Source: a bacterium | GTDB taxonomy: Bacteria; Krumholzibacteriota; Krumholzibacteriia; Krumholzibacteriales; Krumholzibacteriaceae | DNA length: 64,000 nucleotides | Direction: 5' to 3' | Assembly: GCA_020350885.1 (NCBI GenBank) | Contig: CP070727.1 | Location: 1,433,149 to 1,497,148 of the forward strand | Shown here: piece after piece, positions 1 to 64,000 of the stretch | How the letters are laid out: the number at the start of each line of letters is the position of its first letter | Numbering within the stretch: the stretch's first letter is position 1 | The notes under the pieces: model-generated | Databases searched by the model: none | What the model saw: the letters and a program-made list of their open reading frames with translations, nothing else | Told to the model about the DNA's origin: nothing | Program-made: the position numbers and the translations under genes

Positions 1-654
1 GAAGACTGCCTCGTGATCAATAAGCCAGCCGGCATCGTTGTGCAGCCGGGAAACCGCAAGGAACGCGGTTCGATCCTCGATCTCCTGGAAGTCTACCGGC
101 GGCGGATTAAACAACCTGCGGACACTCCGTTTCCCTACTCGCCCGTACACCGCCTCGACATGCGTACCACCGGGGCGCTGGTTGTGGCAAAGGGAAGGGC
201 GGCGGCCAGGACACTAGCCGCCGCATTCGCATCAAGCGGCGTCGAGAAGGAATACCTGGCGGTCATCGAAGGGATACCCGGTCGAAAACAGGGAACCATA
301 GCCATTCCCCTTCGCACCAGGAAGGGTACAAGGTCACGAACGCGCTCGGACGCTACGGGTAAGGAGGCTCTGACCAGATACCGGCTCCTGAAGCGCCTGC
401 CCGGTGACCGGGCGCTCGTTTCCGTCACCATCGAGACTGGGCGCACCCATCAGATCAGGGCCCATCTGTCGGCGATCGGGCATCCCCTGGCCGGCGACAG
501 GTACTACGGTGCACGAACACGCCGTGAGGGAGGCTTTTTGTTGCACGCCTGGCGTATCACCTTTCCCCATCCGCGTGACGGCCGGCCGATCGAGATCGAG
601 GCATCGCCGCCGGAGGAGATCGCCGAATATCTGCATGACGCCCCTACACGATAA
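1..654 (+). CDS. RluA-family 23S rRNA/tRNA pseudouridine synthase, 5'-truncated by window edge
   Basis: This enzyme isomerises uridine to pseudouridine in structured RNA. The frame is open from base 1 and reads EDCLVINKPAG, so the gene enters from the left and its N-terminus (possibly an S4 domain) is outside the window. The RluA catalytic signature HRLDMRTTGALVVAK is present; its Asp is the expected catalytic residue. The later conserved block GRTHQIRAHLSAIGHPLAGD is also intact, followed by YGA. Which RNA position is modified cannot be told from the visible part; the RluC/RluD group is the closest by motif. The gene ends 92 bases before the M29-like gene on the same strand. Confidence 0.9.
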   Translation, partial: EDCLVINKPAGIVVQPGNRKERGSILDLLEVYRRRIKQPADTPFPYSPVHRLDMRTTGALVVAKGRAAARTLAAAFASSGVEKEYLAVIEGIPGRKQGTIAIPLRTRKGTRSRTRSDATGKEALTRYRLLKRLPGDRALVSVTIETGRTHQIRAHLSAIGHPLAGDRYYGARTRREGGFLLHAWRITFPHPRDGRPIEIEASPPEEIAEYLHDAPTR

Positions 655-746
655 AAGAAATAAATCTACCGCCGGCTCAAACCATTTGCTAGCATCGACA
701 CTCACGTGATGGCAGACCAGCGATAATGAAAAAGGGAAGGTGTATC

Positions 747-1712
747 ATGGACAAGGACCTACTGAATGCAGCACTCATCGCTGCCAGGGATTGCATGAAG
801 GTGCAGAAGGGTGAGCTGTTTCTCGTGGTGACCGACACGGACCTCGTTGAAATCGGTGAATCGCTCATGGAGGCGGGCCGGACACTGGAGGCGGAAGTCA
901 GTATGTTGAAGATACTCCCCCGTAGCCGAAACGGTGAGGAGCCGCCCGAGAACGTCGTTCAGGCGATGGTCCACAGCGATGTCGTCATCGCACCGACGGC
1001 GAAGTCTCTCACACACACCACCGCCCGGCGTAATGCCTGCGCTGCCGGAACCCGCGTGGCGACGATGCCCGGTATACTGCGGGAGACGATGATCCGCGGG
1101 CTCAACGCAGACTACTATGCGATTGCAGAGCGTACAAAACGGGTAACGGAGCTCTTGAACACCGCAAAGGTTGCACGGGTCACATCGGCCGCCGGAACCG
1201 ACATCACCCTTCCACTCGAGGGGATAGATGCAATCGCCTCCACCGGCCTGATGCACGGTCCAGGCTCCTTCGGAAACCTCCCCTCGGGCGAATCGTATCT
1301 GATGCCCGTCGAGGGAGCCTCGGAGGGGGTCTTTGTCGTCGATGGCTCGATGGCCGGAATCGGGGACCTCGCAGGAAAAATCCCCATCACGATAAGAGTC
1401 GAGAAGGGCCACGCAACAGAGATCAGCGGGGGTCCCGAGGCCGATCTCCTCGAGGAGAAGCTCCTGCCCCTCGGCCAGCCAGCCCGCAACATCGCTGAAT
1501 TCGGTGTAGGTACCAACGATGCAGCGAGGATCATCGGAAATATCCTCGAGGACGAGAAGGTGATGGGGACGATCCATATCGCACTCGGCAACAACATGTC
1601 GATGGGAGGCACGGTCGATGTACCCCTGCATCTCGACGGCATTGTAAAAGATCCGACGGTCGAGCTCGACGGTACCGTTGTCATGAAAAAGGGAAAGCTC
1701 CTGATCGGGTAG
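747..1712 (+). CDS. M29-like (thermophilic-type) aminopeptidase
   Basis: Predicted cytosolic metallo-aminopeptidase related to family M29 (aminopeptidase T/PepS), releasing N-terminal residues from peptides. At 321 residues it belongs to the shorter relatives of the roughly 400-residue family. Motifs compatible with M29 are GNLPSGESYLMP near residue 180, AEFGVGTN near 250, HIALGNN near 280 and PLHLDG near 300; the last supplies the His and Asp expected as metal ligands. An ATG at 726 in the same frame is also possible, but the ATG at 747 has a GGGAAGG ribosome site seven bases upstream and is preferred. The stop codon lies in the first copy of a 57-bp tandem repeat. The gene converges with htpX. 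Confidence 0.82.
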   Translation: MDKDLLNAALIAARDCMKVQKGELFLVVTDTDLVEIGESLMEAGRTLEAEVSMLKILPRSRNGEEPPENVVQAMVHSDVVIAPTAKSLTHTTARRNACAAGTRVATMPGILRETMIRGLNADYYAIAERTKRVTELLNTAKVARVTSAAGTDITLPLEGIDAIASTGLMHGPGSFGNLPSGESYLMPVEGASEGVFVVDGSMAGIGDLAGKIPITIRVEKGHATEISGGPEADLLEEKLLPLGQPARNIAEFGVGTNDAARIIGNILEDEKVMGTIHIALGNNMSMGGTVDVPLHLDGIVKDPTVELDGTVVMKKGKLLIG

Positions 1713-1828
1713 GCCGGGCGACCCCAATCCTACATGGCACGCAACCGCTCAACACGGTCCTCGATCGACGCAGGCCGGGCGACCCCAATCCTACATGGCA
1801 CGCAACCGCTCAACACGGTCCTCGATCG
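1711..1828. repeat. Perfect tandem direct repeat, 57 bp x 2 with 4-bp spacer
   Basis: Copy one spans 1711-1767 and copy two 1772-1828; all 57 bases match. Copy two contains the last 12 codons and stop of htpX (minus strand) plus 19 bases of its 3' flank. Copy one is therefore a duplicate of the end of htpX lying downstream of the gene, and its first two bases are the end of the stop codon of the M29-like gene. The perfect identity points to a recent duplication or an assembly artefact. There are no further copies in the window. Confidence 0.95.
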
Positions 1829-2681
1829 GGGGATGTGTGCTGAAAAGATTCTTCGCCCGTTTTTCAAACGGCTTTATGGGATTCACGATATAGAGATGCT
1901 GGGTCGCCCTGTTAGCGACCTCGAGCACCTCGCGGTCATGCGCGATCTTCTCCAGTGCAGAAGCCAGGCCCTCGGGATAGCGCGTCAGCTTCGCCGCCGA
2001 GGCATCCGCCAGGTACTCCCGCTGGCGAGAGACGGCCATCTGCAAGAGCTTTGCAAAGATGGGCGCGAGGATGGCAAGTACAATGGCCACCAGCATGATA
2101 ACTGCATCCCCCTTACCGGAGCCGCTCTTTCGCCTCCGGCGACCACCGGACCACCAGAGGCTCCGGAGGAAAAAATCGCTCAGCAGTACAATCGAACCCA
2201 CCATGATGCCCACCATCATGGCAAAGAGGATATCACGATTTGCTACGTGTGACATCTCATGGGCCATCACACCCTGAAGCTCGTCACGTCCGAGCTTATC
2301 CATGAGACCGGTCGTGATCGCTATGGATGCGTGTTCGGGATTCCTGCCGGTCGCAAAAGCGTTCGGTGCGCTATCGTCGATCACGTAAATCGCCGGCATG
2401 GGAAGTCCTGCCGCGATTGTCAGCTCCTCTACGACATTGAAGAGCTGGGGATAATCCCTCTTCTCGATACGCCGTGCCTTGCTGAAAGCAAGGATCATCT
2501 TATCTCCGCTGTAGTAAGCCGAAAGGGAAGCGATGAGCGCGATGAGAACTGCGAGAATGATACCGCCGTAATAGCTGCCCCAGTAGCTTCCCAGGATGTA
2601 ACCGAGCAGAATGAGAACCGAGGTCACAACGGCGACAAGTATCCACGAATTTCGCTTATTTGCCTCAATCTCCTGATACAT
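1791..2681 (-). CDS. htpX: HtpX-like M48 membrane metalloprotease
   Basis: Zinc-dependent inner-membrane protease of family M48, thought to degrade misfolded membrane proteins. The 296-residue length is typical. Two hydrophobic segments occur in the first 55 residues and two more near residues 155-220. The HExxH zinc site is MAHEMSHVANRD near residue 140, and a downstream Glu that could be the third ligand lies in REYLADASAAKL. The C-terminal HPPIEDRVERL is characteristic of the family. It lies 12 bases downstream of lemA, the common LemA-HtpX pairing, so the two are probably cotranscribed. Its last codons are duplicated beyond the stop (see repeat). Confidence 0.93.
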   Translation of the reverse strand: MYQEIEANKRNSWILVAVVTSVLILLGYILGSYWGSYYGGIILAVLIALIASLSAYYSGDKMILAFSKARRIEKRDYPQLFNVVEELTIAAGLPMPAIYVIDDSAPNAFATGRNPEHASIAITTGLMDKLGRDELQGVMAHEMSHVANRDILFAMMVGIMVGSIVLLSDFFLRSLWWSGGRRRRKSGSGKGDAVIMLVAIVLAILAPIFAKLLQMAVSRQREYLADASAAKLTRYPEGLASALEKIAHDREVLEVANRATQHLYIVNPIKPFEKRAKNLFSTHPPIEDRVERLRAM

Positions 2682-2693
2682 TTCCTACTGTAA

Positions 2694-3251
2694 TCACGAA
2701 GTGAAATCGACCTTCGGCGCCTCCCGCTGTGCTTCATCCTCCAGCTCAAAGAATTCACGCGGGCCGAAATTGAACATCGATGCAACCACGTTCGCGGGTA
2801 TCGTTTCCGTCTTTGTATTGTAATCCATGACACAATCGTTGTAGTGCTGCCGTGCGAAAGAGATCTTGTTCTCGGTCGAGACGAGCTCCTCATGAAGCGC
2901 TATCATATTCTGATTCGCCTTGAGGTCCGGGTAGTTCTCCACCACCGCAAAGAGCGAGCGGAGCGTCTGGGGTAGAAAGTTTTCCGCCCGGGCCTGATCG
3001 ACAACACCGGATGCATCGATTGCCTGCTGTCGCGCCTTGGTAACGTTCTCCAGAACCTCGCGCTCATGCTTGAGGTACCCCTTCGCCGTTTCGACGAGAT
3101 TCGGAATGAGATCGTATCGCCTCTTAAGTTGAACATCTATCTGCGCCCACCCGTTGTCGCACCGTCGCCGCATGCGTACGAGTGTATTGTACAATCCGAT
3201 GAAGATCAAAACGAGTACGACGATAATGACAAGAATGACTATGCCAACCAT
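2694..3251 (-). CDS. lemA: LemA family membrane protein
   Basis: Small membrane-anchored coiled-coil protein of the LemA family; its molecular role is poorly defined but it is often encoded next to HtpX-type proteases. One N-terminal membrane segment (about residues 1-22) is followed by the family signature NGWAQIDVQLKRRYDLIPNL and a helical domain. I take the ATG at 3251, which has a GGAGG site about seven bases upstream; a TTG two codons earlier overlaps that spacer and is unlikely. The protein is then 185 residues, normal for the family. It is the first gene of the lemA-htpX pair and is divergent from adenylate kinase. Confidence 0.93.
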   Translation of the reverse strand: MVGIVILVIIVVLVLIFIGLYNTLVRMRRRCDNGWAQIDVQLKRRYDLIPNLVETAKGYLKHEREVLENVTKARQQAIDASGVVDQARAENFLPQTLRSLFAVVENYPDLKANQNMIALHEELVSTENKISFARQHYNDCVMDYNTKTETIPANVVASMFNFGPREFFELEDEAQREAPKVDFTS

Positions 3252-3368
3252 AAACAACCTCCGTCAGTTAGCTCCAAACCCGTGGCGACGCATGGGGAAT
3301 CGCATTCCAGGCTTATGTCCCCGTTGCAGGAATAGCACGGTTGTTCCCCATGGTACCGGAATTACAAA

Positions 3369-3397
3369 TTGACCTGAAGGCTTTTTTAAATCATTAT
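3369..3397 (+). promoter_or_regulatory. Candidate sigma70-type promoter for adenylate kinase
   Basis: TTGACC at 3369-3374 and CATTAT at 3392-3397 are separated by 17 bases; the match to TTGACA/TATAAT is 5/6 and 4/6. It lies in AT-rich sequence 36 bases before the first possible adk start, in the gap between divergent lemA and adk. This is a pattern match only. Confidence 0.4.
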
Positions 3398-3432
3398 AGC
3401 ACGAAGTTTGTCTCATAACTGTTCTTTACATC

Positions 3433-4092
3433 ATGGGTGTCATGCGAATTGTTATCGCTGGAAAACCGGGGTCCGGTAAGGGTACGCAGGCGGCCCTGCT
3501 GTCCGACCGGATGAATATTCCTCACCTCTCGAGTGGCGAGATCCTCCGCGCGGAAATCCGCAATGCGACGGCCTTCGGGAAGGAAGTCCAGGAGTACGTA
3601 CGCAGAGGTGAGATAGGTCCCGAACGCCTCATCACCTCTGTGATCCTCGAATTTATCGAACGTAAAAAATACGGCAAAGGTTTCGTTCTCGACGGATTTC
3701 CGAGAACGATCTATCAGGCAAGGGAGCTCGATCGCCGCTTCAGCCCCTCTCTGTGCATCCTGCTTACACTGCCGGATGAGACGATCTTCAGCCGGCTACC
3801 GAACAGGCTCACGTGTACGGCGTGCGGCCGTGTCTATAACGTTCGCGAACTGCTCCCCGAGCGGGAGGGGCGGTGTGACGGATGCGGCAGTGAGCTCGTG
3901 CATCGAATCGACGACCGCCACGAGACGGTCGAGCGCCGCCTCGAGATATTTCGCGAGGAATCCGCACCGGTTCTCGATCACTATCGCCGCTCCAACCGGC
4001 TGGTCCCCGTCGATGCCACCCACTCCCCCGATGCGATACTTCGAGATATCATCAAGGCCCTGGAATCTCTGGAGCTTACAAATCCGGTATAG
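3433..4092 (+). CDS. adk: Adenylate kinase, zinc-LID type
   Basis: Cytosolic enzyme that interconverts ATP + AMP and two ADP. The P-loop is GKPGSGKGTQA (residues about 10-20), with Lys in place of the usual second-position Pro. The NMP-binding segment reads LSSGEILRAEI, where most homologues have (S/T)-G-D. FVLDGFPRT is conserved. The LID carries CTACGRVYN and CDGCGS, two CxxC pairs that should bind zinc, followed by RIDDRHETVERRL. Length (219 residues from ATG 3433, 216 from ATG 3442) is standard. Neither start has a strong ribosome site, so the start is uncertain by three codons. It stands alone between divergent lemA and a lipoprotein gene. Confidence 0.93.
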   Translation: MGVMRIVIAGKPGSGKGTQAALLSDRMNIPHLSSGEILRAEIRNATAFGKEVQEYVRRGEIGPERLITSVILEFIERKKYGKGFVLDGFPRTIYQARELDRRFSPSLCILLTLPDETIFSRLPNRLTCTACGRVYNVRELLPEREGRCDGCGSELVHRIDDRHETVERRLEIFREESAPVLDHYRRSNRLVPVDATHSPDAILRDIIKALESLELTNPV

Positions 4093-4383
4093 GCAATATG
4101 CACTATGCGCCGTGAGGTTGAAAAACGCACCGAAGGGGACAAATAGCAACTCCCAGGCAAAAAACAGAATAGAAAGCCCCGATAGCCCCCCTCATGGCAT
4201 AATGAGAATCTCGGAGAAGCGTCCAGAAACCAAATATTTCCTCCCGATTACTGCACAACTTATTACGTAACAATGAATTATGCGCATAGACGGAGCCCCC
4301 AGAACATGTGGCACATAGCTTGCTGCACCGCTCTCTCCGAGGGGACACCAGGATTCACTCTTCGGAAAGAAGGAGGTCTCATC

Positions 4384-5211
4384 ATGAGGAAGGTCTTAGC
4401 GGTCCTGATGGGTCTCGTCCTCAGTTTTGCATTAGTTTCCTGTTCTGAGGATTCGGGTAAGCCCGTCACCCCGCCGGAACCTCCGGAGTTCGAGATTACG
4501 ACACTCACGCTTCCGGTCGGGCACACATGTACACCGTACAGTATGGAATTAGAGGTTTCTGGTGGATTTCAGCCATACACCTGGTCCATCACCGCCGGCA
4601 ATCTGCCGGAGGGTGCAACCATGACTGAAGATGGTAGGATCTGGGGTGTCATGGATAGTCCGGGCGAGTACACCTTCACCGTTCAGGTAATGGACAACTC
4701 GTCGACTCCACAGATGGCTACCATGCAATACACATGGAATATTCAGGAGCCTGCCAATCCTTCACTCGCCGTTTTCTTCGACAACGAAGCGAGCATATGC
4801 TGCTCAGCCACCGAGGCGTGGAGCATGCTCGACTCCTACGTCTTCATCATGCTGGATGCAGGTGAAGAGTCGTGCTGTTGGGCAACCGAGTTCATGCTGC
4901 GCCTGACTGATGTCGAAGGTGTTGATCTCGAGGCCGGTACCGACTTCGGTATCATCAACGTGGCGTATCCTCCGCATGTTTCCATTACGATGGGAGAAAT
5001 GTTCGACGGTATCGCCATCTCGTTCAACAGGCCGATGTTTGGACCGACACCGATCCATATCGCCAGCTTCGCTCTGATGCTGCTGGAGGATATCGATCAG
5101 CTGTCGTTCAAGTTCGATGCGAATCCGGGTGGTTACCTGGCCATCGCCGGCTGCGACGAGGACAAGACCATCGTCGAGGTCAGTGGGCGTGAGGCTGCCA
5201 TCAACTACTAG
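4384..5211 (+). CDS. Secreted lipoprotein with putative Ig-like (He_PIG-type) domain
   Basis: Unrecognised 275-residue lipoprotein. The ATG at 4384 is chosen because AAGGAGG lies just upstream and it gives a clean signal peptide ending in the lipobox LVSC; an upstream in-frame ATG at 4273 has neither. Residues about 35-130 look like a putative-Ig domain: LPVGHTCTPYSMELEVSGG, then LPEGATMTEDGRIWG and GEYTFTVQV, the usual He_PIG pattern of cell-surface adhesins. The C-terminal half contains the paired-cysteine segments SICCSA and ESCCWA and looks like a cohesin-type beta fold, but I could not assign it. It is single-gene, with a strong terminator immediately after it. Confidence 0.75.
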   Translation: MRKVLAVLMGLVLSFALVSCSEDSGKPVTPPEPPEFEITTLTLPVGHTCTPYSMELEVSGGFQPYTWSITAGNLPEGATMTEDGRIWGVMDSPGEYTFTVQVMDNSSTPQMATMQYTWNIQEPANPSLAVFFDNEASICCSATEAWSMLDSYVFIMLDAGEESCCWATEFMLRLTDVEGVDLEAGTDFGIINVAYPPHVSITMGEMFDGIAISFNRPMFGPTPIHIASFALMLLEDIDQLSFKFDANPGGYLAIAGCDEDKTIVEVSGREAAINY

Positions 5212-5249
5212 GCACGGCGGTTGAGGATCGAAACATACTGATTAAGTGA

Positions 5250-5295
5250 CCCCTCGGGAGAAAGCGGAGCCTTCCGCTGATCCCGAGGGGTTTTT
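5250..5295 (+). terminator. Rho-independent terminator after the Ig-like lipoprotein gene
   Basis: Perfect 10-bp stem 5250-5259 / 5281-5290 (CCCCTCGGGA with TCCCGAGGGG) enclosing a second stem 5263-5268 / 5273-5278 (AGCGGA with TCCGCT), then five T at 5291-5295. It works in the plus direction; there is no T run on the opposite side for the converging AsmA-like gene. Confidence 0.88.
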
Positions 5296-5348
5296 CCGTA
5301 ACTCCCTGTTGTGTGCGGTCTCCCGGCTCCCGGCGGCCGGACCCGGCG

Positions 5349-7835
5349 CTATTTCTTTTTCAGCAAGTCCTGGATCTTTTTCTTGACCCCGTCGATCATC
5401 TTCTCACCGGCCCTCCGCTTCGCCCGCTCGAGATCGAAGGAAACCTTCGGCGATTTCACGCTGCCTCCCAGTCCGAAATCGATGATCAGATTGCCGTCCG
5501 TGTCCCTGAGGAGATCTGCGAGATCACGATACTTACTGAGATCCTTCATCCCCTTCTGCACATTTGGTGGAATCAAGAGACTAGCGGTATAATCGAGCGT
5601 TCCATCGAAACCGAATGATCCTTGGATGACCCAGTCACCCCGCTTCGATTTAATCGCCCAATCCTCGGTGAATAACCGCCCGCCTCGAACGGTGAAGCTG
5701 CCGGACCAATCATGGAAATCGAATGCCTCGTAGCCGGCCAGATCGAATCCTGTCAGTGCCGTGAGGGGAGCTATGAAACGTCTGAAGTTAACCCTCCCGT
5801 TGTATGATATGGCGGAGCCCGAGGCGCTCAGGGTATTCAAGGGATTCAGATCCGGCCCGTTCAGCAGCATCCCCTTCGTTTTGAAATCGAATTCACCCTC
5901 CAGCAGCTCTCCCACACCGATGCGCATGCCGCCGAGTGCCTTGCCGGCCTGAATACCGTCAAACACGATGTCAACCGTGGTCTCCACCCTCTCAGGATCC
6001 CTCAGATTGACATCTACGGTCCCATGTCCGGCACCATCGGCATAACGGAGCGCCAGCGGCTCAACTCTCATGAGGCCGTTTCGGATCCGTCCCTCGGCAC
6101 GGATATCGGTCAGGATCGCCTTCTCGGCGATCACCGAGTCGAGCTTTGTGGTAAATGCCGTATTCTTCAGTATAAGGAGCGCCGCAGGATTTCGGGTAAA
6201 TGCTGCGACTGGGTCTTTCATCCTCGTATCCGTGCGTTGCTGCGCCGGTGTCGGACCGCCATTCTCCTCCGGCTGCTCGAAGATACGTGCATCGAATGAG
6301 CGTCCTTTGAGATTCACGGAGAGTGCAGGTGCGTTGGTGATGGAATCGAGCAGGAATCCGAGGTCGGCATCCTCCCGGACTGCCTCCTTCCCACCCGTCC
6401 GCTGCATGAGCTCGGCCATGGCGGGCATTACACCCTTCCACGAGGCCATGCACTCGAACGGGCTTCCGTTTATCGTGAACGCCGCATCCATCGTCTTGAT
6501 ATCAGCCCCCTCGATGGCTGCCGAAGCCTCGAGCGAGGAGACCCGCAGCGGGCTACCCGCCGGAGCGAAGGATGCATCTTCGATCCCCACCGAGCCCGAA
6601 AGGGAAACGGCCTTCCATGCGGTTGCGATCCCCTCCGGGGAAACCTTTTTGCCGGCCGTCGGGAAGAGGCCCGCCAGCGTGCCTGGGGTACCCGCCCCCC
6701 GCACCTTGGCCGTAAGGCGGCCGGCGGCGGACATCGAACCCGTGCCAACCCGATTCAACAGATCGCCGAGCTCTACCTCGCTGTCGGCGGCAAACCGAAC
6801 CGTTTCGAGCCTGCGCTTCTCGTTTATGGAGAGCGCGAAATCGATGCTCGCCGTTGAGCGTCCGAATGAAGCAGAGAGATTATCCGTCTCGGCACCTGCG
6901 TTGGAAAAGGCCACCGTGCCTGCAACTGTTATGGCGTCCTTGAATGCAGGGTGCGCTATCGCAATATCCTTGAAGCTGGCATCGCCTGCGATCCGCATCC
7001 CGGCAGGCGACTTGCCGCTTCCCTCGACCCGTGCCGTGAACGCAACGGTGCCGCCTGCGATTTCGACAGGCAGCCCCATCCTCTTCGCCCCCCCCTCCGG
7101 AGAGGGAACCAGCTCATCCAGGGGCAGAGCGAGAGCCTGTGCCACCAGGGATGCACAGTCGGTATCGGCGGACTGTATATCGAGTGTGAACTGCCGACGC
7201 CCGGTCAAGTCCGTAATGGATCCCGAGATATCCATCCGCAATACATCGTTCCACTCGAGTGCAGCCTTCTCGATATCGAGTGTGGAAAAGGCCATATCAC
7301 TCGTCGCCTCCGCTCGCAGATCCACACCCCCGAGGGGCACCGGCCTGCCTTTTTCCCTGGTTATGAATACCGTATCGGCGGATGTTTCGGCACTGATATG
7401 CAACAGCTCCCGGACCGGTTTTATCGAAAGACTGGCACCGAGGCCGGCGAGTGTAAAGCCGACCCGTTTCCGGTCATCCTGCAGCGACAATCTCCCACCT
7501 CGCACATCAACCGTCTGTATCTCGGGACGCTTCCTGATGAGCGATACAAGCGATGCCCGAACAACCACCTTATCGGACGAGAAGGTCAGTTGCTTTTCTT
7601 CGGGTAGTGACTTCTCGAACCTGAGTTTCCCGATATCGATCCCGAATCCAAACGGAAAACGGACACCGATCTCGTCGAAGACGATCGTCGCATCGATGGC
7701 TTTTTCAACACGCGGCACGACCAGGTCCCGCAAGCGGTCCTCAGTGAGAATGATCCTGAGCGCTGCACTCGCGATAACGACAATGCCGATTACGACACAC
7801 AGAACAATAACGAGAACTCGCTGTCCTTTTGTCAT
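5349..7835 (-). CDS. AsmA-like inner-membrane/periplasmic protein
   Basis: Large AsmA-family protein (828 residues from the chosen start), a class anchored in the inner membrane and implicated in lipid transport and outer-membrane homeostasis. The N-terminus has one membrane helix (about residues 5-27), then the AsmA opening LRDLVVPRVEKAIDATIVFD. The remainder is a long beta-rich periplasmic region with repeated short strands. The end holds the AsmA C-terminal pattern (GGRLFTEDWAIKSKRGDW, GFDGTLDYTASLLIPP), then a Lys-rich tail. Three in-frame starts (GTG 7844, ATG 7841, ATG 7835) lie together; the one at 7835 has GGTGAGG at the best distance. Confidence 0.85.
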   Translation of the reverse strand: MTKGQRVLVIVLCVVIGIVVIASAALRIILTEDRLRDLVVPRVEKAIDATIVFDEIGVRFPFGFGIDIGKLRFEKSLPEEKQLTFSSDKVVVRASLVSLIRKRPEIQTVDVRGGRLSLQDDRKRVGFTLAGLGASLSIKPVRELLHISAETSADTVFITREKGRPVPLGGVDLRAEATSDMAFSTLDIEKAALEWNDVLRMDISGSITDLTGRRQFTLDIQSADTDCASLVAQALALPLDELVPSPEGGAKRMGLPVEIAGGTVAFTARVEGSGKSPAGMRIAGDASFKDIAIAHPAFKDAITVAGTVAFSNAGAETDNLSASFGRSTASIDFALSINEKRRLETVRFAADSEVELGDLLNRVGTGSMSAAGRLTAKVRGAGTPGTLAGLFPTAGKKVSPEGIATAWKAVSLSGSVGIEDASFAPAGSPLRVSSLEASAAIEGADIKTMDAAFTINGSPFECMASWKGVMPAMAELMQRTGGKEAVREDADLGFLLDSITNAPALSVNLKGRSFDARIFEQPEENGGPTPAQQRTDTRMKDPVAAFTRNPAALLILKNTAFTTKLDSVIAEKAILTDIRAEGRIRNGLMRVEPLALRYADGAGHGTVDVNLRDPERVETTVDIVFDGIQAGKALGGMRIGVGELLEGEFDFKTKGMLLNGPDLNPLNTLSASGSAISYNGRVNFRRFIAPLTALTGFDLAGYEAFDFHDWSGSFTVRGGRLFTEDWAIKSKRGDWVIQGSFGFDGTLDYTASLLIPPNVQKGMKDLSKYRDLADLLRDTDGNLIIDFGLGGSVKSPKVSFDLERAKRRAGEKMIDGVKKKIQDLLKKK

Positions 7836-8081
7836 AACCATCACCTCACCTTAAATAAACCTCGTGAGCATGCTACCGTATGCTCCCAAGAAACGCAAAG
7901 GGGTTTCACCTTGCCTTACTCCACCTTATGTACTTAGAATAATCTGTCTTAGTGACCCGGAGACCGCATCGAAGGGGACAGATCGAATATTCGTACCCTG
8001 AAGATCGTCTCGAGCGGTGCCGATCATATACGTACAGACCGGAACATATAACGGGAGGCACCGGCAACGAAAGGATGTACC

Positions 8082-11000
8082 ATGTACAAAGCTTCGATCC
8101 ATATAGCGATCGCCGTACTTACGATCAGCATCTTCACCTCTTCGGCCGAGGCGATCGAGGGGCGGCTGATGCGCTACCCCGACATGCACGGCGAGCAACT
8201 CGTCTTCACCTACGAGGACGATCTCTGGCTTGCCTCGATCGCCGGAGGCCTCGCATCCCGAATCACCTCACATCCTGGCATCGAACGCCATGCCTCCTTC
8301 TCACCCGACGGCAGGTGGATCGCATTCACGGGCAGTTACGACGGGGGCTATGACGTATACGTTATCCCGGCGACCGGCGGTGAACCGAAGCGGCTTACCT
8401 ACCATCCTTCCTACGACCGCGTGGTCGGGTGGTCACCGGATGGAACATCCATCCTCTTTGTCTCCCGGCGGGCGCTGTACGACGAGCTCCACGCGGCCGA
8501 TCTGTCGGGCGGTTTCCCCAGGAAGATACCTCTCGATCGCGTCTCATACGCATCGCTTTCACCCGACGGCAAGAGAGCTGCTATCAACCGCTTCAACTCG
8601 GACCGGATGAACTGGTAAGGGTACAAAGGCGGCGAGCAGCAGGATATCTGGATTGCAGACATTGGAGGTAAGTCGTTCACCCGGATTACAGACTGGGGGG
8701 GTTACGACAACTTCCCGATGTGGCGCGGGAAGCAGATCTACTTCAACTCCGACCGTGAAGACGGCCGGATGAACATATACGTCTACGACACCGAGAGCGG
8801 ACGGATTACGCGCTGCACGCAGCATACGGAATGGGACGTGGAATTTCCCGCCATCGGCGAGGATCGGATCGTCTATGCATGCCAGGGCTATCTCTGGATC
8901 TACGACATCCTCGCCGCCAGTTCCGAGCGCCTGGAGATCGAGATACCATCCGACAGGTGGCAGATGCGGGATATGTACATCCTCCCCGCTAACTACGTGC
9001 AGGAGATCAGTTTGAACGGTGACGGCACGAAATGCATCGTGCAGGCCCGGGGGGACATCTATATGCTCGATACCGATAAAAAGCGGGCCGTGAACATTAC
9101 ACGAACTCCCGGGACGAGAGAGCTCCACCCTGCCATCTCGCCAAAGGGCGATACCGTCGCTTTCCTCTCGGACAGAAACGGTGAATACGAGCTCTACATC
9201 AAACCGGCAACGCACGGCGGCGAATGGATTAGGATCGCCGATACGCCGCATACCTACTACTATCATCTGCACTGGTCCCCCGACGGGAAAAAGATCCTTT
9301 TCGGCGACAAGGACTACACAATCTACGTTGCCGACATCGAAACAAAGACCGTCACGACGATAGACCGTGGGTACCACCTCAAAGACAACGAGATATTCTG
9401 GGAGGTGAGTGATTACCGATGGTCCTCCGACAGCCGCTGGGTTGTCTACTCGCTGGTCGACGAGAATCTGAACAGCTGTATCTTCCTGTTCTCACTCGAC
9501 ACCGGTGAGAAGATACGTATCACAGACGACCGCTACGACGACTACAGCCCCTGTTTCGATCCCTCGGGTAAGTACATATATTTTCTATCGCTTCGTAACT
9601 TCACACCCCTGCTCGATTGGTTCATGGACAACAACGTGAACACGGACATGTCGCACGTGATGGTGGTACAGCTTCAGGCAGGAAAACAGCCGCCATTCTA
9701 CGAGATCGAGCAGGAAGACGAGGAGGGTACAGAGGTCGCCGATTCCAAGGCGACGAGTCCCGAGGATTCGATCACGATCGATCTGGACGGAATCACCGAT
9801 CGTATATTCACGGTACCGATCCCTCCCGGAACCTTCAAGCAGCTCTCCACCTACAAGGACCATCTGACGTACCTTTCCCGCACGCACTATGGCTTTCCTA
9901 CCCTACGGGAGTTCTTTGATCCGAACAGCGTGTCCTATTACACCCTCCATTCATTCGATACCAAGGAGAAAAAAGACAAAGTCGTTATCGAGGGCATCGG
10001 ATTCTACACGCTCTCGGGTGACGGGAGTAAGGCCGCCTACATGAGTTCCGGCCTGGTGGGTATCGTGAAGACGGAAGAGACCTCCAGCGTCGGTGATGGG
10101 ATACTCGAGTGGGGCGGTCTACAGCAGAAGGTCGATGTATTCAAGGAGTACCCTCAGATCTACCGGGATGTCTGGCGTCAGATCAGGGACTTCTTCTACG
10201 ATCCCCGGCTCCACGGAAAGAACTGGGAGACCGTCTACCTGAAATACAAGGAGCTCATACCGTACGTTGCTACGAGGGCCGACATGAATTACATCATCGG
10301 TCATATGATAGGCGAGCTATCCGCCTCACATGAGTACATTGTCGGACGCGGGGGTCCCCCGCGCACCTATTACTCCCGGTCGAATGTCGGGCTCCTGGGC
10401 GCTGATCTCAAACCGGACGCCACCGGACGTTATCGGTTTACGAACATCCTTAAGGGCTCTCAATGGCACGATGATTACAAGAGCCCCCTCAACGCACCGC
10501 ATATCGAACTGACTGAAGGTGACTACCTCCTCGCAATTGACGACAGAGAGATCACAACCGAAGAAAATTATCTCCTCTATCTCGAGAACAAAGCGGGCGA
10601 GGAGATACGGATCACGGTCGGTTCGGCACCGGATACCGGGAAGGGACGCACATACCGGATCAAAACTCTGCATAACGAGTGGCTGCAACGGTACCACGAC
10701 TGGAAAGAAAAGAATTATCGCAAGGTGCGTGAGGCGACGGACGGACGTATCGGATACATGCATCTGCTCGACATGATGGACACGGGAATCAAGCAGTTCG
10801 AGCAGGCTTTCAGGGCGGAGCGTTACCGGGACGGCCTCATTATCGATGTTCGCTTCAATGGTGGCGGCTTCGTTTCGTGGTTCTTGATTGACAAGCTCGA
10901 TCGAGAGCTCAAATTCCTCACCGTGACCCGTGATTTCAAGCCGATGCGTTACCCGCACGGCGTTCATGCAGGGCCGATCGTATTGCTCTGTAACGAGGAC

Positions 11001-11342
11001 ACGGGCAGCGATGGAGAGGTCTTCACCCAACACTTCAAGGATCTCGGAAGGGGTACCGTTATCGGCACACCCACCTGGGGCGGCCTTATCGGGATCATCA
11101 ACATGATACCGCTCACGGACGGTGGCATGGTAACGCAGTCGAACGTCGGCTTCGCCAACCTTCGAGGCGATTGGATCGTCGAGAACAGAGGTGCAGTGCC
11201 TGATATCTACATCTTCAACGATCCCGCCGACATCCTCGAGGGAAAGGATGCACAGCTCGAGAAAGCTATCGAACTCATCATGGAGAAGCTCGACGAGAGT
11301 CCGCCCCCGTCGCTCATCCCGCCAGAGTTCCCTGAGAAGTAA
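8082..11342 (+). pseudogene. Tricorn protease homologue, interrupted by one in-frame TAA
   Basis: Tricorn-type serine protease (S41 relative) that trims oligopeptides. It has a signal peptide (cut likely after SSAEA), so it should act outside the cytoplasm. The open frame has one TAA at 8616-8618, codon 179, in the beta-propeller; the frame resumes at once with GYKGGEQQDIWIADIGG and stays open to 11342, 1,086 codons, a normal length. A one-base change of AAA (Lys) would create the stop. The rest looks functional: propeller blades, PDZ segment, catalytic Ser-His pair (SASHEY), TGSDGEVF with the nucleophile Ser-Asp, and the late Glu in WIVENRG. No ribosome site supports restart at ATG 8718. GAAAGGA precedes ATG 8082. 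The OPT transporter follows after 15 bases. Could be a real nonsense mutation, readthrough or a sequence error. Confidence 0.85.
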
Positions 11343-11357
11343 GAGGAAAGGCGTGTA

Positions 11358-13391
11358 ATGAACGAGAGAGAAACGATACAGCTTCCGGAGAACGCATTCA
11401 GAGAGCTGGAGCCCGGCGAGGAGTACCGGCCGGTCATCCCCGCCGAGGCCTCGATCCCGGAGGCCACGATTCGCTCCTTTACCGTCGGCCTCGTGATGAA
11501 TGTAATCTTCTCGATGTCGGCAGCCTACATAGCCCTCAAACTCGGTCAGGGCATCGAGACCGCCATCCCGATCGCCATTCTGGCCGTCGGCATCACCGCC
11601 GCATTGAAGCGAAGGGGGGCCTTACTCGAGAACGTAAACACGATGGCCTTCGGTGCGACATCGGGGATCATCGTCGGCGGCGCGGTCTTCACCCTGCCTG
11701 CCCTCTTCGTGCTGGGGATCGATCACCTCTCGAGCCTTTTCCAACTCTTCATCGTCGCATTCCTCGGCGCCGCCCTCGGTGTTCTCTTTCTCATTCCATT
11801 CAGGCGCTACTTCGTCGAGGATATGCACGGTAAACTCCCGTTCCCCGAGGCCACGGCCACGACCGAAATCCTCGTCACGGGTGAGAAAGGAGGCCGTCAG
11901 GCGATCTTTCTCGTAGCCGCGATGATCGTCGGCGGGATCTATGACTTCCTCATCATCTCAATTCACCTCTGGCGGGAAAACTTCACGACGGCCCTCATCG
12001 AACCGCTCGGAACGCTCACACACAGGGTGAAGCTCGTCTTCAGCATGAATACGAGTGCTGCGATCGCCGGGCTCGGCTACATCATCGGTGTGCGGTACGC
12101 GACAATTATCTTCGCTGGTTCGATGCTCTCGTGGTTTGTCCTGGTGCCCCTCTTCGCCCATCTCGGCATCGAGGGACCTATGGCGGTCAGACCGCTCGAA
12201 TCGGGACAGAGCACGATGGGCGCCGAGGATGTCTTCTACGACCAGGTTCGCTATATCGGTATCGGTGGTATCTTCGTTGCTGGCCTCATCGGCATCCTCA
12301 AGCTCTCGAAGGTGATCGCCAACGCAATGAGCCGGGGCATCCGGGACCTCATCGCAAGCCGCCGGGCTCATGCAGGCGACGTCGTCTCGACACGGACCGA
12401 CACCGACATTCCGATGTCGCTCGTCACCATCCTGACACTCGTCGTGATCGCTCTCATCTGGATATACTTCCGATTCTCCGTTCTTCAGGGACAGGTCAAT
12501 CCGACCGCGCTGAGCCTCCTCGCACTGCTGGTGACCGTTGTTATCTCCTTCCTGTTCGCCAGCGTCTCGGCACAGGCGGTCGCCATGATCGGTGTCACTC
12601 CGATCTCGGGAATGACGCTCATGACACTCGTCGTCGCTTCGCTCATCATGGTCAGGGCCGGACTCACCGGCCAGCATGGAATGCTCGCCGCCCTCCTGAT
12701 CGGCGGTGTCGTCTGTACCGCGCTCTCAACGACGGCGACACTGGTCACCGAATTCAAGGTCGGATACTGGCTTGGTGCGACACCGAAGAAGATCCAATGG
12801 GCGAATATAGCCGGGGCCGCCGTGGCGGCGGTCGTCGTGAGCCTCGTGATCGTCCTGCTTGATAAGGTGTACGGATTCGCACCGGGCCCGGATCACCCGA
12901 ACCCCCTGCCGGCGCCGCAGCCCAATGCCATGGCCGCCGTGATCAAGAGCCTCATGGTATCAGCGGAGACACCATGGTTTCTCTATGCAATGGGTGGGAT
13001 CATTGCCGTGATCGTCGAGCTCGTCGGCATCTCCGGGCTCGCATTTGCGCTCGGGATGTATATACCGATCGAGCTCAACGCCCCGATCCTGGCGGGCGCG
13101 TTGGTCGCATGGTTCGTGAAGCGCGGCCATGCGGAACAGGGACACAACGAGGGCCAGCAGGACCGCGGCACCCTCATCGCCTCGGGCCTCATCGCCGGGG
13201 GAGCACTTATGGGAGTTATAAGCTCTCTTATCAAGTGGCTTGAATCGCAGTCGGGTCGGACAATCATCCCGGATCTGGCCAACGAGGGTCCGGCCGGTAA
13301 CTGGATCGGTCTCGCCGCCTTCCTGGCGCTTCTCGTTGCAATCTACATCACCGCCCGCACGAAGCAGGGAACAGAATCCAATGCGATGTAA
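11358..13391 (+). CDS. OPT-family oligopeptide transporter
   Basis: Inner-membrane transporter of the OPT superfamily; members take up oligopeptides or metal-chelate compounds with protons. The 677 residues are almost entirely hydrophobic, with about 14-16 predicted membrane spans. It begins with the bacterial OPT opening EYRPVIPAEASIPEATIRSF and the segment AAYIALKLGQGIETAIPIAI; LPFPEATATTEIL near residue 160 is also characteristic. It starts 15 bases after the Tricorn homologue with GAGGAAAGG just upstream, so the two form an operon: the protease makes short peptides and this protein could import them. Substrate is inferred from this context. Confidence 0.92.
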   Translation: MNERETIQLPENAFRELEPGEEYRPVIPAEASIPEATIRSFTVGLVMNVIFSMSAAYIALKLGQGIETAIPIAILAVGITAALKRRGALLENVNTMAFGATSGIIVGGAVFTLPALFVLGIDHLSSLFQLFIVAFLGAALGVLFLIPFRRYFVEDMHGKLPFPEATATTEILVTGEKGGRQAIFLVAAMIVGGIYDFLIISIHLWRENFTTALIEPLGTLTHRVKLVFSMNTSAAIAGLGYIIGVRYATIIFAGSMLSWFVLVPLFAHLGIEGPMAVRPLESGQSTMGAEDVFYDQVRYIGIGGIFVAGLIGILKLSKVIANAMSRGIRDLIASRRAHAGDVVSTRTDTDIPMSLVTILTLVVIALIWIYFRFSVLQGQVNPTALSLLALLVTVVISFLFASVSAQAVAMIGVTPISGMTLMTLVVASLIMVRAGLTGQHGMLAALLIGGVVCTALSTTATLVTEFKVGYWLGATPKKIQWANIAGAAVAAVVVSLVIVLLDKVYGFAPGPDHPNPLPAPQPNAMAAVIKSLMVSAETPWFLYAMGGIIAVIVELVGISGLAFALGMYIPIELNAPILAGALVAWFVKRGHAEQGHNEGQQDRGTLIASGLIAGGALMGVISSLIKWLESQSGRTIIPDLANEGPAGNWIGLAAFLALLVAIYITARTKQGTESNAM

Positions 13392-13494
13392 ATAGATAGG
13401 CCTACCCTATGACGGCAGCTCATGCCGCAACGGCTCGCATCGCTTACAGGGTCCATGGAAACGACGAGCACAGGTCATCGCAGGGGGGAGCTCC

Positions 13495-16400
13495 CTACCG
13501 AATCAGCACGATCTTTCTCGTTGCCCGGTGACCATCCACATTGAGGTGCACGAAGTAGATCCCGCTTGTGACTGGTGCACCGAGGCTGTTCACACCGTTC
13601 CACCGGGCTTCGTGCCTCCCGCCCGGGAGTGCAGTATTGACGAGTGTAGAGACGCGCGCACCGGCGACATTGTACACCGCCAGAAACACATTACGTTTCT
13701 CACCGGCCCGGCAGGGCACGGTAAATGGAATACTGGTCACCGGATTGAAGGGATTCGGATAGTTCTGGTAGAGCCGGACGGTTGCCACAGGCACCTCTAT
13801 GTGATCGGTCTCGATGAATAGCTCCGGCCGGCCTGCGGCCTCGAGCCGGTAACGGTAGGTAAGCCCCTCCTCGACACTCCTGTCGATATACTGGATCCTC
13901 CCCGTCCCATCGGGTGAGAGCCCCTTCCTGAGTAGCTCGTAGCTATCCGCGCTCCGTTGTCTGTAGAGATCCCAAGAATACTCTTGCCGGCCGACCGACC
14001 AGGCGAGCTCGATCATGCTCCCGATAAGGTGATAAGCCCATGTAATATCATCAACTGCGGTCACACCATCGAACTCCAACCAGCCTGTATTGTAGACATT
14101 GGCATGGAAGCCGTTCCACGGTGCGAATCCGTAGTAACGCTCCCCCTCGAGATCCCATACGTAGACGTTCTTGTCCCACGCCGTACCCACAAGCTCGAGA
14201 TCGCCGTCATAGTCGAGATCCCGTACCATCGGTGTTCCGCGCATGTAGGAGTACACCCAGATCGGGAAGCCCGGGATCGCTTGACCGAAGATGTTCCAGG
14301 CGTTCATCACTCCGCTCTCGCAGCACAGGATGATCTCGAAGCTTCCGTCATTATCGATGTCGGCGATCGTCGGAGATGACTCGGTAACGCCCGACGAGGC
14401 GTAGGCCTGCGGCCAGTCGTAACTCGGATTATGGTTCTGGAGCGGTTGTCCGTTGTATCGGAATATGTAGCAGTAGCTGTCCATTCCGGGAACAATGACC
14501 TCGAGCTTTCCGTCCCCGGTGAGGTCAGCCAGTGCCGGCGAGCCGGCCGGCGTCGAGTTGCTGTAGACCCATCTCGGCCAGCCGCTCATCCAGGTGCCGT
14601 CGTGGTTCAGGCCGTAAATCCTCGCGGCGGTGCTCTGCACGATCATCTCGAGGTATCCGTCGTCATCGATATCGCCGACGGCGGGAGATGCCGAGATAAT
14701 CGCATTGTCATCCTCGAGAGGTACCGGCCAACCGAGGACGTTCGTTCCATCGACGTTCAGGCAGTAGATGCTGTCCTGGATTCCCGGCGAGTCCGTGTCG
14801 GGAGAAACAACGAGAATCTCCACAACGCCGTCACCATCGAAATCGGCGAGTGCGGGTGTCGAAATGTGCCAGGGTGCGCTGCCCGCAAAATCGGTCAGGA
14901 AGAAAACACCGTCGGTTGCCGGATTGCTGTCGCCGTCACGGACTTCGGTCCCGTCGTGATGCCACGCATACACGATGCCGTCGACATCGTAGGCGACGAT
15001 CTCGAAATCCCCGTCGTCGTCGAGATCACCGATAACGGGACTCGCCCAGCAAAAGTCGATCGTGTTCTTCGGCCAGTTGGGAAGCGTATCCCCGTCCTTG
15101 TTGAAGACGTAGATCTCACTCGTATTCCAGGACGAGGCGATGATCTCCGCACCAGGCACACCATCCAGATCGGCTAGTGCGACGGTCGATTGGAAGTTGT
15201 CACCGTACTCGTTGAAAATGCCGAGGGTCACCGGCCTGTTGTCACCGTCCCTGAGCTCGAACCCATCGGCATGCCATGCATAGATGTATTCCGATCCAAC
15301 GACGATATCGAGATATGTATCACCGTCCACGTCGGCGATCTTCGGGCTGCTCGAGGATTCACGATCTACCGCATTGGGCCAGCCGGGAAGCTGGGACGGA
15401 TTGGTCGAAATAGAGACCTCGGTGCTCGGCAAACCCTCGTTTCCGCAGGAATCCAAGGCGGTTACGGTATAGTAGTACACCGTGTTCGTTAGCAGTTCGT
15501 AATCCCGGAACAAGGTATACCATACCGGATCACCGTTCGTGAGCGCGTAGGGCCCACCCTGTACCGTCGCGTTGTACAGCTGGTACCGGTATTGTTCCAG
15601 CGAATCGGGCGGATGCCAGGTCACATGGATCTCCGTGGGCCCGTAGCTGGAGTTGAGAACGACGCCTGTCGGCGGACCAGGTCTACGCAATTCCATCTGT
15701 TTCGAAAAAGTCCTTCCGTAGGCATCTGTGAGCTCGAAGAAGTAGTAATTGATCTTTGTCATATTGGCCTCAGAGAGGACAAATCCATCCCCGTAGCCGG
15801 TGCCGAGCGGCGTAATCTCGTCATAGACCGAGACGCTGTCGGTGATCGTGAGATCGATATCGGATGTTGTTATTATACCCTGCAGACCGTATGCAGCGCC
15901 CGTACCGTAGTTCCTCATCCCTATCTGAAGCAGGAAATCCTCACCAGGCTCGATTATCCCGTTGTTGTTCCCGTAGGGAAGGGTGTCGCTCTTCGTACTG
16001 ACGTATATCGTGAGTTCCGGTGCATGAACTTCGTAAGCGAATGGTTCGGACCAGAAGCCACCCATCGAGTCGTGAATTTCGATCGTGAACTCGACAGCCT
16101 CCTCGTCACCTACGCCGGAATCGATACTGAACCGCCATCCGTCATGCCCCCACGCCTTCCCTCCGGAGGGAATATCCGGATAGAGTGCGGTACTGTCCGT
16201 CACCGTCACCTGCAGGTCATCCGAACGAAGGATCGCATAGAGCTTTTCGCCATTCCCCTGGCCTGTGTTGTGAAGCTTGCCGAAGAGAGTCACCCATTCC
16301 CCGGCATCGAGCACCCCGTCGTTATTCCCAACGACATCGTCATAGAGAGCCTTATCCTCGAGACGCAGGTAGGGACCGGCCTCAGCGAGCACCTGTATCG

Positions 16401-18513
16401 AATCTGTATACCGGCAGTGATTCCGGCCTGTGACCGTAACGTAGATATATCCGCCGGTCTTGCAGAGGTAATCATCGAAGACCACTTCACCCGTTGGTCC
16501 AGTAAAATCGAAGGCATAATTGTCGCCTTCCTTGTAGAGGCAGACCCGTGCCGAATCATACGGCGATCCATCACTCTGAACCTGGACCGTGATGCTGTTC
16601 GGTCCGAAATCAGCCGTCGCCGGCACCGTCACGGCAAATACCTTCGCCTGCTGCTGAAAGACATTCAACTCGGGATCGCCGAGAAAGTTGTATATGAAAT
16701 GCGTCCATCTATCGACGTTCTCACCGAAGGAAAGGGGTGTAAACGGAAGGCGGGAATTCACGTGAAGCTTGCCGAGCTGGACGATGTCGTGATCGAATAG
16801 CAGTTCGAAGTACTCGTCCATATAGGGCTTCGAGATGCTTGGAAACGCCGAGCGGCTCGACCCTGTAACGGCCATCGCGCCACCCTGATCATTCAAGAGG
16901 AAATGCTCGGCCAGGCAGTCGGTGTCGAAGGCGACATTGGTACAGTTCATGAGGTACATGGTGTAGAGCGCGTCCCCGTTCGAGAGGTTATCCGCATCGT
17001 AATTCAGTATTGTGCCGTTTCCGACAGACATGTTATAGCGTGAGCCGTGTCCGACGTGGACCACGTGGTTCGTTCCGGCACTGAGTGAGTCGAGGGACGC
17101 TTCTTTTGTCAGACAGATCGATCCCGGATAGAGGGCGCATGTCTCGTAGAGACGGGAGGTGACGACATTTATGTTAAATTCGAGGTAGAGCTCGTAGATT
17201 TCCTGTGCGAACTCGGCGCCGTCCATATAGAGGTCGCCACCCGGTATGTAAATTTCCGGGTAGAGCACCTCGGCAAGGAATAGAAACTTTTCCTTCGATG
17301 ACGTGTCAACCGGCGCGGCGTACGATATCGTCTTATTCACCAGGAGCTCCGCCTCACTGTGTGTTGAAACCGTTATCCTCCCTACGTATACCTCGGAATA
17401 CATATCGGTCATATCACCGGGATCCTGTGCTGTATGATACGCCTCACCCCATAGAGAATCGCCGTCGTTGTTCCAGTTACCGTCGAGGCACGAGTAATAC
17501 ATATCCGTTGGAATGAGTTCGCCGCCGTAAAAGTCAACGTAGCAGAATCGTGCAGGGATGATATCGGTGTCACCGCCCAGGACCACCCACTCGACCCCCC
17601 ACTTGGCAAAAGCCTCCTGTATAAAGATCCGGACCGATTCGCCGAGATCGGCACCGCTCCGGTAGTTCTGTCCTATCCATTCGATCGTCCGTACAACCGC
17701 GGGGATTCCCTTCCTTGTCTTCCAATCGGCGAGCGTTTCGAATGCCGGTGCCATATCCTCGTTCGTGACAATGAGATAGGCAACCTCGCTTCCTTCCATG
17801 CTGGGGAAGTAACTGGGCAGGAAACCTGTGTCGTTTCTATCAACGACGATGTCGTTGAATGTATACCGGGCAACCTCATAGGGATTGACGACGATCGATT
17901 CGACGAGCCGGCGGTTCTCGTCCCGGAATCCGTCGACGTGCCGTTTACGTTCGAGATAATCGAGCGGAACCGTCTCCGGCTCGGTTTCTATGAGGAGCTC
18001 GAGCTCGCTGTCGAGCTCCAGCAGACCGGAATCCACATTGTACCGGAACGGGTATACGGCAAATGCAGCGATCCGGTATCCCTTGAGGAAGTGTGATCCC
18101 AGGTGTCTGACACGCCACCGGGGAAATACCGCATCGGGGCCTACGACCTTCGTCCGGTCGATATGCATACCAATCTTTGCACCATCGTCACGATAATCAC
18201 CGTCGAAGCGGGCCAGCTCTACGGAAGCGTCGAGCTCGATCCGCTCGACTATCCGTGCCCTATATGATGAAACCATCTCTCCCTGCGGCAGTAGTACCGC
18301 AACCACACGGTACGGCAAAGAAGGAAGATCCAGGAAGTTCGTGTGCCGGTAGCCTTCTACAGCGACAGCCACACGTTCGCCGCCCCGCTCCTCGAACCGA
18401 ACGAGTGAAGGATCGTGGTCGAGTTGTATCGACAATGTAGTACCCGTGGCGGTGCCGGCCACAAAAGGTAGCAAAGATGCAAATGCTAGAATCAAGGTTA
18501 CCGTCTTACCCAT
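13495..18513 (-). CDS. Secreted gingipain-like (C25) cysteine protease with propeller repeats and sorting-type C-terminus
   Basis: Multidomain extracellular protein of 1,672 residues. Signal peptide (residues 1-24); N-terminal pro-region; C25 peptidase domain about residues 240-650, with the probable catalytic His in HVGHGS (near 489) and Cys in MNCTN (near 522). Ig-like stretches follow; then an fn3-like segment (VVLNSSYGPTEIHVTWHPP, near 955); then about seven FG-GAP/VCBS-type blades between residues 1045 and 1460 with repeated PALADxDGDG-like calcium motifs. The C-terminus has LYQNYPNPFNPVTSIPF and ends SGIYFVHLNVDGHRATRKI, a FlgD-Ig/type IX-sorting-like module. Expected to be surface-attached or secreted and to cut proteins; it could instead process other sorted proteins, as PorU does. 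It converges with the OPT gene. Confidence 0.87.
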   Translation of the reverse strand: MGKTVTLILAFASLLPFVAGTATGTTLSIQLDHDPSLVRFEERGGERVAVAVEGYRHTNFLDLPSLPYRVVAVLLPQGEMVSSYRARIVERIELDASVELARFDGDYRDDGAKIGMHIDRTKVVGPDAVFPRWRVRHLGSHFLKGYRIAAFAVYPFRYNVDSGLLELDSELELLIETEPETVPLDYLERKRHVDGFRDENRRLVESIVVNPYEVARYTFNDIVVDRNDTGFLPSYFPSMEGSEVAYLIVTNEDMAPAFETLADWKTRKGIPAVVRTIEWIGQNYRSGADLGESVRIFIQEAFAKWGVEWVVLGGDTDIIPARFCYVDFYGGELIPTDMYYSCLDGNWNNDGDSLWGEAYHTAQDPGDMTDMYSEVYVGRITVSTHSEAELLVNKTISYAAPVDTSSKEKFLFLAEVLYPEIYIPGGDLYMDGAEFAQEIYELYLEFNINVVTSRLYETCALYPGSICLTKEASLDSLSAGTNHVVHVGHGSRYNMSVGNGTILNYDADNLSNGDALYTMYLMNCTNVAFDTDCLAEHFLLNDQGGAMAVTGSSRSAFPSISKPYMDEYFELLFDHDIVQLGKLHVNSRLPFTPLSFGENVDRWTHFIYNFLGDPELNVFQQQAKVFAVTVPATADFGPNSITVQVQSDGSPYDSARVCLYKEGDNYAFDFTGPTGEVVFDDYLCKTGGYIYVTVTGRNHCRYTDSIQVLAEAGPYLRLEDKALYDDVVGNNDGVLDAGEWVTLFGKLHNTGQGNGEKLYAILRSDDLQVTVTDSTALYPDIPSGGKAWGHDGWRFSIDSGVGDEEAVEFTIEIHDSMGGFWSEPFAYEVHAPELTIYVSTKSDTLPYGNNNGIIEPGEDFLLQIGMRNYGTGAAYGLQGIITTSDIDLTITDSVSVYDEITPLGTGYGDGFVLSEANMTKINYYFFELTDAYGRTFSKQMELRRPGPPTGVVLNSSYGPTEIHVTWHPPDSLEQYRYQLYNATVQGGPYALTNGDPVWYTLFRDYELLTNTVYYYTVTALDSCGNEGLPSTEVSISTNPSQLPGWPNAVDRESSSSPKIADVDGDTYLDIVVGSEYIYAWHADGFELRDGDNRPVTLGIFNEYGDNFQSTVALADLDGVPGAEIIASSWNTSEIYVFNKDGDTLPNWPKNTIDFCWASPVIGDLDDDGDFEIVAYDVDGIVYAWHHDGTEVRDGDSNPATDGVFFLTDFAGSAPWHISTPALADFDGDGVVEILVVSPDTDSPGIQDSIYCLNVDGTNVLGWPVPLEDDNAIISASPAVGDIDDDGYLEMIVQSTAARIYGLNHDGTWMSGWPRWVYSNSTPAGSPALADLTGDGKLEVIVPGMDSYCYIFRYNGQPLQNHNPSYDWPQAYASSGVTESSPTIADIDNDGSFEIILCCESGVMNAWNIFGQAIPGFPIWVYSYMRGTPMVRDLDYDGDLELVGTAWDKNVYVWDLEGERYYGFAPWNGFHANVYNTGWLEFDGVTAVDDITWAYHLIGSMIELAWSVGRQEYSWDLYRQRSADSYELLRKGLSPDGTGRIQYIDRSVEEGLTYRYRLEAAGRPELFIETDHIEVPVATVRLYQNYPNPFNPVTSIPFTVPCRAGEKRNVFLAVYNVAGARVSTLVNTALPGGRHEARWNGVNSLGAPVTSGIYFVHLNVDGHRATRKIVLIR

Positions 18514-18932
18514 GCGTGTATCCTCCTCGGATTGCTATGTTCTCTTGTACTCTGGAAATATTCCGGCATACAGCTGGTAGCTATCGGGCGATACTGTGCA
18601 GCTCCTTCCGGAGATCGAACAAGTGGCACCTTGCAGTACTCAGGCTAACCCAAATAATACCACAAAGATAGCTTCATGTCAAGCAAGGAAGGACAGGAAT
18701 GGTATAACTTATATGTGCAGACATGTATATACAGATTCGATCGGCCATTACGATCACCGTCATGCAGTTACCAAACCGAAGAAAGAACGCTACTATGATG
18801 AAACTTAATCGGATGGAGTTAGTATTACTATATATGGTGGTTATACTGGGAAAACCATACAGAGAATCGAGGAAACACGACAGGATCTGCCCATGAAACA
18901 GCGGCGCCAGGATCAAGAAGTGCTCTAGATGG
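18514..18932. other. Long intergenic region without a protein gene
   Basis: Upstream region of the C25 gene. No convincing open frame was seen on either strand; frames here lack ribosome sites and coding-like composition. It is AT-rich from about 18640 to 18850. It holds a weak promoter-like pair, TTAGTA at 18819-18824 and TATACT at 18842-18847 (17-base spacer), pointing toward the hairpins at 18933-19025. It must also hold the promoter of the C25 gene. Confidence 0.5.
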
Positions 18933-19025
18933 ATTGCAGGCGCGGTTAGCGCGGTGTGTAAGGGCTTGGGTATAGCCGGTCGCCTGCAATTCAGGCTCCC
19001 TTCTTTCTCCAGAAGGGAGCTTTTT
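18933..19025 (+). ncRNA. Candidate structured small RNA ending in its own terminator
   Basis: Two strong hairpins with no reading frame. Hairpin one: ATTGCAGGCG (18933-18942) pairs perfectly with CGCCTGCAAT (18981-18990), and an inner helix CGGTTA / TAGCCG (18943-18948 / 18973-18978, one G-U) extends it. Hairpin two: GCTCCCTTCT (18995-19004) pairs perfectly with AGAAGGGAGC (19011-19020) across a six-base loop and is followed by five T. No plus-strand gene precedes it that would need a terminator, since the upstream gene runs away on the minus strand. If the TTAGTA/TATACT pair at 18819-18847 is its promoter the transcript would be about 170 nt. I could not match it to tmRNA, SRP RNA, RNase P or a known riboswitch; it may be a leader of the next gene. 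Confidence 0.5.
18995..19025 (+). terminator. Rho-independent terminator of the candidate small RNA
   Basis: Perfect 10-bp G/C-rich stem 18995-19004 / 19011-19020, loop TTCTCC, then T5 at 19021-19025. It lies 228 bases before the next plus-strand start. Confidence 0.8.
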
Positions 19026-19253
19026 ACATGAAATGATTTTCCGGTACAAACGCTCAGTGGGTCATTCCGCCAGTATACTGGAACAGCAAACCACGATTTT
19101 CAAATGCATGATGATGCGGAACATCAAAAAAACATACATTATTTATAGCTTTTTATGCTACCATGGGTCCTCGCCGCATACCAACACAAGAGATCTGCCG
19201 AATCCATTCGGTCAATACTTGCGATATGACCATGAACTAAAAAGGAGGAAGCA

Positions 19254-19991
19254 ATGAAGGCACTCGTGATGCTGATTTTCATTCTGTGCATCGCAGTATC
19301 CATTCTTTTCGCGGATACCTGCGTGAGACACCAGGTGCACACGGATGGCTACTACTACGGCGGGCGGGTGAATCCTCCCGTAGACCGCGAGTACGAGGTT
19401 TGGTTCGGTACGGGGAAAATTGCTTACATGCACGAGCGCAGGTCGGTTCTCTTCGACCTGGACAAAAGTATTATGACATTCGTCAATCTTGAGGATTCAA
19501 CCTACGTCGTATCACCGATTCCTTTCGAGTGGACGAAGCTGCTTGTGCCCCAGGATACGGCGCGGGTTCTCATGTACCAGACGGTCGGCGAGATATCGAA
19601 GACCGATGGAAAGAAGAAGGTGCTGGACAGGAAATGCATGGGCTATACGATGTGCACCTGGATCCCGTACGAAGGCGGGCGGGTATACGAAACAGATGCT
19701 ACTGTCTGGGTAACCTCCGATGTTCCTTTCAACCTCGAGTTGTACGAGATGTCGATCGGTCATCGCCTCCAGTTGCAGAACTACAAATCCACATTCATCG
19801 ATGAAATGAACAAGATCAAAGGATATCCCCTCCTCTCGGAGGAAAGCAGGTTTGTCAAGGGATTCAGCGTAAAGTCGTTCGACCGGGTGGTAGAGATTCT
19901 CGAGAAGGATCCGCCAGCCGGCGTTTACGCAATCCCTGCAGGTTTCACCAAAAAGGCGCAGCTCGGTATAGGGGACCTGAGGGGTGGTTAA
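19254..19991 (+). CDS. Secreted protein of unknown function (DUF4412-like)
   Basis: 245-residue exported protein. A signal peptide (residues 1-20, cut likely after LFA) is followed by a mostly beta domain with TGKIAYMHERRSVLFDLDKS and later LDRKCMGYTMCTWIPYEGG; this layout resembles DUF4412-type periplasmic proteins, but the match is tentative. Two Cys in the CMGYTMC segment might form a disulfide. AAGGAGG stands just before the ATG. The Tat-exported aldo/keto reductase gene starts 52 bases downstream on the same strand, so both are probably cotranscribed and act outside the cytoplasm. Confidence 0.75.
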   Translation: MKALVMLIFILCIAVSILFADTCVRHQVHTDGYYYGGRVNPPVDREYEVWFGTGKIAYMHERRSVLFDLDKSIMTFVNLEDSTYVVSPIPFEWTKLLVPQDTARVLMYQTVGEISKTDGKKKVLDRKCMGYTMCTWIPYEGGRVYETDATVWVTSDVPFNLELYEMSIGHRLQLQNYKSTFIDEMNKIKGYPLLSEESRFVKGFSVKSFDRVVEILEKDPPAGVYAIPAGFTKKAQLGIGDLRGG

Positions 19992-20043
19992 GATTTATGT
20001 CCCGCATCCTGTCCGCACAACATTCAATTTCAGGAGGATTGCA

Positions 20044-21267
20044 ATGAAACATAAAGACACGAAGAACAGCAGAAGAGCATTTCTCAAGAAGAGTGTTTCA
20101 GGTCTTGCCGGAATCGCCATCCTTCCATCCGTCATGCAGCGCGACGTAATGGCACAGGAAGAGCAAAAACTAAAAAAGAGGAAAATCATAACGCGTACAC
20201 TCGGAAGGACGGGACTCGAGCTACCGATCGTGAGCCTGGGTGTAGGGAACGTGCAAAATCCGGAGCTGGTCAAGGCGGCACTCGATGCAGGGGTGAAGAT
20301 GCTCGATACGGCCAACAGCTACGGTCGCGGCAGAAACGAGGAGATGATCGGCGAGATCATCAAGGGAAGGCCGCGTGACTCCTTCGTTATTGCTACGAAG
20401 GTAACGGGAGCCGAGGACCGCCGGACCGGCCTCTTCAGAAAGGAAGCTACCTCCGAGATGTTCCGCGAGAAATTCGAAACGAGCCTCGGGAGGCTGGGTC
20501 TCGATTATGTCGACATACTCTATATCCACAGTGTCGTTCGGAAAGAGAGTGTCGTGTACGAACCGTTCCTCTCAGCTATGCTGAAGCTCAAGAAGGAAGG
20601 CAAGGTACGTTTCCTCGGCGTCTCCACGCACGCGAACGAGCCGGAGGTCATACGGGCGGCGGCAGAAAGCAAGGTTCACGACGTCGTGCTCACCGCCTAC
20701 AACTTCCGCCAGCCGCACGTCGCAGAGGTCGAGAAGGCGATGGCCGAAGCTGCAAAGGCGGGGCTGGGCATCGTCGCCATGAAGACACAGGCCGGCGTCT
20801 TCTGGGACCCTGAGCGTCAAAATCAGATCAATATGAAGGCCGCACTCAAGTGGGCTCTCCGAAAGGAGTACGTGCACACATCAATTCCCACCATGGCCAC
20901 CTTCGACCAGCTCGAAGAGGACATGTCGGTCATGGAGGAGCTGGAGCTCACTCCAGTGGACAAAAAAGATCTTCAGCTCGGCGCACGGCTCGGTGTGCCG
21001 GGCCTCTACTGCCGACAGTGCGGCGAGTGTAAGACGCAGTGCCGGGAGGATCTCGATATCCCGATCCTCATGCGGAGCTACATGTACGTCTATGGCTACC
21101 GGAATCTCGCCTCCGCCAAGGAGGCACTCGCCTCGGTCGATCTCCCTACCGCTCCCTGCAACGGCTGCGGAACATGCGCCGTTACATGCTCGATGGGCTT
21201 CGATGTGCGGGCGAAAATCGAAGATATCGCGCGACTCCAACTAGTACCGGACGAGTTCGTCGTCTAG
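20044..21267 (+). CDS. Tat-exported aldo/keto reductase with C-terminal ferredoxin-like cysteines
   Basis: Oxidoreductase of 407 residues. The ATG at 20044 has AGGAGG upstream and starts a twin-arginine leader (SRRAFLKK, then a hydrophobic stretch and MAQ), so it is probably folded with its cofactors and sent across the membrane. The aldo/keto reductase barrel follows: catalytic-type residues lie in ANSYGRGRNE (Asp/Tyr), ATKV (Lys) and LYIHSV (His). The C-terminus has CRQCGECKTQC and CNGCGTCAVTCSMGFDV, enough Cys for a 4Fe-4S cluster and one more site. This combination is known in a subfamily of bacterial aldo/keto reductases. Substrate unknown. Confidence 0.9.
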   Translation: MKHKDTKNSRRAFLKKSVSGLAGIAILPSVMQRDVMAQEEQKLKKRKIITRTLGRTGLELPIVSLGVGNVQNPELVKAALDAGVKMLDTANSYGRGRNEEMIGEIIKGRPRDSFVIATKVTGAEDRRTGLFRKEATSEMFREKFETSLGRLGLDYVDILYIHSVVRKESVVYEPFLSAMLKLKKEGKVRFLGVSTHANEPEVIRAAAESKVHDVVLTAYNFRQPHVAEVEKAMAEAAKAGLGIVAMKTQAGVFWDPERQNQINMKAALKWALRKEYVHTSIPTMATFDQLEEDMSVMEELELTPVDKKDLQLGARLGVPGLYCRQCGECKTQCREDLDIPILMRSYMYVYGYRNLASAKEALASVDLPTAPCNGCGTCAVTCSMGFDVRAKIEDIARLQLVPDEFVV

Positions 21268-21324
21268 GCTGCATAAAGCAGGTGCAACATAAAAGGTATC
21301 GACGGAACGGGAAGCGTACGTGTA

Positions 21325-22548
21325 TCACGGCTCCATCCTGTGAAGTTTCAACTCCCGGTGCAGATTCATCTGCATGTCGACATAGAATGTTTCCGAGTCG
21401 ACAATGACCTCCCAGAATGGGTAGTAATGGCTGCTTGAAATATTGGAGTCGACGAATTTCAATGTCGCTGCTGCGGTCTCGTATCTTTCGATGCCTGCCT
21501 TTTCCAGGGCAACCTTGACCGCATCGGTCTTCGCAATGTACCGTAACGGTCCGCACAGATATCCGCACTCGAAAAAGTTACCATTGTACGCATTGATAAT
21601 CATCACGGCTCTGGCCGGTTCCGCTTTCCCGGACACAAAGGGGATGAGATAGTAGTGCATGTTACGGTCCGGGCGTTCTACGAGGAATGCGGTCTGCGGC
21701 ATGGCATCAGCAAGAAAGCTGAGTACCTTCCGTCCGGCGAGCTTGCGTTCACGTACATATGCACCCGCTCTCTTTACCGCTTCACCCACCGTCAGGATCT
21801 CCTGCTTGCTCCCGATGTAAGCTTTCTTGATCTTCACCATCCCCCTCGATTCCGGCGGCTCCACGATGGCGACGTACTCACCGTGAAGCGGCTGGCCGGA
21901 CCAGAACGAGACACCCTGATTCCAGTAGGAGGCGTCCCATCCTTCAGAACTGATATCATCCACTATCAGGGCGCCACTACCCGGATCCGAACAGGGAAAG
22001 CAGGCCGGATCGTAAACCGAAATCGAATTGAGTGTCACCGTGTTGCCGGGCTCCGGTTCCGTGTCGGTTTCATATTTGTACGGTAAAACCCAGTGGCCTC
22101 CACCTTTCATGGTTGCACTCGGATAATCACTCTTTTTCATCCAGTACAACATCTCGTGCATGACCTCTGCCTTGTCCGGTCCGTGTACGAGAATAAAATG
22201 TGCAGGGGCGACCTTGAGTCCCAGGATAGCCTCCTTCACGGCCTCGGGATACTTGTATGGCTCGGGAATACCGCGTCCCGTTTGATACTCCTCGATCCAT
22301 CCGTAGATATAGATCTGGTTGAATTCGAGTGGACCGTACCAATCGGGCACAACGGGGGGCGATTGCCGGTCACAGCTGTACTGGATGAGCATCTGGGCAC
22401 ACGCCGCACCGCACCTGTGTGACGCTATCTGGCAATACGACGGAACATTCTCGGCCTCGTAGTTGAATACACATCCCGGAACCACCGCCATGGCCAAGGT
22501 CACCGTTACCACCATGACGGGGTATAGACTTCGTATGCACATACGCAT
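21325..22548 (-). CDS. Lipoprotein with C39-like papain-fold peptidase domain
   Basis: Predicted membrane-anchored cysteine peptidase-like protein, 407 residues. The leader ends VVPGC, a lipobox. The putative active site has Gln and Cys in SYCQIASHRCGAACAQML (residues about 38-55), His in GGGHWVLPYK (near 150) and Asp in SVYDP, the Q-C-H-D order of C39/papain-like folds. The rest (residues 180-407) has no family I recognise. Strong ribosome site AAGGAGGA before ATG 22548. The gene converges with the aldo/keto reductase and is followed by no clear terminator. It could be a bacteriocin-processing-like, peptidoglycan- or peptide-cleaving enzyme; the substrate cannot be told. Confidence 0.72.
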   Translation of the reverse strand: MRMCIRSLYPVMVVTVTLAMAVVPGCVFNYEAENVPSYCQIASHRCGAACAQMLIQYSCDRQSPPVVPDWYGPLEFNQIYIYGWIEEYQTGRGIPEPYKYPEAVKEAILGLKVAPAHFILVHGPDKAEVMHEMLYWMKKSDYPSATMKGGGHWVLPYKYETDTEPEPGNTVTLNSISVYDPACFPCSDPGSGALIVDDISSEGWDASYWNQGVSFWSGQPLHGEYVAIVEPPESRGMVKIKKAYIGSKQEILTVGEAVKRAGAYVRERKLAGRKVLSFLADAMPQTAFLVERPDRNMHYYLIPFVSGKAEPARAVMIINAYNGNFFECGYLCGPLRYIAKTDAVKVALEKAGIERYETAAATLKFVDSNISSSHYYPFWEVIVDSETFYVDMQMNLHRELKLHRMEP

Positions 22549-22603
22549 CTGGTTCCTCCTTTCTGTATCCTCCTTCGGGAAAAGAACGGTCCTGCCACCA
22601 CTA

Positions 22604-22615
22604 ATGTAATTACAT
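22604..22615. promoter_or_regulatory. Perfect 12-bp palindrome upstream of the C39-like gene
   Basis: ATGTAATTACAT is its own reverse complement and lies 56 bases before the start of the minus-strand lipoprotein gene, in the gap after the alcohol dehydrogenase gene. Spacing fits an operator for a dimeric regulator, but there is only one copy in the stretch read. Confidence 0.25.
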
Positions 22616-22706
22616 GGTATTTACAACGGATCGGGGTATAGCATGTAAAAATCGACGAGTCCCACTTACCAACTCATTCTATAGGAAAATCCAACGGATA
22701 GCAACG

Positions 22707-23741
22707 TCAAATGATCTTCAATACCTTCGCCCCGCGAATCTTCCGCTCCTTGAGCTCGACGAGCGCCGTATTCGCATCCTCGAGATCGTATGTCTGTATC
22801 TCCGGTCTGAGCGGGATCTCGGCGGCAAGCCGGAGGAACTCCCGTACATCGAACCGGGTCACATTGGCCACACTCTTGATCTCCTTCTCCATCCAGAGGT
22901 GCGAAGGGTAATCGAGGTGCAGCAGATACTCCTTGTCGATCTCTTCCTTGCGTATCGCATTAATGACAAGGCGTCCACAGGGCTCGAGATTTTTAAGGGC
23001 CTCGACCACCGGTTTCCAGACCGGCGTGGTATCGATAATGCAATTGCACCGCTCGGGCGCCTCCTCCGCCGTGTCCCCCGCCCACACGGCGCCGAGCTCT
23101 TTGGCGAAATCCCGCTCCTTCGAACTCCGGGCAAAGACGAAAACCTTGGTGTTGGGAAAGCGGAACTGCACCATCTTGAGCACCAGATGCCCCGAGGCCC
23201 CGAAACCCGTGAGGCCCAGGTTTGCCCCGTCCTCGATATTCGCAAGCCTGAGTGAGCGATACCCGATCGCCCCGGCGCACAGTAGCGGAGCGGCCTCGAT
23301 GTCGGTAAAGAGATCCGGAATGGGGTAGGCGAAACGCTCAGATACGGTCATGTACTCCGCATAGCCGCCGTCCGCATCCCGGCCCGTCGCCATAAAATCC
23401 GGGCAAAGGTTCTCATTACCTGAAAGGCAGAACCTGCATGTACCGCATGCCGAATAGATCCAGGCGATCCCGACCCGGTCGCCTTTCTCGAACCTGCCGG
23501 CGTCTGTACCAAGCGATGCGACCCTGCCGACTACCTGGTGACCGAGCACGACCGGCAGCCTAGGTGGTGGCGTACGGCCCTCGATCTCATCGAGCTCCGT
23601 ATGACAAACTCCGGATGCGGAGATCTCGACAAGGATCTCCCCCTCGGCCGGTTCAGGTTCCGGCAACTCGACATATTTCAGAGGATTCCTCTCATTATCG
23701 ATCGTGCAAATCGAATTCAAAACCATAGCTTTCAACGGCAT
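22707..23741 (-). CDS. Zinc-dependent alcohol dehydrogenase (medium-chain family)
   Basis: Cytosolic NAD(P)-dependent oxidoreductase of 344 residues. The catalytic zinc site is SGVCHTELD (Cys near 44) and GHQVVG (near 67), where classical enzymes have GHE; Gln here is seen in some zinc-dependent subgroups. The structural zinc loop CGTCRFCLSGNENLC has the four Cys. The Rossmann segment LTGFGASGHLVLKM is near residue 180. It resembles broad-range aldehyde/alcohol enzymes of the AdhA type. GGAGG lies very close to the ATG at 23741, so a second ATG five codons on is possible. No obvious operon partner. Confidence 0.9.
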   Translation of the reverse strand: MPLKAMVLNSICTIDNERNPLKYVELPEPEPAEGEILVEISASGVCHTELDEIEGRTPPPRLPVVLGHQVVGRVASLGTDAGRFEKGDRVGIAWIYSACGTCRFCLSGNENLCPDFMATGRDADGGYAEYMTVSERFAYPIPDLFTDIEAAPLLCAGAIGYRSLRLANIEDGANLGLTGFGASGHLVLKMVQFRFPNTKVFVFARSSKERDFAKELGAVWAGDTAEEAPERCNCIIDTTPVWKPVVEALKNLEPCGRLVINAIRKEEIDKEYLLHLDYPSHLWMEKEIKSVANVTRFDVREFLRLAAEIPLRPEIQTYDLEDANTALVELKERKIRGAKVLKII

Positions 23742-23917
23742 TCCTCCATATACGCCCGGCGGTCACCCGCAAGCGTAATACAGATAACGGCAATCGACCA
23801 AGCGGCCACCACCACTGCCACCGCCGCCCCCCCTCACTGCTTCGAGAAATGATAACACGCAATGATCCGTGCTACAATCGCAAGGTACAAAGCGGAAGTG
23901 CGTTAGATTACAGCATC

Positions 23918-24883
23918 TTACCGTTCTGCAATGTAATGTACATAGAAGGTCCAGCGTTCCTGGCCTTTGCTCACCCCTAAGCCGGCACCCCTCGCCACCT
24001 TGAAGGAGGTCTGGGTTATCCTTTCGAGATCGGATGCGATTTCTCTCGCTTTCGCAGCGACATCATCATGGTAGTAGAACACGGTGGATTCCAGCGCCAC
24101 CCATGAATACCGCTCAGGAAGAACCCAGTCGTCATCAAACGCATAGCCACCATCTATGAAATACTCCCTCATTGCCTCGTGCCTTTTTCTATCCACATTC
24201 AAACTGAACAGGCTCACGACGAATTTAATATTACCGATACCTTTCAGTCTTTTATCGATCTGCGTTGAACGCTGTTCGGTCGCCTGCCGTACGTTCTTGA
24301 ATTCATCGATTGTAGTATCCAGTTGCCGAATCTCGGCATTTGCAGTTCTGGATAGTCTATCGATCTTTTCCCTTTCGGCGTCGGATGAAGTAGGAGCGAG
24401 CTCCTCCCGGTATGAATCGAGTGTCTGCTGCAGTCTTTCCTGTACGGCCTTTGACCGTGCCTCGGCCTGGGCTACGGTTTCCTGAAACTCCTCGTTCTGC
24501 CTCTTCAGATCCTCCAGCTGTTTCTGATATTGGGACACCTGATTTTCGAGACTCCTGCGCTCGAGAGCATTTTTACGTTTCTCAGCTTCGAGATCGAATC
24601 GAAGCTGTCTTATCTCTTCCGCCGCCAGTGCATTTCTCCGTTCCGCAAGCTCTTGATCGGCGGAGAGAAGCGGTCTGAAATACCCAATAAGCCAGGCTGC
24701 AATAAGGGCGGACCCGACGACACCTCCTATCAACGCCTGAATGAGAGGTCTCCCCCTGTACCACTTCTGTTTTATCCTCCGCTGTATCTCCTGTGTCTCG
24801 ATCTCATACTTGTTTCTTTCGGCCTCGTCTCTCGCGGCCTGCGAGAGAAGCTGCTTGATCTCGGCCTGTTCCTTGTCAGGCAT
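23918..24883 (-). CDS. Single-span membrane protein with long coiled coil and unknown C-terminal domain
   Basis: 321 residues with no recognised family. A charged N-terminal helix (1-42) precedes one membrane segment (about 48-70, PLIQALIGGVVGSALIAAWL), then a long Glu/Gln/Arg-rich coiled coil (about 75-215) and a compact C-terminal domain (about 220-321). The last part (STVFYYHDDVAAKAREIASDL through FYVHYIAER) has a beta-alpha-beta pattern like LytR-C-type domains. With the N-terminus inside, the coiled coil would span the periplasm. GGAGGGG precedes the ATG. It is divergent from the two-component system, so shared regulation is possible. Confidence 0.7.
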   Translation of the reverse strand: MPDKEQAEIKQLLSQAARDEAERNKYEIETQEIQRRIKQKWYRGRPLIQALIGGVVGSALIAAWLIGYFRPLLSADQELAERRNALAAEEIRQLRFDLEAEKRKNALERRSLENQVSQYQKQLEDLKRQNEEFQETVAQAEARSKAVQERLQQTLDSYREELAPTSSDAEREKIDRLSRTANAEIRQLDTTIDEFKNVRQATEQRSTQIDKRLKGIGNIKFVVSLFSLNVDRKRHEAMREYFIDGGYAFDDDWVLPERYSWVALESTVFYYHDDVAAKAREIASDLERITQTSFKVARGAGLGVSKGQERWTFYVHYIAER

Positions 24884-25039
24884 ATCTATCCCCTCCTTTT
24901 CATAGTGATTATCAATAGGTGATTTGACGAGCCACGCATCCCGGATGCGTTATACAGTAGCAAGTCCCTGCCGGGCCACGTATAAAGAGTCCGGAATAAG
25001 TGTATCACAAGGACACGAATTCTTACAATATATTCAGAA

Positions 25040-25210
25040 ATGATTAAGTGGCACACGGATCCACGTGAAGCTATACTTGAAAATGCAAAACGATACGCAG
25101 GGCGCAGTGAAGCCACTGCGGTTGTGAAATGCACACCAAACGGGTTGCACTTGGGTACCGATGGACTCAATGCTATGGTAGGTGTTGAATTCGTCGGCGG
25201 AACAAACTAA
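25040..25210 (+). CDS. Possible small protein of 56 residues before the response regulator
   Basis: Short frame in an otherwise empty 345-base gap, ending 19 bases before the response regulator start. The sequence starts MIKWHTDPREAILENAKRYA and ends GVEFVGGTN, and has protein-like composition without obvious low-complexity. There is no good ribosome site, and the frame is open a further 54 bases upstream. Could be chance or the remnant of a longer gene. Confidence 0.3.
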   Translation: MIKWHTDPREAILENAKRYAGRSEATAVVKCTPNGLHLGTDGLNAMVGVEFVGGTN

Positions 25211-25229
25211 CAGCCCAGAGGGAGCGGGT

Positions 25230-25913
25230 ATGCACATTCTCGTGGTCGAAGACGAAACAAAGGTAGCACGGGCAGTGAAAAAGGGTCTCAAGGCCGAACA
25301 CTACGATGTCACCGTTGCGGCAACCGGCGAGGAGGGCTACTTTCTCGCCACGACACAGTCCTTCGATCTCATCATTCTCGATCTTATGCTGCCGGGACGC
25401 CACGGACTGGAGATTCTGGCGGCGCTACGCGAGCAGGACATCCAGACCCCCGTTCTGGTGCTCACGGCTCGTGATGCAGTCGAGGATCGTGTGGAGGGGC
25501 TCGATACCGGCACGGATGACTATTTGGTGAAGCCGTTCGCCTTTCCCGAGCTCCTCGCCCGCATACGGGCACTCACGAGAAGGGGACGGACAGACCAGAC
25601 ACTTCGCCTCAAGCTCGCCGATCTGGAACTGGACTGCGTTACCCGGAAGGTTATTCGCGGTATGCAGGAGATCTCGCTCACGGCGAAGGAGCACGAGCTT
25701 CTCGAATATCTGATGCGTCATCAGGGGCACGTCGTCTCCCGGGAGATGCTCGCCCACGATGTTTGGAAGGTGAGTGACCGCGCCACACCACTCGATAATG
25801 TCATCGACGTTCACATCACACGGCTGCGTAGAAAGATGGACGAGCCCTTCGAGAGAAAACTGCTCAAGACGATCCGCGGTGTTGGGTTCTCCTTAACCGA
25901 GGAGGAGGAATGA
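25230..25913 (+). CDS. OmpR/PhoB-family response regulator
   Basis: DNA-binding response regulator of 227 residues. Receiver domain (1-115) with the acidic pair E7/D8 in VVEDE, phospho-acceptor D51 in LDLMLPG, T79 and K101 in LVKPF. The C-terminal winged helix (about 130-225) has LTAKEHELLEYLM and DVHITRLRRKMD with TIRGVGFSL, all typical of the CusR/QseB group. ATG 25230 is chosen because GAGGGAG lies upstream and the receiver starts exactly there. Its stop overlaps the kinase start by four bases (ATGA), so the pair is translationally coupled. The neighbouring genes do not reveal the signal. Confidence 0.93.
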   Translation: MHILVVEDETKVARAVKKGLKAEHYDVTVAATGEEGYFLATTQSFDLIILDLMLPGRHGLEILAALREQDIQTPVLVLTARDAVEDRVEGLDTGTDDYLVKPFAFPELLARIRALTRRGRTDQTLRLKLADLELDCVTRKVIRGMQEISLTAKEHELLEYLMRHQGHVVSREMLAHDVWKVSDRATPLDNVIDVHITRLRRKMDEPFERKLLKTIRGVGFSLTEEEE

Positions 25914-27268
25914 ATGCGAGGAACGTGAGCATCCGCCTCCGTCTCACGATCTGGTATGCAGCCGCAATGCTGGTCATCCTCGGTATCGCATTCGTCGGCA
26001 TCTATCTCCACATGCGCAGCAAACTGGAGTCAATGGCGCTCGGCAATCTCGACGACGGCTATACCACCGTCGAGGCAGTTCTCAAGAACAGTGGCGGTGA
26101 TATCTTCGACGTCTATCACCTCGGGCACGGCTCCATGTTCCGCGTGCAGCAGAAAGGAAAGATCCTTTACGTTACGAACACCTGGACGGATGCCGGTCTG
26201 GAAGATGCAGCGGAGGGTGCACCGCCACAGACGTACCATCCGTGGCAGGCTCCTGGCGGCAGGCACTTCATGGTGAGGGTTGGTATGGTCCCCGAGTTTG
26301 ATTTCGATCTCTCCTACGCAAACGATGTCACCTCGACCAGGGAAAGCATCAGGAACCTGGGTGCCATCCTTCTCGCTGCGATCCCGGCAGCCATCATACT
26401 GGCCCTCGCCGGGGGGCATTTCCTCGCCGGTCGGGCCCTCTAGCCGATCAAGGAGGTCACACGCAAAGCCAGGGAGATCAGGGCCGATCGGCTCTCGGAG
26501 CGTCTGCCGGTTCCGAATCCCAACGATGAGATCGGCCGGCTGACGACCGTATTCAACGACACGCTGGCCCGGCTGGAGGACTCCTTCGAGCGGCTCCGCC
26601 GCTTTACGGCCGATGCCTCCCACGAGCTCAGAACTCCCCTGACATCGATACGGAGCGTCGGCGAGGTCGCCCTGCAGGGTCCCTTCGACCGGGATGCAGG
26701 TCGCGAAGCGATCGGAAGCATGCTCGAGGAGGTCGAACGTCTCACCCGCCTCGTGGACAACCTGCTCACGCTGGCCCGCGGCGACAGCGGGAAGGCTCAG
26801 ATCGTTCCCCGTTCGATGAACATGAGCTCTCTCGTAGGGACCGTAATCGACGACCTCCGTATTCTGGCGGAGGAGAAGGGTCAGGAACTGACATTGAAGA
26901 GACCACCGGTGCTTAACGTTATGGCCGATGAGGATACGATCAGGCTTGCCGTAAGCAATGTCCTGCACAACTCGATCACATACGCACAGGAAGGCGGACA
27001 TATCGAGGTGCGGCTCGAAACGATCGACGACGGGTCTGCTGTAATCGATATCATCGACGACGGACCGGGGATAGCGCCTGATCAACGGGAGAAGGTATTC
27101 GAACGCTTCTACCGGATCGACAAGGCCCGCTCACGGGAAGCAGGCGGTGCGGGACTTGGACTCGCCATAGCCCGCTGGGCCGTAGAGGCCAACAACGGCC
27201 GCATCGAGTTCATCGATATGGAAGGCTCCGGCAGCCGGTGCCGGATCACACTCGGGAGGGGATCATAG
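25910..27268 (+). pseudogene. Sensor histidine kinase interrupted by one in-frame TAG
   Basis: Partner of the response regulator, 453 codons. Two membrane helices (about residues 10-30 and 155-175) flank a periplasmic sensor; HAMP, HisKA and HATPase domains follow. TAG at 26441-26443 (codon 178) sits at the start of HAMP, between GRAL and PIKEVTRKA. Homologues have Arg, Lys or another residue there, and AAG or CAG is one base away. Downstream the frame is fully conserved: phospho-acceptor His in TADASHELRTPL, N box VLHNSITYA, DDGPGI and GGAGLGLAIA. AAGGAGG follows the stop but no start codon is placed to use it; the first in-frame ATG is 26720, past the H box. So either non-functional, read through, or a sequence error. 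Confidence 0.85.
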
Positions 27269-27279
27269 ACGATCCGAGC

Positions 27280-27894
27280 CTATTTCCCACCATCCCGTTT
27301 GGGGGAGCGCGATCTCATCCTCGGTATAAAGCGAGGTACCCTGGAGCAGTAGTCTTCATACTCCTTCCCGAAACGCTTCCTCAGCTCCCGCTCCTCCAGC
27401 AGAACGACGAGATATACGAAAACGACGTAGCCCAGCACGACAACATAAGATGCCAGATAGTTACTGAATAAGGCTGCTGCCAAGAGGCCCAGGCCGACCT
27501 CGACGTAGCGCGGATGCCGGATGACCGAGTAGATCCCATCGGTCACGAGCTCATTTCGATCACGCCGTCCCGAAATCTCGGGAATTCCGAGAACGGTCCC
27601 CGGCCGGAGGACCTTCCTCCATCCCGTACGAATTATCATGGCACCACATAGCAGCACGGCGGCCAGGACGGACAGGGGGACATTGAATCCGAAATCGACC
27701 GTAAGAAACAGGTTGCGCGTCGACCAGAGCGCCATTATACCGATGGCTATGAAGCCGATGATCACCACATATGTACCCCAGAGTCCGACCCGTCGCCACA
27801 TCTCGATGAAGGGATGGACCAAGAACCACGAGAACAGGATAGGCATGGTCGCGACCACCATCCCAAGGGCTACGTAATACCTTGCAGTATCCAT
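27280..27894 (-). CDS. Isoprenylcysteine carboxyl methyltransferase-like membrane protein
   Basis: 204-residue membrane protein with about five hydrophobic segments. The C-terminal half has the ICMT/phospholipid-methyltransferase pattern: LVTDGIYSVIRHPRYVEVGL (the RHP motif for SAM binding) and EERELRKRFGKEYEDYCSRV with the conserved Glu pair near the end. These enzymes methylate small or lipid substrates at the membrane; bacterial substrates are mostly unknown. GAGGA lies before the ATG. It converges with the sensor kinase and is the last gene of a minus-strand run that includes other methyltransferases. Confidence 0.8.
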   Translation of the reverse strand: MDTARYYVALGMVVATMPILFSWFLVHPFIEMWRRVGLWGTYVVIIGFIAIGIMALWSTRNLFLTVDFGFNVPLSVLAAVLLCGAMIIRTGWRKVLRPGTVLGIPEISGRRDRNELVTDGIYSVIRHPRYVEVGLGLLAAALFSNYLASYVVVLGYVVFVYLVVLLEERELRKRFGKEYEDYCSRVPRFIPRMRSRSPKRDGGK

Positions 27895-27916
27895 ATCCGA
27901 ATCCTCGGCAGCTGCC

Positions 27917-28882
27917 TCATTTCCTGCCGACCAATAGGAATGAATACTCGGTCAGGGGAGACATCCTCGAGATCGCAAATCCGACATTCCTGACATTCTT
28001 CTCGAGAGCCGAAACGGTCATAATCGTTCTCTGTGCATCGTCTACTAATTCTTTTACGGCAAAGAGGGCCCCGAAGAGTGGTCTGGTTCCTTCAGGATCC
28101 GCATAGTAGCCCCGGATGAGGAGAAGCCCTTCCGGACGCAGGCAATTCCAGGCGTTCTCCAAGACACGCAGCGCCGACGTCTCCTCGTAGATGACATCCG
28201 ATAGAAGGACAACACCTATACCCTCACCATATGAATCCTCCACCAGATCGGTTTCACGCAACGTGATTCGATCTTTTACGGCGCAGTCCGCGATCATCTC
28301 CCTCGTGACTGCGAGCACTTCACCTCTATCCAAAATGGTTGAATGCAGATCAGGATATTTACGGCAGAGCGTGATTGAATACAGCCCGGATCCGCCTCCA
28401 GCATCGACCATCTCCCTCCTGCCCGAAAGATCGACAGCATCCCTCAATGCCGCCGCCTCGCCCAACCTGCCGATGTTATCCATGGCCCTGATGAACGTTC
28501 CATAATCTGTTTGCAGGTATGCTTTGACGAGGCCCGCCTCGTGTGTGCCCCTGATTATTTCAGGCATATCGTACCATCGAGCCGATTCATCGTTCAGCAG
28601 GTCAAGGAAATCCCCGACATATGACTCCCGCCCTTCGACGAAATAGATCCTGCTGAAATCCGAATTTGTATAGTTATTGCCTTGCGAATTCATGAGCCCC
28701 AAGGCTACACACGCATCTAGGAGCGGTCTCAGAAAGCGGGGATTCGCCCGGCATTGCCCGGAAATCTCTTCTGCGGGCATTTCCCCATCGGAAAGAATCG
28801 TAAACAGCTTCAGTCGAATGGCGGCAAAGACAACACCGATCGTCCACGGTGCCATAAGATAATCGGATATCGTTCTCTCCAT
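27917..28882 (-). CDS. Acetylserotonin O-methyltransferase-like SAM methyltransferase (paralogue 1)
   Basis: Cytosolic small-molecule methyltransferase, 321 residues. The N-terminal winged-helix dimerisation domain (about 10-95) has AAIRLKLFTILSDGEMPAEE and PRFLRPLLDACVALGLM. The SAM site is VDAGGGSGLYSITL (near 160), followed by LSDVIYEE and RPEGLLLIRGYY. This is the plant-type OMT / TcmN-like fold. A strong GGAGGAGAG precedes ATG 28882. The ICMT-like gene starts 22 bases downstream, so they are cotranscribed. A related enzyme lies at 32303-33316. The classical DWxD segment is changed, so activity may differ. Confidence 0.85.
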   Translation of the reverse strand: MERTISDYLMAPWTIGVVFAAIRLKLFTILSDGEMPAEEISGQCRANPRFLRPLLDACVALGLMNSQGNNYTNSDFSRIYFVEGRESYVGDFLDLLNDESARWYDMPEIIRGTHEAGLVKAYLQTDYGTFIRAMDNIGRLGEAAALRDAVDLSGRREMVDAGGGSGLYSITLCRKYPDLHSTILDRGEVLAVTREMIADCAVKDRITLRETDLVEDSYGEGIGVVLLSDVIYEETSALRVLENAWNCLRPEGLLLIRGYYADPEGTRPLFGALFAVKELVDDAQRTIMTVSALEKNVRNVGFAISRMSPLTEYSFLLVGRK

Positions 28883-28984
28883 ACCCGAATCTCTCCTCCC
28901 GGTGAGAACCGTGCCTTCTCAGGCCACGGCGGGAATAACCTTTGAAACCGAATCGATGGGAATGTAGCTATGCTTTGTTTCTAT

Positions 28985-29923
28985 TTAAAAGATATCCAAA
29001 TCGCCGCCCGAGACCACCGCTCCGTCATACTCTTCCCGAATTTCCTTCAGCAGCTCCTCCTCTGAAGCCCCCCAGAACAATTGATGGTAGAGAATAAGCA
29101 ACCTGGGATTAACGATCCTCGCTGTCTTCGCCAATTCCTTCGTCGACGTATGAAAGCTCGAATGATACCTCTTCCATTCCGGAGAACGTTCCTCGAACCG
29201 CGACTGGCAATAGACCTCATGAATGAGAACGTCACACCCCTTTGCCGCCTCGATCAACGTGTCACACGGCGCCGTATCCCCCGAGATTACAATAACTCTA
29301 TCGGATGTATAGAACTTGAACCCGTATGCACGATGCCATGATCCGTGCCGCACGGGAAACGCCTCTACGGTGACATTCGAATCTTCGTAAATCACACCCG
29401 GAACAATCTCGTGCACATTCACCTTATAGCCTTCCGTATTCGCAGGTTCGAGGCCGAAGAGCCGCATGTATATATCTTCCTGATATGCTGCAAGGATACG
29501 ATCCGTCATCCATTTGATCCCCTCGGGACCGTAGACCTCCAGGGGCGTGTTGCGCCCGAGGACCCACGGAGTGAATATCAAATCGGGGTATCCCGCCGTA
29601 TGATCGGAATGCAGATGCGTCACAAAGACCCGCCTGATATTCGACACTCGAAGCGCCTCTATCCCTTTCCGCCGTGCGGCGGCGGCTCTTCGCACCACTC
29701 CGGGCCCGAAATCCACAAGATAGGGAACATCATTGACGATTATGGCTACGGCAGGGCCGGAATGATCAGGATCGGCCACGGGCGTCCCCGTTCCCAAGAG
29801 TACTATCTTCGAAACGGCGGATTCCCCGCTGGATTCAGCGAAGACCGTATGCGTTCCAGCACCAAACGCCTGCGTAAGCGTCCCCACAACGAGAACCCAA
29901 ATATATACCTGTTGCTTATTCAA
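28985..29923 (-). CDS. Exported metallo-beta-lactamase-fold hydrolase (RNase Z/arylsulfatase-like)
   Basis: 312 residues with a signal peptide (about 1-29, ending VFA). The fold's metal motif is THLHSDHTAGYPDL (near 100), with later His/Asp ligands expected in VRHGSW, ISGDTAPCDTL and LYHQLFW. The general layout (LLGTGTPVADPDHSGPAVAI at the start) is that of the RNase Z/AtsA group, whose periplasmic members hydrolyse esters or sulfates rather than RNA. Start codon is TTG at 29923 with AGGAGA six bases upstream. It lies between kptA and an O-methyltransferase gene on the same strand. Confidence 0.87.
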   Translation of the reverse strand: MNKQQVYIWVLVVGTLTQAFGAGTHTVFAESSGESAVSKIVLLGTGTPVADPDHSGPAVAIIVNDVPYLVDFGPGVVRRAAAARRKGIEALRVSNIRRVFVTHLHSDHTAGYPDLIFTPWVLGRNTPLEVYGPEGIKWMTDRILAAYQEDIYMRLFGLEPANTEGYKVNVHEIVPGVIYEDSNVTVEAFPVRHGSWHRAYGFKFYTSDRVIVISGDTAPCDTLIEAAKGCDVLIHEVYCQSRFEERSPEWKRYHSSFHTSTKELAKTARIVNPRLLILYHQLFWGASEEELLKEIREEYDGAVVSGGDLDIF

Positions 29924-29989
29924 TCGTTTCTCCTAAAAGGTAAATCCGACATCACACCTTTCAGATATCCATCCCGGTGCGTGTTGCCT

Positions 29990-30538
29990 CTATGTATCCG
30001 GTTCGAAACGAATATACTCTGCGGGTACCGCCCGTGTCAGCCATGTATCCCTCGAGATCTGAAACAGCTCGTGCCCATCTGCGTGCAGACGCCCGGCATC
30101 GATCTCGAGGACGACCGCCCGTCCGTGCCTTCCCCCGACACTCGAGGCCGATTCCGCATCGGACGAGAGATGCACGAACTGGCGCCTCCCGGGACCGAGC
30201 CCGTGCTTTGCTATCGATCCGAGGTACTTTCGGGCAGTTCCATGGTATAGGATCTTCGGGGGCTCCGCAGGCTCTACCCCGAGATCGACCGGAACGGAAT
30301 GGCCGTACAATGCCCTGATGCGCTCGAGATCCGCACTGATCTGGTATCTCCCCTTCGCATCCGTCTCGGTGATCTCGTAGATCTCCTCACGTGTCAGATT
30401 GACCCCACGGTCTCGCGCGGCCTCTATGAGCTCGGAGATGTGCGCCCATCCATGAGGATCGAGGGAAAGACCGATCTTATCCGGTTCATGACGGAGCACC
30501 CAGCAGAGGAACTTGCTCTTCTTGATATATTTCTCCAT
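29990..30538 (-). CDS. kptA: RNA 2'-phosphotransferase (Tpt1/KptA family)
   Basis: NAD-dependent enzyme that removes an internal 2'-phosphate from RNA, forming ADP-ribose 1'',2''-cyclic phosphate. The 182 residues cover the whole family: SKFLCWVLRHEPDKIGLSLD at the N-terminus, KGRYQIS, LYHGTARKYLGSI and FVHLSSDAESA, which contain the conserved Arg-His-Arg-Arg-type contacts. The ATG at 30538 is preferred over an earlier one at 30568 because the family starts with KxSKFLxxxLRH. Bacteria usually lack the tRNA-splicing pathway that makes this substrate, so the role may be RNA repair or NAD-dependent ADP-ribosylation; that is inference. Confidence 0.92.
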   Translation of the reverse strand: MEKYIKKSKFLCWVLRHEPDKIGLSLDPHGWAHISELIEAARDRGVNLTREEIYEITETDAKGRYQISADLERIRALYGHSVPVDLGVEPAEPPKILYHGTARKYLGSIAKHGLGPGRRQFVHLSSDAESASSVGGRHGRAVVLEIDAGRLHADGHELFQISRDTWLTRAVPAEYIRFEPDT

Positions 30539-30585
30539 GGCGATGATTCCGTATTCGAACCAATGCACCTTACACTCGTCGTATT

Positions 30586-31335
30586 TCAGAAGTATACACT
30601 GATTCCCATTATGACCGACAATCCATCAAACCGCCACTCGTCGTAATCCCGGATATCCCTCTGTTTGCGAACGTCGGTGCCGTACGTTGTGCGACTGTTA
30701 TCGATTTCTCCATTCGTATATACCAGGGAAGCACGATACTCAGCATGGAAACTGATATTCTTTGTGGCAAACCACTCGACGCCGCCAATGCCAAGAACGC
30801 CGATGCTCCAGGACAGCAGGTAACTATACATTTTTGTATCTCCCGGCGGACCTCCGGAAACGAGTATATTTTGTGTCTTCTTCTTGGACCTTTGGATCTT
30901 GAAGAGCGGTCCAGCTCCCCAAAACAAATTGATGTTTGCATCGGGTCGTGGATAATTCATATACAGAAAATCCAGCTGTACCGTCTGTCTGCTCGCCTCA
31001 GCCGTGATCTCGCGCCTCGATGCAATCGTATCCGCAACTTCCGTGATGTCCTCCCTCGTTTCATCATCGAATTCGATATCGAGATCCAAGCCCACACGGA
31101 AGGCCGAATGTCGTGATAGGTGTCTCTTCACGGAGATGATCATACCGCCGAATTTCTTCAACACGAGATCATCCTCGATCTGAAACTGTAGCGACCAGGA
31201 ACCCGGGTGGAGCGAATTCTCACGCACATTCTCCTTCCCGGATTCCCCTGCAAACACGCTCGAACACAGAAAAGAGAGAAAAACGATAAAAAATATCAAT
31301 GAAACCAGCGATCGTGCACCATTCTCTGACTTCAT
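30586..31335 (-). CDS. Predicted outer-membrane beta-barrel protein of unknown function
   Basis: 249 residues with a signal peptide (about 1-29, ending VFA). Alternating-hydrophobic strands such as SWSLQFQIEDDLVLKKF, FRVGLDLDIEFDD, TVQLDFLYMNYP and ISFHAEYRASLVYT run to a C-terminal aromatic (SVYF), the usual end of an outer-membrane barrel. Strong AAAGGAGG site before the ATG. The kptA start is 47 bases beyond its stop. No family assigned. Confidence 0.65.
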   Translation of the reverse strand: MKSENGARSLVSLIFFIVFLSFLCSSVFAGESGKENVRENSLHPGSWSLQFQIEDDLVLKKFGGMIISVKRHLSRHSAFRVGLDLDIEFDDETREDITEVADTIASRREITAEASRQTVQLDFLYMNYPRPDANINLFWGAGPLFKIQRSKKKTQNILVSGGPPGDTKMYSYLLSWSIGVLGIGGVEWFATKNISFHAEYRASLVYTNGEIDNSRTTYGTDVRKQRDIRDYDEWRFDGLSVIMGISVYF

Positions 31336-31426
31336 TACAATTCCTCCTTTCTCAACAAACGTCGTCTATGGACAATTCAAAAGGTACTGCCATCTCCTCG
31401 GACCGTTTTTAATCCACTCGAAAGAT

Positions 31427-32239
31427 TCACCCGGGGACCTCGCCCCAGAACATCGAATAGGTGAAAAATGCATAGTAGTCGGGAAGGTTCAGGATGAAGT
31501 CCGGAGAATCCGGACTGCAGAGACGCCGGAACTCCTCTCGGTCATCCGGTGCCAGTTCCGACTCCGCACCCTCCCACCGCATGGCAAACAGCGATATGAG
31601 GGCACGGCGTTTCTCCTCGCTCAATGGGGCATAAACGCTGTCTGCAAATACTTGAGCCTTTATTTCCTCCATGCCGAGCTCCCGATACCAGTCCAGCGCC
31701 CGCAGGAAGTGTCTCCGAGGATCCATCCCATGCACATACGGGGCGATCCCCGCTGCCGTGGCACTCAGTCGTGCTTCCAGCAAGGGATATCCCGGAAGCA
31801 ACTGCTCCGATGACCACGCTATGATGGCCACAATGCCGGCAGGTTTTACAACCCGAATAAGTTCCTTCATCGGTGGCAGAGGATCTATGGGAGCATATCC
31901 AATGCAGCTCGCGCTCCACGCCCAGTCGAATGTATCATCTTCAAAGGGAAGATCCCTCACATCCCCCTTCTTGAAGGAGATCTGTTTCGACAGGTCGTAT
32001 GTCCTCACATTCTCCTCAGCATAGTGCAGAAACTCGGGAGACGAATCGAGTCCTATGACATGCCCGGCGGAGCCCACTGTCTCTGCCAGTTGCATTGCCT
32101 GGAGGCCGATTCCACAACCCGCATCAAGCCCCCGGCTCCCCGCGGGGAGATGCAGCGCACGGATGGCAGAAGAATGGATCTGCTCCTGAAGAGGACTTGC
32201 TGCCAACAGCCTTTGCAGGTACGATTCCGTTTCAGCCAT
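31427..32239 (-). CDS. UbiE/COQ5-like class I SAM methyltransferase
   Basis: 270 residues. The SAM-binding core is LDAGCGIGLQAMQLAE (near 35), then VIGLDSSPEFL, FKKGDVRDLPFEDDTFDWAW and VVKPAGIVAIIAW, a Methyltransf_11/25-type domain. A C-terminal helical part (about 175-270) may select the substrate. AAGGGAA stands before the ATG. It is in the same minus-strand run as two O-methyltransferase-like genes and an FkbM gene; the substrate is unknown. Confidence 0.85.
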   Translation of the reverse strand: MAETESYLQRLLAASPLQEQIHSSAIRALHLPAGSRGLDAGCGIGLQAMQLAETVGSAGHVIGLDSSPEFLHYAEENVRTYDLSKQISFKKGDVRDLPFEDDTFDWAWSASCIGYAPIDPLPPMKELIRVVKPAGIVAIIAWSSEQLLPGYPLLEARLSATAAGIAPYVHGMDPRRHFLRALDWYRELGMEEIKAQVFADSVYAPLSEEKRRALISLFAMRWEGAESELAPDDREEFRRLCSPDSPDFILNLPDYYAFFTYSMFWGEVPG

Positions 32240-32302
32240 CTTCTATTCCCTTTCGATTCAATGTTCTGATATGTCGGGACCTGCCGGATGCCTTATCTGT
32301 CT

Positions 32303-33316
32303 CTACGTTTCCGACCGGGTACCTTCGAGAATGGAAACGGTTCCCTTTGTGTGAACAACCCTCGATAAATCGTATCCCGACGATTCGAGCAGCGATCGGT
32401 ACTCCGATTCCGTTCGCTCCATGCCGCCCGTAATGACGAACATCTCCAGATCAAGCAGCTTCGCAATCGATGGTTCATTCCCGGGCGGAATGATCGATTC
32501 GACGACAAGGAGTATGTCACCCGGCTTCTGTGCACGGGCACATGTACGAAGAATTATTCCGCACCGTTTATCATCCCAGTCATGGAGCACATTTGACAGG
32601 ATAACCGCATCCCCACCCCGTGGTATGCTCTCGAAGAAATTGCACTCCAGTGCCGTGCACCGGTCTTCCAACTCCCTCGTGCGAATCAGTTCACCGGCCT
32701 CATCGATTACCGGGGATATATCGGCCACTATTCCCTTCATATTCGGATTGGCCGCCAGGATCTCGGCCATGAGCGATCCGTTTCCACCGCCGACATCCAC
32801 CAAGGTTCCTAAACCTGAGAAATCGTAGGCATCGATAATCACACTATGTGAGACAGCGGCTTTTACCGCATTCGCTTCCATCAACACCCTCTCCTCCTGC
32901 GGATGTTCTTTCAGCCACTCGAATATCGGTCTCCCGTGGGCCGCTATGAAAGGGCTTTTCCCCGATCGAACACCATCGAGAAAATAGATCCAAGCCTCGT
33001 CGTTCCACTGGACGTTGAAAAGACGTGCGACAGAATTCATGGCACCGGAACGGAGGAGCTCCGCCATCGGTGTGAGTCCGAACCTCCCGTCCTCCATTTC
33101 GTGATAGATACCGACGCTCGCCAACGCCCTCATCATCCTATAGAGGGACGGTGCATGTGCACCGCACTTCCCCGCAAGCTCCTCGATGGACATGGGACCG
33201 TCGGTCAGCTGGTCGGATATTCCGAGCTCGGCAGCGGCATATATCGGCTTGCTGATCCATTTTCCAACGATGAATTTCATGAGTTGCACATCAGGAGGTG
33301 CTTGATCCGTTTTCAT
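32303..33316 (-). CDS. Acetylserotonin O-methyltransferase-like SAM methyltransferase (paralogue 2)
   Basis: 337 residues, same architecture as the gene at 27917-28882 and more typical of the family. Winged-helix dimerisation domain (about 15-100, AAAELGISDQLTDGPMSIEEL); SAM site LVDVGGGNGSLMAEI (near 175); AVILSNVLHDWDDKRC (near 245) carries the catalytic-type His-Asp pair; C-terminal block GDILLVVESIIPPG. AAGGAGCT lies upstream. Its start overlaps the end of the FkbM gene by 26 bases, so the two are likely translated together. Confidence 0.9.
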   Translation of the reverse strand: MKTDQAPPDVQLMKFIVGKWISKPIYAAAELGISDQLTDGPMSIEELAGKCGAHAPSLYRMMRALASVGIYHEMEDGRFGLTPMAELLRSGAMNSVARLFNVQWNDEAWIYFLDGVRSGKSPFIAAHGRPIFEWLKEHPQEERVLMEANAVKAAVSHSVIIDAYDFSGLGTLVDVGGGNGSLMAEILAANPNMKGIVADISPVIDEAGELIRTRELEDRCTALECNFFESIPRGGDAVILSNVLHDWDDKRCGIILRTCARAQKPGDILLVVESIIPPGNEPSIAKLLDLEMFVITGGMERTESEYRSLLESSGYDLSRVVHTKGTVSILEGTRSET

Positions 33317-34139
33317 TTAGAGCTCCTTTACGGGGGACACAGAATGCGTCGTAATGAGTCCATTCCATCAAATCTCGTTTTTCGAGCTTCGAGCCGAGAT
33401 AGCTCGTCTCACCTTCGATTCGATACACTTCGTATCCGAAATCAACCAGGAGATCATACAAACGTTCACGCTGCGAGCGATTCAACCGCTTGTAGAACTC
33501 TACCTTGATGAATGGCTTATGCGTCGAGATCAGGTCCTTCAGCGAAACGAGTACCGCATGGTCATACCCTTCCGTATCGATCTTCAAGAACCGGATACGC
33601 GGGGAAAGATCCTTGTGATTGCCGTTGATATACGATTGCAGATTCTCTCCCCGGACCTTGAGCTTGAACGCATGCCCATGACGCCACTTGCTTATACCTT
33701 CGTGTAACCCTCCATTGCAGTATCCGGGATCCGAGTATTCGAACTCGTACTCACCCGACTCGGGCGTCGCCGCGAACATCAGAGGGATGATGGTGTACTT
33801 ATCAGCATTGAGTTCCGAATTCTTCTTGAGAACCGGAAAGACATATGGATTCGGTTCCAAGGCCAGCACACACCCCTCCCTTCCGGCAGCGAGAGCGATT
33901 GGAATCGTCGAATCACCGGTGTGGGCGCCAATGTCGATTGCGACATCACCCGGCTTGATGAAATTCCGCAGCTCGTCAATGACTTCCTGGCGTATGATCT
34001 TTTCTGTCTCACGAGGATGCAGCCACTGCGCATACCTCACCTGACCATCCTTGGGTAACTCGAACGTCCTGATTTCGTAAGGATAGGTCCTTGCTTTCGG
34101 CCGTAGCCCGAATACGTATAATAGCTCACGTAGTTTCAT
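33291..34139 (-). CDS. FkbM-family SAM methyltransferase
   Basis: 282 residues. The FkbM pattern is clear: IKPGDVAIDIGAHTGDSTIP (near 75) for SAM binding, LALEPNPYVFPVL, RIRFLKIDTEGYDHAVL and FIKVEFYKR. Members methylate hydroxyls on sugars, lipids or natural products. The last 26 bases overlap the next O-methyltransferase start. It is the first methyltransferase in this transcription direction after a 100-base gap from the esterase-like gene, so the gap may hold a promoter. Confidence 0.88.
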   Translation of the reverse strand: MKLRELLYVFGLRPKARTYPYEIRTFELPKDGQVRYAQWLHPRETEKIIRQEVIDELRNFIKPGDVAIDIGAHTGDSTIPIALAAGREGCVLALEPNPYVFPVLKKNSELNADKYTIIPLMFAATPESGEYEFEYSDPGYCNGGLHEGISKWRHGHAFKLKVRGENLQSYINGNHKDLSPRIRFLKIDTEGYDHAVLVSLKDLISTHKPFIKVEFYKRLNRSQRERLYDLLVDFGYEVYRIEGETSYLGSKLEKRDLMEWTHYDAFCVPRKGALNENGSSTS

Positions 34140-34239
34140 GTTCGCTCATACTCTGTATGATCGCCCCAAGGTCAGCATATAATCAGCATATAAAAGGACA
34201 GTTCTCTCATGCAGCAACATCAATACAATATACTGTTAT

Positions 34240-35595
34240 TTATTGCAGTGTTTCAAATCTCAGGATGGCGCTTTGCGTTGGAATAGTATGAGTAATCTTT
34301 CTTATAAAAATGAATGCGTCATATGCATTAGCCGGTACGAATTCTGCAACACCCCCCTCACCCCTCATCTTTTGTTTCCTATTGAGCCACTCGTATACCG
34401 GCCCGTCCTTCGGCGCGGAACGAAGATCGATCATAAAAATCGAATGGCCCACACGTGAGAAGTAAGCGTCGATCATATCAGTCTGCGTTGGGGGAAGCGG
34501 CTCCCGGTAATCACTCTCATAGAATGAAAATCCGATGGTAACAACATCTTCCCCGATCTCATTGCTCAGGTAATGAGCCATAGGCACCATCCCTTTGGTA
34601 GGTGGCCTGTTTGGTATGTTCAAATCGAGTGAATCCCTGGCAACGTGAAAGTTGTGGGCCCATACGATAAGCCGCCTGTCAGTGTTATGGTTCAATATCC
34701 ATTTGATATTATCCACCATGGCTTTTTCTCTTACGTCTCCCGCTTCCTGGAATGTTGCCCGTACTCCCTTCGTAAACAACTCATGCGCTTGCCTGACGGT
34801 CACGAGCTGCTGGTTAATCCATTCGAATCGTTGTTGTGAAGAATTCTTGATATATTCCGCCCGTTTATTCTGAAACCTCGACAGCATCCCATCATACAAA
34901 TTCGTCAGGCTATCCACATCTCGAGGAGGGATGGAGTAGTACTTCTGCATGATTTGTCCCCAGAATCGCGCCCGAAACAGATCGAGGCCGGCGCGTTCTC
35001 CATTCATGGTGACAAAATATTCCTTATCGACCTGCTCCAAATAAGAGAGTGTACTTTGCAACGCCGGTAATGGATTGGTGATATCGATTCCATAGAACTT
35101 GATCTTTCTGCCGGTATTAGGATCGCCGTTGTAATCTCTCATCCATTCAACGAGCGCAACTATCTCTTCTGTATTCCAGATATACCAGGCCCCCATCTTA
35201 TTGAGCGCATCCTCCGGATCACCATCTCCCTTCAATATGAAGTCGTTAATGACATCAGAGTCGGGAAAACTCTCCTCGAGCGCCAAAAGCGAGAATCCCA
35301 TCTCTTCTACAAGAAACCGAATGATACGGTGTTTCAAGACATACTGCTCATGCGCATCATGCCGGCTATCACCGAGGCATACCACCCGGGCATTACCGAC
35401 GATATCGATAAGAGGTGATAGATCTTCATTGCTGCTGTTTGGATCAATCGTCTTGATGGGACGTGCATGCTCCTTCATCCACGTCAGAACGGACCCGGTC
35501 CCGTTTTCAACCTCTTTTTGTGTGCAGCCAGATACAATTATCGCGATGAGGATAAACGAGAAGAACGTAGAAATGGTGAGATTAGAAAATTTCAT
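34240..35595 (-). CDS. Erythromycin esterase-like lipoprotein
   Basis: 451 residues. The leader MKFSNLTISTFFSFILIAII ends VSGC, a lipobox, so it is exported and lipid-anchored. The erythromycin-esterase/EreA-like motifs are GDSRHDAHEQ (catalytic His region, near 75), LLALEESFPDSDVINDFI, IVALVEWMRDYN, FYGIDITN and VWAHNFHVARD. Bacterial members include macrolide lactone esterases, but a secreted lipoprotein in an environmental genome need not give macrolide resistance. No strong ribosome site, only A-rich sequence before the ATG. Compare the more divergent lipoprotein at 42572-43993. Confidence 0.85.
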   Translation of the reverse strand: MKFSNLTISTFFSFILIAIIVSGCTQKEVENGTGSVLTWMKEHARPIKTIDPNSSNEDLSPLIDIVGNARVVCLGDSRHDAHEQYVLKHRIIRFLVEEMGFSLLALEESFPDSDVINDFILKGDGDPEDALNKMGAWYIWNTEEIVALVEWMRDYNGDPNTGRKIKFYGIDITNPLPALQSTLSYLEQVDKEYFVTMNGERAGLDLFRARFWGQIMQKYYSIPPRDVDSLTNLYDGMLSRFQNKRAEYIKNSSQQRFEWINQQLVTVRQAHELFTKGVRATFQEAGDVREKAMVDNIKWILNHNTDRRLIVWAHNFHVARDSLDLNIPNRPPTKGMVPMAHYLSNEIGEDVVTIGFSFYESDYREPLPPTQTDMIDAYFSRVGHSIFMIDLRSAPKDGPVYEWLNRKQKMRGEGGVAEFVPANAYDAFIFIRKITHTIPTQSAILRFETLQ

Positions 35596-35664
35596 TTATC
35601 TTTTTATGCATTATGAGCCTTACGGGGCTTGTATAGCACCGGTAGCTCACAAAGTACCGGGACC

Positions 35665-35898
35665 CTATTCAGCCCATGCGGGCATCGACTTCATATAGCA
35701 TTCAGCTCTGGTTCGGGCCCTCTCATCGTCGAGATCCGGTGACCAGCTTTTCAACCAGGCCATGACACCATTCAGAATCTCTTCCCTTGGTTTGAGATTG
35801 CCCGATTCATCCGTACAGTATTTACAGTAATTCTCAGCCGGTCCCTGAAAATCGGGCATATTCAATGGTGCCGCGCATGAATGACAGAATTTATCCAT
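35665..35898 (-). CDS. Small zinc-ribbon protein (Zn_ribbon_2-like)
   Basis: 77 residues. CHSCAAPL and CKYCTDESGNL form a treble of CxxC pairs expected to bind one zinc; the rest is helical with several Trp. Similar stand-alone bacterial proteins belong to the putative zinc-ribbon family PF12674; their job is unknown. TTAAAGGAGAAGGG is the ribosome site. It follows the cupin gene on the same strand after 135 bases. Confidence 0.75.
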   Translation of the reverse strand: MDKFCHSCAAPLNMPDFQGPAENYCKYCTDESGNLKPREEILNGVMAWLKSWSPDLDDERARTRAECYMKSMPAWAE

Positions 35899-36033
35899 TT
35901 CCCTTCTCCTTTAAGAGGTTAGACACCCGACAGAATCGACCTTACTATGGCATTGACATCCGTGCAAGGATAATATCCCTTTTGCTGCAATGCTTCCGGT
36001 ATGCAATTACTCACAGTGGCGAATCCCACTCGT

Positions 36034-36360
36034 CTACTTGAAATCTTCCCTTGAAGGATAAAAGATATCGATGACCCTACAGCGTGTAACCGACCGCCCC
36101 GAATGCGCCGCATTCGGGGGTATGGTCACTACGGAATCCTTTTCGAGGCGGGTTGTCTCGCCCTCGACCGTCAAATCCAACGTACCTTCAATGACATTTA
36201 CTATCTGTTCATGCTCGTGCGAATGATCCAAAACCTCAACATCCGGATCGAAATCCCAATAGGCAACAGTCATATGATCGGAATGTACGAATCGACCGGT
36301 CAACCCGGAGACAACCTCTTTTCCTTCGATATCATGCAAGTTAATGATAGATTTTTTCAT
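36034..36360 (-). CDS. Cupin-domain protein
   Basis: 108 residues forming a single small beta-barrel. The metal-binding motif pair is present: LDHSHEHEQIVNVIEG with three His and a Glu (near 40-55), and IPPNAAHSGRS with the last His (near 82). Members include regulators, isomerases and dioxygenases, so the reaction cannot be named. CTAAGGAGAAG precedes the ATG. The gene is divergent from the large PQQ-propeller gene. Confidence 0.82.
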   Translation of the reverse strand: MKKSIINLHDIEGKEVVSGLTGRFVHSDHMTVAYWDFDPDVEVLDHSHEHEQIVNVIEGTLDLTVEGETTRLEKDSVVTIPPNAAHSGRSVTRCRVIDIFYPSREDFK

Positions 36361-36431
36361 ATCCCACTTCTCCTTAGGTTCACAGTACTAGTCGGCCCAA
36401 CAATTTAAACCATTATCGGCCAGATTTGTCA

Positions 36432-36460
36432 TTGACTCGCGTATAAATATAAGATACACT
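36432..36460 (+). promoter_or_regulatory. Candidate sigma70-type promoter for the PQQ-propeller gene
   Basis: TTGACT at 36432-36437 and TACACT at 36455-36460, with a 17-base AT-rich spacer, lie 90 bases before the chosen start at 36550. Match is 5/6 and 4/6 to consensus. Confidence 0.45.
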
Positions 36461-36549
36461 ATCTTTGCGGTTTGCAGCATATTAATACAAACCAAAAGCT
36501 CAACTCCATGGGTTTTGCTCATCTCTTGATACAAAAGGAGGTGGAAGAG

Positions 36550-38904
36550 ATGAAAGCAATTACATACAAAGCCCTTATGGCGTCGTTTATCTGTATAACG
36601 GCGCTCGCACTCATCCTTCAGGCGGCCGAGGCGGCCGATCATATCTGGCCCATGTACCGTCACGATATCGAACACACGGGCAGAAGCCCCTACATCGGAG
36701 CACAGAATTCCAGCTTGAGATGGAGATGCGAGTTAGGAGACGGCGTATATTCCTCTTCACCCGCAATAGCGGAGGATGGAACTATCTATATCGGTGCCAA
36801 TGACGGTAACCTGTATGCAGTTCATCCCGACGGTACTATATATTGGACGTACCCGATCGGAGGTGCTGTATATTCTTCCCCTGCCATCGATTCGGGCGGC
36901 ACTATTTACGTAGGACTATGGCGTGACAACATGGACCATGGTAAGGGCGCCGTTTATGCTATAAATCCTAATGGCACACTGAAATGGCGATATCCGCCGA
37001 CAGGGTATATACTGGATATTGAATCCTCCCCGGTGATAGATCCCGTATCCGGTGTAATCTATGTAGGGGGAGCCCGTCAGATTCCCTGGGGCGGCAGGTT
37101 CTATGCAATCAATCCCGACGGAACATACAAGTGTTCATTTAATCCTGGTGATGATGGTTGGATGCCTGCCTCTCCGGCTATACGGGGTGACGGAAAGATA
37201 ATTATTGGGGATTACAACAATCCAGACGGAATCATGTGGGCTATCAATCCCGAGAACTGCTCCGTACATGATCAGGTAACTGTAGGATATGATATAAAAT
37301 CTTCTGCTGCCATAGATGCGGCCAGGCAAAGGATATATTTTGGTAACAGTCAAGACACCGGCAATAAGCTCTGGGCTTACAATTTCGATCTCAATTTCGA
37401 ATGGAGTTTCACTACAGGCGATCATATAGTAGGTTGTCCGGCGATTGGCGCTGATGGGACGATATATGTCGGCTCTTACGATAACAATCTGTATGCAGTG
37501 AATCCCGATGGATCGGAGAAATGGCGTTACACAACGGGTGGGGATATATATTCTTCACCTGCAATTGGAGCGGACGGCACAATCTATGTTGGATCAAAAA
37601 ATCACAGGCTCTATGCAATCGATTCCTCAGGCGCACTCAAATGGTCTTACAAAACCGATGGGGCTATTTATTCTTCACCCGCTATCGGGCCGAATGGAGG
37701 AACTTACGTTGGTTCAATGGACGGGCATCTGTATTGCTTGGGCACCTACTGCAACGTAAATCCAACCTATTTTGACTTTAACGGAGTGTGTGTTGGTTGC
37801 TATCTTGATACGACTTTCACCATTACAAACTATCATACCGATACACTCATTGGGAGTGTAACGGAGTCGTGTATCCATTATAGTATAGAATCAGGTGGAG
37901 GACCCTATAGCCTGGCCCTTGGCGAATCATTGGTTGTAACGGTACGTTTTGAACCCGTTTCTCCTGGAACACACGATTGCACAATAGAGACAGGGCATTC
38001 CGCCTGCAGTGACGTTACCTGCACAGGAGGGCATTTTACCTGTCCTTTATCAGTCACCAATGATGCTGGTAGCGCGAGTTTTGTTTATTTCACTGTTTCT
38101 GGAAGCGGCGGATCCCTACGCAATTGCACTGTGACAAACAATCCTCCCGGTTGCCCTTATCCCACAAAAACTGTTTCAGGCAATATGATTTACATAGACT
38201 GGAGAGATATATGCTGCTTCGATCCTACAGAAACCCTAGAACTCATAGTTCAAAATGACTATCCCTGTGAGCAGCTTTCAATCTCTTATGTATGGTATAA
38301 GTTTACAGCAGTAGAGCTATCCTCATTCACCGCCACAGGCTTTGATGATCACATTCAGGTAGATTGGAAAACCGCCACCGAGATCGGTAGCGCCGGCTTC
38401 AACATCTACCGAAGCCTGGATAGGGAGACCCCGCAATCCCTACTCAATGAGGAGTTGATACGTACCCGAGGAGACGAGCTTCAGGGAGCATCCTATTCCT
38501 TCATCGACGATGACGTAGCCGGCAGCGTCACCTATTACTACTGGCTGGAGGACGTAAGCCTCGACGGAAGAAGCACCTTGCATGGACCGATCCCGGCAAC
38601 GACCGGCCAGAAGGAAGAACCGATCCCCAATGCCTTTAGCCTCGATAATTACCCCAATCCATTCAACGCAACAACAGTGATCACCTACGGACTGCCTGTG
38701 GATTGTGACGTTACCCTGACCATCTACAACCTCATGGGCCAGAAGGTGAAGACACTCGTGAATGAGCACCAGGGATCCGGCTACAAGTCGGTGAATTGGG
38801 ATGGCAGGAATGAGGAAGGCATAGAGGTATCCAGTGGTATCTACTTCTACAGGCTGCGGGCGGGGAGTCACACGGAGATCAAAAAGATGATCCTGCTCAA
38901 ATAA
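36550..38904 (+). CDS. Secreted PQQ-type beta-propeller protein with sorting-type C-terminus
   Basis: 784 residues. The ATG at 36550 has AGGAGGT upstream and a signal peptide ending AAEA. Residues about 45-395 are eight or so near-identical blades of the kind SSPAIGADGTIYVGS...LYAxNPDG...KWxY, typical of PQQ-like/YncE propellers. A Cys-rich Ig-like segment follows (about 405-560; SVTESCIHYS and the ASPD-like VTVRFEPVSPGTH), then an fn3-like domain (VELSSFTATGFDDHIQVDWK) and the sorting-type end (NYPNPFNATTVITYGLP through SGIYFYRLRAGSHTEIKKM). It is surface-displayed or secreted; there is no sign of an enzyme active site. It shares its C-terminal module with the C25 protein at 13495-18513, so one export system may handle both. 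Confidence 0.85.
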   Translation: MKAITYKALMASFICITALALILQAAEAADHIWPMYRHDIEHTGRSPYIGAQNSSLRWRCELGDGVYSSSPAIAEDGTIYIGANDGNLYAVHPDGTIYWTYPIGGAVYSSPAIDSGGTIYVGLWRDNMDHGKGAVYAINPNGTLKWRYPPTGYILDIESSPVIDPVSGVIYVGGARQIPWGGRFYAINPDGTYKCSFNPGDDGWMPASPAIRGDGKIIIGDYNNPDGIMWAINPENCSVHDQVTVGYDIKSSAAIDAARQRIYFGNSQDTGNKLWAYNFDLNFEWSFTTGDHIVGCPAIGADGTIYVGSYDNNLYAVNPDGSEKWRYTTGGDIYSSPAIGADGTIYVGSKNHRLYAIDSSGALKWSYKTDGAIYSSPAIGPNGGTYVGSMDGHLYCLGTYCNVNPTYFDFNGVCVGCYLDTTFTITNYHTDTLIGSVTESCIHYSIESGGGPYSLALGESLVVTVRFEPVSPGTHDCTIETGHSACSDVTCTGGHFTCPLSVTNDAGSASFVYFTVSGSGGSLRNCTVTNNPPGCPYPTKTVSGNMIYIDWRDICCFDPTETLELIVQNDYPCEQLSISYVWYKFTAVELSSFTATGFDDHIQVDWKTATEIGSAGFNIYRSLDRETPQSLLNEELIRTRGDELQGASYSFIDDDVAGSVTYYYWLEDVSLDGRSTLHGPIPATTGQKEEPIPNAFSLDNYPNPFNATTVITYGLPVDCDVTLTIYNLMGQKVKTLVNEHQGSGYKSVNWDGRNEEGIEVSSGIYFYRLRAGSHTEIKKMILLK

Positions 38905-38943
38905 AGGAGTGCGACAACCGAATATATATTAAGTTTAATATAT

Positions 38944-39792
38944 CTATAGTCTAAAATGAAATAGCACGCCGACCTCGGGTGCATAATCAGTCGCCTTCGA
39001 TGTAACACCGAATGCATTGTTGATTCTGACAAATGCATTCGGAATGATATGGAATTGCAGATCGGTGATCAACTCGATCTCATCCTGCGATCCCTCTACA
39101 CCGACATAAAACCGGAACCATCTCGATAAGCGTTTCAGATATTCGACTGCATATTCACCCAATTCCATCTTATTCTCTTCGGCGGTATATTCAACAGCCA
39201 GGCGCAGGGTCCATGTTCCCCACGAAAAACCCTTGGTTACACCCGAACCCAATTTCAATTCCCAATCCTTCGTACCTATCAGCAATTTTTCCTTTTGAAA
39301 CGGGAAAACCGTCTCGAAGTAGCTGAATATCTCGGGACGGCCCGTGGTTTCCTGTGACCAGCGCCACCGGATCTGGGATTCCACATCCCCCAGGCCGGAT
39401 TCCTCTATTACTTCCGGCATATCTGTCGGATCATCCTTTGATCTATATTGTTTTGCAGTTATGACCGCAGCTTCGAATTCAACAGCCACTCTTTCCGTTA
39501 TTCCGTATCCCAAAAATATCAAACCCTCATGGGCTCTGTAACGGCCCCGAAAGTCTTCGTCCAGGCCATACCCGAATTCAATCGGGGCGTACTCTGCATC
39601 CTGATCGTAGTAATATTCATAATAGGGATAGATTATAAATTCTCCCTTTTCGATGTATGTGCCGAACATCGACAAAGGAACTCCCCGTCCCCTGTCTTTC
39701 AGATAGTAGGGAAGGTCATCTTGAGCGAATGCGAAGGATATACTCAAAAGAAGTATCCCTGTGGAAACCACGATGTAAAGCAGCCTCTTCAT
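38944..39792 (-). CDS. Predicted outer-membrane protein of unknown function
   Basis: 282 residues with a signal peptide ending FAFAQ. The sequence is Tyr/Glu-rich with amphipathic strands (FIIYPYYEYYYDQ, YRAHEGLIFLGYGITERVAVEFEA, TWTLRLAVEYTA) and ends VGVLFHFRL with a terminal hydrophobic residue, the pattern of a beta-barrel porin or transporter-like protein. Strong GAGGAGGAGG ribosome site. It converges with the propeller gene; between them is the AT-rich inverted repeat ATATATTAA/TTAATATAT (38924-38943), too tight to be a clear terminator. Confidence 0.68.
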   Translation of the reverse strand: MKRLLYIVVSTGILLLSISFAFAQDDLPYYLKDRGRGVPLSMFGTYIEKGEFIIYPYYEYYYDQDAEYAPIEFGYGLDEDFRGRYRAHEGLIFLGYGITERVAVEFEAAVITAKQYRSKDDPTDMPEVIEESGLGDVESQIRWRWSQETTGRPEIFSYFETVFPFQKEKLLIGTKDWELKLGSGVTKGFSWGTWTLRLAVEYTAEENKMELGEYAVEYLKRLSRWFRFYVGVEGSQDEIELITDLQFHIIPNAFVRINNAFGVTSKATDYAPEVGVLFHFRL

Positions 39793-39846
39793 TTCAATTT
39801 CCTCCTCCTCAAATGCATCAAGATTTATTCATGAGTTTCGTTTCAT

Positions 39847-40665
39847 TTAATACGCATCTGGAATCAGTACATCGATGATCCCTATGACCAATGCCGTTAC
39901 ACTTTCGGACACTATACTAAACGGTCCCGGCAGTTCCGTGTTGCCAATCGCTTTTGGCGGCTTAGGAGCAAGCTTCGCGAGAAATACTCTCAGCTGCTGG
40001 TGTACCCGCATCTGATTAGCTTCTGATCGAGCAATTAAAAGTGTCCTTCCGAACTCCGCACCTAACCGATTCGATCCAAGATCTTCCCTGGAAAAACATG
40101 AATTCAACTTCAATTTCAATCCTTCGTCTACACACTGCCCAATCTCGTTGGCCACACCGAGCAGCAATGCTTCACCTCTGCTCCCGCCGATTGGGATTTT
40201 TGATTTTCGTGAGAGTGAGCCACCGTAAGCCTCGCTGGCCGCAGCAAAGAAGTGACGGAAGTCGATAACACGAGGATCTTGCCCGATGAGCAGATAACGT
40301 GCACCATTAGCGGTCATTGTGAAGTTCGAAACAGCTTTTAAAAGCGATTTGGGATCACGAAAAGTCAGTTCCAGCTTTTGAAGATGATTGGCGAAGTCAG
40401 CGACGGTCCCAAGTTGTGATTTGAACTTTTTCAGATTTGCTACTGGAACCTTTGCAGGCTCAAGGAGAGCATTCCAGGTTTTCGGGCCGACAATCCCGTC
40501 TGTATCCAAGCCAGCAAACACCTGGAAATCAAGAACCGCCTTCTCGGTCTTCGGTCCGAAGAGTCCATCCACTTTAATTCTCGGCTGTGGATTAAGATGA
40601 GTGTTGAGTGCAATTTGAAGAAAACGAACAAGCCGTCCTCTGGATCCTCTCCGCAGGATGTTCAC
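39847..40665 (-). CDS. Peptidoglycan-binding (PG_binding_1) protein
   Basis: 272 residues. The PG_binding_1 domain lies at the N-terminus (about 3-70): LVRFLQIALNTHL, IKVDGLFGPKTEKAVLDFQ and TDGIVGPKTWNALL, the usual two D-G-x-x-G-P-x-T repeats. The remaining 200 residues are helical with no catalytic motif that I recognise. No signal peptide is apparent. The GTG at 40665 is preferred because GGAGGG lies seven bases upstream; a TTG six codons earlier is possible. It would anchor something to the cell wall; export route unclear. Confidence 0.72.
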   Translation of the reverse strand: MNILRRGSRGRLVRFLQIALNTHLNPQPRIKVDGLFGPKTEKAVLDFQVFAGLDTDGIVGPKTWNALLEPAKVPVANLKKFKSQLGTVADFANHLQKLELTFRDPKSLLKAVSNFTMTANGARYLLIGQDPRVIDFRHFFAAASEAYGGSLSRKSKIPIGGSRGEALLLGVANEIGQCVDEGLKLKLNSCFSREDLGSNRLGAEFGRTLLIARSEANQMRVHQQLRVFLAKLAPKPPKAIGNTELPGPFSIVSESVTALVIGIIDVLIPDAY

Positions 40666-40757
40666 ACTTATTCCCTCCGGCAATCTAACGTCATTGAATC
40701 ATATCGGGACTAGGAAGTTTTCGAAGCATCTCGTTGAAAATATGGCTGGTTGAGCCA

Positions 40758-41303
40758 TTATTCACCGGGACCAGGCTGCTCAGGGCATGTTGCCTGTTGG
40801 ATCTGTCCACTCGACAACAGCTTCTTCGTGACAAGAATAGACTGCGGTTGACCGATGTATACGGCCGGCTCACCGTCTTCCTTTTTGTAGTTAACAGTCC
40901 ACATGTGATACATTCCATCGCATAACCCTAAGTTTTCCGAGCCGGGTATCTCTATCCCCACCGGGATTGACTGCCCGCCGGTAGGAGGTTGGAAGGTTTG
41001 GTTGTATACCCTCTCGATCGTTTCCTCGGTCGATCTGGCCCCGGCCTGCCAGTAGGTAAGAAGGACTGAAACGAGTTCACCAGGCCGCCTGAAGGTGACC
41101 ACGAGATGCACCTTCTTTTTTCCAGCTATGTCCGGGGCAAACGGGCTTGTATATGATGATCCATCAGTTCTATACCTGGTTATCAGCGTCTCGGTAGGTC
41201 CATATTCTATCTTGATTGTTGGGCGAGACACCCGGCCCCCGTCACACGACGAAATTATTGTCACCGATAAAAGACAAAACACAAAAAGGGATTTCTTTTT
41301 CAT
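40758..41303 (-). CDS. Lipoprotein of unknown function
   Basis: 181 residues. Signal peptide MKKKSLFVFCLLSVTIISSC with a lipobox ending at Cys20. The body is Ig- or immunoglobulin-like in composition (KVHLVVTFRRPGELVSVLL, GMYHMWTVNYKKE) and no family was recognised. I take the ATG at 41303, which gives the clean lipoprotein leader; a longer frame to 41441 has none. Purine-rich sequence (GGAGGGGGGAG) is upstream but rather far. It begins 52 bases after the SixA gene stop on the same strand. Confidence 0.6.
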   Translation of the reverse strand: MKKKSLFVFCLLSVTIISSCDGGRVSRPTIKIEYGPTETLITRYRTDGSSYTSPFAPDIAGKKKVHLVVTFRRPGELVSVLLTYWQAGARSTEETIERVYNQTFQPPTGGQSIPVGIEIPGSENLGLCDGMYHMWTVNYKKEDGEPAVYIGQPQSILVTKKLLSSGQIQQATCPEQPGPGE

Positions 41304-41355
41304 TATAGTATCACTCCCCCCTCCATACGTCTCGCCGTGGATGGGAAGTATCCGT

Positions 41356-41832
41356 TTATTTCCGGCTCTCAGGCATAATGAGAGAGGGCGCCACCACCCA
41401 TGCAACCGACCAGTGCCCCTGCTCCCCAACGAGGCATACAACCCCGGCGTTTTGAAACCTCACAACCTCGGTATCTTGTTCTCCGGTAACCAGATAGCTT
41501 GTGAGCTTGCTCAGGAACGGCAGGTGTCCGACGATCATCAAAGGATCCTGCAGCCCATCGAGCATATCAACGGCAGGAAGAATATCATCATTCGGCTTCA
41601 ATCCCGGTGTGGATAGTACGCCATGTGGAGGTGACAGGTGATTGCCGAAAATCTCTGCGGTTTGCTCGGCCCGCTTCTTGCCACTATGCCTGATCTCTGC
41701 TGCACTCTCCCCGGCTTTCCGCATCCATGCGGCCATTGTATTGGCATTCCTGAGCCCCATCCCATTCAATGGGCGGGTTGGATCCTCCGATTTGCTTTTT
41801 GCCTCGCCGTGTCTCACCAGGTACAGTTTCAT
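41356..41832 (-). CDS. sixA: SixA-like phosphohistidine phosphatase
   Basis: 158-residue member of the histidine phosphatase superfamily. It begins MKLYLVRHGEAK with the catalytic RHG, continues with DPTRPLNGMGLRNA, IRHSGKKRAEQTAEIF (the second Arg), and MIVGHLPFLSKLTSYL with the second catalytic His. SixA removes phosphate from phospho-His proteins such as HPt domains or the PTS protein NPr; the partner here is unknown. The ATG at 41832 puts the RHG at the usual distance from the start; another ATG three codons upstream is possible. Confidence 0.87.
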   Translation of the reverse strand: MKLYLVRHGEAKSKSEDPTRPLNGMGLRNANTMAAWMRKAGESAAEIRHSGKKRAEQTAEIFGNHLSPPHGVLSTPGLKPNDDILPAVDMLDGLQDPLMIVGHLPFLSKLTSYLVTGEQDTEVVRFQNAGVVCLVGEQGHWSVAWVVAPSLIMPESRK

Positions 41833-41915
41833 TGTTACCATCCTGATAGCGTCATCGAATCAAGCATCCCGTTTGCGGGGCGGTTTTGATCCACACTGGC
41901 GAGCCGCCGGGAACT

Positions 41916-42188
41916 TCAGTATGCGATCTCGAAGTCAGAGTACTCATTATTATACTCCAGCACATCAACCTTTACGTCCTGAACATTGGCCATGGGAGGG
42001 CCCTTCTTGGCCCACTCGACCAGCTCATCCACCTTGGCGTCCTCACCTTCGGCAACGAACTCGACATTACCATTGGCAAGATTCCTTACGTAGCCGTGGA
42101 GACCCAGCTCCCTTGCCTTGTCTCGAGTGGTTGCCCTGAACCAGACCCCCTGCACGAGGCCCGAAACCTTCGCCCGTACTTTCTTCAT
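41916..42188 (-). CDS. acyP: Acylphosphatase
   Basis: 90 residues, the standard size. It hydrolyses acyl phosphates such as acetyl phosphate and 1,3-bisphosphoglycerate. The motif SGLVQGVWFRATTRDKA holds the phosphate-binding loop and the essential Arg of FR, and GYVRNLANGNVEFVAEG holds the catalytic Asn. AAGGTAGAG lies upstream of the ATG. It is in a minus-strand series of small soluble enzymes, 83 bases before sixA. Confidence 0.95.
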   Translation of the reverse strand: MKKVRAKVSGLVQGVWFRATTRDKARELGLHGYVRNLANGNVEFVAEGEDAKVDELVEWAKKGPPMANVQDVKVDVLEYNNEYSDFEIAY

Positions 42189-42216
42189 TTCACTCTACCT
42201 TAGCTTTACTCTTCTC

Positions 42217-42558
42217 TCATTCCCCGAAAACACTTTTCATAACTTCAAGAGCAAACCTCGACGATACCGTTGCCGGCCCACCCCCCATCTCTATTCCAAC
42301 CTCTACCGCCTCCAGGATGTCTTCCTTGGTTGCACCTGATTTAGCTGCCTGCTCGATATGCCATTGCATACACGACTCACAGTTGATCGTTACCGAAATA
42401 CCAACGGCTATCAATTCCTTCGTCTTCTTGGGTAACGCTCCATCCGAATAGGTCAACCGCTCCATTTCGAGAAACGCCCGGTACACCTTGGAATCGAGCT
42501 TCATGAGCTCAGAATGCGCCTCTTTCCTTCTCCTGGCAATTTGCTTTAGCTTATCCAT
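42217..42558 (-). CDS. Carboxymuconolactone decarboxylase/AhpD-like protein
   Basis: 113-residue all-helical protein of the AhpD superfamily. The redox or catalytic motif CESCMQWHIEQA (CxxC followed by His) is near residue 54, with the preceding KTKELIAVGISVTINC characteristic of the family. AhpD-like proteins act as alkylhydroperoxidase reductants; decarboxylase function is unlikely without pathway genes. GAGGT lies before the ATG. The acylphosphatase gene starts 28 bases beyond the stop, so they may be cotranscribed. Confidence 0.88.
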   Translation of the reverse strand: MDKLKQIARRRKEAHSELMKLDSKVYRAFLEMERLTYSDGALPKKTKELIAVGISVTINCESCMQWHIEQAAKSGATKEDILEAVEVGIEMGGGPATVSSRFALEVMKSVFGE

Positions 42559-42571
42559 ATTGATACCTCGG

Positions 42572-43993
42572 TTAATGTTCGGATCTCCGGTACCAGCTCA
42601 ACCATTCTTTTTTTGTCTTAAATCCCTTACGGGCCAGCTGCTCGAGTTTTTCCATAGCTCTGGATTGTTCGGTTTCTGTTCCATAATACAAAATAGAAGT
42701 CAACAGGCGTGCTTTAATTCTATCTCTATTATCACTGATAAATTCCTTCCAGTAGTCAATTGCGTTTGAATCGTCTTGCTTGAAGAACGTTTCATCATAT
42801 GGCGGATGACCCGTTAAATTAGCCATGATTTTCATAATTTCAGGAGCCGGCACCTTTGCCCTTTCAAACGTTCTAAACAAATTCTCAAATAGGGCCATAT
42901 TATCGACGATCTCTATTGTGTTTACTATGTGTAGCCTTTTTTCGATGTAATCTATTACATTTTCCGTTCTGGGAATCATCTCTCCTGTAATTCTATACCA
43001 TAACCAAATTAGTGGAGTTGAATGTGTATTTGGATATTGTTTTGCGTAGTCTATTGCGTTTTGTACCAAATTGACCGACGGTATATTTTTTACAACGATA
43101 TCATCGAAGTATGCTTCATTATAAAATATCCATGCATCCACCATATCACTTGAAAAAGCTAATTCGAACTCATCAATAACTTCTAATGGCAACAAGAAAT
43201 CCTTTTGTTTCCTTGTATAAGCAATCCTGAATCGGTTCTCGGATAAGAGCGAACGGTAAATAGAGTACGTCTTAATCCCTCTTTCTATCAATTGCTCCGC
43301 TAATCTGGGAATATTATTCTTGGGATCTCTCTTTTTCATAACGTGGTTTCCGCCGAATATTCCGAGAAACTTGTGATCCGGGAGCTGCCGGATCATTTCT
43401 TCTATCTTTAGAGCGGCGTAAATATCACGTTCCGTCCTGAAATATTCGTCCCTCACCTCTCTGCTAACCAATGTTGATATGTACTTCTCAATACACGCAA
43501 CTTTGAAATCCAGCAGTTCCGCTTTCTTCTTCCCATTATTCAGTTCCTCTATTCGTTCAAACAATAACTTCAGATCATGATAAAACTCTAAATCCGCAGC
43601 CGATACATTTAATAAAAATTGCGGGTCGAATGCTAACCGGGATACATCACCGTCATGAAAATACAAGTTCAATTTATCTCCAAAATATTGTGAGCCTTCC
43701 AGGATCAATACAATATTTCTTGGAGATTCCTTTCCGCTGTCAGCCAGTTCCAGCCAATACTCCAAAAATTGTATGACCATCTGGTAATAAATATGTTGGT
43801 GGTGCCTGTGTTCACCCAAGAGTACGATTTGGCAGGAATCAACCTTGTTTAGAATGAAAGCGTCGATATCATCAATTTTATGGGAATTAATAGCAATCTG
43901 TAATTTCTTATCGGCATCATTGCTGGTATCTCTTGATGAGCAGGAGAAAAAAACGAATACAATGACCAGTCCGGCAAGAATAGATATCCTCAT
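42572..43993 (-). CDS. Lipoprotein with divergent erythromycin-esterase/ChaN-like fold
   Basis: 473 residues. Leader ends FVFFSC, a lipobox. QIVLLGEHRHHQHIYYQMVI near residue 50 is the entry motif of the EreA/ChaN/Tiki superfamily (E-H at the active or heme site); VLILEGSQYFGDKLN and FLGIFGGNHVMKKR correspond to later conserved positions. The C-terminal 200 residues, with no family assigned, look helical. Ribosome site AAGGA. It is only weakly like the gene at 34240-35595, and activity (esterase, heme binding or protease) cannot be decided. Confidence 0.6.
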   Translation of the reverse strand: MRISILAGLVIVFVFFSCSSRDTSNDADKKLQIAINSHKIDDIDAFILNKVDSCQIVLLGEHRHHQHIYYQMVIQFLEYWLELADSGKESPRNIVLILEGSQYFGDKLNLYFHDGDVSRLAFDPQFLLNVSAADLEFYHDLKLLFERIEELNNGKKKAELLDFKVACIEKYISTLVSREVRDEYFRTERDIYAALKIEEMIRQLPDHKFLGIFGGNHVMKKRDPKNNIPRLAEQLIERGIKTYSIYRSLLSENRFRIAYTRKQKDFLLPLEVIDEFELAFSSDMVDAWIFYNEAYFDDIVVKNIPSVNLVQNAIDYAKQYPNTHSTPLIWLWYRITGEMIPRTENVIDYIEKRLHIVNTIEIVDNMALFENLFRTFERAKVPAPEIMKIMANLTGHPPYDETFFKQDDSNAIDYWKEFISDNRDRIKARLLTSILYYGTETEQSRAMEKLEQLARKGFKTKKEWLSWYRRSEH

Positions 43994-44080
43994 GATGCGT
44001 ATCCTTAACTACACGGCAGCCAATCCCATCCGGTCCACTCGCCGGGCGAGCTGCGGATTGAACCTTTGCCTCTAGAACTC

Positions 44081-44350
44081 TCAGATCCTCTTGAGCACTC
44101 CCCCAACGATGGCAAACACCAGGGCAAGATTCATCGATACGATGTAGGAGTAAAACCACGGTCCTGGCTTTCCGTTCTCCCCCACGGTAATTTTATGGTA
44201 TTGATATATGTACTTAAGGACCAAGACCCTGAAGAACAGCAGATTGATGTCTATACCACGATTGGATAAAAATGAGGCGATAACAATAGAGGATACGATA
44301 CCCCACACAACACTCAGGATAGCTAATGCAAAGAATACATCGCTCATCAT
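44081..44350 (-). CDS. Small membrane protein of unknown function
   Basis: 89 residues with two membrane helices (about 5-27 and 65-87) joined by a basic loop (LKYIYQYHKITVGENGKPGP). No family was recognised. It is flanked by the lipoprotein at 42572-43993 and a BPL_N-type gene, all on the minus strand. Confidence 0.6.
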   Translation of the reverse strand: MMSDVFFALAILSVVWGIVSSIVIASFLSNRGIDINLLFFRVLVLKYIYQYHKITVGENGKPGPWFYSYIVSMNLALVFAIVGGVLKRI

Positions 44351-44547
44351 ATACCCACTTTGTAAAAGTCCGCCTTACCTACTCCCATCCAATATTCCTT
44401 GTATATTCGATCTTAGGTGCTTGTTGCGTTGCGTTATTACTTAGACTACCTCACAATCTCCACATTTCCAATTACTTTTTAACCAGAGGATTATCGTCAT
44501 TATAGAAGCCTTGTGGTCCCGCAAATAATTACTATAAAAATATATTT

Positions 44548-45417
44548 TTATTTTTGGGTCAGCCACCTCACTACTGCTAATAACAGAGGCCACTCTGAGC
44601 CTTCATCCTCCAAATCATTGAATCTATCTGAGCCGTCCCTATCACTATCTACCTCTATTTCGGGATGGGGACCGCTTAAAAACACCCTGCCTTTTCCATA
44701 TTCAAACGCTACCATTGCTGGATTTCCTGAAATCTCGTATGTGGCAACAACAGCTACTTTTGCGTTTTCGTTTACTCGAAAGTATGGACTACTTGGGTAG
44801 TAGACAATCTTTAGCCGCTTCGGCATTGAGCTAGTGATAGGGTGCATTTCGTTAGGCACATTCAACCAGGTCATAAGAGGCCAAACACCCTGAGGAGATA
44901 TTTCTTCTTGCCCGCAATAAGCTACACCGGGAAATAGATCGAGGTATAACTCCTTTCCCGCCAAATGAACACCCCAGAAATCGCAAGACTCACAGGCATA
45001 TAATGCTCCAAGGCATATTCCAATGTATCCGCCACCGCTCTTGATAAATTCCTGTATCTTCGATTTACCCTCGAGACCTAGTTCACCCCAAGGATCCGGA
45101 TTGCTCTCCCCTCCGGGACATGCAAGTATATCGTAACTATTGATGAATCCTCTCTTGATACCATCTGCATTAATGACTTCAACGTGGCATCCCATCCATT
45201 GCAAAGCTCGCCCTATGGCTAGTGCACTATGCCCATCCATTCCGTGGCCAAAATATAGTGCCACCTTGGTACCTATTAAATCTTCATATGTCTCTGTCGA
45301 AACTTGATGCGACATGAGGCGCTGTTGCAAGGTGGGATAACATGAAATCTTTATTAGAACTGAAATTAGAATAATACCAATTAGGCAAGAGGGGATAATG
45401 ATTAATCTCTTTTTCAT
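44548..45417 (-). CDS. BPL_N-type (glutamine amidotransferase-like fold) exported protein
   Basis: 289 residues. A hydrophobic N-terminal segment (about 5-24) suggests membrane anchoring or export. The domain matches the N-terminal half of eukaryotic-type biotin-protein ligase, a class I amidotransferase-like fold: KVALYFGHGMDGHSALAIGR, ILACPGGESNPDPWGELG and GGGYIGICLGALYAC, where the Cys in CLGA is the usual nucleophile position, and later GKGRVFLSGPHPEIE. There is no ligase domain. Such stand-alone proteins occur in bacteria with unknown substrate. The gene is AT-rich compared with those at 28-33 kb. Confidence 0.78.
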   Translation of the reverse strand: MKKRLIIIPSCLIGIILISVLIKISCYPTLQQRLMSHQVSTETYEDLIGTKVALYFGHGMDGHSALAIGRALQWMGCHVEVINADGIKRGFINSYDILACPGGESNPDPWGELGLEGKSKIQEFIKSGGGYIGICLGALYACESCDFWGVHLAGKELYLDLFPGVAYCGQEEISPQGVWPLMTWLNVPNEMHPITSSMPKRLKIVYYPSSPYFRVNENAKVAVVATYEISGNPAMVAFEYGKGRVFLSGPHPEIEVDSDRDGSDRFNDLEDEGSEWPLLLAVVRWLTQK

Positions 45418-45506
45418 TACAGTGCCGGATGCAGATTTACCAGAATATCTTTTGTGTTATTAGTAATAATTTAATTGCACTCAGCCGTTAGACGATCAAG
45501 TGTAGA

Positions 45507-45698
45507 TCATCCGATTCGTCCATTCCCATTTACATCTAATCCGTGAATCTCTTCGATCTTTTTTACTAATTCACGAATCGTATCTTGTGTCCTGTGAAGT
45601 TGATCTTCCAGATAAGATACACGGTCTTGAATGGAATCAGCCTTCTTCTTCTGATGATATATGAATCCTGACTGCACGATCTCCCAAAGAAATCCCAT
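45507..45698 (-). CDS. Small coiled-coil protein of unknown function
   Basis: 63 residues from ATG 45698, which has AAGGGGG just upstream. A hydrophobic start (MGFLWEIVQSGFIYHQ) precedes a heptad-like helix (IQDRVSYLEDQLHRTQDTIR) and an unusual DVNGNGRIG end, which looks like half of an EF-hand calcium loop or a dockerin fragment. A GTG at 45755 that overlaps the stop of the preceding gene as GTGA would give 82 residues and translational coupling; I cannot exclude it. Confidence 0.5.
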   Translation of the reverse strand: MGFLWEIVQSGFIYHQKKKADSIQDRVSYLEDQLHRTQDTIRELVKKIEEIHGLDVNGNGRIG

Positions 45699-45751
45699 TT
45701 TACCCCCTTCGTTAAAAGCTGAACAAACAATCAGGATGTCGCACGACGATA

Positions 45752-46063
45752 TCACAAGGTAGGCGTGCTTCCTGATCCAATCGCATCTCCAACTTTTTTA
45801 ATCTGCCACGGTAGATTAAACAAAAATAACGCGAGGGCTAGCCCAATCATTGGTAACAAAAGAAGATAGGACATTCTGCCTTTTAGAACCCGAATCAAGA
45901 AAAATCCAACAACTCCAACCGCAATGGTATTGAAAACGAATCGTACAACTGTACCTGTAAATATTGAACCGCATTGAGTACATGTATATTTTCCCCATGG
46001 TAATCCCAAGAATAGCCATGCTTTTGAGATTCGTGTACCGCAGGTCGAACACTTTATCAGCAC
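45752..46063 (-). CDS. Membrane protein with N-terminal zinc ribbon
   Basis: 103 residues. CSTCGTRI and CTQCGSIF are paired CxxC motifs in an N-terminal zinc-ribbon-like part, followed by two membrane helices (about 40-60 and 65-85). The start is GTG at 46063 with GGAG upstream. It is followed by the small coiled-coil gene and could be in one transcript with it. Function unknown. Confidence 0.6.
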   Translation of the reverse strand: MLIKCSTCGTRISKAWLFLGLPWGKYTCTQCGSIFTGTVVRFVFNTIAVGVVGFFLIRVLKGRMSYLLLLPMIGLALALFLFNLPWQIKKVGDAIGSGSTPTL

Positions 46064-46175
46064 CTTCTTGCTCCGTTTCTGATGCCTAACATCCTTCTCC
46101 TCAGCTGCAGGTTACCCTTGCGTAGGTCCTGCTACTTGTTGGGCCCGTAAAAGAAAGAATCGACAGCCGCAAGAA

Positions 46176-46577
46176 TTAATCCGCATTTATCCGTTTCAGA
46201 ATCTCATGCATTTCGTGCTGATTCGTATAAAGTTGCCACACAGCTACATGGTCCGATTCTATGACAACCCGCCATGCCGCCGGAACACGCCATTGGTTCT
46301 TTGGTTTCAGTTCTCCTTTCTGCATGATTGTTCCACTGGCCCAGCCCAGCAGAACAACGGTATCCTCACGTTCGAACCTATCGATGATCTCGATCTGAAA
46401 ATCAGGCACCAAGGCAAAGTAGTTCTGCCACCCCAAGCTCATCTGATCCTTGCCCACATGCTCTGAGCCGTCGGCGTCGACAAACATGTGGTTCGAGGTC
46501 ATCAGGCCCGTCATATGATTTACATCGCTAGAATTGATGGCTTCGACAAAAGCTTCGGCAACTTCCAGAGTTGTCAT
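46176..46577 (-). CDS. SnoaL/NTF2-like fold protein
   Basis: 133 residues with the cone-shaped NTF2-like fold: an N-terminal helix VAEAFVEAINSSDVNHMTGL, MFVDADGSEHVGKDQM, WQNYFALVPDFQIEIIDRF and a final HVAVWQLYTNQHEMHEIL. The family includes polyketide cyclases, epoxide hydrolases and many uncharacterised proteins, so the reaction is unknown. AAGGAGAT lies before the ATG. Confidence 0.82.
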   Translation of the reverse strand: MTTLEVAEAFVEAINSSDVNHMTGLMTSNHMFVDADGSEHVGKDQMSLGWQNYFALVPDFQIEIIDRFEREDTVVLLGWASGTIMQKGELKPKNQWRVPAAWRVVIESDHVAVWQLYTNQHEMHEILKRINAD

Positions 46578-46594
46578 GGAGCTTTATCTCCTTA

Positions 46595-46732
46595 TCAGTC
46601 TAACTCAACGAGTGCACGTACTGCATCCAATGAACCGGATCTCATTGTAGTCATACGTTCAAAGTCATCACCGCTCCAACGCCTGAGCAGTTGAATGTCC
46701 TTATGTCCCAGAAGACCACGATTCCTAAGGTG
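46595..46732 (-). pseudogene. Coding-like fragment without start codon
   Basis: Forty-five codons between two stops (TGA at 46733-46735 and the ending TGA at 46595-46597). The translation has natural protein character: GLLGHKDIQLLRRWSGDDFE, then RSGSLDAVRALVELD. No ATG, GTG or TTG is near its beginning; the only in-frame ATGs are about halfway. It could be the C-terminal end of a truncated gene. It lies just upstream of the SnoaL-like gene, whose ribosome site follows it. Confidence 0.25.
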
Positions 46733-46738
46733 TCAAAA

Positions 46739-47791
46739 TTACGTCATCGCCCGCCAGTCAGGTGCAGCATTTCTGTATACAGATGGAGAATTGTCCGGTA
46801 ATTTCTTCCACATTCGTTGACCGATTATCACGAAAATGCCGACTGCAATCATTAAAAAATCCCATGATTCAGTATAAGGCAAGAAATCATACACTTGACT
46901 ATATGAAACATGCATGAGACCTACTGCAAGTATGCTTCCTTTACTCCAATTATAAATCCATGTGATAATGAATCCCCAAAAAAATATGTTTATATAGAAC
47001 GGATAAACAAAATCCAAAATATTTGTTCCATATTCTGCATAGTGAAGGGGAAGGTGCCAAGCCAACCATAGAACCCCAAGGATACTAGTTGAAATCAAAG
47101 GATTAAATCTTGATTGAAATCTCGGGAGAGCGAAACCACGCCAGCCTATCTCTTCACCGAAGATATTATGAATAATTGAATAGGCGATAAAAAACATTAT
47201 CATTCCAATTAATTCAAATCCATCACCTGATTGTTCAGGTTGTGGAATCTCCCTACCTAATATTAGGTTTATTAAAATGCCTGTCACTCTCATTACAGGC
47301 AATAAAAATAGTGCAACGATATAAGCCAAAATTGGTCCCTTTGGTGTTATTAGTGTCTGAAGCAACGACTTAATTCCAGAAACTCTAGAAAATATTGACG
47401 ATATTACAAATGCAGCTGGTGCAGCCGTGATTAAACATATTAATACTGAATACAAATTAATGTTATGTAGTTGTTGTCTGTTATGCCTGTACAATAACCC
47501 TATAACGATTAAACCAATAATAAAAACGTACCAGAAACGTAATGTTCTTCGTTGAATTTTCCCGGGATTGACAATAAAGGAAATAATTATCGCTGCAATA
47601 GCAGGACCAAACACACCATAAATCGTCAAAGGAACTGAAAGGTGAATAATAAGCCAGGGAGCATGATAAGCTCTACCACCTGAATAGGCAAGAGGTGCAA
47701 ATATTATCCATAAAATCCAGGTAAATAAATAAGCCAATAAGAAAAAGGATATCAGCTGATGATTAACAATGTAACTCTTTATTCTATCCAT
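46739..47791 (-). CDS. CPBP-family (CAAX-like) intramembrane metalloprotease
   Basis: 350-residue membrane protein with about eight hydrophobic segments. The CPBP motifs are EEIGWRGFALPRF (EExxxR, near 215) and LWLAWHLPLHY with the second-site His (near 250), expected to bind metal within the membrane. Members process peptides or support bacteriocin immunity. The coding sequence is visibly AT-rich, one of the strongest such shifts in the window, suggesting a gene acquired from elsewhere. Weak ribosome site. Confidence 0.88.
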   Translation of the reverse strand: MDRIKSYIVNHQLISFFLLAYLFTWILWIIFAPLAYSGGRAYHAPWLIIHLSVPLTIYGVFGPAIAAIIISFIVNPGKIQRRTLRFWYVFIIGLIVIGLLYRHNRQQLHNINLYSVLICLITAAPAAFVISSIFSRVSGIKSLLQTLITPKGPILAYIVALFLLPVMRVTGILINLILGREIPQPEQSGDGFELIGMIMFFIAYSIIHNIFGEEIGWRGFALPRFQSRFNPLISTSILGVLWLAWHLPLHYAEYGTNILDFVYPFYINIFFWGFIITWIYNWSKGSILAVGLMHVSYSQVYDFLPYTESWDFLMIAVGIFVIIGQRMWKKLPDNSPSVYRNAAPDWRAMT

Positions 47792-47939
47792 ATTCTCAAT
47801 TTCTTATTGTACTTTATTGCATAACGATAAAGGTTACATAAATAATCACCCTAATAACCGCTGAATTTGAATTCTACTATACCTTTTGAAGATAGTCAAC
47901 GCTACCACAACTACTGAAATTTCGGCGCCATAAATGGAA

Positions 47940-49502
47940 TTACCAATCAGTGGCCATGCGCTTGAATGTGTGAGATAGAAACGTAACTCTATCGATCCCA
48001 CTGGTCTCATTCTGCTTAAAAAAGAGCATCGGTTTCCGCCCTGGGTCGGCTGCGAAACAGAAAGCATATGGACCGACGGGCAGGAACTCTTCCGAAAAAT
48101 CTGGCACATCTTTCAGGGTAACGAGTAATCCATCGGTTGTGGCATTAATCTCCAACCGGGCCACGTCGCCCGGCAGGGCGTACCGGCCGGCAAATGTTGT
48201 AAACTCCATGGTGGCGGGATCGAATACATCATCCTTCGACTTTTCGACAAGCGCATCGCTGAGATCCACCAGGATTGCCCGGGCCAGATCCTTGCAGGCT
48301 TGGGGGCGCCACATAGAATTCTTGGAATTGCTCAGAGCAACGATGCCGAGCCGGAGCTCGGGAATTGCGCTGACATGGGCGTGATACCCTATCAAGGAGC
48401 CATTGTGCTCGATCGCATCGTATGGCCCGATCTGTACGATCCCCCAGCCCAGGCCGTAGCAGCCATGAATACTGGGCCGGTGTATCGACTGCGGAGTCCG
48501 CATGCGGCGCAGGGTTCCTACCTCGAGGACAGAGGATGTACCTGTCTGCCTGTCCTCAAGCTGGCTGATCACGAAGCGGGCCAGGTCCTCTACCGTCGTG
48601 AAGAGACCGCCTGAGTAGAGGGCGCAACCAAGCTCGTATTCCGGAGCCTTCAAGGGAGTGACTGTTGGTCCCGTGCACATGTACCCCGTTGCCAGAAGCT
48701 TGCGTCTTTCCTCGTCGAGCATGAACCCACTATTATTCATACCGAGAGGTGCGAGTATCTCGTTCTCCACGTATTCTACGAATGGTTCGCCAGCTGCTCG
48801 TTCCAGTGCCAGCCCCAGGATCTGCATGTTCAGGTTGGAGTAATGAGCATAAATATCGGGTGGATGGACCAGTTCGAGGTCACCAAGGCTCGCTAACAGC
48901 GAATCGCAATCGACAAACCATGTCATCGGCGACGAACCTCCGGTCACTACCCATGAGAATCCGGCGAAATTGCACCAGAAATTGACCGGAGCATCCTTCG
49001 GCAGCCCTGAGGTATGGGCGGCCAGCTGACGCAGTGTCGTCGGTAATGTTCCTTCGAATGGCGATGCAGGCCGGTATTCGGGAAGATACTTCTGAACGGG
49101 ATCCTCGAGACCGATCACGCCCTGCTCTACCAAGCGTGCCAGCATCATGGCGGTAAAGACCTTTGTGATCGAGGCTATCGGGTATATGGTCCTGGTTGTC
49201 GCCGCACTCTCCCGCTCGAGATCGGCATATCCGAAAGCCCGGCAAAAGATGATATCGCGATCCAGCACAACGGCCAGTGCAACGCTGATGAGCCGATCCT
49301 CGGTAACGGCGGCCATAATACGGTCCGGCAAGCCTTCGAGAACCGGTGCGAGGGTGTCGCGTTCCGCGGTGAAATCGGACACGGCACCTGCCGGCTGCAT
49401 AGCGCATATCATGCCCGGCAAGACAACGCAAGTTAACGACAATACAAGAATCATCAGGACCATGTTTCCCGATTTGCCGGTTACCATGAAAGCGTACTTC
49501 AT
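47940..49502 (-). CDS. Exported beta-lactamase-like serine hydrolase
   Basis: 520 residues. The ATG at 49502 is chosen because GGGAG lies upstream and it gives a signal peptide (MVLMILVLSLTCVVLPGM within the first 30 residues); the longer frame to 49625 overlaps the methyltransferase gene. The class C beta-lactamase/esterase motifs are SITK (SxxK nucleophile, near 110), YSN (near 225) and HNGS (near 365). A beta-rich C-terminal domain follows (about 405-520). These act on D-Ala peptides, esters or peptides rather than necessarily on antibiotics. A second enzyme of this group lies at 54739-56673. Confidence 0.87.
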   Translation of the reverse strand: MKYAFMVTGKSGNMVLMILVLSLTCVVLPGMICAMQPAGAVSDFTAERDTLAPVLEGLPDRIMAAVTEDRLISVALAVVLDRDIIFCRAFGYADLERESAATTRTIYPIASITKVFTAMMLARLVEQGVIGLEDPVQKYLPEYRPASPFEGTLPTTLRQLAAHTSGLPKDAPVNFWCNFAGFSWVVTGGSSPMTWFVDCDSLLASLGDLELVHPPDIYAHYSNLNMQILGLALERAAGEPFVEYVENEILAPLGMNNSGFMLDEERRKLLATGYMCTGPTVTPLKAPEYELGCALYSGGLFTTVEDLARFVISQLEDRQTGTSSVLEVGTLRRMRTPQSIHRPSIHGCYGLGWGIVQIGPYDAIEHNGSLIGYHAHVSAIPELRLGIVALSNSKNSMWRPQACKDLARAILVDLSDALVEKSKDDVFDPATMEFTTFAGRYALPGDVARLEINATTDGLLVTLKDVPDFSEEFLPVGPYAFCFAADPGRKPMLFFKQNETSGIDRVTFLSHTFKRMATDW

Positions 49503-49524
49503 TGCGATACTCCCTACCATCCTG

Positions 49525-50190
49525 TTACGCATCTGGTGTGTAATCGACCTCCCCACGGGGAGGCTTATGGCCGACAATACAAAACCATCCTTTTTTCCAT
49601 TCCTCATGCACCTCAACGTCCGCATACTCAGCTTCGCACAAGGTTTCGCGAAGCTCGGCGAGTGTCTGGCAGTTCATGCTACCGATCGCCGCCAATTTCC
49701 GGTTGCGGGAATCAGACTTGCCCCCAAAGTACACGCCCCCAACCAGAATCACTTTTCCCCCGTGACGCATGACGCGCCGTAATTCGGCGAGATCCTCCTT
49801 CAGGTCGGGCCAGAAATAATGGGACTCAATCGCTATGATGAGATCGAAATGCTCGTTTTCGTACGGAAGCTGAGATACATTCGCCTCACGAATAAAAATC
49901 CGGCCCTCCCGGATGAGGTGTCTGTTCGTCCTGGCTGCGATTTTTAAGGATTCTGGGGAGTAGTCGATCCCATGGAGCTCGGCACGTGGTAGAAGATTGG
50001 CTAGTTTCATTAGTGCCGCACCTCCCCCACAGCCGACGTCGAGCACGCACCGTGAGTCCCGTATCGAAACCTGTGATAGTGCCCAATCCGTCATTGGAGC
50101 ATGCTCACGGTTCATGCCCCGTGCCAAGAAACGCCCGACACATCCTCTCGGCCGTCTGCACTGGCTCAGGAGCCATGCGAGAAATCCCAC
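49525..50190 (-). CDS. Class I SAM-dependent methyltransferase
   Basis: 221 residues. GTG start at 50190 with AGGAGG six bases upstream. The SAM core is VLDVGCGGGAALMKLANLLP (near 55), LHGIDYSPESLKIA, FIREANVSQLPYENEHFDLI and MRHGGKVILVGG. It is the Methyltransf_11/25 type; the short C-terminus ends in a segment with Cys and Trp. It lies 22 bases upstream of the serine hydrolase gene, so the two share a transcript. Substrate unknown. Confidence 0.85.
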   Translation of the reverse strand: MGFLAWLLSQCRRPRGCVGRFLARGMNREHAPMTDWALSQVSIRDSRCVLDVGCGGGAALMKLANLLPRAELHGIDYSPESLKIAARTNRHLIREGRIFIREANVSQLPYENEHFDLIIAIESHYFWPDLKEDLAELRRVMRHGGKVILVGGVYFGGKSDSRNRKLAAIGSMNCQTLAELRETLCEAEYADVEVHEEWKKGWFCIVGHKPPRGEVDYTPDA

Positions 50191-50245
50191 ATCGATCCTC
50201 CTGTAGGCTTGTCAGACGCATGCCACAAAACGGAGCTTTACGTCC

Positions 50246-50665
50246 TCAGGTGGACATTTTGGCTTCCGCCAGGTACTTTACCGTCTGTATATGCTTCTTG
50301 TATCTGATTTCCAGGCGGACAGCGCGTCCCTCCGCATATTTTTTTGCCGCTTTGATTGTATCAATAACTTCCTCAGGTAGATCCATTCCGAGTGCGGTGG
50401 AAACAGCTCTTTCGCCGAGGACGAAGCCAACATGGAAATATTTTTTGCATGGCGTCAGGTACAGGATAGTCCTCTTCTTTTGCTTTAGTCTTTGCGACCA
50501 TCCCCAATTCTGCCCAGAGAACACCCACTCCTTATCCAGCGGATGATATCTTTCAGACAACCATTTCGTGATATCCTCCCACAGGATCGAACTTCGCCCG
50601 AGTTCGTCATGCAACTGTTTCCTGCTCGGTTTCTCTTTTTTATCGTCGAACACGCTTAGAGCCAT
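50246..50665 (-). CDS. DUF3788 family protein
   Basis: 139 residues, matching the DUF3788 pattern of small cytosolic proteins: WSQRLKQKKRTILYLTPCKK, FHVGFVLGERAV and YAEGRAVRLEIRYKKHIQTV. Function of the family is unknown. GATGGAGGGG precedes the ATG. The methyltransferase gene starts 55 bases beyond its stop. Confidence 0.8.
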   Translation of the reverse strand: MALSVFDDKKEKPSRKQLHDELGRSSILWEDITKWLSERYHPLDKEWVFSGQNWGWSQRLKQKKRTILYLTPCKKYFHVGFVLGERAVSTALGMDLPEEVIDTIKAAKKYAEGRAVRLEIRYKKHIQTVKYLAEAKMST

Positions 50666-50747
50666 AAATCCCCTCCATCATTATTCTGTCAGTACATGAG
50701 TGAAACGGAATCAGGGCATCCGCGTGCTAACTGCATACGCTCAGCGG

Positions 50748-51578
50748 CTATCCACACCCCTTATCCTTAATGGTTTCCAAATCAACCGTGGTTCCTTTTT
50801 TCACGTTCGACTTCAGATAGTTCTTCCATGAAGTCTCAAGTTTATCGACATCGACGCCCAGTAATTCCGTCAGTGCCCCGTTGCTGTTATGCCATAGGCT
50901 ACGCAGAGCTTCAGCACCGTACGTGTGCCGGATGAACCCAATTAAGCTTGCAGCATAAAATCCTGCGCGGATCTCACCCAGTGTCGCAAAATTATCGAAT
51001 AATTCCCGGAGTGGCGGTAACTGTCCGCGTGAGAGATAATGAAATGCGATCTCGTCAACGGAGTACTCTCGGCACCACCCATCACAATAGACTGCGATTC
51101 CTTCGATCATCCAATTACTGGTGGCGTCAGGCGTCCCCCACAGCTCCATAGTAAGTACATGTGTGATCTCATGCTTTTCAAAAGAGCGCCATTCCGGGTT
51201 GAATACTACAAAAACACCACTCGCCGTCCAGTTGGCGAAACCGGAATACGTACGACCGACAATACGGTCCATCTCTTTGCGTGACTCGAGGTAGAATACG
51301 TGAAGTGTTCTTTCATAGCCGGATTCGCCAAGGCATTCCAACGCCTCATCGACAGCAGTTGTGACACTGCGAAATAGCATCGCCCGATGCTTTTCGGCGA
51401 ACGAATCCAGTTGGTAGTAAATACGCACTCCTTTTGCTTCGGCTGACCTCCATGTGAACGTGGTGTCTTCAAGCGCTTTCTTAACGTAATCCACATCTTT
51501 CTTGGCCGATATCCCTGTCGTAATGACCATAGAAAGCAATATAACGATAAATGATCGATATAACGTTCTGCGATTCAA
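50748..51578 (-). CDS. Exported peptidase MA-like (gluzincin) protein
   Basis: 276 residues, starting at TTG 51578 with GGAGGAAG upstream. Signal peptide about residues 1-25. The zinc-protease motif FEKHEITHVLTMELWG (HExxH, near 135) is followed by the third-ligand segment NWMIEGIAVYCDG about 20 residues on, the peptidase MA-like / gluzincin arrangement with Glu. Acts outside the cytoplasm. Specificity unknown. It lies near the PD40-type lipoprotein on the same strand. Confidence 0.78.
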   Translation of the reverse strand: MNRRTLYRSFIVILLSMVITTGISAKKDVDYVKKALEDTTFTWRSAEAKGVRIYYQLDSFAEKHRAMLFRSVTTAVDEALECLGESGYERTLHVFYLESRKEMDRIVGRTYSGFANWTASGVFVVFNPEWRSFEKHEITHVLTMELWGTPDATSNWMIEGIAVYCDGWCREYSVDEIAFHYLSRGQLPPLRELFDNFATLGEIRAGFYAASLIGFIRHTYGAEALRSLWHNSNGALTELLGVDVDKLETSWKNYLKSNVKKGTTVDLETIKDKGCG

Positions 51579-51626
51579 AAAACTTCCTCCTCAGCGCCGA
51601 TAGATCCTTTTCGATTATTCAGCGGC

Positions 51627-52541
51627 TTAGTCATTCTTCTCGTTCTTTGCTTCTTCTATTACGGCCGCGTCAACCCAATAAATATCACTGTCACGGTAAA
51701 AGAACATGTACTTGCCGTCCGGGGAGACACTGGCGCAGTTCTCGGTTTTTGTCGCGTTGATTTCAGGGCCGAGTTTTCTCGCTTTACTCCACTTGTCGTT
51801 TTCACTTCTAAAACTTATATAGAGATCCGTTTTCCCCGGTCCGCCGGGTTGCCCATCAAACATGACATAGCTCTCGTCCGGGGCCACAAAAGGATGTGAT
51901 GCCCCGTACACACCATTGATCTCCTTGGGTAGATATTCCGGTTCTTTGTATCTTCCTTCGACCAGGCGAGATCGGAATATCCCGTATCGCTTGTCGTACA
52001 TGCCCGTGAAGTACAAGGTGCCGTCTCGAGTCCCGGTCACATACATAGCCCAACCACTGTTTATCACCTTGTCCATGAGGTTTGCCTCGCTCCACCCGTC
52101 TTTCGTTTTATCCGCATACCATATCCTATCTTTCGTGCTTCCGCTTTCAGGATCAGGGCGTTTTGAATTGAAATAGAGCCTGTTCCCGTCCGGCATGATG
52201 AATGGTTCGAACTCCATGTAGTCTTTTGCAAACGGAGCTAATTGGGGCTCAGTCCATTCGCCGTCTTCATATCTCATATACATTAGCCTGTTATCGGTAC
52301 CTTCGAAATCCGGCCGTCTTGTGAAGAAGTACTCTTTCAGATCGGGCGAAAATGTCCCGGAAGCCTCCCACGCCTCTGTGGACACGACACCCGGTGCAAA
52401 TACTTCCGGTTTCATCCCGGGAGGTTTCAATCCAAAATACCTGCTCTGAGAAGGTGTAGATTCTTCTTTCCCACAACAGGCCGTCCCGGCGATGAGCAAT
52501 GATACCGCTCCTGCCAGCACTATCAGGCTTCGAAATCTCAT
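51627..52541 (-). CDS. Lipoprotein with PD40/TolB-type beta-propeller
   Basis: 304 residues. Leader LIVLAGAVSLLIAGTACC has a lipobox. The sequence carries repeated WD40-like (PD40) strands: SGTFSPDLKEYFFTRR, FIMPDGNRLYFNSKRPD, HPFVAPDESYVMFDGQPG and CASVSPDGKYMFFYRDSD, about five blades of the TolB C-terminal kind. Probably a binding or scaffold protein at a membrane surface. AAGGAATGGG lies before ATG 52541. Confidence 0.8.
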   Translation of the reverse strand: MRFRSLIVLAGAVSLLIAGTACCGKEESTPSQSRYFGLKPPGMKPEVFAPGVVSTEAWEASGTFSPDLKEYFFTRRPDFEGTDNRLMYMRYEDGEWTEPQLAPFAKDYMEFEPFIMPDGNRLYFNSKRPDPESGSTKDRIWYADKTKDGWSEANLMDKVINSGWAMYVTGTRDGTLYFTGMYDKRYGIFRSRLVEGRYKEPEYLPKEINGVYGASHPFVAPDESYVMFDGQPGGPGKTDLYISFRSENDKWSKARKLGPEINATKTENCASVSPDGKYMFFYRDSDIYWVDAAVIEEAKNEKND

Positions 52542-52601
52542 CCCATTCCTTTCACTTACAAATTCTATCTGCCTTGAACAACTTAACAGATTCAGATTTG
52601 A

Positions 52602-52961
52602 TCAGATCCGTTTGAGATGATCCAGGGTCTTTTCATCCCGTACATTCCCCGTATTCAAGGTCGATGCAGGCTCGAAAAGCATAAGATGAACCTCTTCTTC
52701 CGACACAGGCTTGTGCTCCACCCCCCTGGGAACGATAAAAAATTCCCCCTCCTCGAGGTCGACTATTGTATCACGAAGATGCATCGACATTCTTCCCTTG
52801 AGCACCAGAAACAGCTCGTCCTCCTCCTTATGGTGATGCCAAATGAATTCCCCCTTGAACTTGGAGAGCTTGACTTCCTGTCCATTCAGTTCTCCAACAA
52901 TGTGGGGTTTCCAATACTCGGAAATCATATCGAGCTTTTGTTTAATGTTCACCTTTTCCAT
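52602..52961 (-). CDS. Cupin-domain protein
   Basis: 119 residues. The cupin metal site is FIWHHHKEEDELFLVLKG (His cluster and Glu, near 40-55) with IVPRGVEHKPV (His near 82), the layout of the small stand-alone cupins that often resemble mannose-6-phosphate isomerase C-termini. The reaction is unknown. No clear ribosome site. It lies between the PD40-type lipoprotein and the large metallopeptidase-like gene. Confidence 0.85.
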   Translation of the reverse strand: MEKVNIKQKLDMISEYWKPHIVGELNGQEVKLSKFKGEFIWHHHKEEDELFLVLKGRMSMHLRDTIVDLEEGEFFIVPRGVEHKPVSEEEVHLMLFEPASTLNTGNVRDEKTLDHLKRI

Positions 52962-53030
52962 GGCTCACGTATTCTTTCTATGATTCGTTCGACCAAGGGC
53001 CTTCTACAGCGCCCCTGCAACGCGTCCGGT

Positions 53031-54605
53031 CTAATTCGAGTCGAACAGTAACCTGACCGTATCCCCGGTAACAACGAGTTTCCCAGGCTGCTTGCTGCTG
53101 AAGGTGAAATGATCCCCCGTGAGCTCGAGCGACTCAAATATCCTGGTGCCGGGAGCGAGCGGGGAAGCCGGTTCGCCATTCAACGAGACGGAACCGACGC
53201 CGGGATCGTAGAAAATAACCTCCTTGCGCTGCGCATCCCAATCGTTCAGCTCGAGCAGTCCGGCATCGTGTAGCTCGAGCTTCCAGTCACCGCCCCGCAG
53301 GGTGTAGACCTTGAAGTGGCTGCACAGGCAAGATCGTCCATCCCCCATGAGCCACTTCTTCGCCCTGCTGACCCGGGATCGAGAGAGATTCGAAGAGGAT
53401 ACGACAATTTCAAAACGCAACCCACCCTGAGCCTCGAAGATCTCGAGCTCACGGGCATAGGCTTGCTCGTACCCCTCGGCCGCCTCGGTCGTAGAGCTCA
53501 GAATCTTCCCGTAGCCGTATTTATTCTTCGCACGCTCAACAAGCTCAGCGAGTCCGCTCTCCCCCACACCGAGGTGAGTCCGGAGGAGCCCGAAGAACGT
53601 GAACTCAGGCCCCGCATCCTGGGCGAGCCCTTTCCAATCGATGCCGAAGTAGTCCAGCAAGAAACCCTGGGTGCCCGCAACGGCGTAGATCCTGTTCCTC
53701 GGTATGTCTTCGGGCCTCAGACAGCCCTCTCCCATCCTTTCCCTCAGTTCCCGAAGCAGCAACTCGGGCATCGCTGCATGCGTGAACAATCCGGCAAGCG
53801 GGCTGGTTGCGCCGTCAAGAGAGGATACGTAGTCCACGCCGGGCATGAACTCGACACACCTGAGCTCGACATACTTCGCCGTGCCCTCATTCAGCTCCTT
53901 GCCCTGCTCGTACTCACCGACGAACGGATCACACCTGTCCCAGCGGTTGTACCGAACTGCCACGAACTCCTCCACGCTCCGCCGGCACTGCTTGGGATCA
54001 TTAGATACAGCTGCCTCGAGGGCATCCTGCAAGATACGCATCTCCAGCCAGGCCAACGCAGCGTTGTTCAAGTCGGAGACCGGGTATTTCTCCTCGCGGG
54101 CCCAGGGTACCTCACCGAACGCACCGCGTTGGTACTGGTGAAAGGCTTCATGAACAATGTATGCGAAGGCTTCCACCTCCGGATTTTCAATCCGCTTGGA
54201 GAAATCCTCAGGAATGCCTAACGCCACCGTTGTGATCTCACCCAGAGAAAGGTCGAACACCAGCTGCCCGACAAGCTCGCCATACGTGCCCTCATGATAC
54301 AGAACGTTCGCATCCAGATCCGGCCAATCTCTGGGGCAGGTCTCAAACCCATTTACCGCGGTATCCGAGTTGAAAAGAAGTGCCCACCTCTCGGGTACGT
54401 ACACGAGGAAAGACTGCTCGGCCAGCGAGTACCCAGGCCATATAGCTTCGGCCTTACGCTCGAAAAGCCGCACCACGCCTTCGCAGATCCTAAGGATTGT
54501 GTACTCATCGCGGGACAGCTCCTCCCCGGCTTCAACCGTCGGAGCAACAAGGAATGTGAGCACAACTAAAAGAACGACACCAGAGAGCAATCGAAATGTA
54601 CACAT
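53031..54605 (-). CDS. Exported protein with possible zinc-protease motif, family not recognised
   Basis: 524 residues. Signal peptide (about 1-26, ending VEA). VEAFAYIVHEAFHQYQRG (near 145) contains HEAFH, a HExxH zinc motif, with DLNNAALAWLEMRIL about 25 residues on, which could supply the Glu ligand, as in gluzincins. The last 130 residues form a beta-rich domain (HFKVYTLRGGDWKLELHDAG, YDPGVGSVSLNGEPASP). No family name is supported. It may be a protease or an inactive relative. The gene is GC-rich, unlike the serine hydrolase gene that precedes it in the transcription direction. Confidence 0.65.
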   Translation of the reverse strand: MCTFRLLSGVVLLVVLTFLVAPTVEAGEELSRDEYTILRICEGVVRLFERKAEAIWPGYSLAEQSFLVYVPERWALLFNSDTAVNGFETCPRDWPDLDANVLYHEGTYGELVGQLVFDLSLGEITTVALGIPEDFSKRIENPEVEAFAYIVHEAFHQYQRGAFGEVPWAREEKYPVSDLNNAALAWLEMRILQDALEAAVSNDPKQCRRSVEEFVAVRYNRWDRCDPFVGEYEQGKELNEGTAKYVELRCVEFMPGVDYVSSLDGATSPLAGLFTHAAMPELLLRELRERMGEGCLRPEDIPRNRIYAVAGTQGFLLDYFGIDWKGLAQDAGPEFTFFGLLRTHLGVGESGLAELVERAKNKYGYGKILSSTTEAAEGYEQAYARELEIFEAQGGLRFEIVVSSSNLSRSRVSRAKKWLMGDGRSCLCSHFKVYTLRGGDWKLELHDAGLLELNDWDAQRKEVIFYDPGVGSVSLNGEPASPLAPGTRIFESLELTGDHFTFSSKQPGKLVVTGDTVRLLFDSN

Positions 54606-54738
54606 TACTCTTTACCCCCTGAGAATCGAACTGTTCCTTATAATATAGGGTTTCTTCAGGTTATCTGACCTAGATCTCTTTCGTAGTGCATGGTCAAATG
54701 TAATATCCACATCATACCCAACCGAAATGTCAGATCAA

Positions 54739-56673
54739 TCAATATGACCACAGCTTCAGTCCGATGATTCCCCAGTATCCCCAATAGATCGTCGTACCGA
54801 CACAGGAGAGAGAAAGAATGAGCGCATATATTCGTTCCATCGTTTTCACGGGCTCTTGAAAGCTCCTCACCGCAAAAAACAAACTCACAAAAGAAAGGAC
54901 GGCAAAGCCCAATGTCGAGAGATAGAAAAATATGTTTACGGGAGTTTTCTGACCGATATATGCCAATGATCGATTAACCTGCATCCCGACAAGAATAAAT
55001 GAGAGCAAAATAATTATTACCGCCAACAAAGGAATAACGCGGATACGCAGATATTGTGTTCGTTTATTCTTCTTGGTGATGCGTTTGTAGAGCTCAATGG
55101 GGACCCACACGATAGCAACAAAAATACTGGATAACATGATAACCCAGGACAGGAAAAATAGAACCCCATGCAGCCACGCCTTGAACCACGATGTTTTCTT
55201 GTAAAAACTGCCCCCGTATATATATGCTGGTTCGTTATCTGTTGTTTTGATAAAAACCATACTGGCACGAAATTCTTCTTCGCCCCTGAAGGATTTTTCC
55301 GTAACAGGAATCAGAGATTCCCATGATCCAAAGAAAACATTTTTATAATATAAACGGTTATTTTCTGATTTCATTATTCGATAATTTAATATCAGATCGA
55401 TCCAGGCTGAAAGCCGTTGAGGTGGATTGCACCATTTGTAGTACCCTGCGTATGATTGTAATGTTTCCCTGGATATTTCGGGTTCGGGAGGCGTTTGAGG
55501 CTCGTATCCCATATCCTTTACGAGATAACTTCTCAGTGTGCCCCAGATCCTGGTTATTCCAGCCTCGAAATCGATATCCCATTGATTCGTGAAAAGTGCG
55601 CAGCCGATTCCAAGATCCCGACAGTATCCATACGCTCCGCAGAAACCCATTATCGAACCGTAGTGGGTATACCATTTGAATCCTTTATAATACCCGATAC
55701 CTACACCTAAACCGACACGGCTTTCCAATCCTGCTTTTGCCGCCGGATCGGTTGTTGATCTTTCCATCCTGTCTATTGTTGACTCGGCAATGATCTGTCT
55801 TTCCCCGATCCTCCCTTTATTCAACATAAACTGTAGATATCTTGCCATTTCATATGCTGAAGAATTCAGAGATCCGGCAGGTCTCGAATATGTGTGCCAG
55901 TATTGACTTGGCTGATAGCTGGCCTTGTAACCCTGGGCGAGCAATTGCTCGGTTTCCGATGTAAACCTGAACGTGGAGGTGGTCATGCCAAGCGGATCCA
56001 AAATTTCACTTTTCAAATAATCTTCGAATCTTTCTCCGGTTACTTTTTCTATAATAATACCTGCCACCATGTATCCTGCGCTGGAATATGATCTATATGC
56101 GCCTGGCTTCCATTTGACGTTCAGATAGTGTTCGCTGACTTTCAATCCATCCATCAAAGGGATATCCGGATCACCATCAAGATAATAATCGTTGAAATGA
56201 GGATCGTTGAAACCTGCCGTATGCTCGAGCAGATGAACAATACGTACGGGATCGGTAGCTTCCCAGGGATTATCAATTGAAAGATCTGGAACTATTTGTT
56301 TTACCGGATCCTGCAGATCGATTCTCCCATCTTCTACAAGTTTTAGAATACCCAATGCCACAAAGCTTTTTGTGATGGAGCCTGCGCGAAAGTGTGTATG
56401 CTCATTGACCTTTGTCTTCGATTCAACATCGGCATAGCCCAAACCACCAGCATAGACGACCGAATCTTCCGTAACTATCGCAATGCTTGCGCCGGGGATT
56501 GTATATCTTGTCAACAAGCTATCAATTTCGGTTTGTAATTCATCAATAGCTAGAATAACTCTTTGTGCATTTTGTTGCACAGCGGCTGTCTGTGAATAGC
56601 AGTGTGTGGTGAATTGAAAAAGAATGATCGGTAAAACGAATAGGTGAATCCTGGTAAAACGAAATGTGTTCAT
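54739..56673 (-). CDS. Beta-lactamase-like serine hydrolase with C-terminal membrane region
   Basis: 644 residues. Signal peptide (about 1-28). SxxK motif is SITK (near 98), YxN-like motif is YSSAGY with Ser in place of Asn (near 198), and HYGS (near 312) stands where KTG/HxG would be. This is the class C/AmpH-like group. After a beta-rich linker, residues about 485-640 hold four or five membrane spans (WLHGVLFFLSWVIMLSSIF, VIPLLAVIIILLSFILVG), so the catalytic domain is outside and anchored. The gene is visibly AT-rich. It is followed by nothing obvious for 133 bases. Confidence 0.85.
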   Translation of the reverse strand: MNTFRFTRIHLFVLPIILFQFTTHCYSQTAAVQQNAQRVILAIDELQTEIDSLLTRYTIPGASIAIVTEDSVVYAGGLGYADVESKTKVNEHTHFRAGSITKSFVALGILKLVEDGRIDLQDPVKQIVPDLSIDNPWEATDPVRIVHLLEHTAGFNDPHFNDYYLDGDPDIPLMDGLKVSEHYLNVKWKPGAYRSYSSAGYMVAGIIIEKVTGERFEDYLKSEILDPLGMTTSTFRFTSETEQLLAQGYKASYQPSQYWHTYSRPAGSLNSSAYEMARYLQFMLNKGRIGERQIIAESTIDRMERSTTDPAAKAGLESRVGLGVGIGYYKGFKWYTHYGSIMGFCGAYGYCRDLGIGCALFTNQWDIDFEAGITRIWGTLRSYLVKDMGYEPQTPPEPEISRETLQSYAGYYKWCNPPQRLSAWIDLILNYRIMKSENNRLYYKNVFFGSWESLIPVTEKSFRGEEEFRASMVFIKTTDNEPAYIYGGSFYKKTSWFKAWLHGVLFFLSWVIMLSSIFVAIVWVPIELYKRITKKNKRTQYLRIRVIPLLAVIIILLSFILVGMQVNRSLAYIGQKTPVNIFFYLSTLGFAVLSFVSLFFAVRSFQEPVKTMERIYALILSLSCVGTTIYWGYWGIIGLKLWSY

Positions 56674-56704
56674 ACGGCAATAGTCCCTCTTACCTCAATC
56701 GATC

Positions 56705-57346
56705 CTATTGCATTGGTACCTGTATTCTGAACACGTAGACATTATCGTATATGAATGTAGTGTCAATACTCTCAAGCTCGAAACCGGCCTGCCGGCACTG
56801 TTCAATCACAGTTTCTTTCGAGACAGCATGACCCCCGTGATCCGGCAGCTTACCGGGATCATAGGCTATTACCGCCAATCTGCCTCCGGGCTTGAGACTT
56901 TTGAGCGTGTTTCCGAGCAGTGTCACCGGATCCGAGAGGTGATCAAACGTGTTTACTAGATAGACCAAGTCGAGCTTGCCTTCGGGAAAGCGAGGCTGTA
57001 CCTCACCGCTTTGAATCACGATCATGTTCGTGATCTGCTCTCTCTTACAGCGTCTCTCCATGAATCGAACGGCCTTGGGATCGATATCGTTTGCGTAGAC
57101 CATACCGGCATGCCCCACTCTCGCTGCAACTTTCACGGCAAAGCGTCCATTGCCGGCTCCAATCTCGCCAACGTGCATCCCAGGTTGAACTCCGATCACG
57201 TCCATGATTTTACCAGACGGCTGGAAGGATTCGAATTTTTCTTCCCACTTTTTGCTCCACCTGCCTTGCTCCTCGCACGAGCAAGCAAGGATCAGGACCG
57301 CAAATATCTCACAACACGATCGAAAATAATTTTTTACGAAAGACAT
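56705..57346 (-). CDS. SAM methyltransferase-like protein with lipoprotein-type leader
   Basis: 213 residues from ATG 57346 (GAAGGG upstream). Residues 1-22 read as a signal or anchor: MSFVKNYFRSCCEIFAVLIL then ACSC, a lipobox-like end. The SAM fold follows: VGEIGAGNGRFAVKVAARVG (near 58), VYANDIDPKAVRFM, LDLVYLVNTFDHLSDP and LKPGGRLAVIAYDPG. Similar exported methyltransferase-like proteins occur in other bacteria; SAM is not available outside, so export, activity or membrane attachment facing the cytoplasm is unclear. It starts 31 bases from the end of the serine hydrolase gene. Confidence 0.75.
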   Translation of the reverse strand: MSFVKNYFRSCCEIFAVLILACSCEEQGRWSKKWEEKFESFQPSGKIMDVIGVQPGMHVGEIGAGNGRFAVKVAARVGHAGMVYANDIDPKAVRFMERRCKREQITNMIVIQSGEVQPRFPEGKLDLVYLVNTFDHLSDPVTLLGNTLKSLKPGGRLAVIAYDPGKLPDHGGHAVSKETVIEQCRQAGFELESIDTTFIYDNVYVFRIQVPMQ

Positions 57347-57507
57347 GTTAGTTACCCTTCGTCCGACCGTATGGTTCAATGGATTCTCTCTCCGCGAATA
57401 TTATGCTTATATCCAAAGACCCGGTGAGGAAAGGGCCTGTGGTTTGATGCCATAACAGGTGGCATGATTAGATTACGTGCTGATCATCCGCATTACGGCC
57501 ACAAATC

Positions 57508-57840
57508 TTACTGGTTACCAAGCGGCATCCATTTCGCTTTTCTAATCTCGGACAAATGGGTTGCCAAATAATATATTAATATCCCCCACAGCAGGCTGTT
57601 GAGCACCATCAAGGGCCAGGCGAGAAATCGAGCGCTTGGGCCAAGAGACAACGCAACAAGCCCAAGTGGAAGCATCAGTATTGTGTGCACCATTTTGAGA
57701 GCAGTATGGAGTATCCCATCGCTGGGCTGCGGATACACACCGAAAAAGAATCCAGCCACCTCGAACGTTGCCATGGCCGATCCCAAAGCGAGCACAAGAT
57801 GGATAATCGCTATGGCTGCAACTACGATGACATTTCTCAT
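57508..57840 (-). CDS. Small membrane protein of unknown function
   Basis: 110 residues with three membrane helices (about 4-28, 45-66, 72-93). No family was recognised; length and topology resemble small bacterial integral proteins. AAAGGAGGAATAC lies upstream of the ATG, a strong site that supports it as real. It is isolated between the exported methyltransferase and a beta-barrel gene. Confidence 0.62.
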   Translation of the reverse strand: MRNVIVVAAIAIIHLVLALGSAMATFEVAGFFFGVYPQPSDGILHTALKMVHTILMLPLGLVALSLGPSARFLAWPLMVLNSLLWGILIYYLATHLSEIRKAKWMPLGNQ

Positions 57841-57907
57841 TCGTATTCCTCCTTTGAACGTATGCCGTACCCTCTTCGTTTTATAAAAGCATAATAATTA
57901 TGGTATC

Positions 57908-58678
57908 CTAAAACTCATAAGATACTGAGACCGTAGCAAAATGAAGCCACGCAAAGTTATATACCCGATCAACGTCCGCACCACCTTCAAGGGTTCGATA
58001 CCCTACTGAAATGTTCAACCTTTTGTTCAGCTTGTAACCCAATTTTAATGCAAGATCTTCTGCACGACCAGGTCCACCTGCTAATGCATCGAGATCAAAC
58101 AATAATTGCAAGCGTTGTTTTAATTGATAAACAAAGCTCAAATGGAGGAGAGGAACGAAACCCAAATCTTCTTCCTTTGCTGATACGGATTGTTGTTCGA
58201 GTTGGATCTTTGCATCGCGTATCTTTGCTGTAAAACCTATCCATCCATACCACCGGTGTCTATCAAAAAGCAGGTACCGGTAGGTCAAACGCCAAGAGTT
58301 GAACTTATAGGTCGCATTGGTCTGAACATCAGGGTCAAAACTCCCACCCGAAAACGCCACAGGTTGCGTGAACCTTCCCTTCTCATTAAATGAGAGTGGT
58401 GCCAATAGAAAACGCAATCCATGCCTTTCACTAATATTCCAGGAGAAATAAACGCGAGCCGCCGGATAGGGACCATTTCCAACAAGTTCCACCAACGAAA
58501 AACGTGTGCCGTTTTGATTATTAGGTATTTGTACATTGTTTCGGCTTTGCCAAACTGATCCCAACTCGAGCTCTATCATGAACCGGGATTTTTTCGTCTC
58601 TTGTGCCGAAACGACATTGAATGGTTGAGCTACTAGTAGCACTAACAACGAGGCCGCTATGAGGTATTTATTTTTCAT
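57908..58678 (-). CDS. Predicted outer-membrane beta-barrel protein
   Basis: 256 residues from ATG 58678, which has AGGAG upstream; a longer frame to 58735 lacks one. Signal peptide ends NVVSAQE. Amphipathic strands (SRFMIELELGSVWQSRNNVQ, FRHGLRFLLAPLSF-like, LTYRYLLFDRHRWYGWIGF, LNISVGYRTLEGG) end in TVSVSYEF with a terminal Phe, the outer-membrane barrel signature. No family was assigned. Confidence 0.7.
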   Translation of the reverse strand: MKNKYLIAASLLVLLVAQPFNVVSAQETKKSRFMIELELGSVWQSRNNVQIPNNQNGTRFSLVELVGNGPYPAARVYFSWNISERHGLRFLLAPLSFNEKGRFTQPVAFSGGSFDPDVQTNATYKFNSWRLTYRYLLFDRHRWYGWIGFTAKIRDAKIQLEQQSVSAKEEDLGFVPLLHLSFVYQLKQRLQLLFDLDALAGGPGRAEDLALKLGYKLNKRLNISVGYRTLEGGADVDRVYNFAWLHFATVSVSYEF

Positions 58679-58747
58679 GTATACTCCTGAAATCCTAATT
58701 AGGCGGATAGTTTGCAAAAAAATGTTTATTGTCATTCTGCATTATAA

Positions 58748-59530
58748 TCAACTTTTCTTTTCCAGCTTTAAATCTCTCTCTAAAATATTTCTTAACCTGG
58801 TTGCACTGATCGGATGATCCGCCAGAAGCCGACCGTTGTATAGCAAACTGATAACCCCATAAGGCGAAGGCATTATTCTTCGAGTTTCCCTGGCATTTTT
58901 CAATTCGACCAAGTTGAGACGGATACCATATTGTTCCGCTACCGGAGGTAATTCCTTAACGGCTTTGCCGATATAGGGGCACTGGTTAGTGTAGATCAAT
59001 TGCAGACCTTGAAATTTACTCAACCGCTCATCCCAATTCCTGGGGAAAGCGGGCAACGGTCCCTCCTTTCGTGGTTTAACCAACAACTGAAAATGTGGTT
59101 TGGCTTCATCAACCTGTTCAAAGCCGTTTTTGATAAAAAAGTTCTTACTTGCCATCCAGCTGCCATCGCTGGTCACAACTGCCACACCCAACTTGTCACT
59201 CGAGTCGGCATCTTTCAGACATTCTTCCAACAATGCAGATGCCATGCCCTTATAAGGAAACTTATTTGAAGCCACCCAGATGCAGTGGATCACAAAATAC
59301 TCTGGTGCCTCGATAATCCGCCACGCATGTTCTCCCGGCATGTATTCCAGAAGACCGGCTTGTTTATCCTCGGTTGTCAGAATCAACTTAATCCGCAAAC
59401 CTTCTTCGAAGCGTTGCTGCAACCATGGCAGCTTGGCGATATAACCAGGATGTTTTCTGTTTTTCACACAGAAGAATCCGAATTCCTCTACATTTCTGGA
59501 ATCAACGGTAATTATACTGTAACCTGCCAT
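58748..59530 (-). CDS. GNAT acetyltransferase fused to YoaP-like domain
   Basis: 260 residues from ATG 59530. N-terminal half (about 1-155) is a GNAT acetyltransferase, with PYKGMASALLEECLKDA supplying the acetyl-CoA loop. The C-terminal part (about 165-260) is the YoaP domain, a thioredoxin-like fold: LIYTNQCPYIGKAVKEL has a single Cys and Pro where a redox motif would be, and ends LLYNGRLLADHPISATR. The combination is known from YoaP-type proteins; its substrate is unknown. The longer frame to 59587 has no support. Confidence 0.83.
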   Translation of the reverse strand: MAGYSIITVDSRNVEEFGFFCVKNRKHPGYIAKLPWLQQRFEEGLRIKLILTTEDKQAGLLEYMPGEHAWRIIEAPEYFVIHCIWVASNKFPYKGMASALLEECLKDADSSDKLGVAVVTSDGSWMASKNFFIKNGFEQVDEAKPHFQLLVKPRKEGPLPAFPRNWDERLSKFQGLQLIYTNQCPYIGKAVKELPPVAEQYGIRLNLVELKNARETRRIMPSPYGVISLLYNGRLLADHPISATRLRNILERDLKLEKKS

Positions 59531-59717
59531 AACCCTGACTCCAAAAAAAGTAACTCTCAGATAATGATACGTCTCAGAAGCAAGCAAGTTTCGGGTACAC
59601 TACCAGATATACTACGGAAAATTACAAAATCCTTCCAACCCAATAATGTGAAGCTACATCCAAGCCGTTCATTTATAGCCGCTTTATAGACATCGACAAT
59701 TGTAGAGATCGATTATA

Positions 59718-60017
59718 TTAGTGTAGATTTTTGTCTTGTTCGCTGAGACGATCGTATATCTTTTTCCATTCAATGTCTCGCCCCGGGAACAATACTCTGT
59801 TGAAAGGCCAATCGGTTCTAAGCCAATTCTTTAATGTTTTCAACAGTAAATCATCAAGCCCCTTATCAAAAGCATCTTGAGTGACCCACATGACCACATC
59901 ACGCGCCTTCTTGATACTCTTGAAACATTCACTCCGATTTCCTGAATAGAAATATTCCCTTGCATGAGCACTATATGCTACTGCGGATTGTGGATATATT
60001 TTTGTGCTGATATTTAA
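59718..60017 (-). pseudogene. Coding-like fragment without start codon, downstream of the photolyase
   Basis: One hundred codons between stops, ending at TAA 59718-59720, in the gap after the photolyase gene. The translation is natural: AVAYSAHAREYFYSGNRSEC, then KKARDVVMWVTQDAFDKG and DWPFNRVLFPGRDIEWKKIY. It has no start codon near its beginning; the first in-frame ATG is 42 codons in. Its first codons overlap the last of the photolyase gene in another frame. I take it as the end of a gene that lost its 5' part, or a product made by frameshifting. No family was recognised. Confidence 0.5.
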
Positions 60018-61372
60018 TTACGGATTTTCATCTTTTGTATCATCTCGACATACCTGCCGATATTGAACTTCCTTTTAAGACCACTGTCATTCATGTATCT
60101 AACCTTGCCGAAAACCTCCCGCTCTTTCCATGGCCGGTCGTGCTTGCCGAAGCACCAGGCGACTCCTGCAAAGCCGTTTGGATCACGTCCATCGAGCTCA
60201 TACTTGTTGTTGAGTGCAAGCGCCCACGTGAAGGCAGTCTTTGGATCGGGCGCCCATTCGAGTATCTTTTTGCCCCAGTACATACGCATATATCCATGCA
60301 TCGAACCGGTGATCCGCATCTCGTCCTGCGCCGCGTTCCAGTAGGGATCGTGTGTACGTGAATCCTCGAGCTCATCGAACGAATAGGTATAGGGTCGCCG
60401 GTCCCTACTGTGCAATGCGAGACTCGCCTGTGCCCATTCGGGCAGACACTCATAGATATCGTAGTTTCTGTTGTAGTAGACGAAGTTCATGCTCAGTTCG
60501 CGCCGCACGATGAGCTGCTCGAGAAACGCCGCAGCCCCGGGGCTCTCCGTCTTCTGTACCTGGAGCGCCACATAGAGCGGCGATATCTGGCCGAAGTGGA
60601 GATATGGGCTGAGGCCTGAGCGAATGTTCAAGGTTGGGTCATTACCCTCACCCTCATATCGATCGAGCCTTTCCCTCATAAAACGCCGCAGCCGAAGCTT
60701 TGCCCGGCCGGTCCCCCCGATGAATGTGTTCACCTTCCCCACACTCCGGTCTATACGCATGCTTGATAATATACGCCCGGGTGTGCCTATATCGATCGAC
60801 CTGAACTTCATATCGAGCGAGGAATGTCGCGTGCGTGCATGGCTGAGCGGTATGAGGTACCGTTCGATCAGACGATGAATCTTCGGCCGCAGGGTTGCCG
60901 CTGCATACTCCTCCTTGCCTGAGGCCTCCTCGACCGGTACGACGACATCTGTCTCGACCTGCACCATTGCACACGATACACTCCGGGCCACGGAGGAGCG
61001 CCACCGTTTCTGAATCCTCAGGTAGCCTCGATCGGTGACGAGGAGGGCGGCTTTACGGGCAAGTGGGAGAACTCCGCGCTCGGGCGATTCACTGCGTATC
61101 ACGAAGCGAATGCCCCGTCGCTTCAGCGTAGATTCTACCTCCTGCAAACCTTCCAGCATGAAATGGTAATGCCGCTCATTCGCATCGGGGAAGCGATCGG
61201 TGATACCGAAGAACGTCACAACAGGAAGATTCAGTTCATTGGCCTTGTGGATCGCATACTCCAGCGCATGGTTATATTCTGCACGCTGGGAGGCCTGCAT
61301 CCAGTAGAGAACGTAGTTGTTCTCCCGTACCGGTTTGTCATTGAGCGGTTGAATTCTTTCAAATTGAATCAT
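60014..61372 (-). CDS. phr: Class II CPD photolyase
   Basis: 452 residues. Repairs cyclobutane pyrimidine dimers in DNA with FAD and light. The N-terminal antenna domain (about 20-150) begins NYVLYWMQASQRAEYNHALE. The FAD domain has RSGLSPYLHFGQISPLYVAL, RRELSMNFVYYN, DPYWNAAQDEM and GYMRMYWGKKILEW, then ALALNNKYELDGRDPNGFAG, which carries the class II signature. Length is in the normal range (450-500). The gene is GC-rich relative to its downstream neighbourhood. Confidence 0.95.
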   Translation of the reverse strand: MIQFERIQPLNDKPVRENNYVLYWMQASQRAEYNHALEYAIHKANELNLPVVTFFGITDRFPDANERHYHFMLEGLQEVESTLKRRGIRFVIRSESPERGVLPLARKAALLVTDRGYLRIQKRWRSSVARSVSCAMVQVETDVVVPVEEASGKEEYAAATLRPKIHRLIERYLIPLSHARTRHSSLDMKFRSIDIGTPGRILSSMRIDRSVGKVNTFIGGTGRAKLRLRRFMRERLDRYEGEGNDPTLNIRSGLSPYLHFGQISPLYVALQVQKTESPGAAAFLEQLIVRRELSMNFVYYNRNYDIYECLPEWAQASLALHSRDRRPYTYSFDELEDSRTHDPYWNAAQDEMRITGSMHGYMRMYWGKKILEWAPDPKTAFTWALALNNKYELDGRDPNGFAGVAWCFGKHDRPWKEREVFGKVRYMNDSGLKRKFNIGRYVEMIQKMKIRN

Positions 61373-61450
61373 TACGTTCGTATTCGTAACCCGGCGTGTC
61401 AGAATATATTAAATCACTCCCAGTATCTTGAGACTTCTTACAATCAATCG

Positions 61451-61996
61451 TCACTGCTTCTTGAATCTATCCGTTATTGCCTTGACCAGCCCAGCCAAAA
61501 TCAGCAAAGTGCTCATGCCCAAAAAGATCATCTTGCTCATCGTACAGACTGTCCCTAGCCAGGCCACAAGTGCAGGTCGAGCAGGATAGACCGCAAGCAA
61601 AGTCACGATACAGATATTCTCAAGCACGTCGAAGAGCCCAGCACCGACAGGCAACACATTCAGTCTTTGCAGCTTGCTCCCGGGCATGTAGACACGCTGA
61701 ACAAGCCACGAAATGAGTAAGCTGAATGCCAATGTATACAGGATGGGATTGGCAATATCCCACGTCAGGTAGATGCGGATCCAGAAACGCCCTGCATCGC
61801 CATAGGAAGCCACTGTCGAAAACGCCTGCTCTGGCGTATAGAAAAATTGCGCGTCTAACGACACTACGCTACCCCCGGGGGCAGCCCGTAAGAGCGGCAT
61901 TGTAACGGCCACGAAAACCACAAACACCGCGAAAAGCGCCAGAATAATCCAGCCTCTGGCCCAGGAATGAAATAACCTTGAAAGCTTGGATAGCAT
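61451..61996 (-). CDS. Four-span membrane protein of unknown function
   Basis: 181 residues from ATG 61996, which gives a short polar start and then four membrane helices (about 14-36, 80-100, 115-135, 145-168). It contains FWIRIYLTWDIANPILYTLA and GAGLFDVLENICIVTLL, a pattern I have seen in uncharacterised bacterial membrane proteins. An upstream frame to 62044 lacks a ribosome site. It lies next to the PAP2 gene, so a role in lipid or membrane chemistry is possible but unsupported. Confidence 0.68.
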   Translation of the reverse strand: MLSKLSRLFHSWARGWIILALFAVFVVFVAVTMPLLRAAPGGSVVSLDAQFFYTPEQAFSTVASYGDAGRFWIRIYLTWDIANPILYTLAFSLLISWLVQRVYMPGSKLQRLNVLPVGAGLFDVLENICIVTLLAVYPARPALVAWLGTVCTMSKMIFLGMSTLLILAGLVKAITDRFKKQ

Positions 61997-62090
61997 GTCT
62001 GCTCTTAGGAAAATACTATTCAGGCGGCACGTCCACACCGCCACGGACTTACTGATCTCCAGAGCGCTTGAGTCGCCGACCGCGAATATG

Positions 62091-63065
62091 TCACGCGGTC
62101 ACATAACATCGAAGCCGGCGACAGATTGCGACCGTGCCGGCAAGAGTCACACAGGTGAGTAGAAATGCTGCCGCCAGCGCACCAAGACGTCTATCTTCCC
62201 AGCCAGTTGAATCCATTAAAAGATCGATCATGCGACTCATCGCGATGTACAAGATAATTGCCGTGAGAACGCGCACCAATCGTTGCCAGATCTTTCCATC
62301 GTTCGAAGGCAGTCCCTTCAAGAGAATGAGCGAGTAGGCAACCAGGAGACCGAGGAGTCGTCCCACATTCTCGGCATCTAGCAATGCAATGAACGGTGTC
62401 AGAATGACAAGGGGTAGCACAATTCCGGTAAGCGGTAACAGATCTCTCACACTTAACTTCGATGGGCGTTCAACGTTAAGGGGGTGAACAAGCAGAGCGG
62501 CTGCTACAACAGCGAAAGCACCAACTGCCAGACCTGCGAGCACATCGGCAACGAAATGCCGGCCTAGATACATCCTGGATAAGGCCATCAGCGGAATCCA
62601 AAAGACCGAGAACAAGAGGACACCTCTCGAGCGAAAGAAAAGCGCAAGCCCGAGAAAGAATGCAGCGGCTGTGCCAACGTGGCCTGAGGGGAATCCATAG
62701 CTCCATTCAGATTGTGCTCGAACAGCCGAGATGGCCTCTGGCGGCGGCAGTGCCCAGAAGCTTGAAGCACCTCCACTATCCAGCAGCGGCGCGGACGGAC
62801 CATGGCCTGGCTCGACGACCCGAGCGTCGATGTCACTCGGGCGAGGTAACGTCAATCCGCTCTTGAGGCCATCGGTCAGGATCCCCGCAATCAGCAGTGC
62901 AAGAAGCACTGAGAGACCGGGGCGCAGGCGTAGACCAAAAACCAGACAGATAACCAGTGCTATGTACACAGGTGTGTAGCCGAGCTTTGTGATTGCTGAC
63001 AGCACCCAAGTCACGACGGGTGACTCAAATGACTGCAACCACAAGATCGGTTCGATTTGAAACAT
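62091..63065 (-). CDS. PAP2-superfamily phosphatase (membrane)
   Basis: 324-residue integral phosphatase of the PAP2 / undecaprenyl-pyrophosphate-phosphatase class. The three-part active site is KSGLTLPRP (KxxxxxxRP), YGFPSGHVG (PSGH) and SRMYLGRHFVADV (SRxxxxxHxxxD). Multiple hydrophobic segments follow. A segment between the first two motifs (about residues 80-125) is longer than usual. ATG 63065 has GGGAG seven bases upstream; a GTG three bases earlier is less likely. Substrate could be phosphatidate or undecaprenyl pyrophosphate. It is followed in the same direction by the four-span protein. Confidence 0.9.
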   Translation of the reverse strand: MFQIEPILWLQSFESPVVTWVLSAITKLGYTPVYIALVICLVFGLRLRPGLSVLLALLIAGILTDGLKSGLTLPRPSDIDARVVEPGHGPSAPLLDSGGASSFWALPPPEAISAVRAQSEWSYGFPSGHVGTAAAFFLGLALFFRSRGVLLFSVFWIPLMALSRMYLGRHFVADVLAGLAVGAFAVVAAALLVHPLNVERPSKLSVRDLLPLTGIVLPLVILTPFIALLDAENVGRLLGLLVAYSLILLKGLPSNDGKIWQRLVRVLTAIILYIAMSRMIDLLMDSTGWEDRRLGALAAAFLLTCVTLAGTVAICRRLRCYVTA

Positions 63066-63131
63066 CACTTAACTCCCATTCTCGGCCTGGCCACCTAACA
63101 GTAAAGCTCACCTGCAGCCACAACACCAGGA

Positions 63132-63891
63132 TTAAAAATTCCAGGCGAAACCCATCTGCCGGCCCGACACGACAACATGATCCAGCCAGCCGTCCCGATA
63201 CCTCTGACCGATAACCGCCTTGCCCACCACGAGTCCTATTGCGGCGCCGACGAGGATGTCCGATAGATAATGTCGGTTCTCTTCCATGCGGCCAAAACCT
63301 GTCGAGACGGCAAGCACACTCGCGCCCACACCCGCCTGCCAGCCCAGGTGGTGCCAGATCACGGGTACCGTGCTGAAAGCCGATGTGGTGTGCCCCGAGG
63401 GGAAAGACAGGGGGTCCACCCGAGGGACGCCGGCGGTTGATCCCATACTTGAGTGCACCGGTCATGAGGCCCGCGTACACAAAGGATCGGCACAGGTCGG
63501 AGCCAAAGCTTTTCAATTGTTCACTCCCGGTGAGCCGCCCCACGGCCAGCAGCGATAGTGAGCCACCGCCTACCACCCAGCCGCTGCCGTAGACGTCACC
63601 GATATCCAGGGCCGGGTCCATGAAGAATCCATCCAGGGAGAGTCGAGCTGAGTCGTGGTGCTCGTCGATCTCCTCCAAGCATAATGCGGCGGCCGTGCCT
63701 GCGGCGGCGAGGATCAGCAAGGAGCGCGTCGAGATCAGTGAGCCCAGATCGATGCCGAGCCTATCGCTCCAGTTGCCTTATAAAGATTGAGCGGAGAGGG
63801 GTGCTTGACCGCCGGCTACCGAGAGTACCATGAGAGTAAACAGCAACAATACGGTGGTGTGGCGCTGCGGCGCGAACGCGCGTAATGCACG
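63132..63891 (-). pseudogene. PAP2-family phosphatase gene with frameshift and in-frame stop
   Basis: A second PAP2 gene, broken at two points. KYGINRRRP (first motif) lies in one frame; FPSGHTTSAFSTV and GRMEENRHYLSDI (second and third motifs) lie in another. The frames join if one base is lost from the GGGGG run at 63410-63414 (C5 on the coding strand). Upstream, the frame runs through TAA at 63778-63780 into a signal-peptide-like stretch (VLLLFTLMVLSVAGG then PLSAQSL). An ATG at 63898-63900 in the same frame is followed two codons later by another TAA, so the true start is unknown. Without the lesions it would be a secreted PAP2 enzyme of about 240 residues. Confidence 0.75.
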
Positions 63892-63933
63892 TTAAATCAT
63901 GTCGGGAAATCCTTTCCCAGGGGATGGGATTGT

Positions 63934-64000
63934 TCATTCGGCTGCGGCCTTAGCTGCATGAAAAATATATCCATCCCGTTTCTTCTCGTCAATAGGGTGC
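63934..64000 (-). CDS. C-terminal end of a gene entering from the right edge
   Basis: The last 21 codons of a minus-strand frame, reading DEKKRDGYIFHAAKAAAE before TGA at 63934-63936, open to the edge. Composition is coding-like and charged. Family cannot be assigned from this much. Confidence 0.3.
   Translation of the reverse strand, partial: HPIDEKKRDGYIFHAAKAAAE

Follow-up and report, generated by a model that had tools for sequence, protein, structure and literature searches.

A putative self-terminated small RNA gene in a 740-base intergenic gap of a Krumholzibacteriaceae genome

The DNA analysed here, a stretch of 64,000 nucleotides that we call the window throughout, belongs to a 4.13-Mb genome of the Krumholzibacteriaceae, and the locus of interest is the gap of 740 bases at positions 18514-19253. 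On its upstream side lies a minus-strand gene that begins at 18513 and encodes a protein of 1672 aa that carries a C25 peptidase domain and FG-GAP repeats. A strong sigma-70-like site (TTGACA-17-TATTAT, 18682-18654 on the minus strand, 11/12, with TG ahead of the second hexamer) is present inside the gap, and its placement fits a promoter of this peptidase gene. On the downstream side a plus-strand gene pair occupies 19254-21267. Its first member, which starts at 19254, encodes a protein of 245 aa, apparently with a signal peptide (judged by eye), and its second an aldo-keto reductase with a 4Fe-4S (ferredoxin-type) domain. The label "DUF4412-like", which had been given to the 245-aa protein in the original prediction, found no support in Pfam, where the protein had no match at E <= 0.001.

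The gap contains two adjacent stem-loop structures on the plus strand, a long hairpin (hairpin 1) and an intrinsic terminator, and the features discussed in this paper are listed in Table 1. The perfect part of hairpin 1 comprises 10 Watson-Crick pairs (18933-18942/18981-18990, loop of 38 bases), upon which an inner helix of 6 pairs is built (18943-18948/18973-18978). Four bases separate this perfect stem from that of the terminator, which is likewise perfect over 10 bp, counts 11 pairs when the G-U pair 18994/19021 is included, and is followed by TTTTT at 19021-19025. Both structures, as well as the gap and its opposite-strand upstream neighbour, had been described beforehand, and the description proved exact. 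The G+C content is 0.60 over the hairpins (two 80-base windows) versus 0.34-0.53 in the remaining windows of the gap. The interval from the start of the C25 gene to the terminator contains no recognised plus-strand gene, and none of the five ORFs of the gap, as candidates for a hidden protein gene, scored above the Pfam cut-off; neither tRNA nor tmRNA was detected in the window. The terminator thus has no recognised upstream gene to serve, which agrees with the earlier statement that nothing else needs it.

Table 1. Plus-strand features of the gap and their positions in the window
Feature	Positions	Strand	Details	Basis
Promoter-like pair	18819-18847	+	TTAGTA-17-TATACT; 8/12, not above chance	
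Putative 5' part of the RNA	18854-18929	+	mostly weakly structured, if the RNA starts at about 18854	inference
SEC-C-zinc-motif-like stretch	18888-18926	+	CP*NSGARIKKCS, internal stop; other frame than the 11-codon ORF; not in Pfam	
11-codon ORF	18893-18928	+	MKQRRQDQEVL; AGGA at 18882-18885, 7 bases before ATG	
Hairpin 1	18930-18993	+	13-pair outer stem, 2-base bulge, 6-pair inner helix, weak pairs, apical loop	stem search, folding
Intrinsic terminator	18994-19025	+	stem 18995-19004/19011-19020, loop TTCTCC (6 bases), T5	stem search, folding

Hairpin 1 and the adjoining terminator are real structures that exceed chance expectation. The 106-nt stretch around them folds with a minimum free energy of -52.2 kcal/mol, compared with a mean of -33.2 for its shuffles (z -5.77), and none of 200 shuffles was as stable, while over the entire 212-nt interval the effect is smaller (z -2.73, 1 of 200 shuffles). 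When the window was shuffled 400 times with its dinucleotide composition preserved, 3 of the 400 shuffled windows contained a plus-strand terminator whose stem was perfect over 10 bp, and none contained two such stems within 15 bases of each other. Taken singly, perfect stems of at least 10 bp are less exceptional: the window holds 8, the shuffles hold 3.0 on average, and 4 of the 400 shuffles reach that count of 8. A looser terminator scan of the gap returned 3 sites, where 0.4 were expected, and two of these are parts of the hairpin-terminator structure.

Since these stems stand above chance in both z score and shuffles, a plus-strand transcript probably ends at about 19025. A terminator with no recognised plus-strand gene to end leads most simply to a transcript that begins within the gap, and for the same reason a short, self-terminated RNA accounts best for the anatomy. 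We therefore give slightly better than an even chance to an intergenic small RNA gene, that is, an autonomous short non-coding transcript of the plus strand that would end at about 19025. Sequence and folding show the terminator and the hairpin; transcription, the 5' end and any target we infer. The original prediction had pointed to the promoter-like pair of Table 1, which scores 8/12, is one of seven plus-strand pairs at that score in the two stretches scanned, and does not rise above chance; no plus-strand hexamer pair within 18500-19260 reaches the 9/12 cut of the scan, which covered this promoter type and no other. With the start site unsupported, the length of about 170 nt is a guess, and the lack of an above-chance plus-strand promoter counts against the small RNA reading. 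It favours in turn an explanation in which the RNA itself is without function and the terminator, with the hairpin ahead of it, acts as a barrier to stray transcription. Strong divergent promoters often fire both ways, and the promoter-like site at 18682-18654 lies nearby; the element also shows no conservation by BLASTN or by covariance model, as would suit a mere barrier. This explanation leaves the second stable hairpin unaccounted for, even though two such adjacent stems arose in 0 of 400 shuffles, and we regard it as improbable.

The search for relatives of the element covered its own genome and a broad set of others. The region 18700-19060 has one full copy in the genome, and the other 6 rows span 17-24 bases, by which a repeat element was rejected. 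BLASTN with the same region was carried out against 98 genomes, including its own; 19 of the 97 others belong to the same family. No convincing match was obtained in these 97 genomes, the own copy standing alone: some match at E <= 1 occurred in 59 of the 98 genomes, 6 others had one below 0.05, the best with 37.4 bits, and six of the seven best non-self matches overlap stop-to-stop frames of at least 150 codons, the exception being L011. A covariance search among relatives, which the original prediction had proposed as a check, was run with a model of both hairpins (R1). With one sequence as its only source this model is blunt, so that distant homologs may be missed; in its own genome it matches the element alone, and in the 79 other genomes of the class (the phylum-level set consists of the same 80 genomes) it found nothing credible. 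Three marginal matches were returned from these 79 (E 0.018, 0.07 and 0.275 per genome), fewer than chance alone allows at the cut of E 0.5 per genome. One of them (L025) covers the end of a surface-protein gene together with its terminator, another (L026) is a terminator after an aminotransferase gene, both genes being named by eye from their ORFs, and the third (L027) is G+C-rich sequence inside long frames. The viral contigs searched with a 22-base core also contained none. No convincing homolog was found by BLASTN in 97 other genomes or by covariance model in 79, which lends selection on the structure no support and counts against the small RNA reading. The element is best read as lineage-restricted.

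The terminator lies on the same strand as the downstream gene pair, 228 bases ahead of the start codon at 19254, and a 5' leader for the operon of 19254-21267 has to be weighed on that account; most RNA would stop at 19025, and a signal would permit read-through. The signal could be translation of the 11-codon ORF, which is preceded by AGGA and ends one base ahead of hairpin 1, its stop codon running into an ATG (TAGATG). This ORF is possibly a leader peptide and possibly a chance occurrence. The leader ORFs of typical attenuators contain a run of one codon, and this one has no such run. The 19254 protein occurs in 7 of the 20 genomes of the family, its own included, with 34-39% identity in the six others, and the reductase gene is found beside the homologue of the 19254 protein at L016-L021; the pair is also present in two MAGs, one of Eisenbacteria (L029, with 66% identity in the reductase) and one of Aminicenantes (L028, 60%). 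A first scan of contigs with the 19254 protein returned no relative; a second, with the reductase, returned 8 loci, and identities of 47-66% were seen in 4. Eight upstream gaps were folded, with their ends set by eye from ORF lists, a set that leaves aside L030 and L031 as well as L022 and L023, two weaker second matches to the 19254 protein. Stems of 8-10 pairs, G-U allowed, are present in these gaps, and the adjacent two-hairpin arrangement with a T run is absent from all eight despite the conserved gene pair; in these loci, therefore, the operon occurs without the element. Model R1 applied to 13 loci matched only 3, namely those that had been fetched as marginal chance matches. When the pairs of the terminator were forbidden, the rest of the fold remained unchanged and no replacement helix or antiterminator appeared, a test that does not extend to a fold dependent on a ligand or protein. 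The relatives without the element, together with the lack of a competing antiterminator fold, weaken the riboswitch-like leader that had been offered as the alternative to a small RNA, and we consider an operon leader of any such type unlikely.

The stretch of the 11-codon ORF also drew attention in the BLASTN results, in which 28 of the 93 non-self rows fall wholly within query positions 184-226 (18883-18925 of the window), 12% of the query. Among the best matches of that search (E 0.008 per genome) is L009, a SEC-C zinc motif that agrees with the SEC-C-like stretch of Table 1 in 30 of 39 bases. If this stretch were the decayed remnant of a C-terminal SEC-C zinc motif, as found in SecA and other proteins, the lone terminator would have belonged to a protein gene since lost. 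The L009 core gives the site a score of 46 and the next best of the window 30, a difference tempered by the fact that this core was picked because it already matched; with the SecA motif of the genome itself, the site ranks 4th of 127,886 window positions (31 versus 43 for the best). A stop lies within the motif and a serine stands at its last ligand position. No Pfam family, the SEC-C motif (PF02810) included, matched 18819-18950 when TGA was translated as X, and Pfam and NCBIfam together gave no match in the stretch read through the stop; the SEC-C model finds one place only in the genome, a 1037-aa frame elsewhere, which is taken as SecA. When the 28 crowded matches were read in three frames, two proved to be SEC-C motifs (L009 and L045), and the remaining 26 amount to short words in common, in varied frames and with no such motif. 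The crowding is accordingly taken as common words of coding DNA, the SEC-C-like stretch is probably a coincidence, and a lost protein gene appears very improbable to us.

Returning to the small RNA reading, membership of a described class was examined with Rfam release 15, and no match at the gathering score was found in the window, which bears out the original prediction that no known RNA class is recognisable. At E <= 10 nothing credible was found in the gap. The match with most bits there is Yfr10 (RF02362), which resembles the element in having two hairpins, the second of them terminator-like; the element is nevertheless not a member, its 21.7 bits (E 1.3) falling short of the gathering score, 43. 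The 6S RNA of the genome (RF00013), its one match at E <= 10, lies elsewhere (C1:925017-925200, 90.9 bits), as do the match above cut-off to the bacterial small SRP RNA (RF00169; C1:753895-753994, 78.9 bits) and a second one below it; the 6S match and the first SRP match both clear their cut-offs by a wide margin. Thus the self-terminated anatomy and the lack of a known class, both claimed beforehand for a small RNA, have stood, the proposed promoter has not, and the riboswitch-like alternative has lost ground.

The genome, which is 91.7% complete, gave no match at E <= 0.001 to Hfq (PF17209) or CsrA (PF02599), and presents the combination of detected 6S and SRP RNAs with undetected Hfq and CsrA. 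With neither protein found, an Hfq-dependent small RNA or a CsrA sponge is an unlikely mode of action. An Hfq-independent small RNA is compatible with this finding, because Bacteroides thetaiotaomicron, a bacterium reported to have no obvious Hfq or ProQ, possesses intergenic small RNAs (PMC7366714). That study gives 27 of 49 high-confidence, terminator-bearing intergenic sRNAs as strain-specific, so that missing conservation weighs little against a small RNA, and states that 9 of 11 tested candidates were confirmed by Northern blot, 8 of them with a start and a terminator (PMC7366714). The intrinsic terminator is shared with that high-confidence set, and the B. thetaiotaomicron sRNA GibS is likewise intergenic, Hfq-free and of similar size (145 nt, against the guessed 170 nt or so here); as described there, GibS differs in being conserved, with a mapped start and known targets (PMC7366714). 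The hairpins are also richer in G+C than the Bacteroides intergenic sRNAs, about 35% on average in that account, which counts against a small RNA (PMC7366714). In Streptomyces, arrays detected 20 of the 32 sRNAs that had been predicted, and RT-PCR confirmed 9 of the 20; conservation, a requirement of those predictions, is lacking in the present case (PMC2422843).

As a working model, the plus-strand RNA would start within the gap and stop near 19025 at the intrinsic terminator. Its 3' half would be shielded by hairpin 1, and a target would likely be contacted, through base pairing without Hfq, by the 5' part of about 75 nt, which is less structured. Duplex prediction between the 5' part and 47 crudely defined gene starts gave no clear favourite, the neighbours included: the C25 gene ranked 5th, the reductase 10th when its start was set at GTG (the pairing is weaker for ATG) and the 19254 gene lower. 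If transcribed, the element would add a candidate small RNA to a genome in which neither Hfq nor CsrA was detected, and would at the same time be one more RNA of a common, ordinary kind, which leaves the general picture unchanged. That it might be the first member of a lineage-specific regulatory RNA, perhaps acting doubly through the 11-codon peptide and the two-hairpin RNA in such a host, is a long shot. Elsewhere in the window, further perfect stems of 11 bp occur at 5249-5291 and 39008-39042, the former of which is followed by TTTT and is terminator-like.
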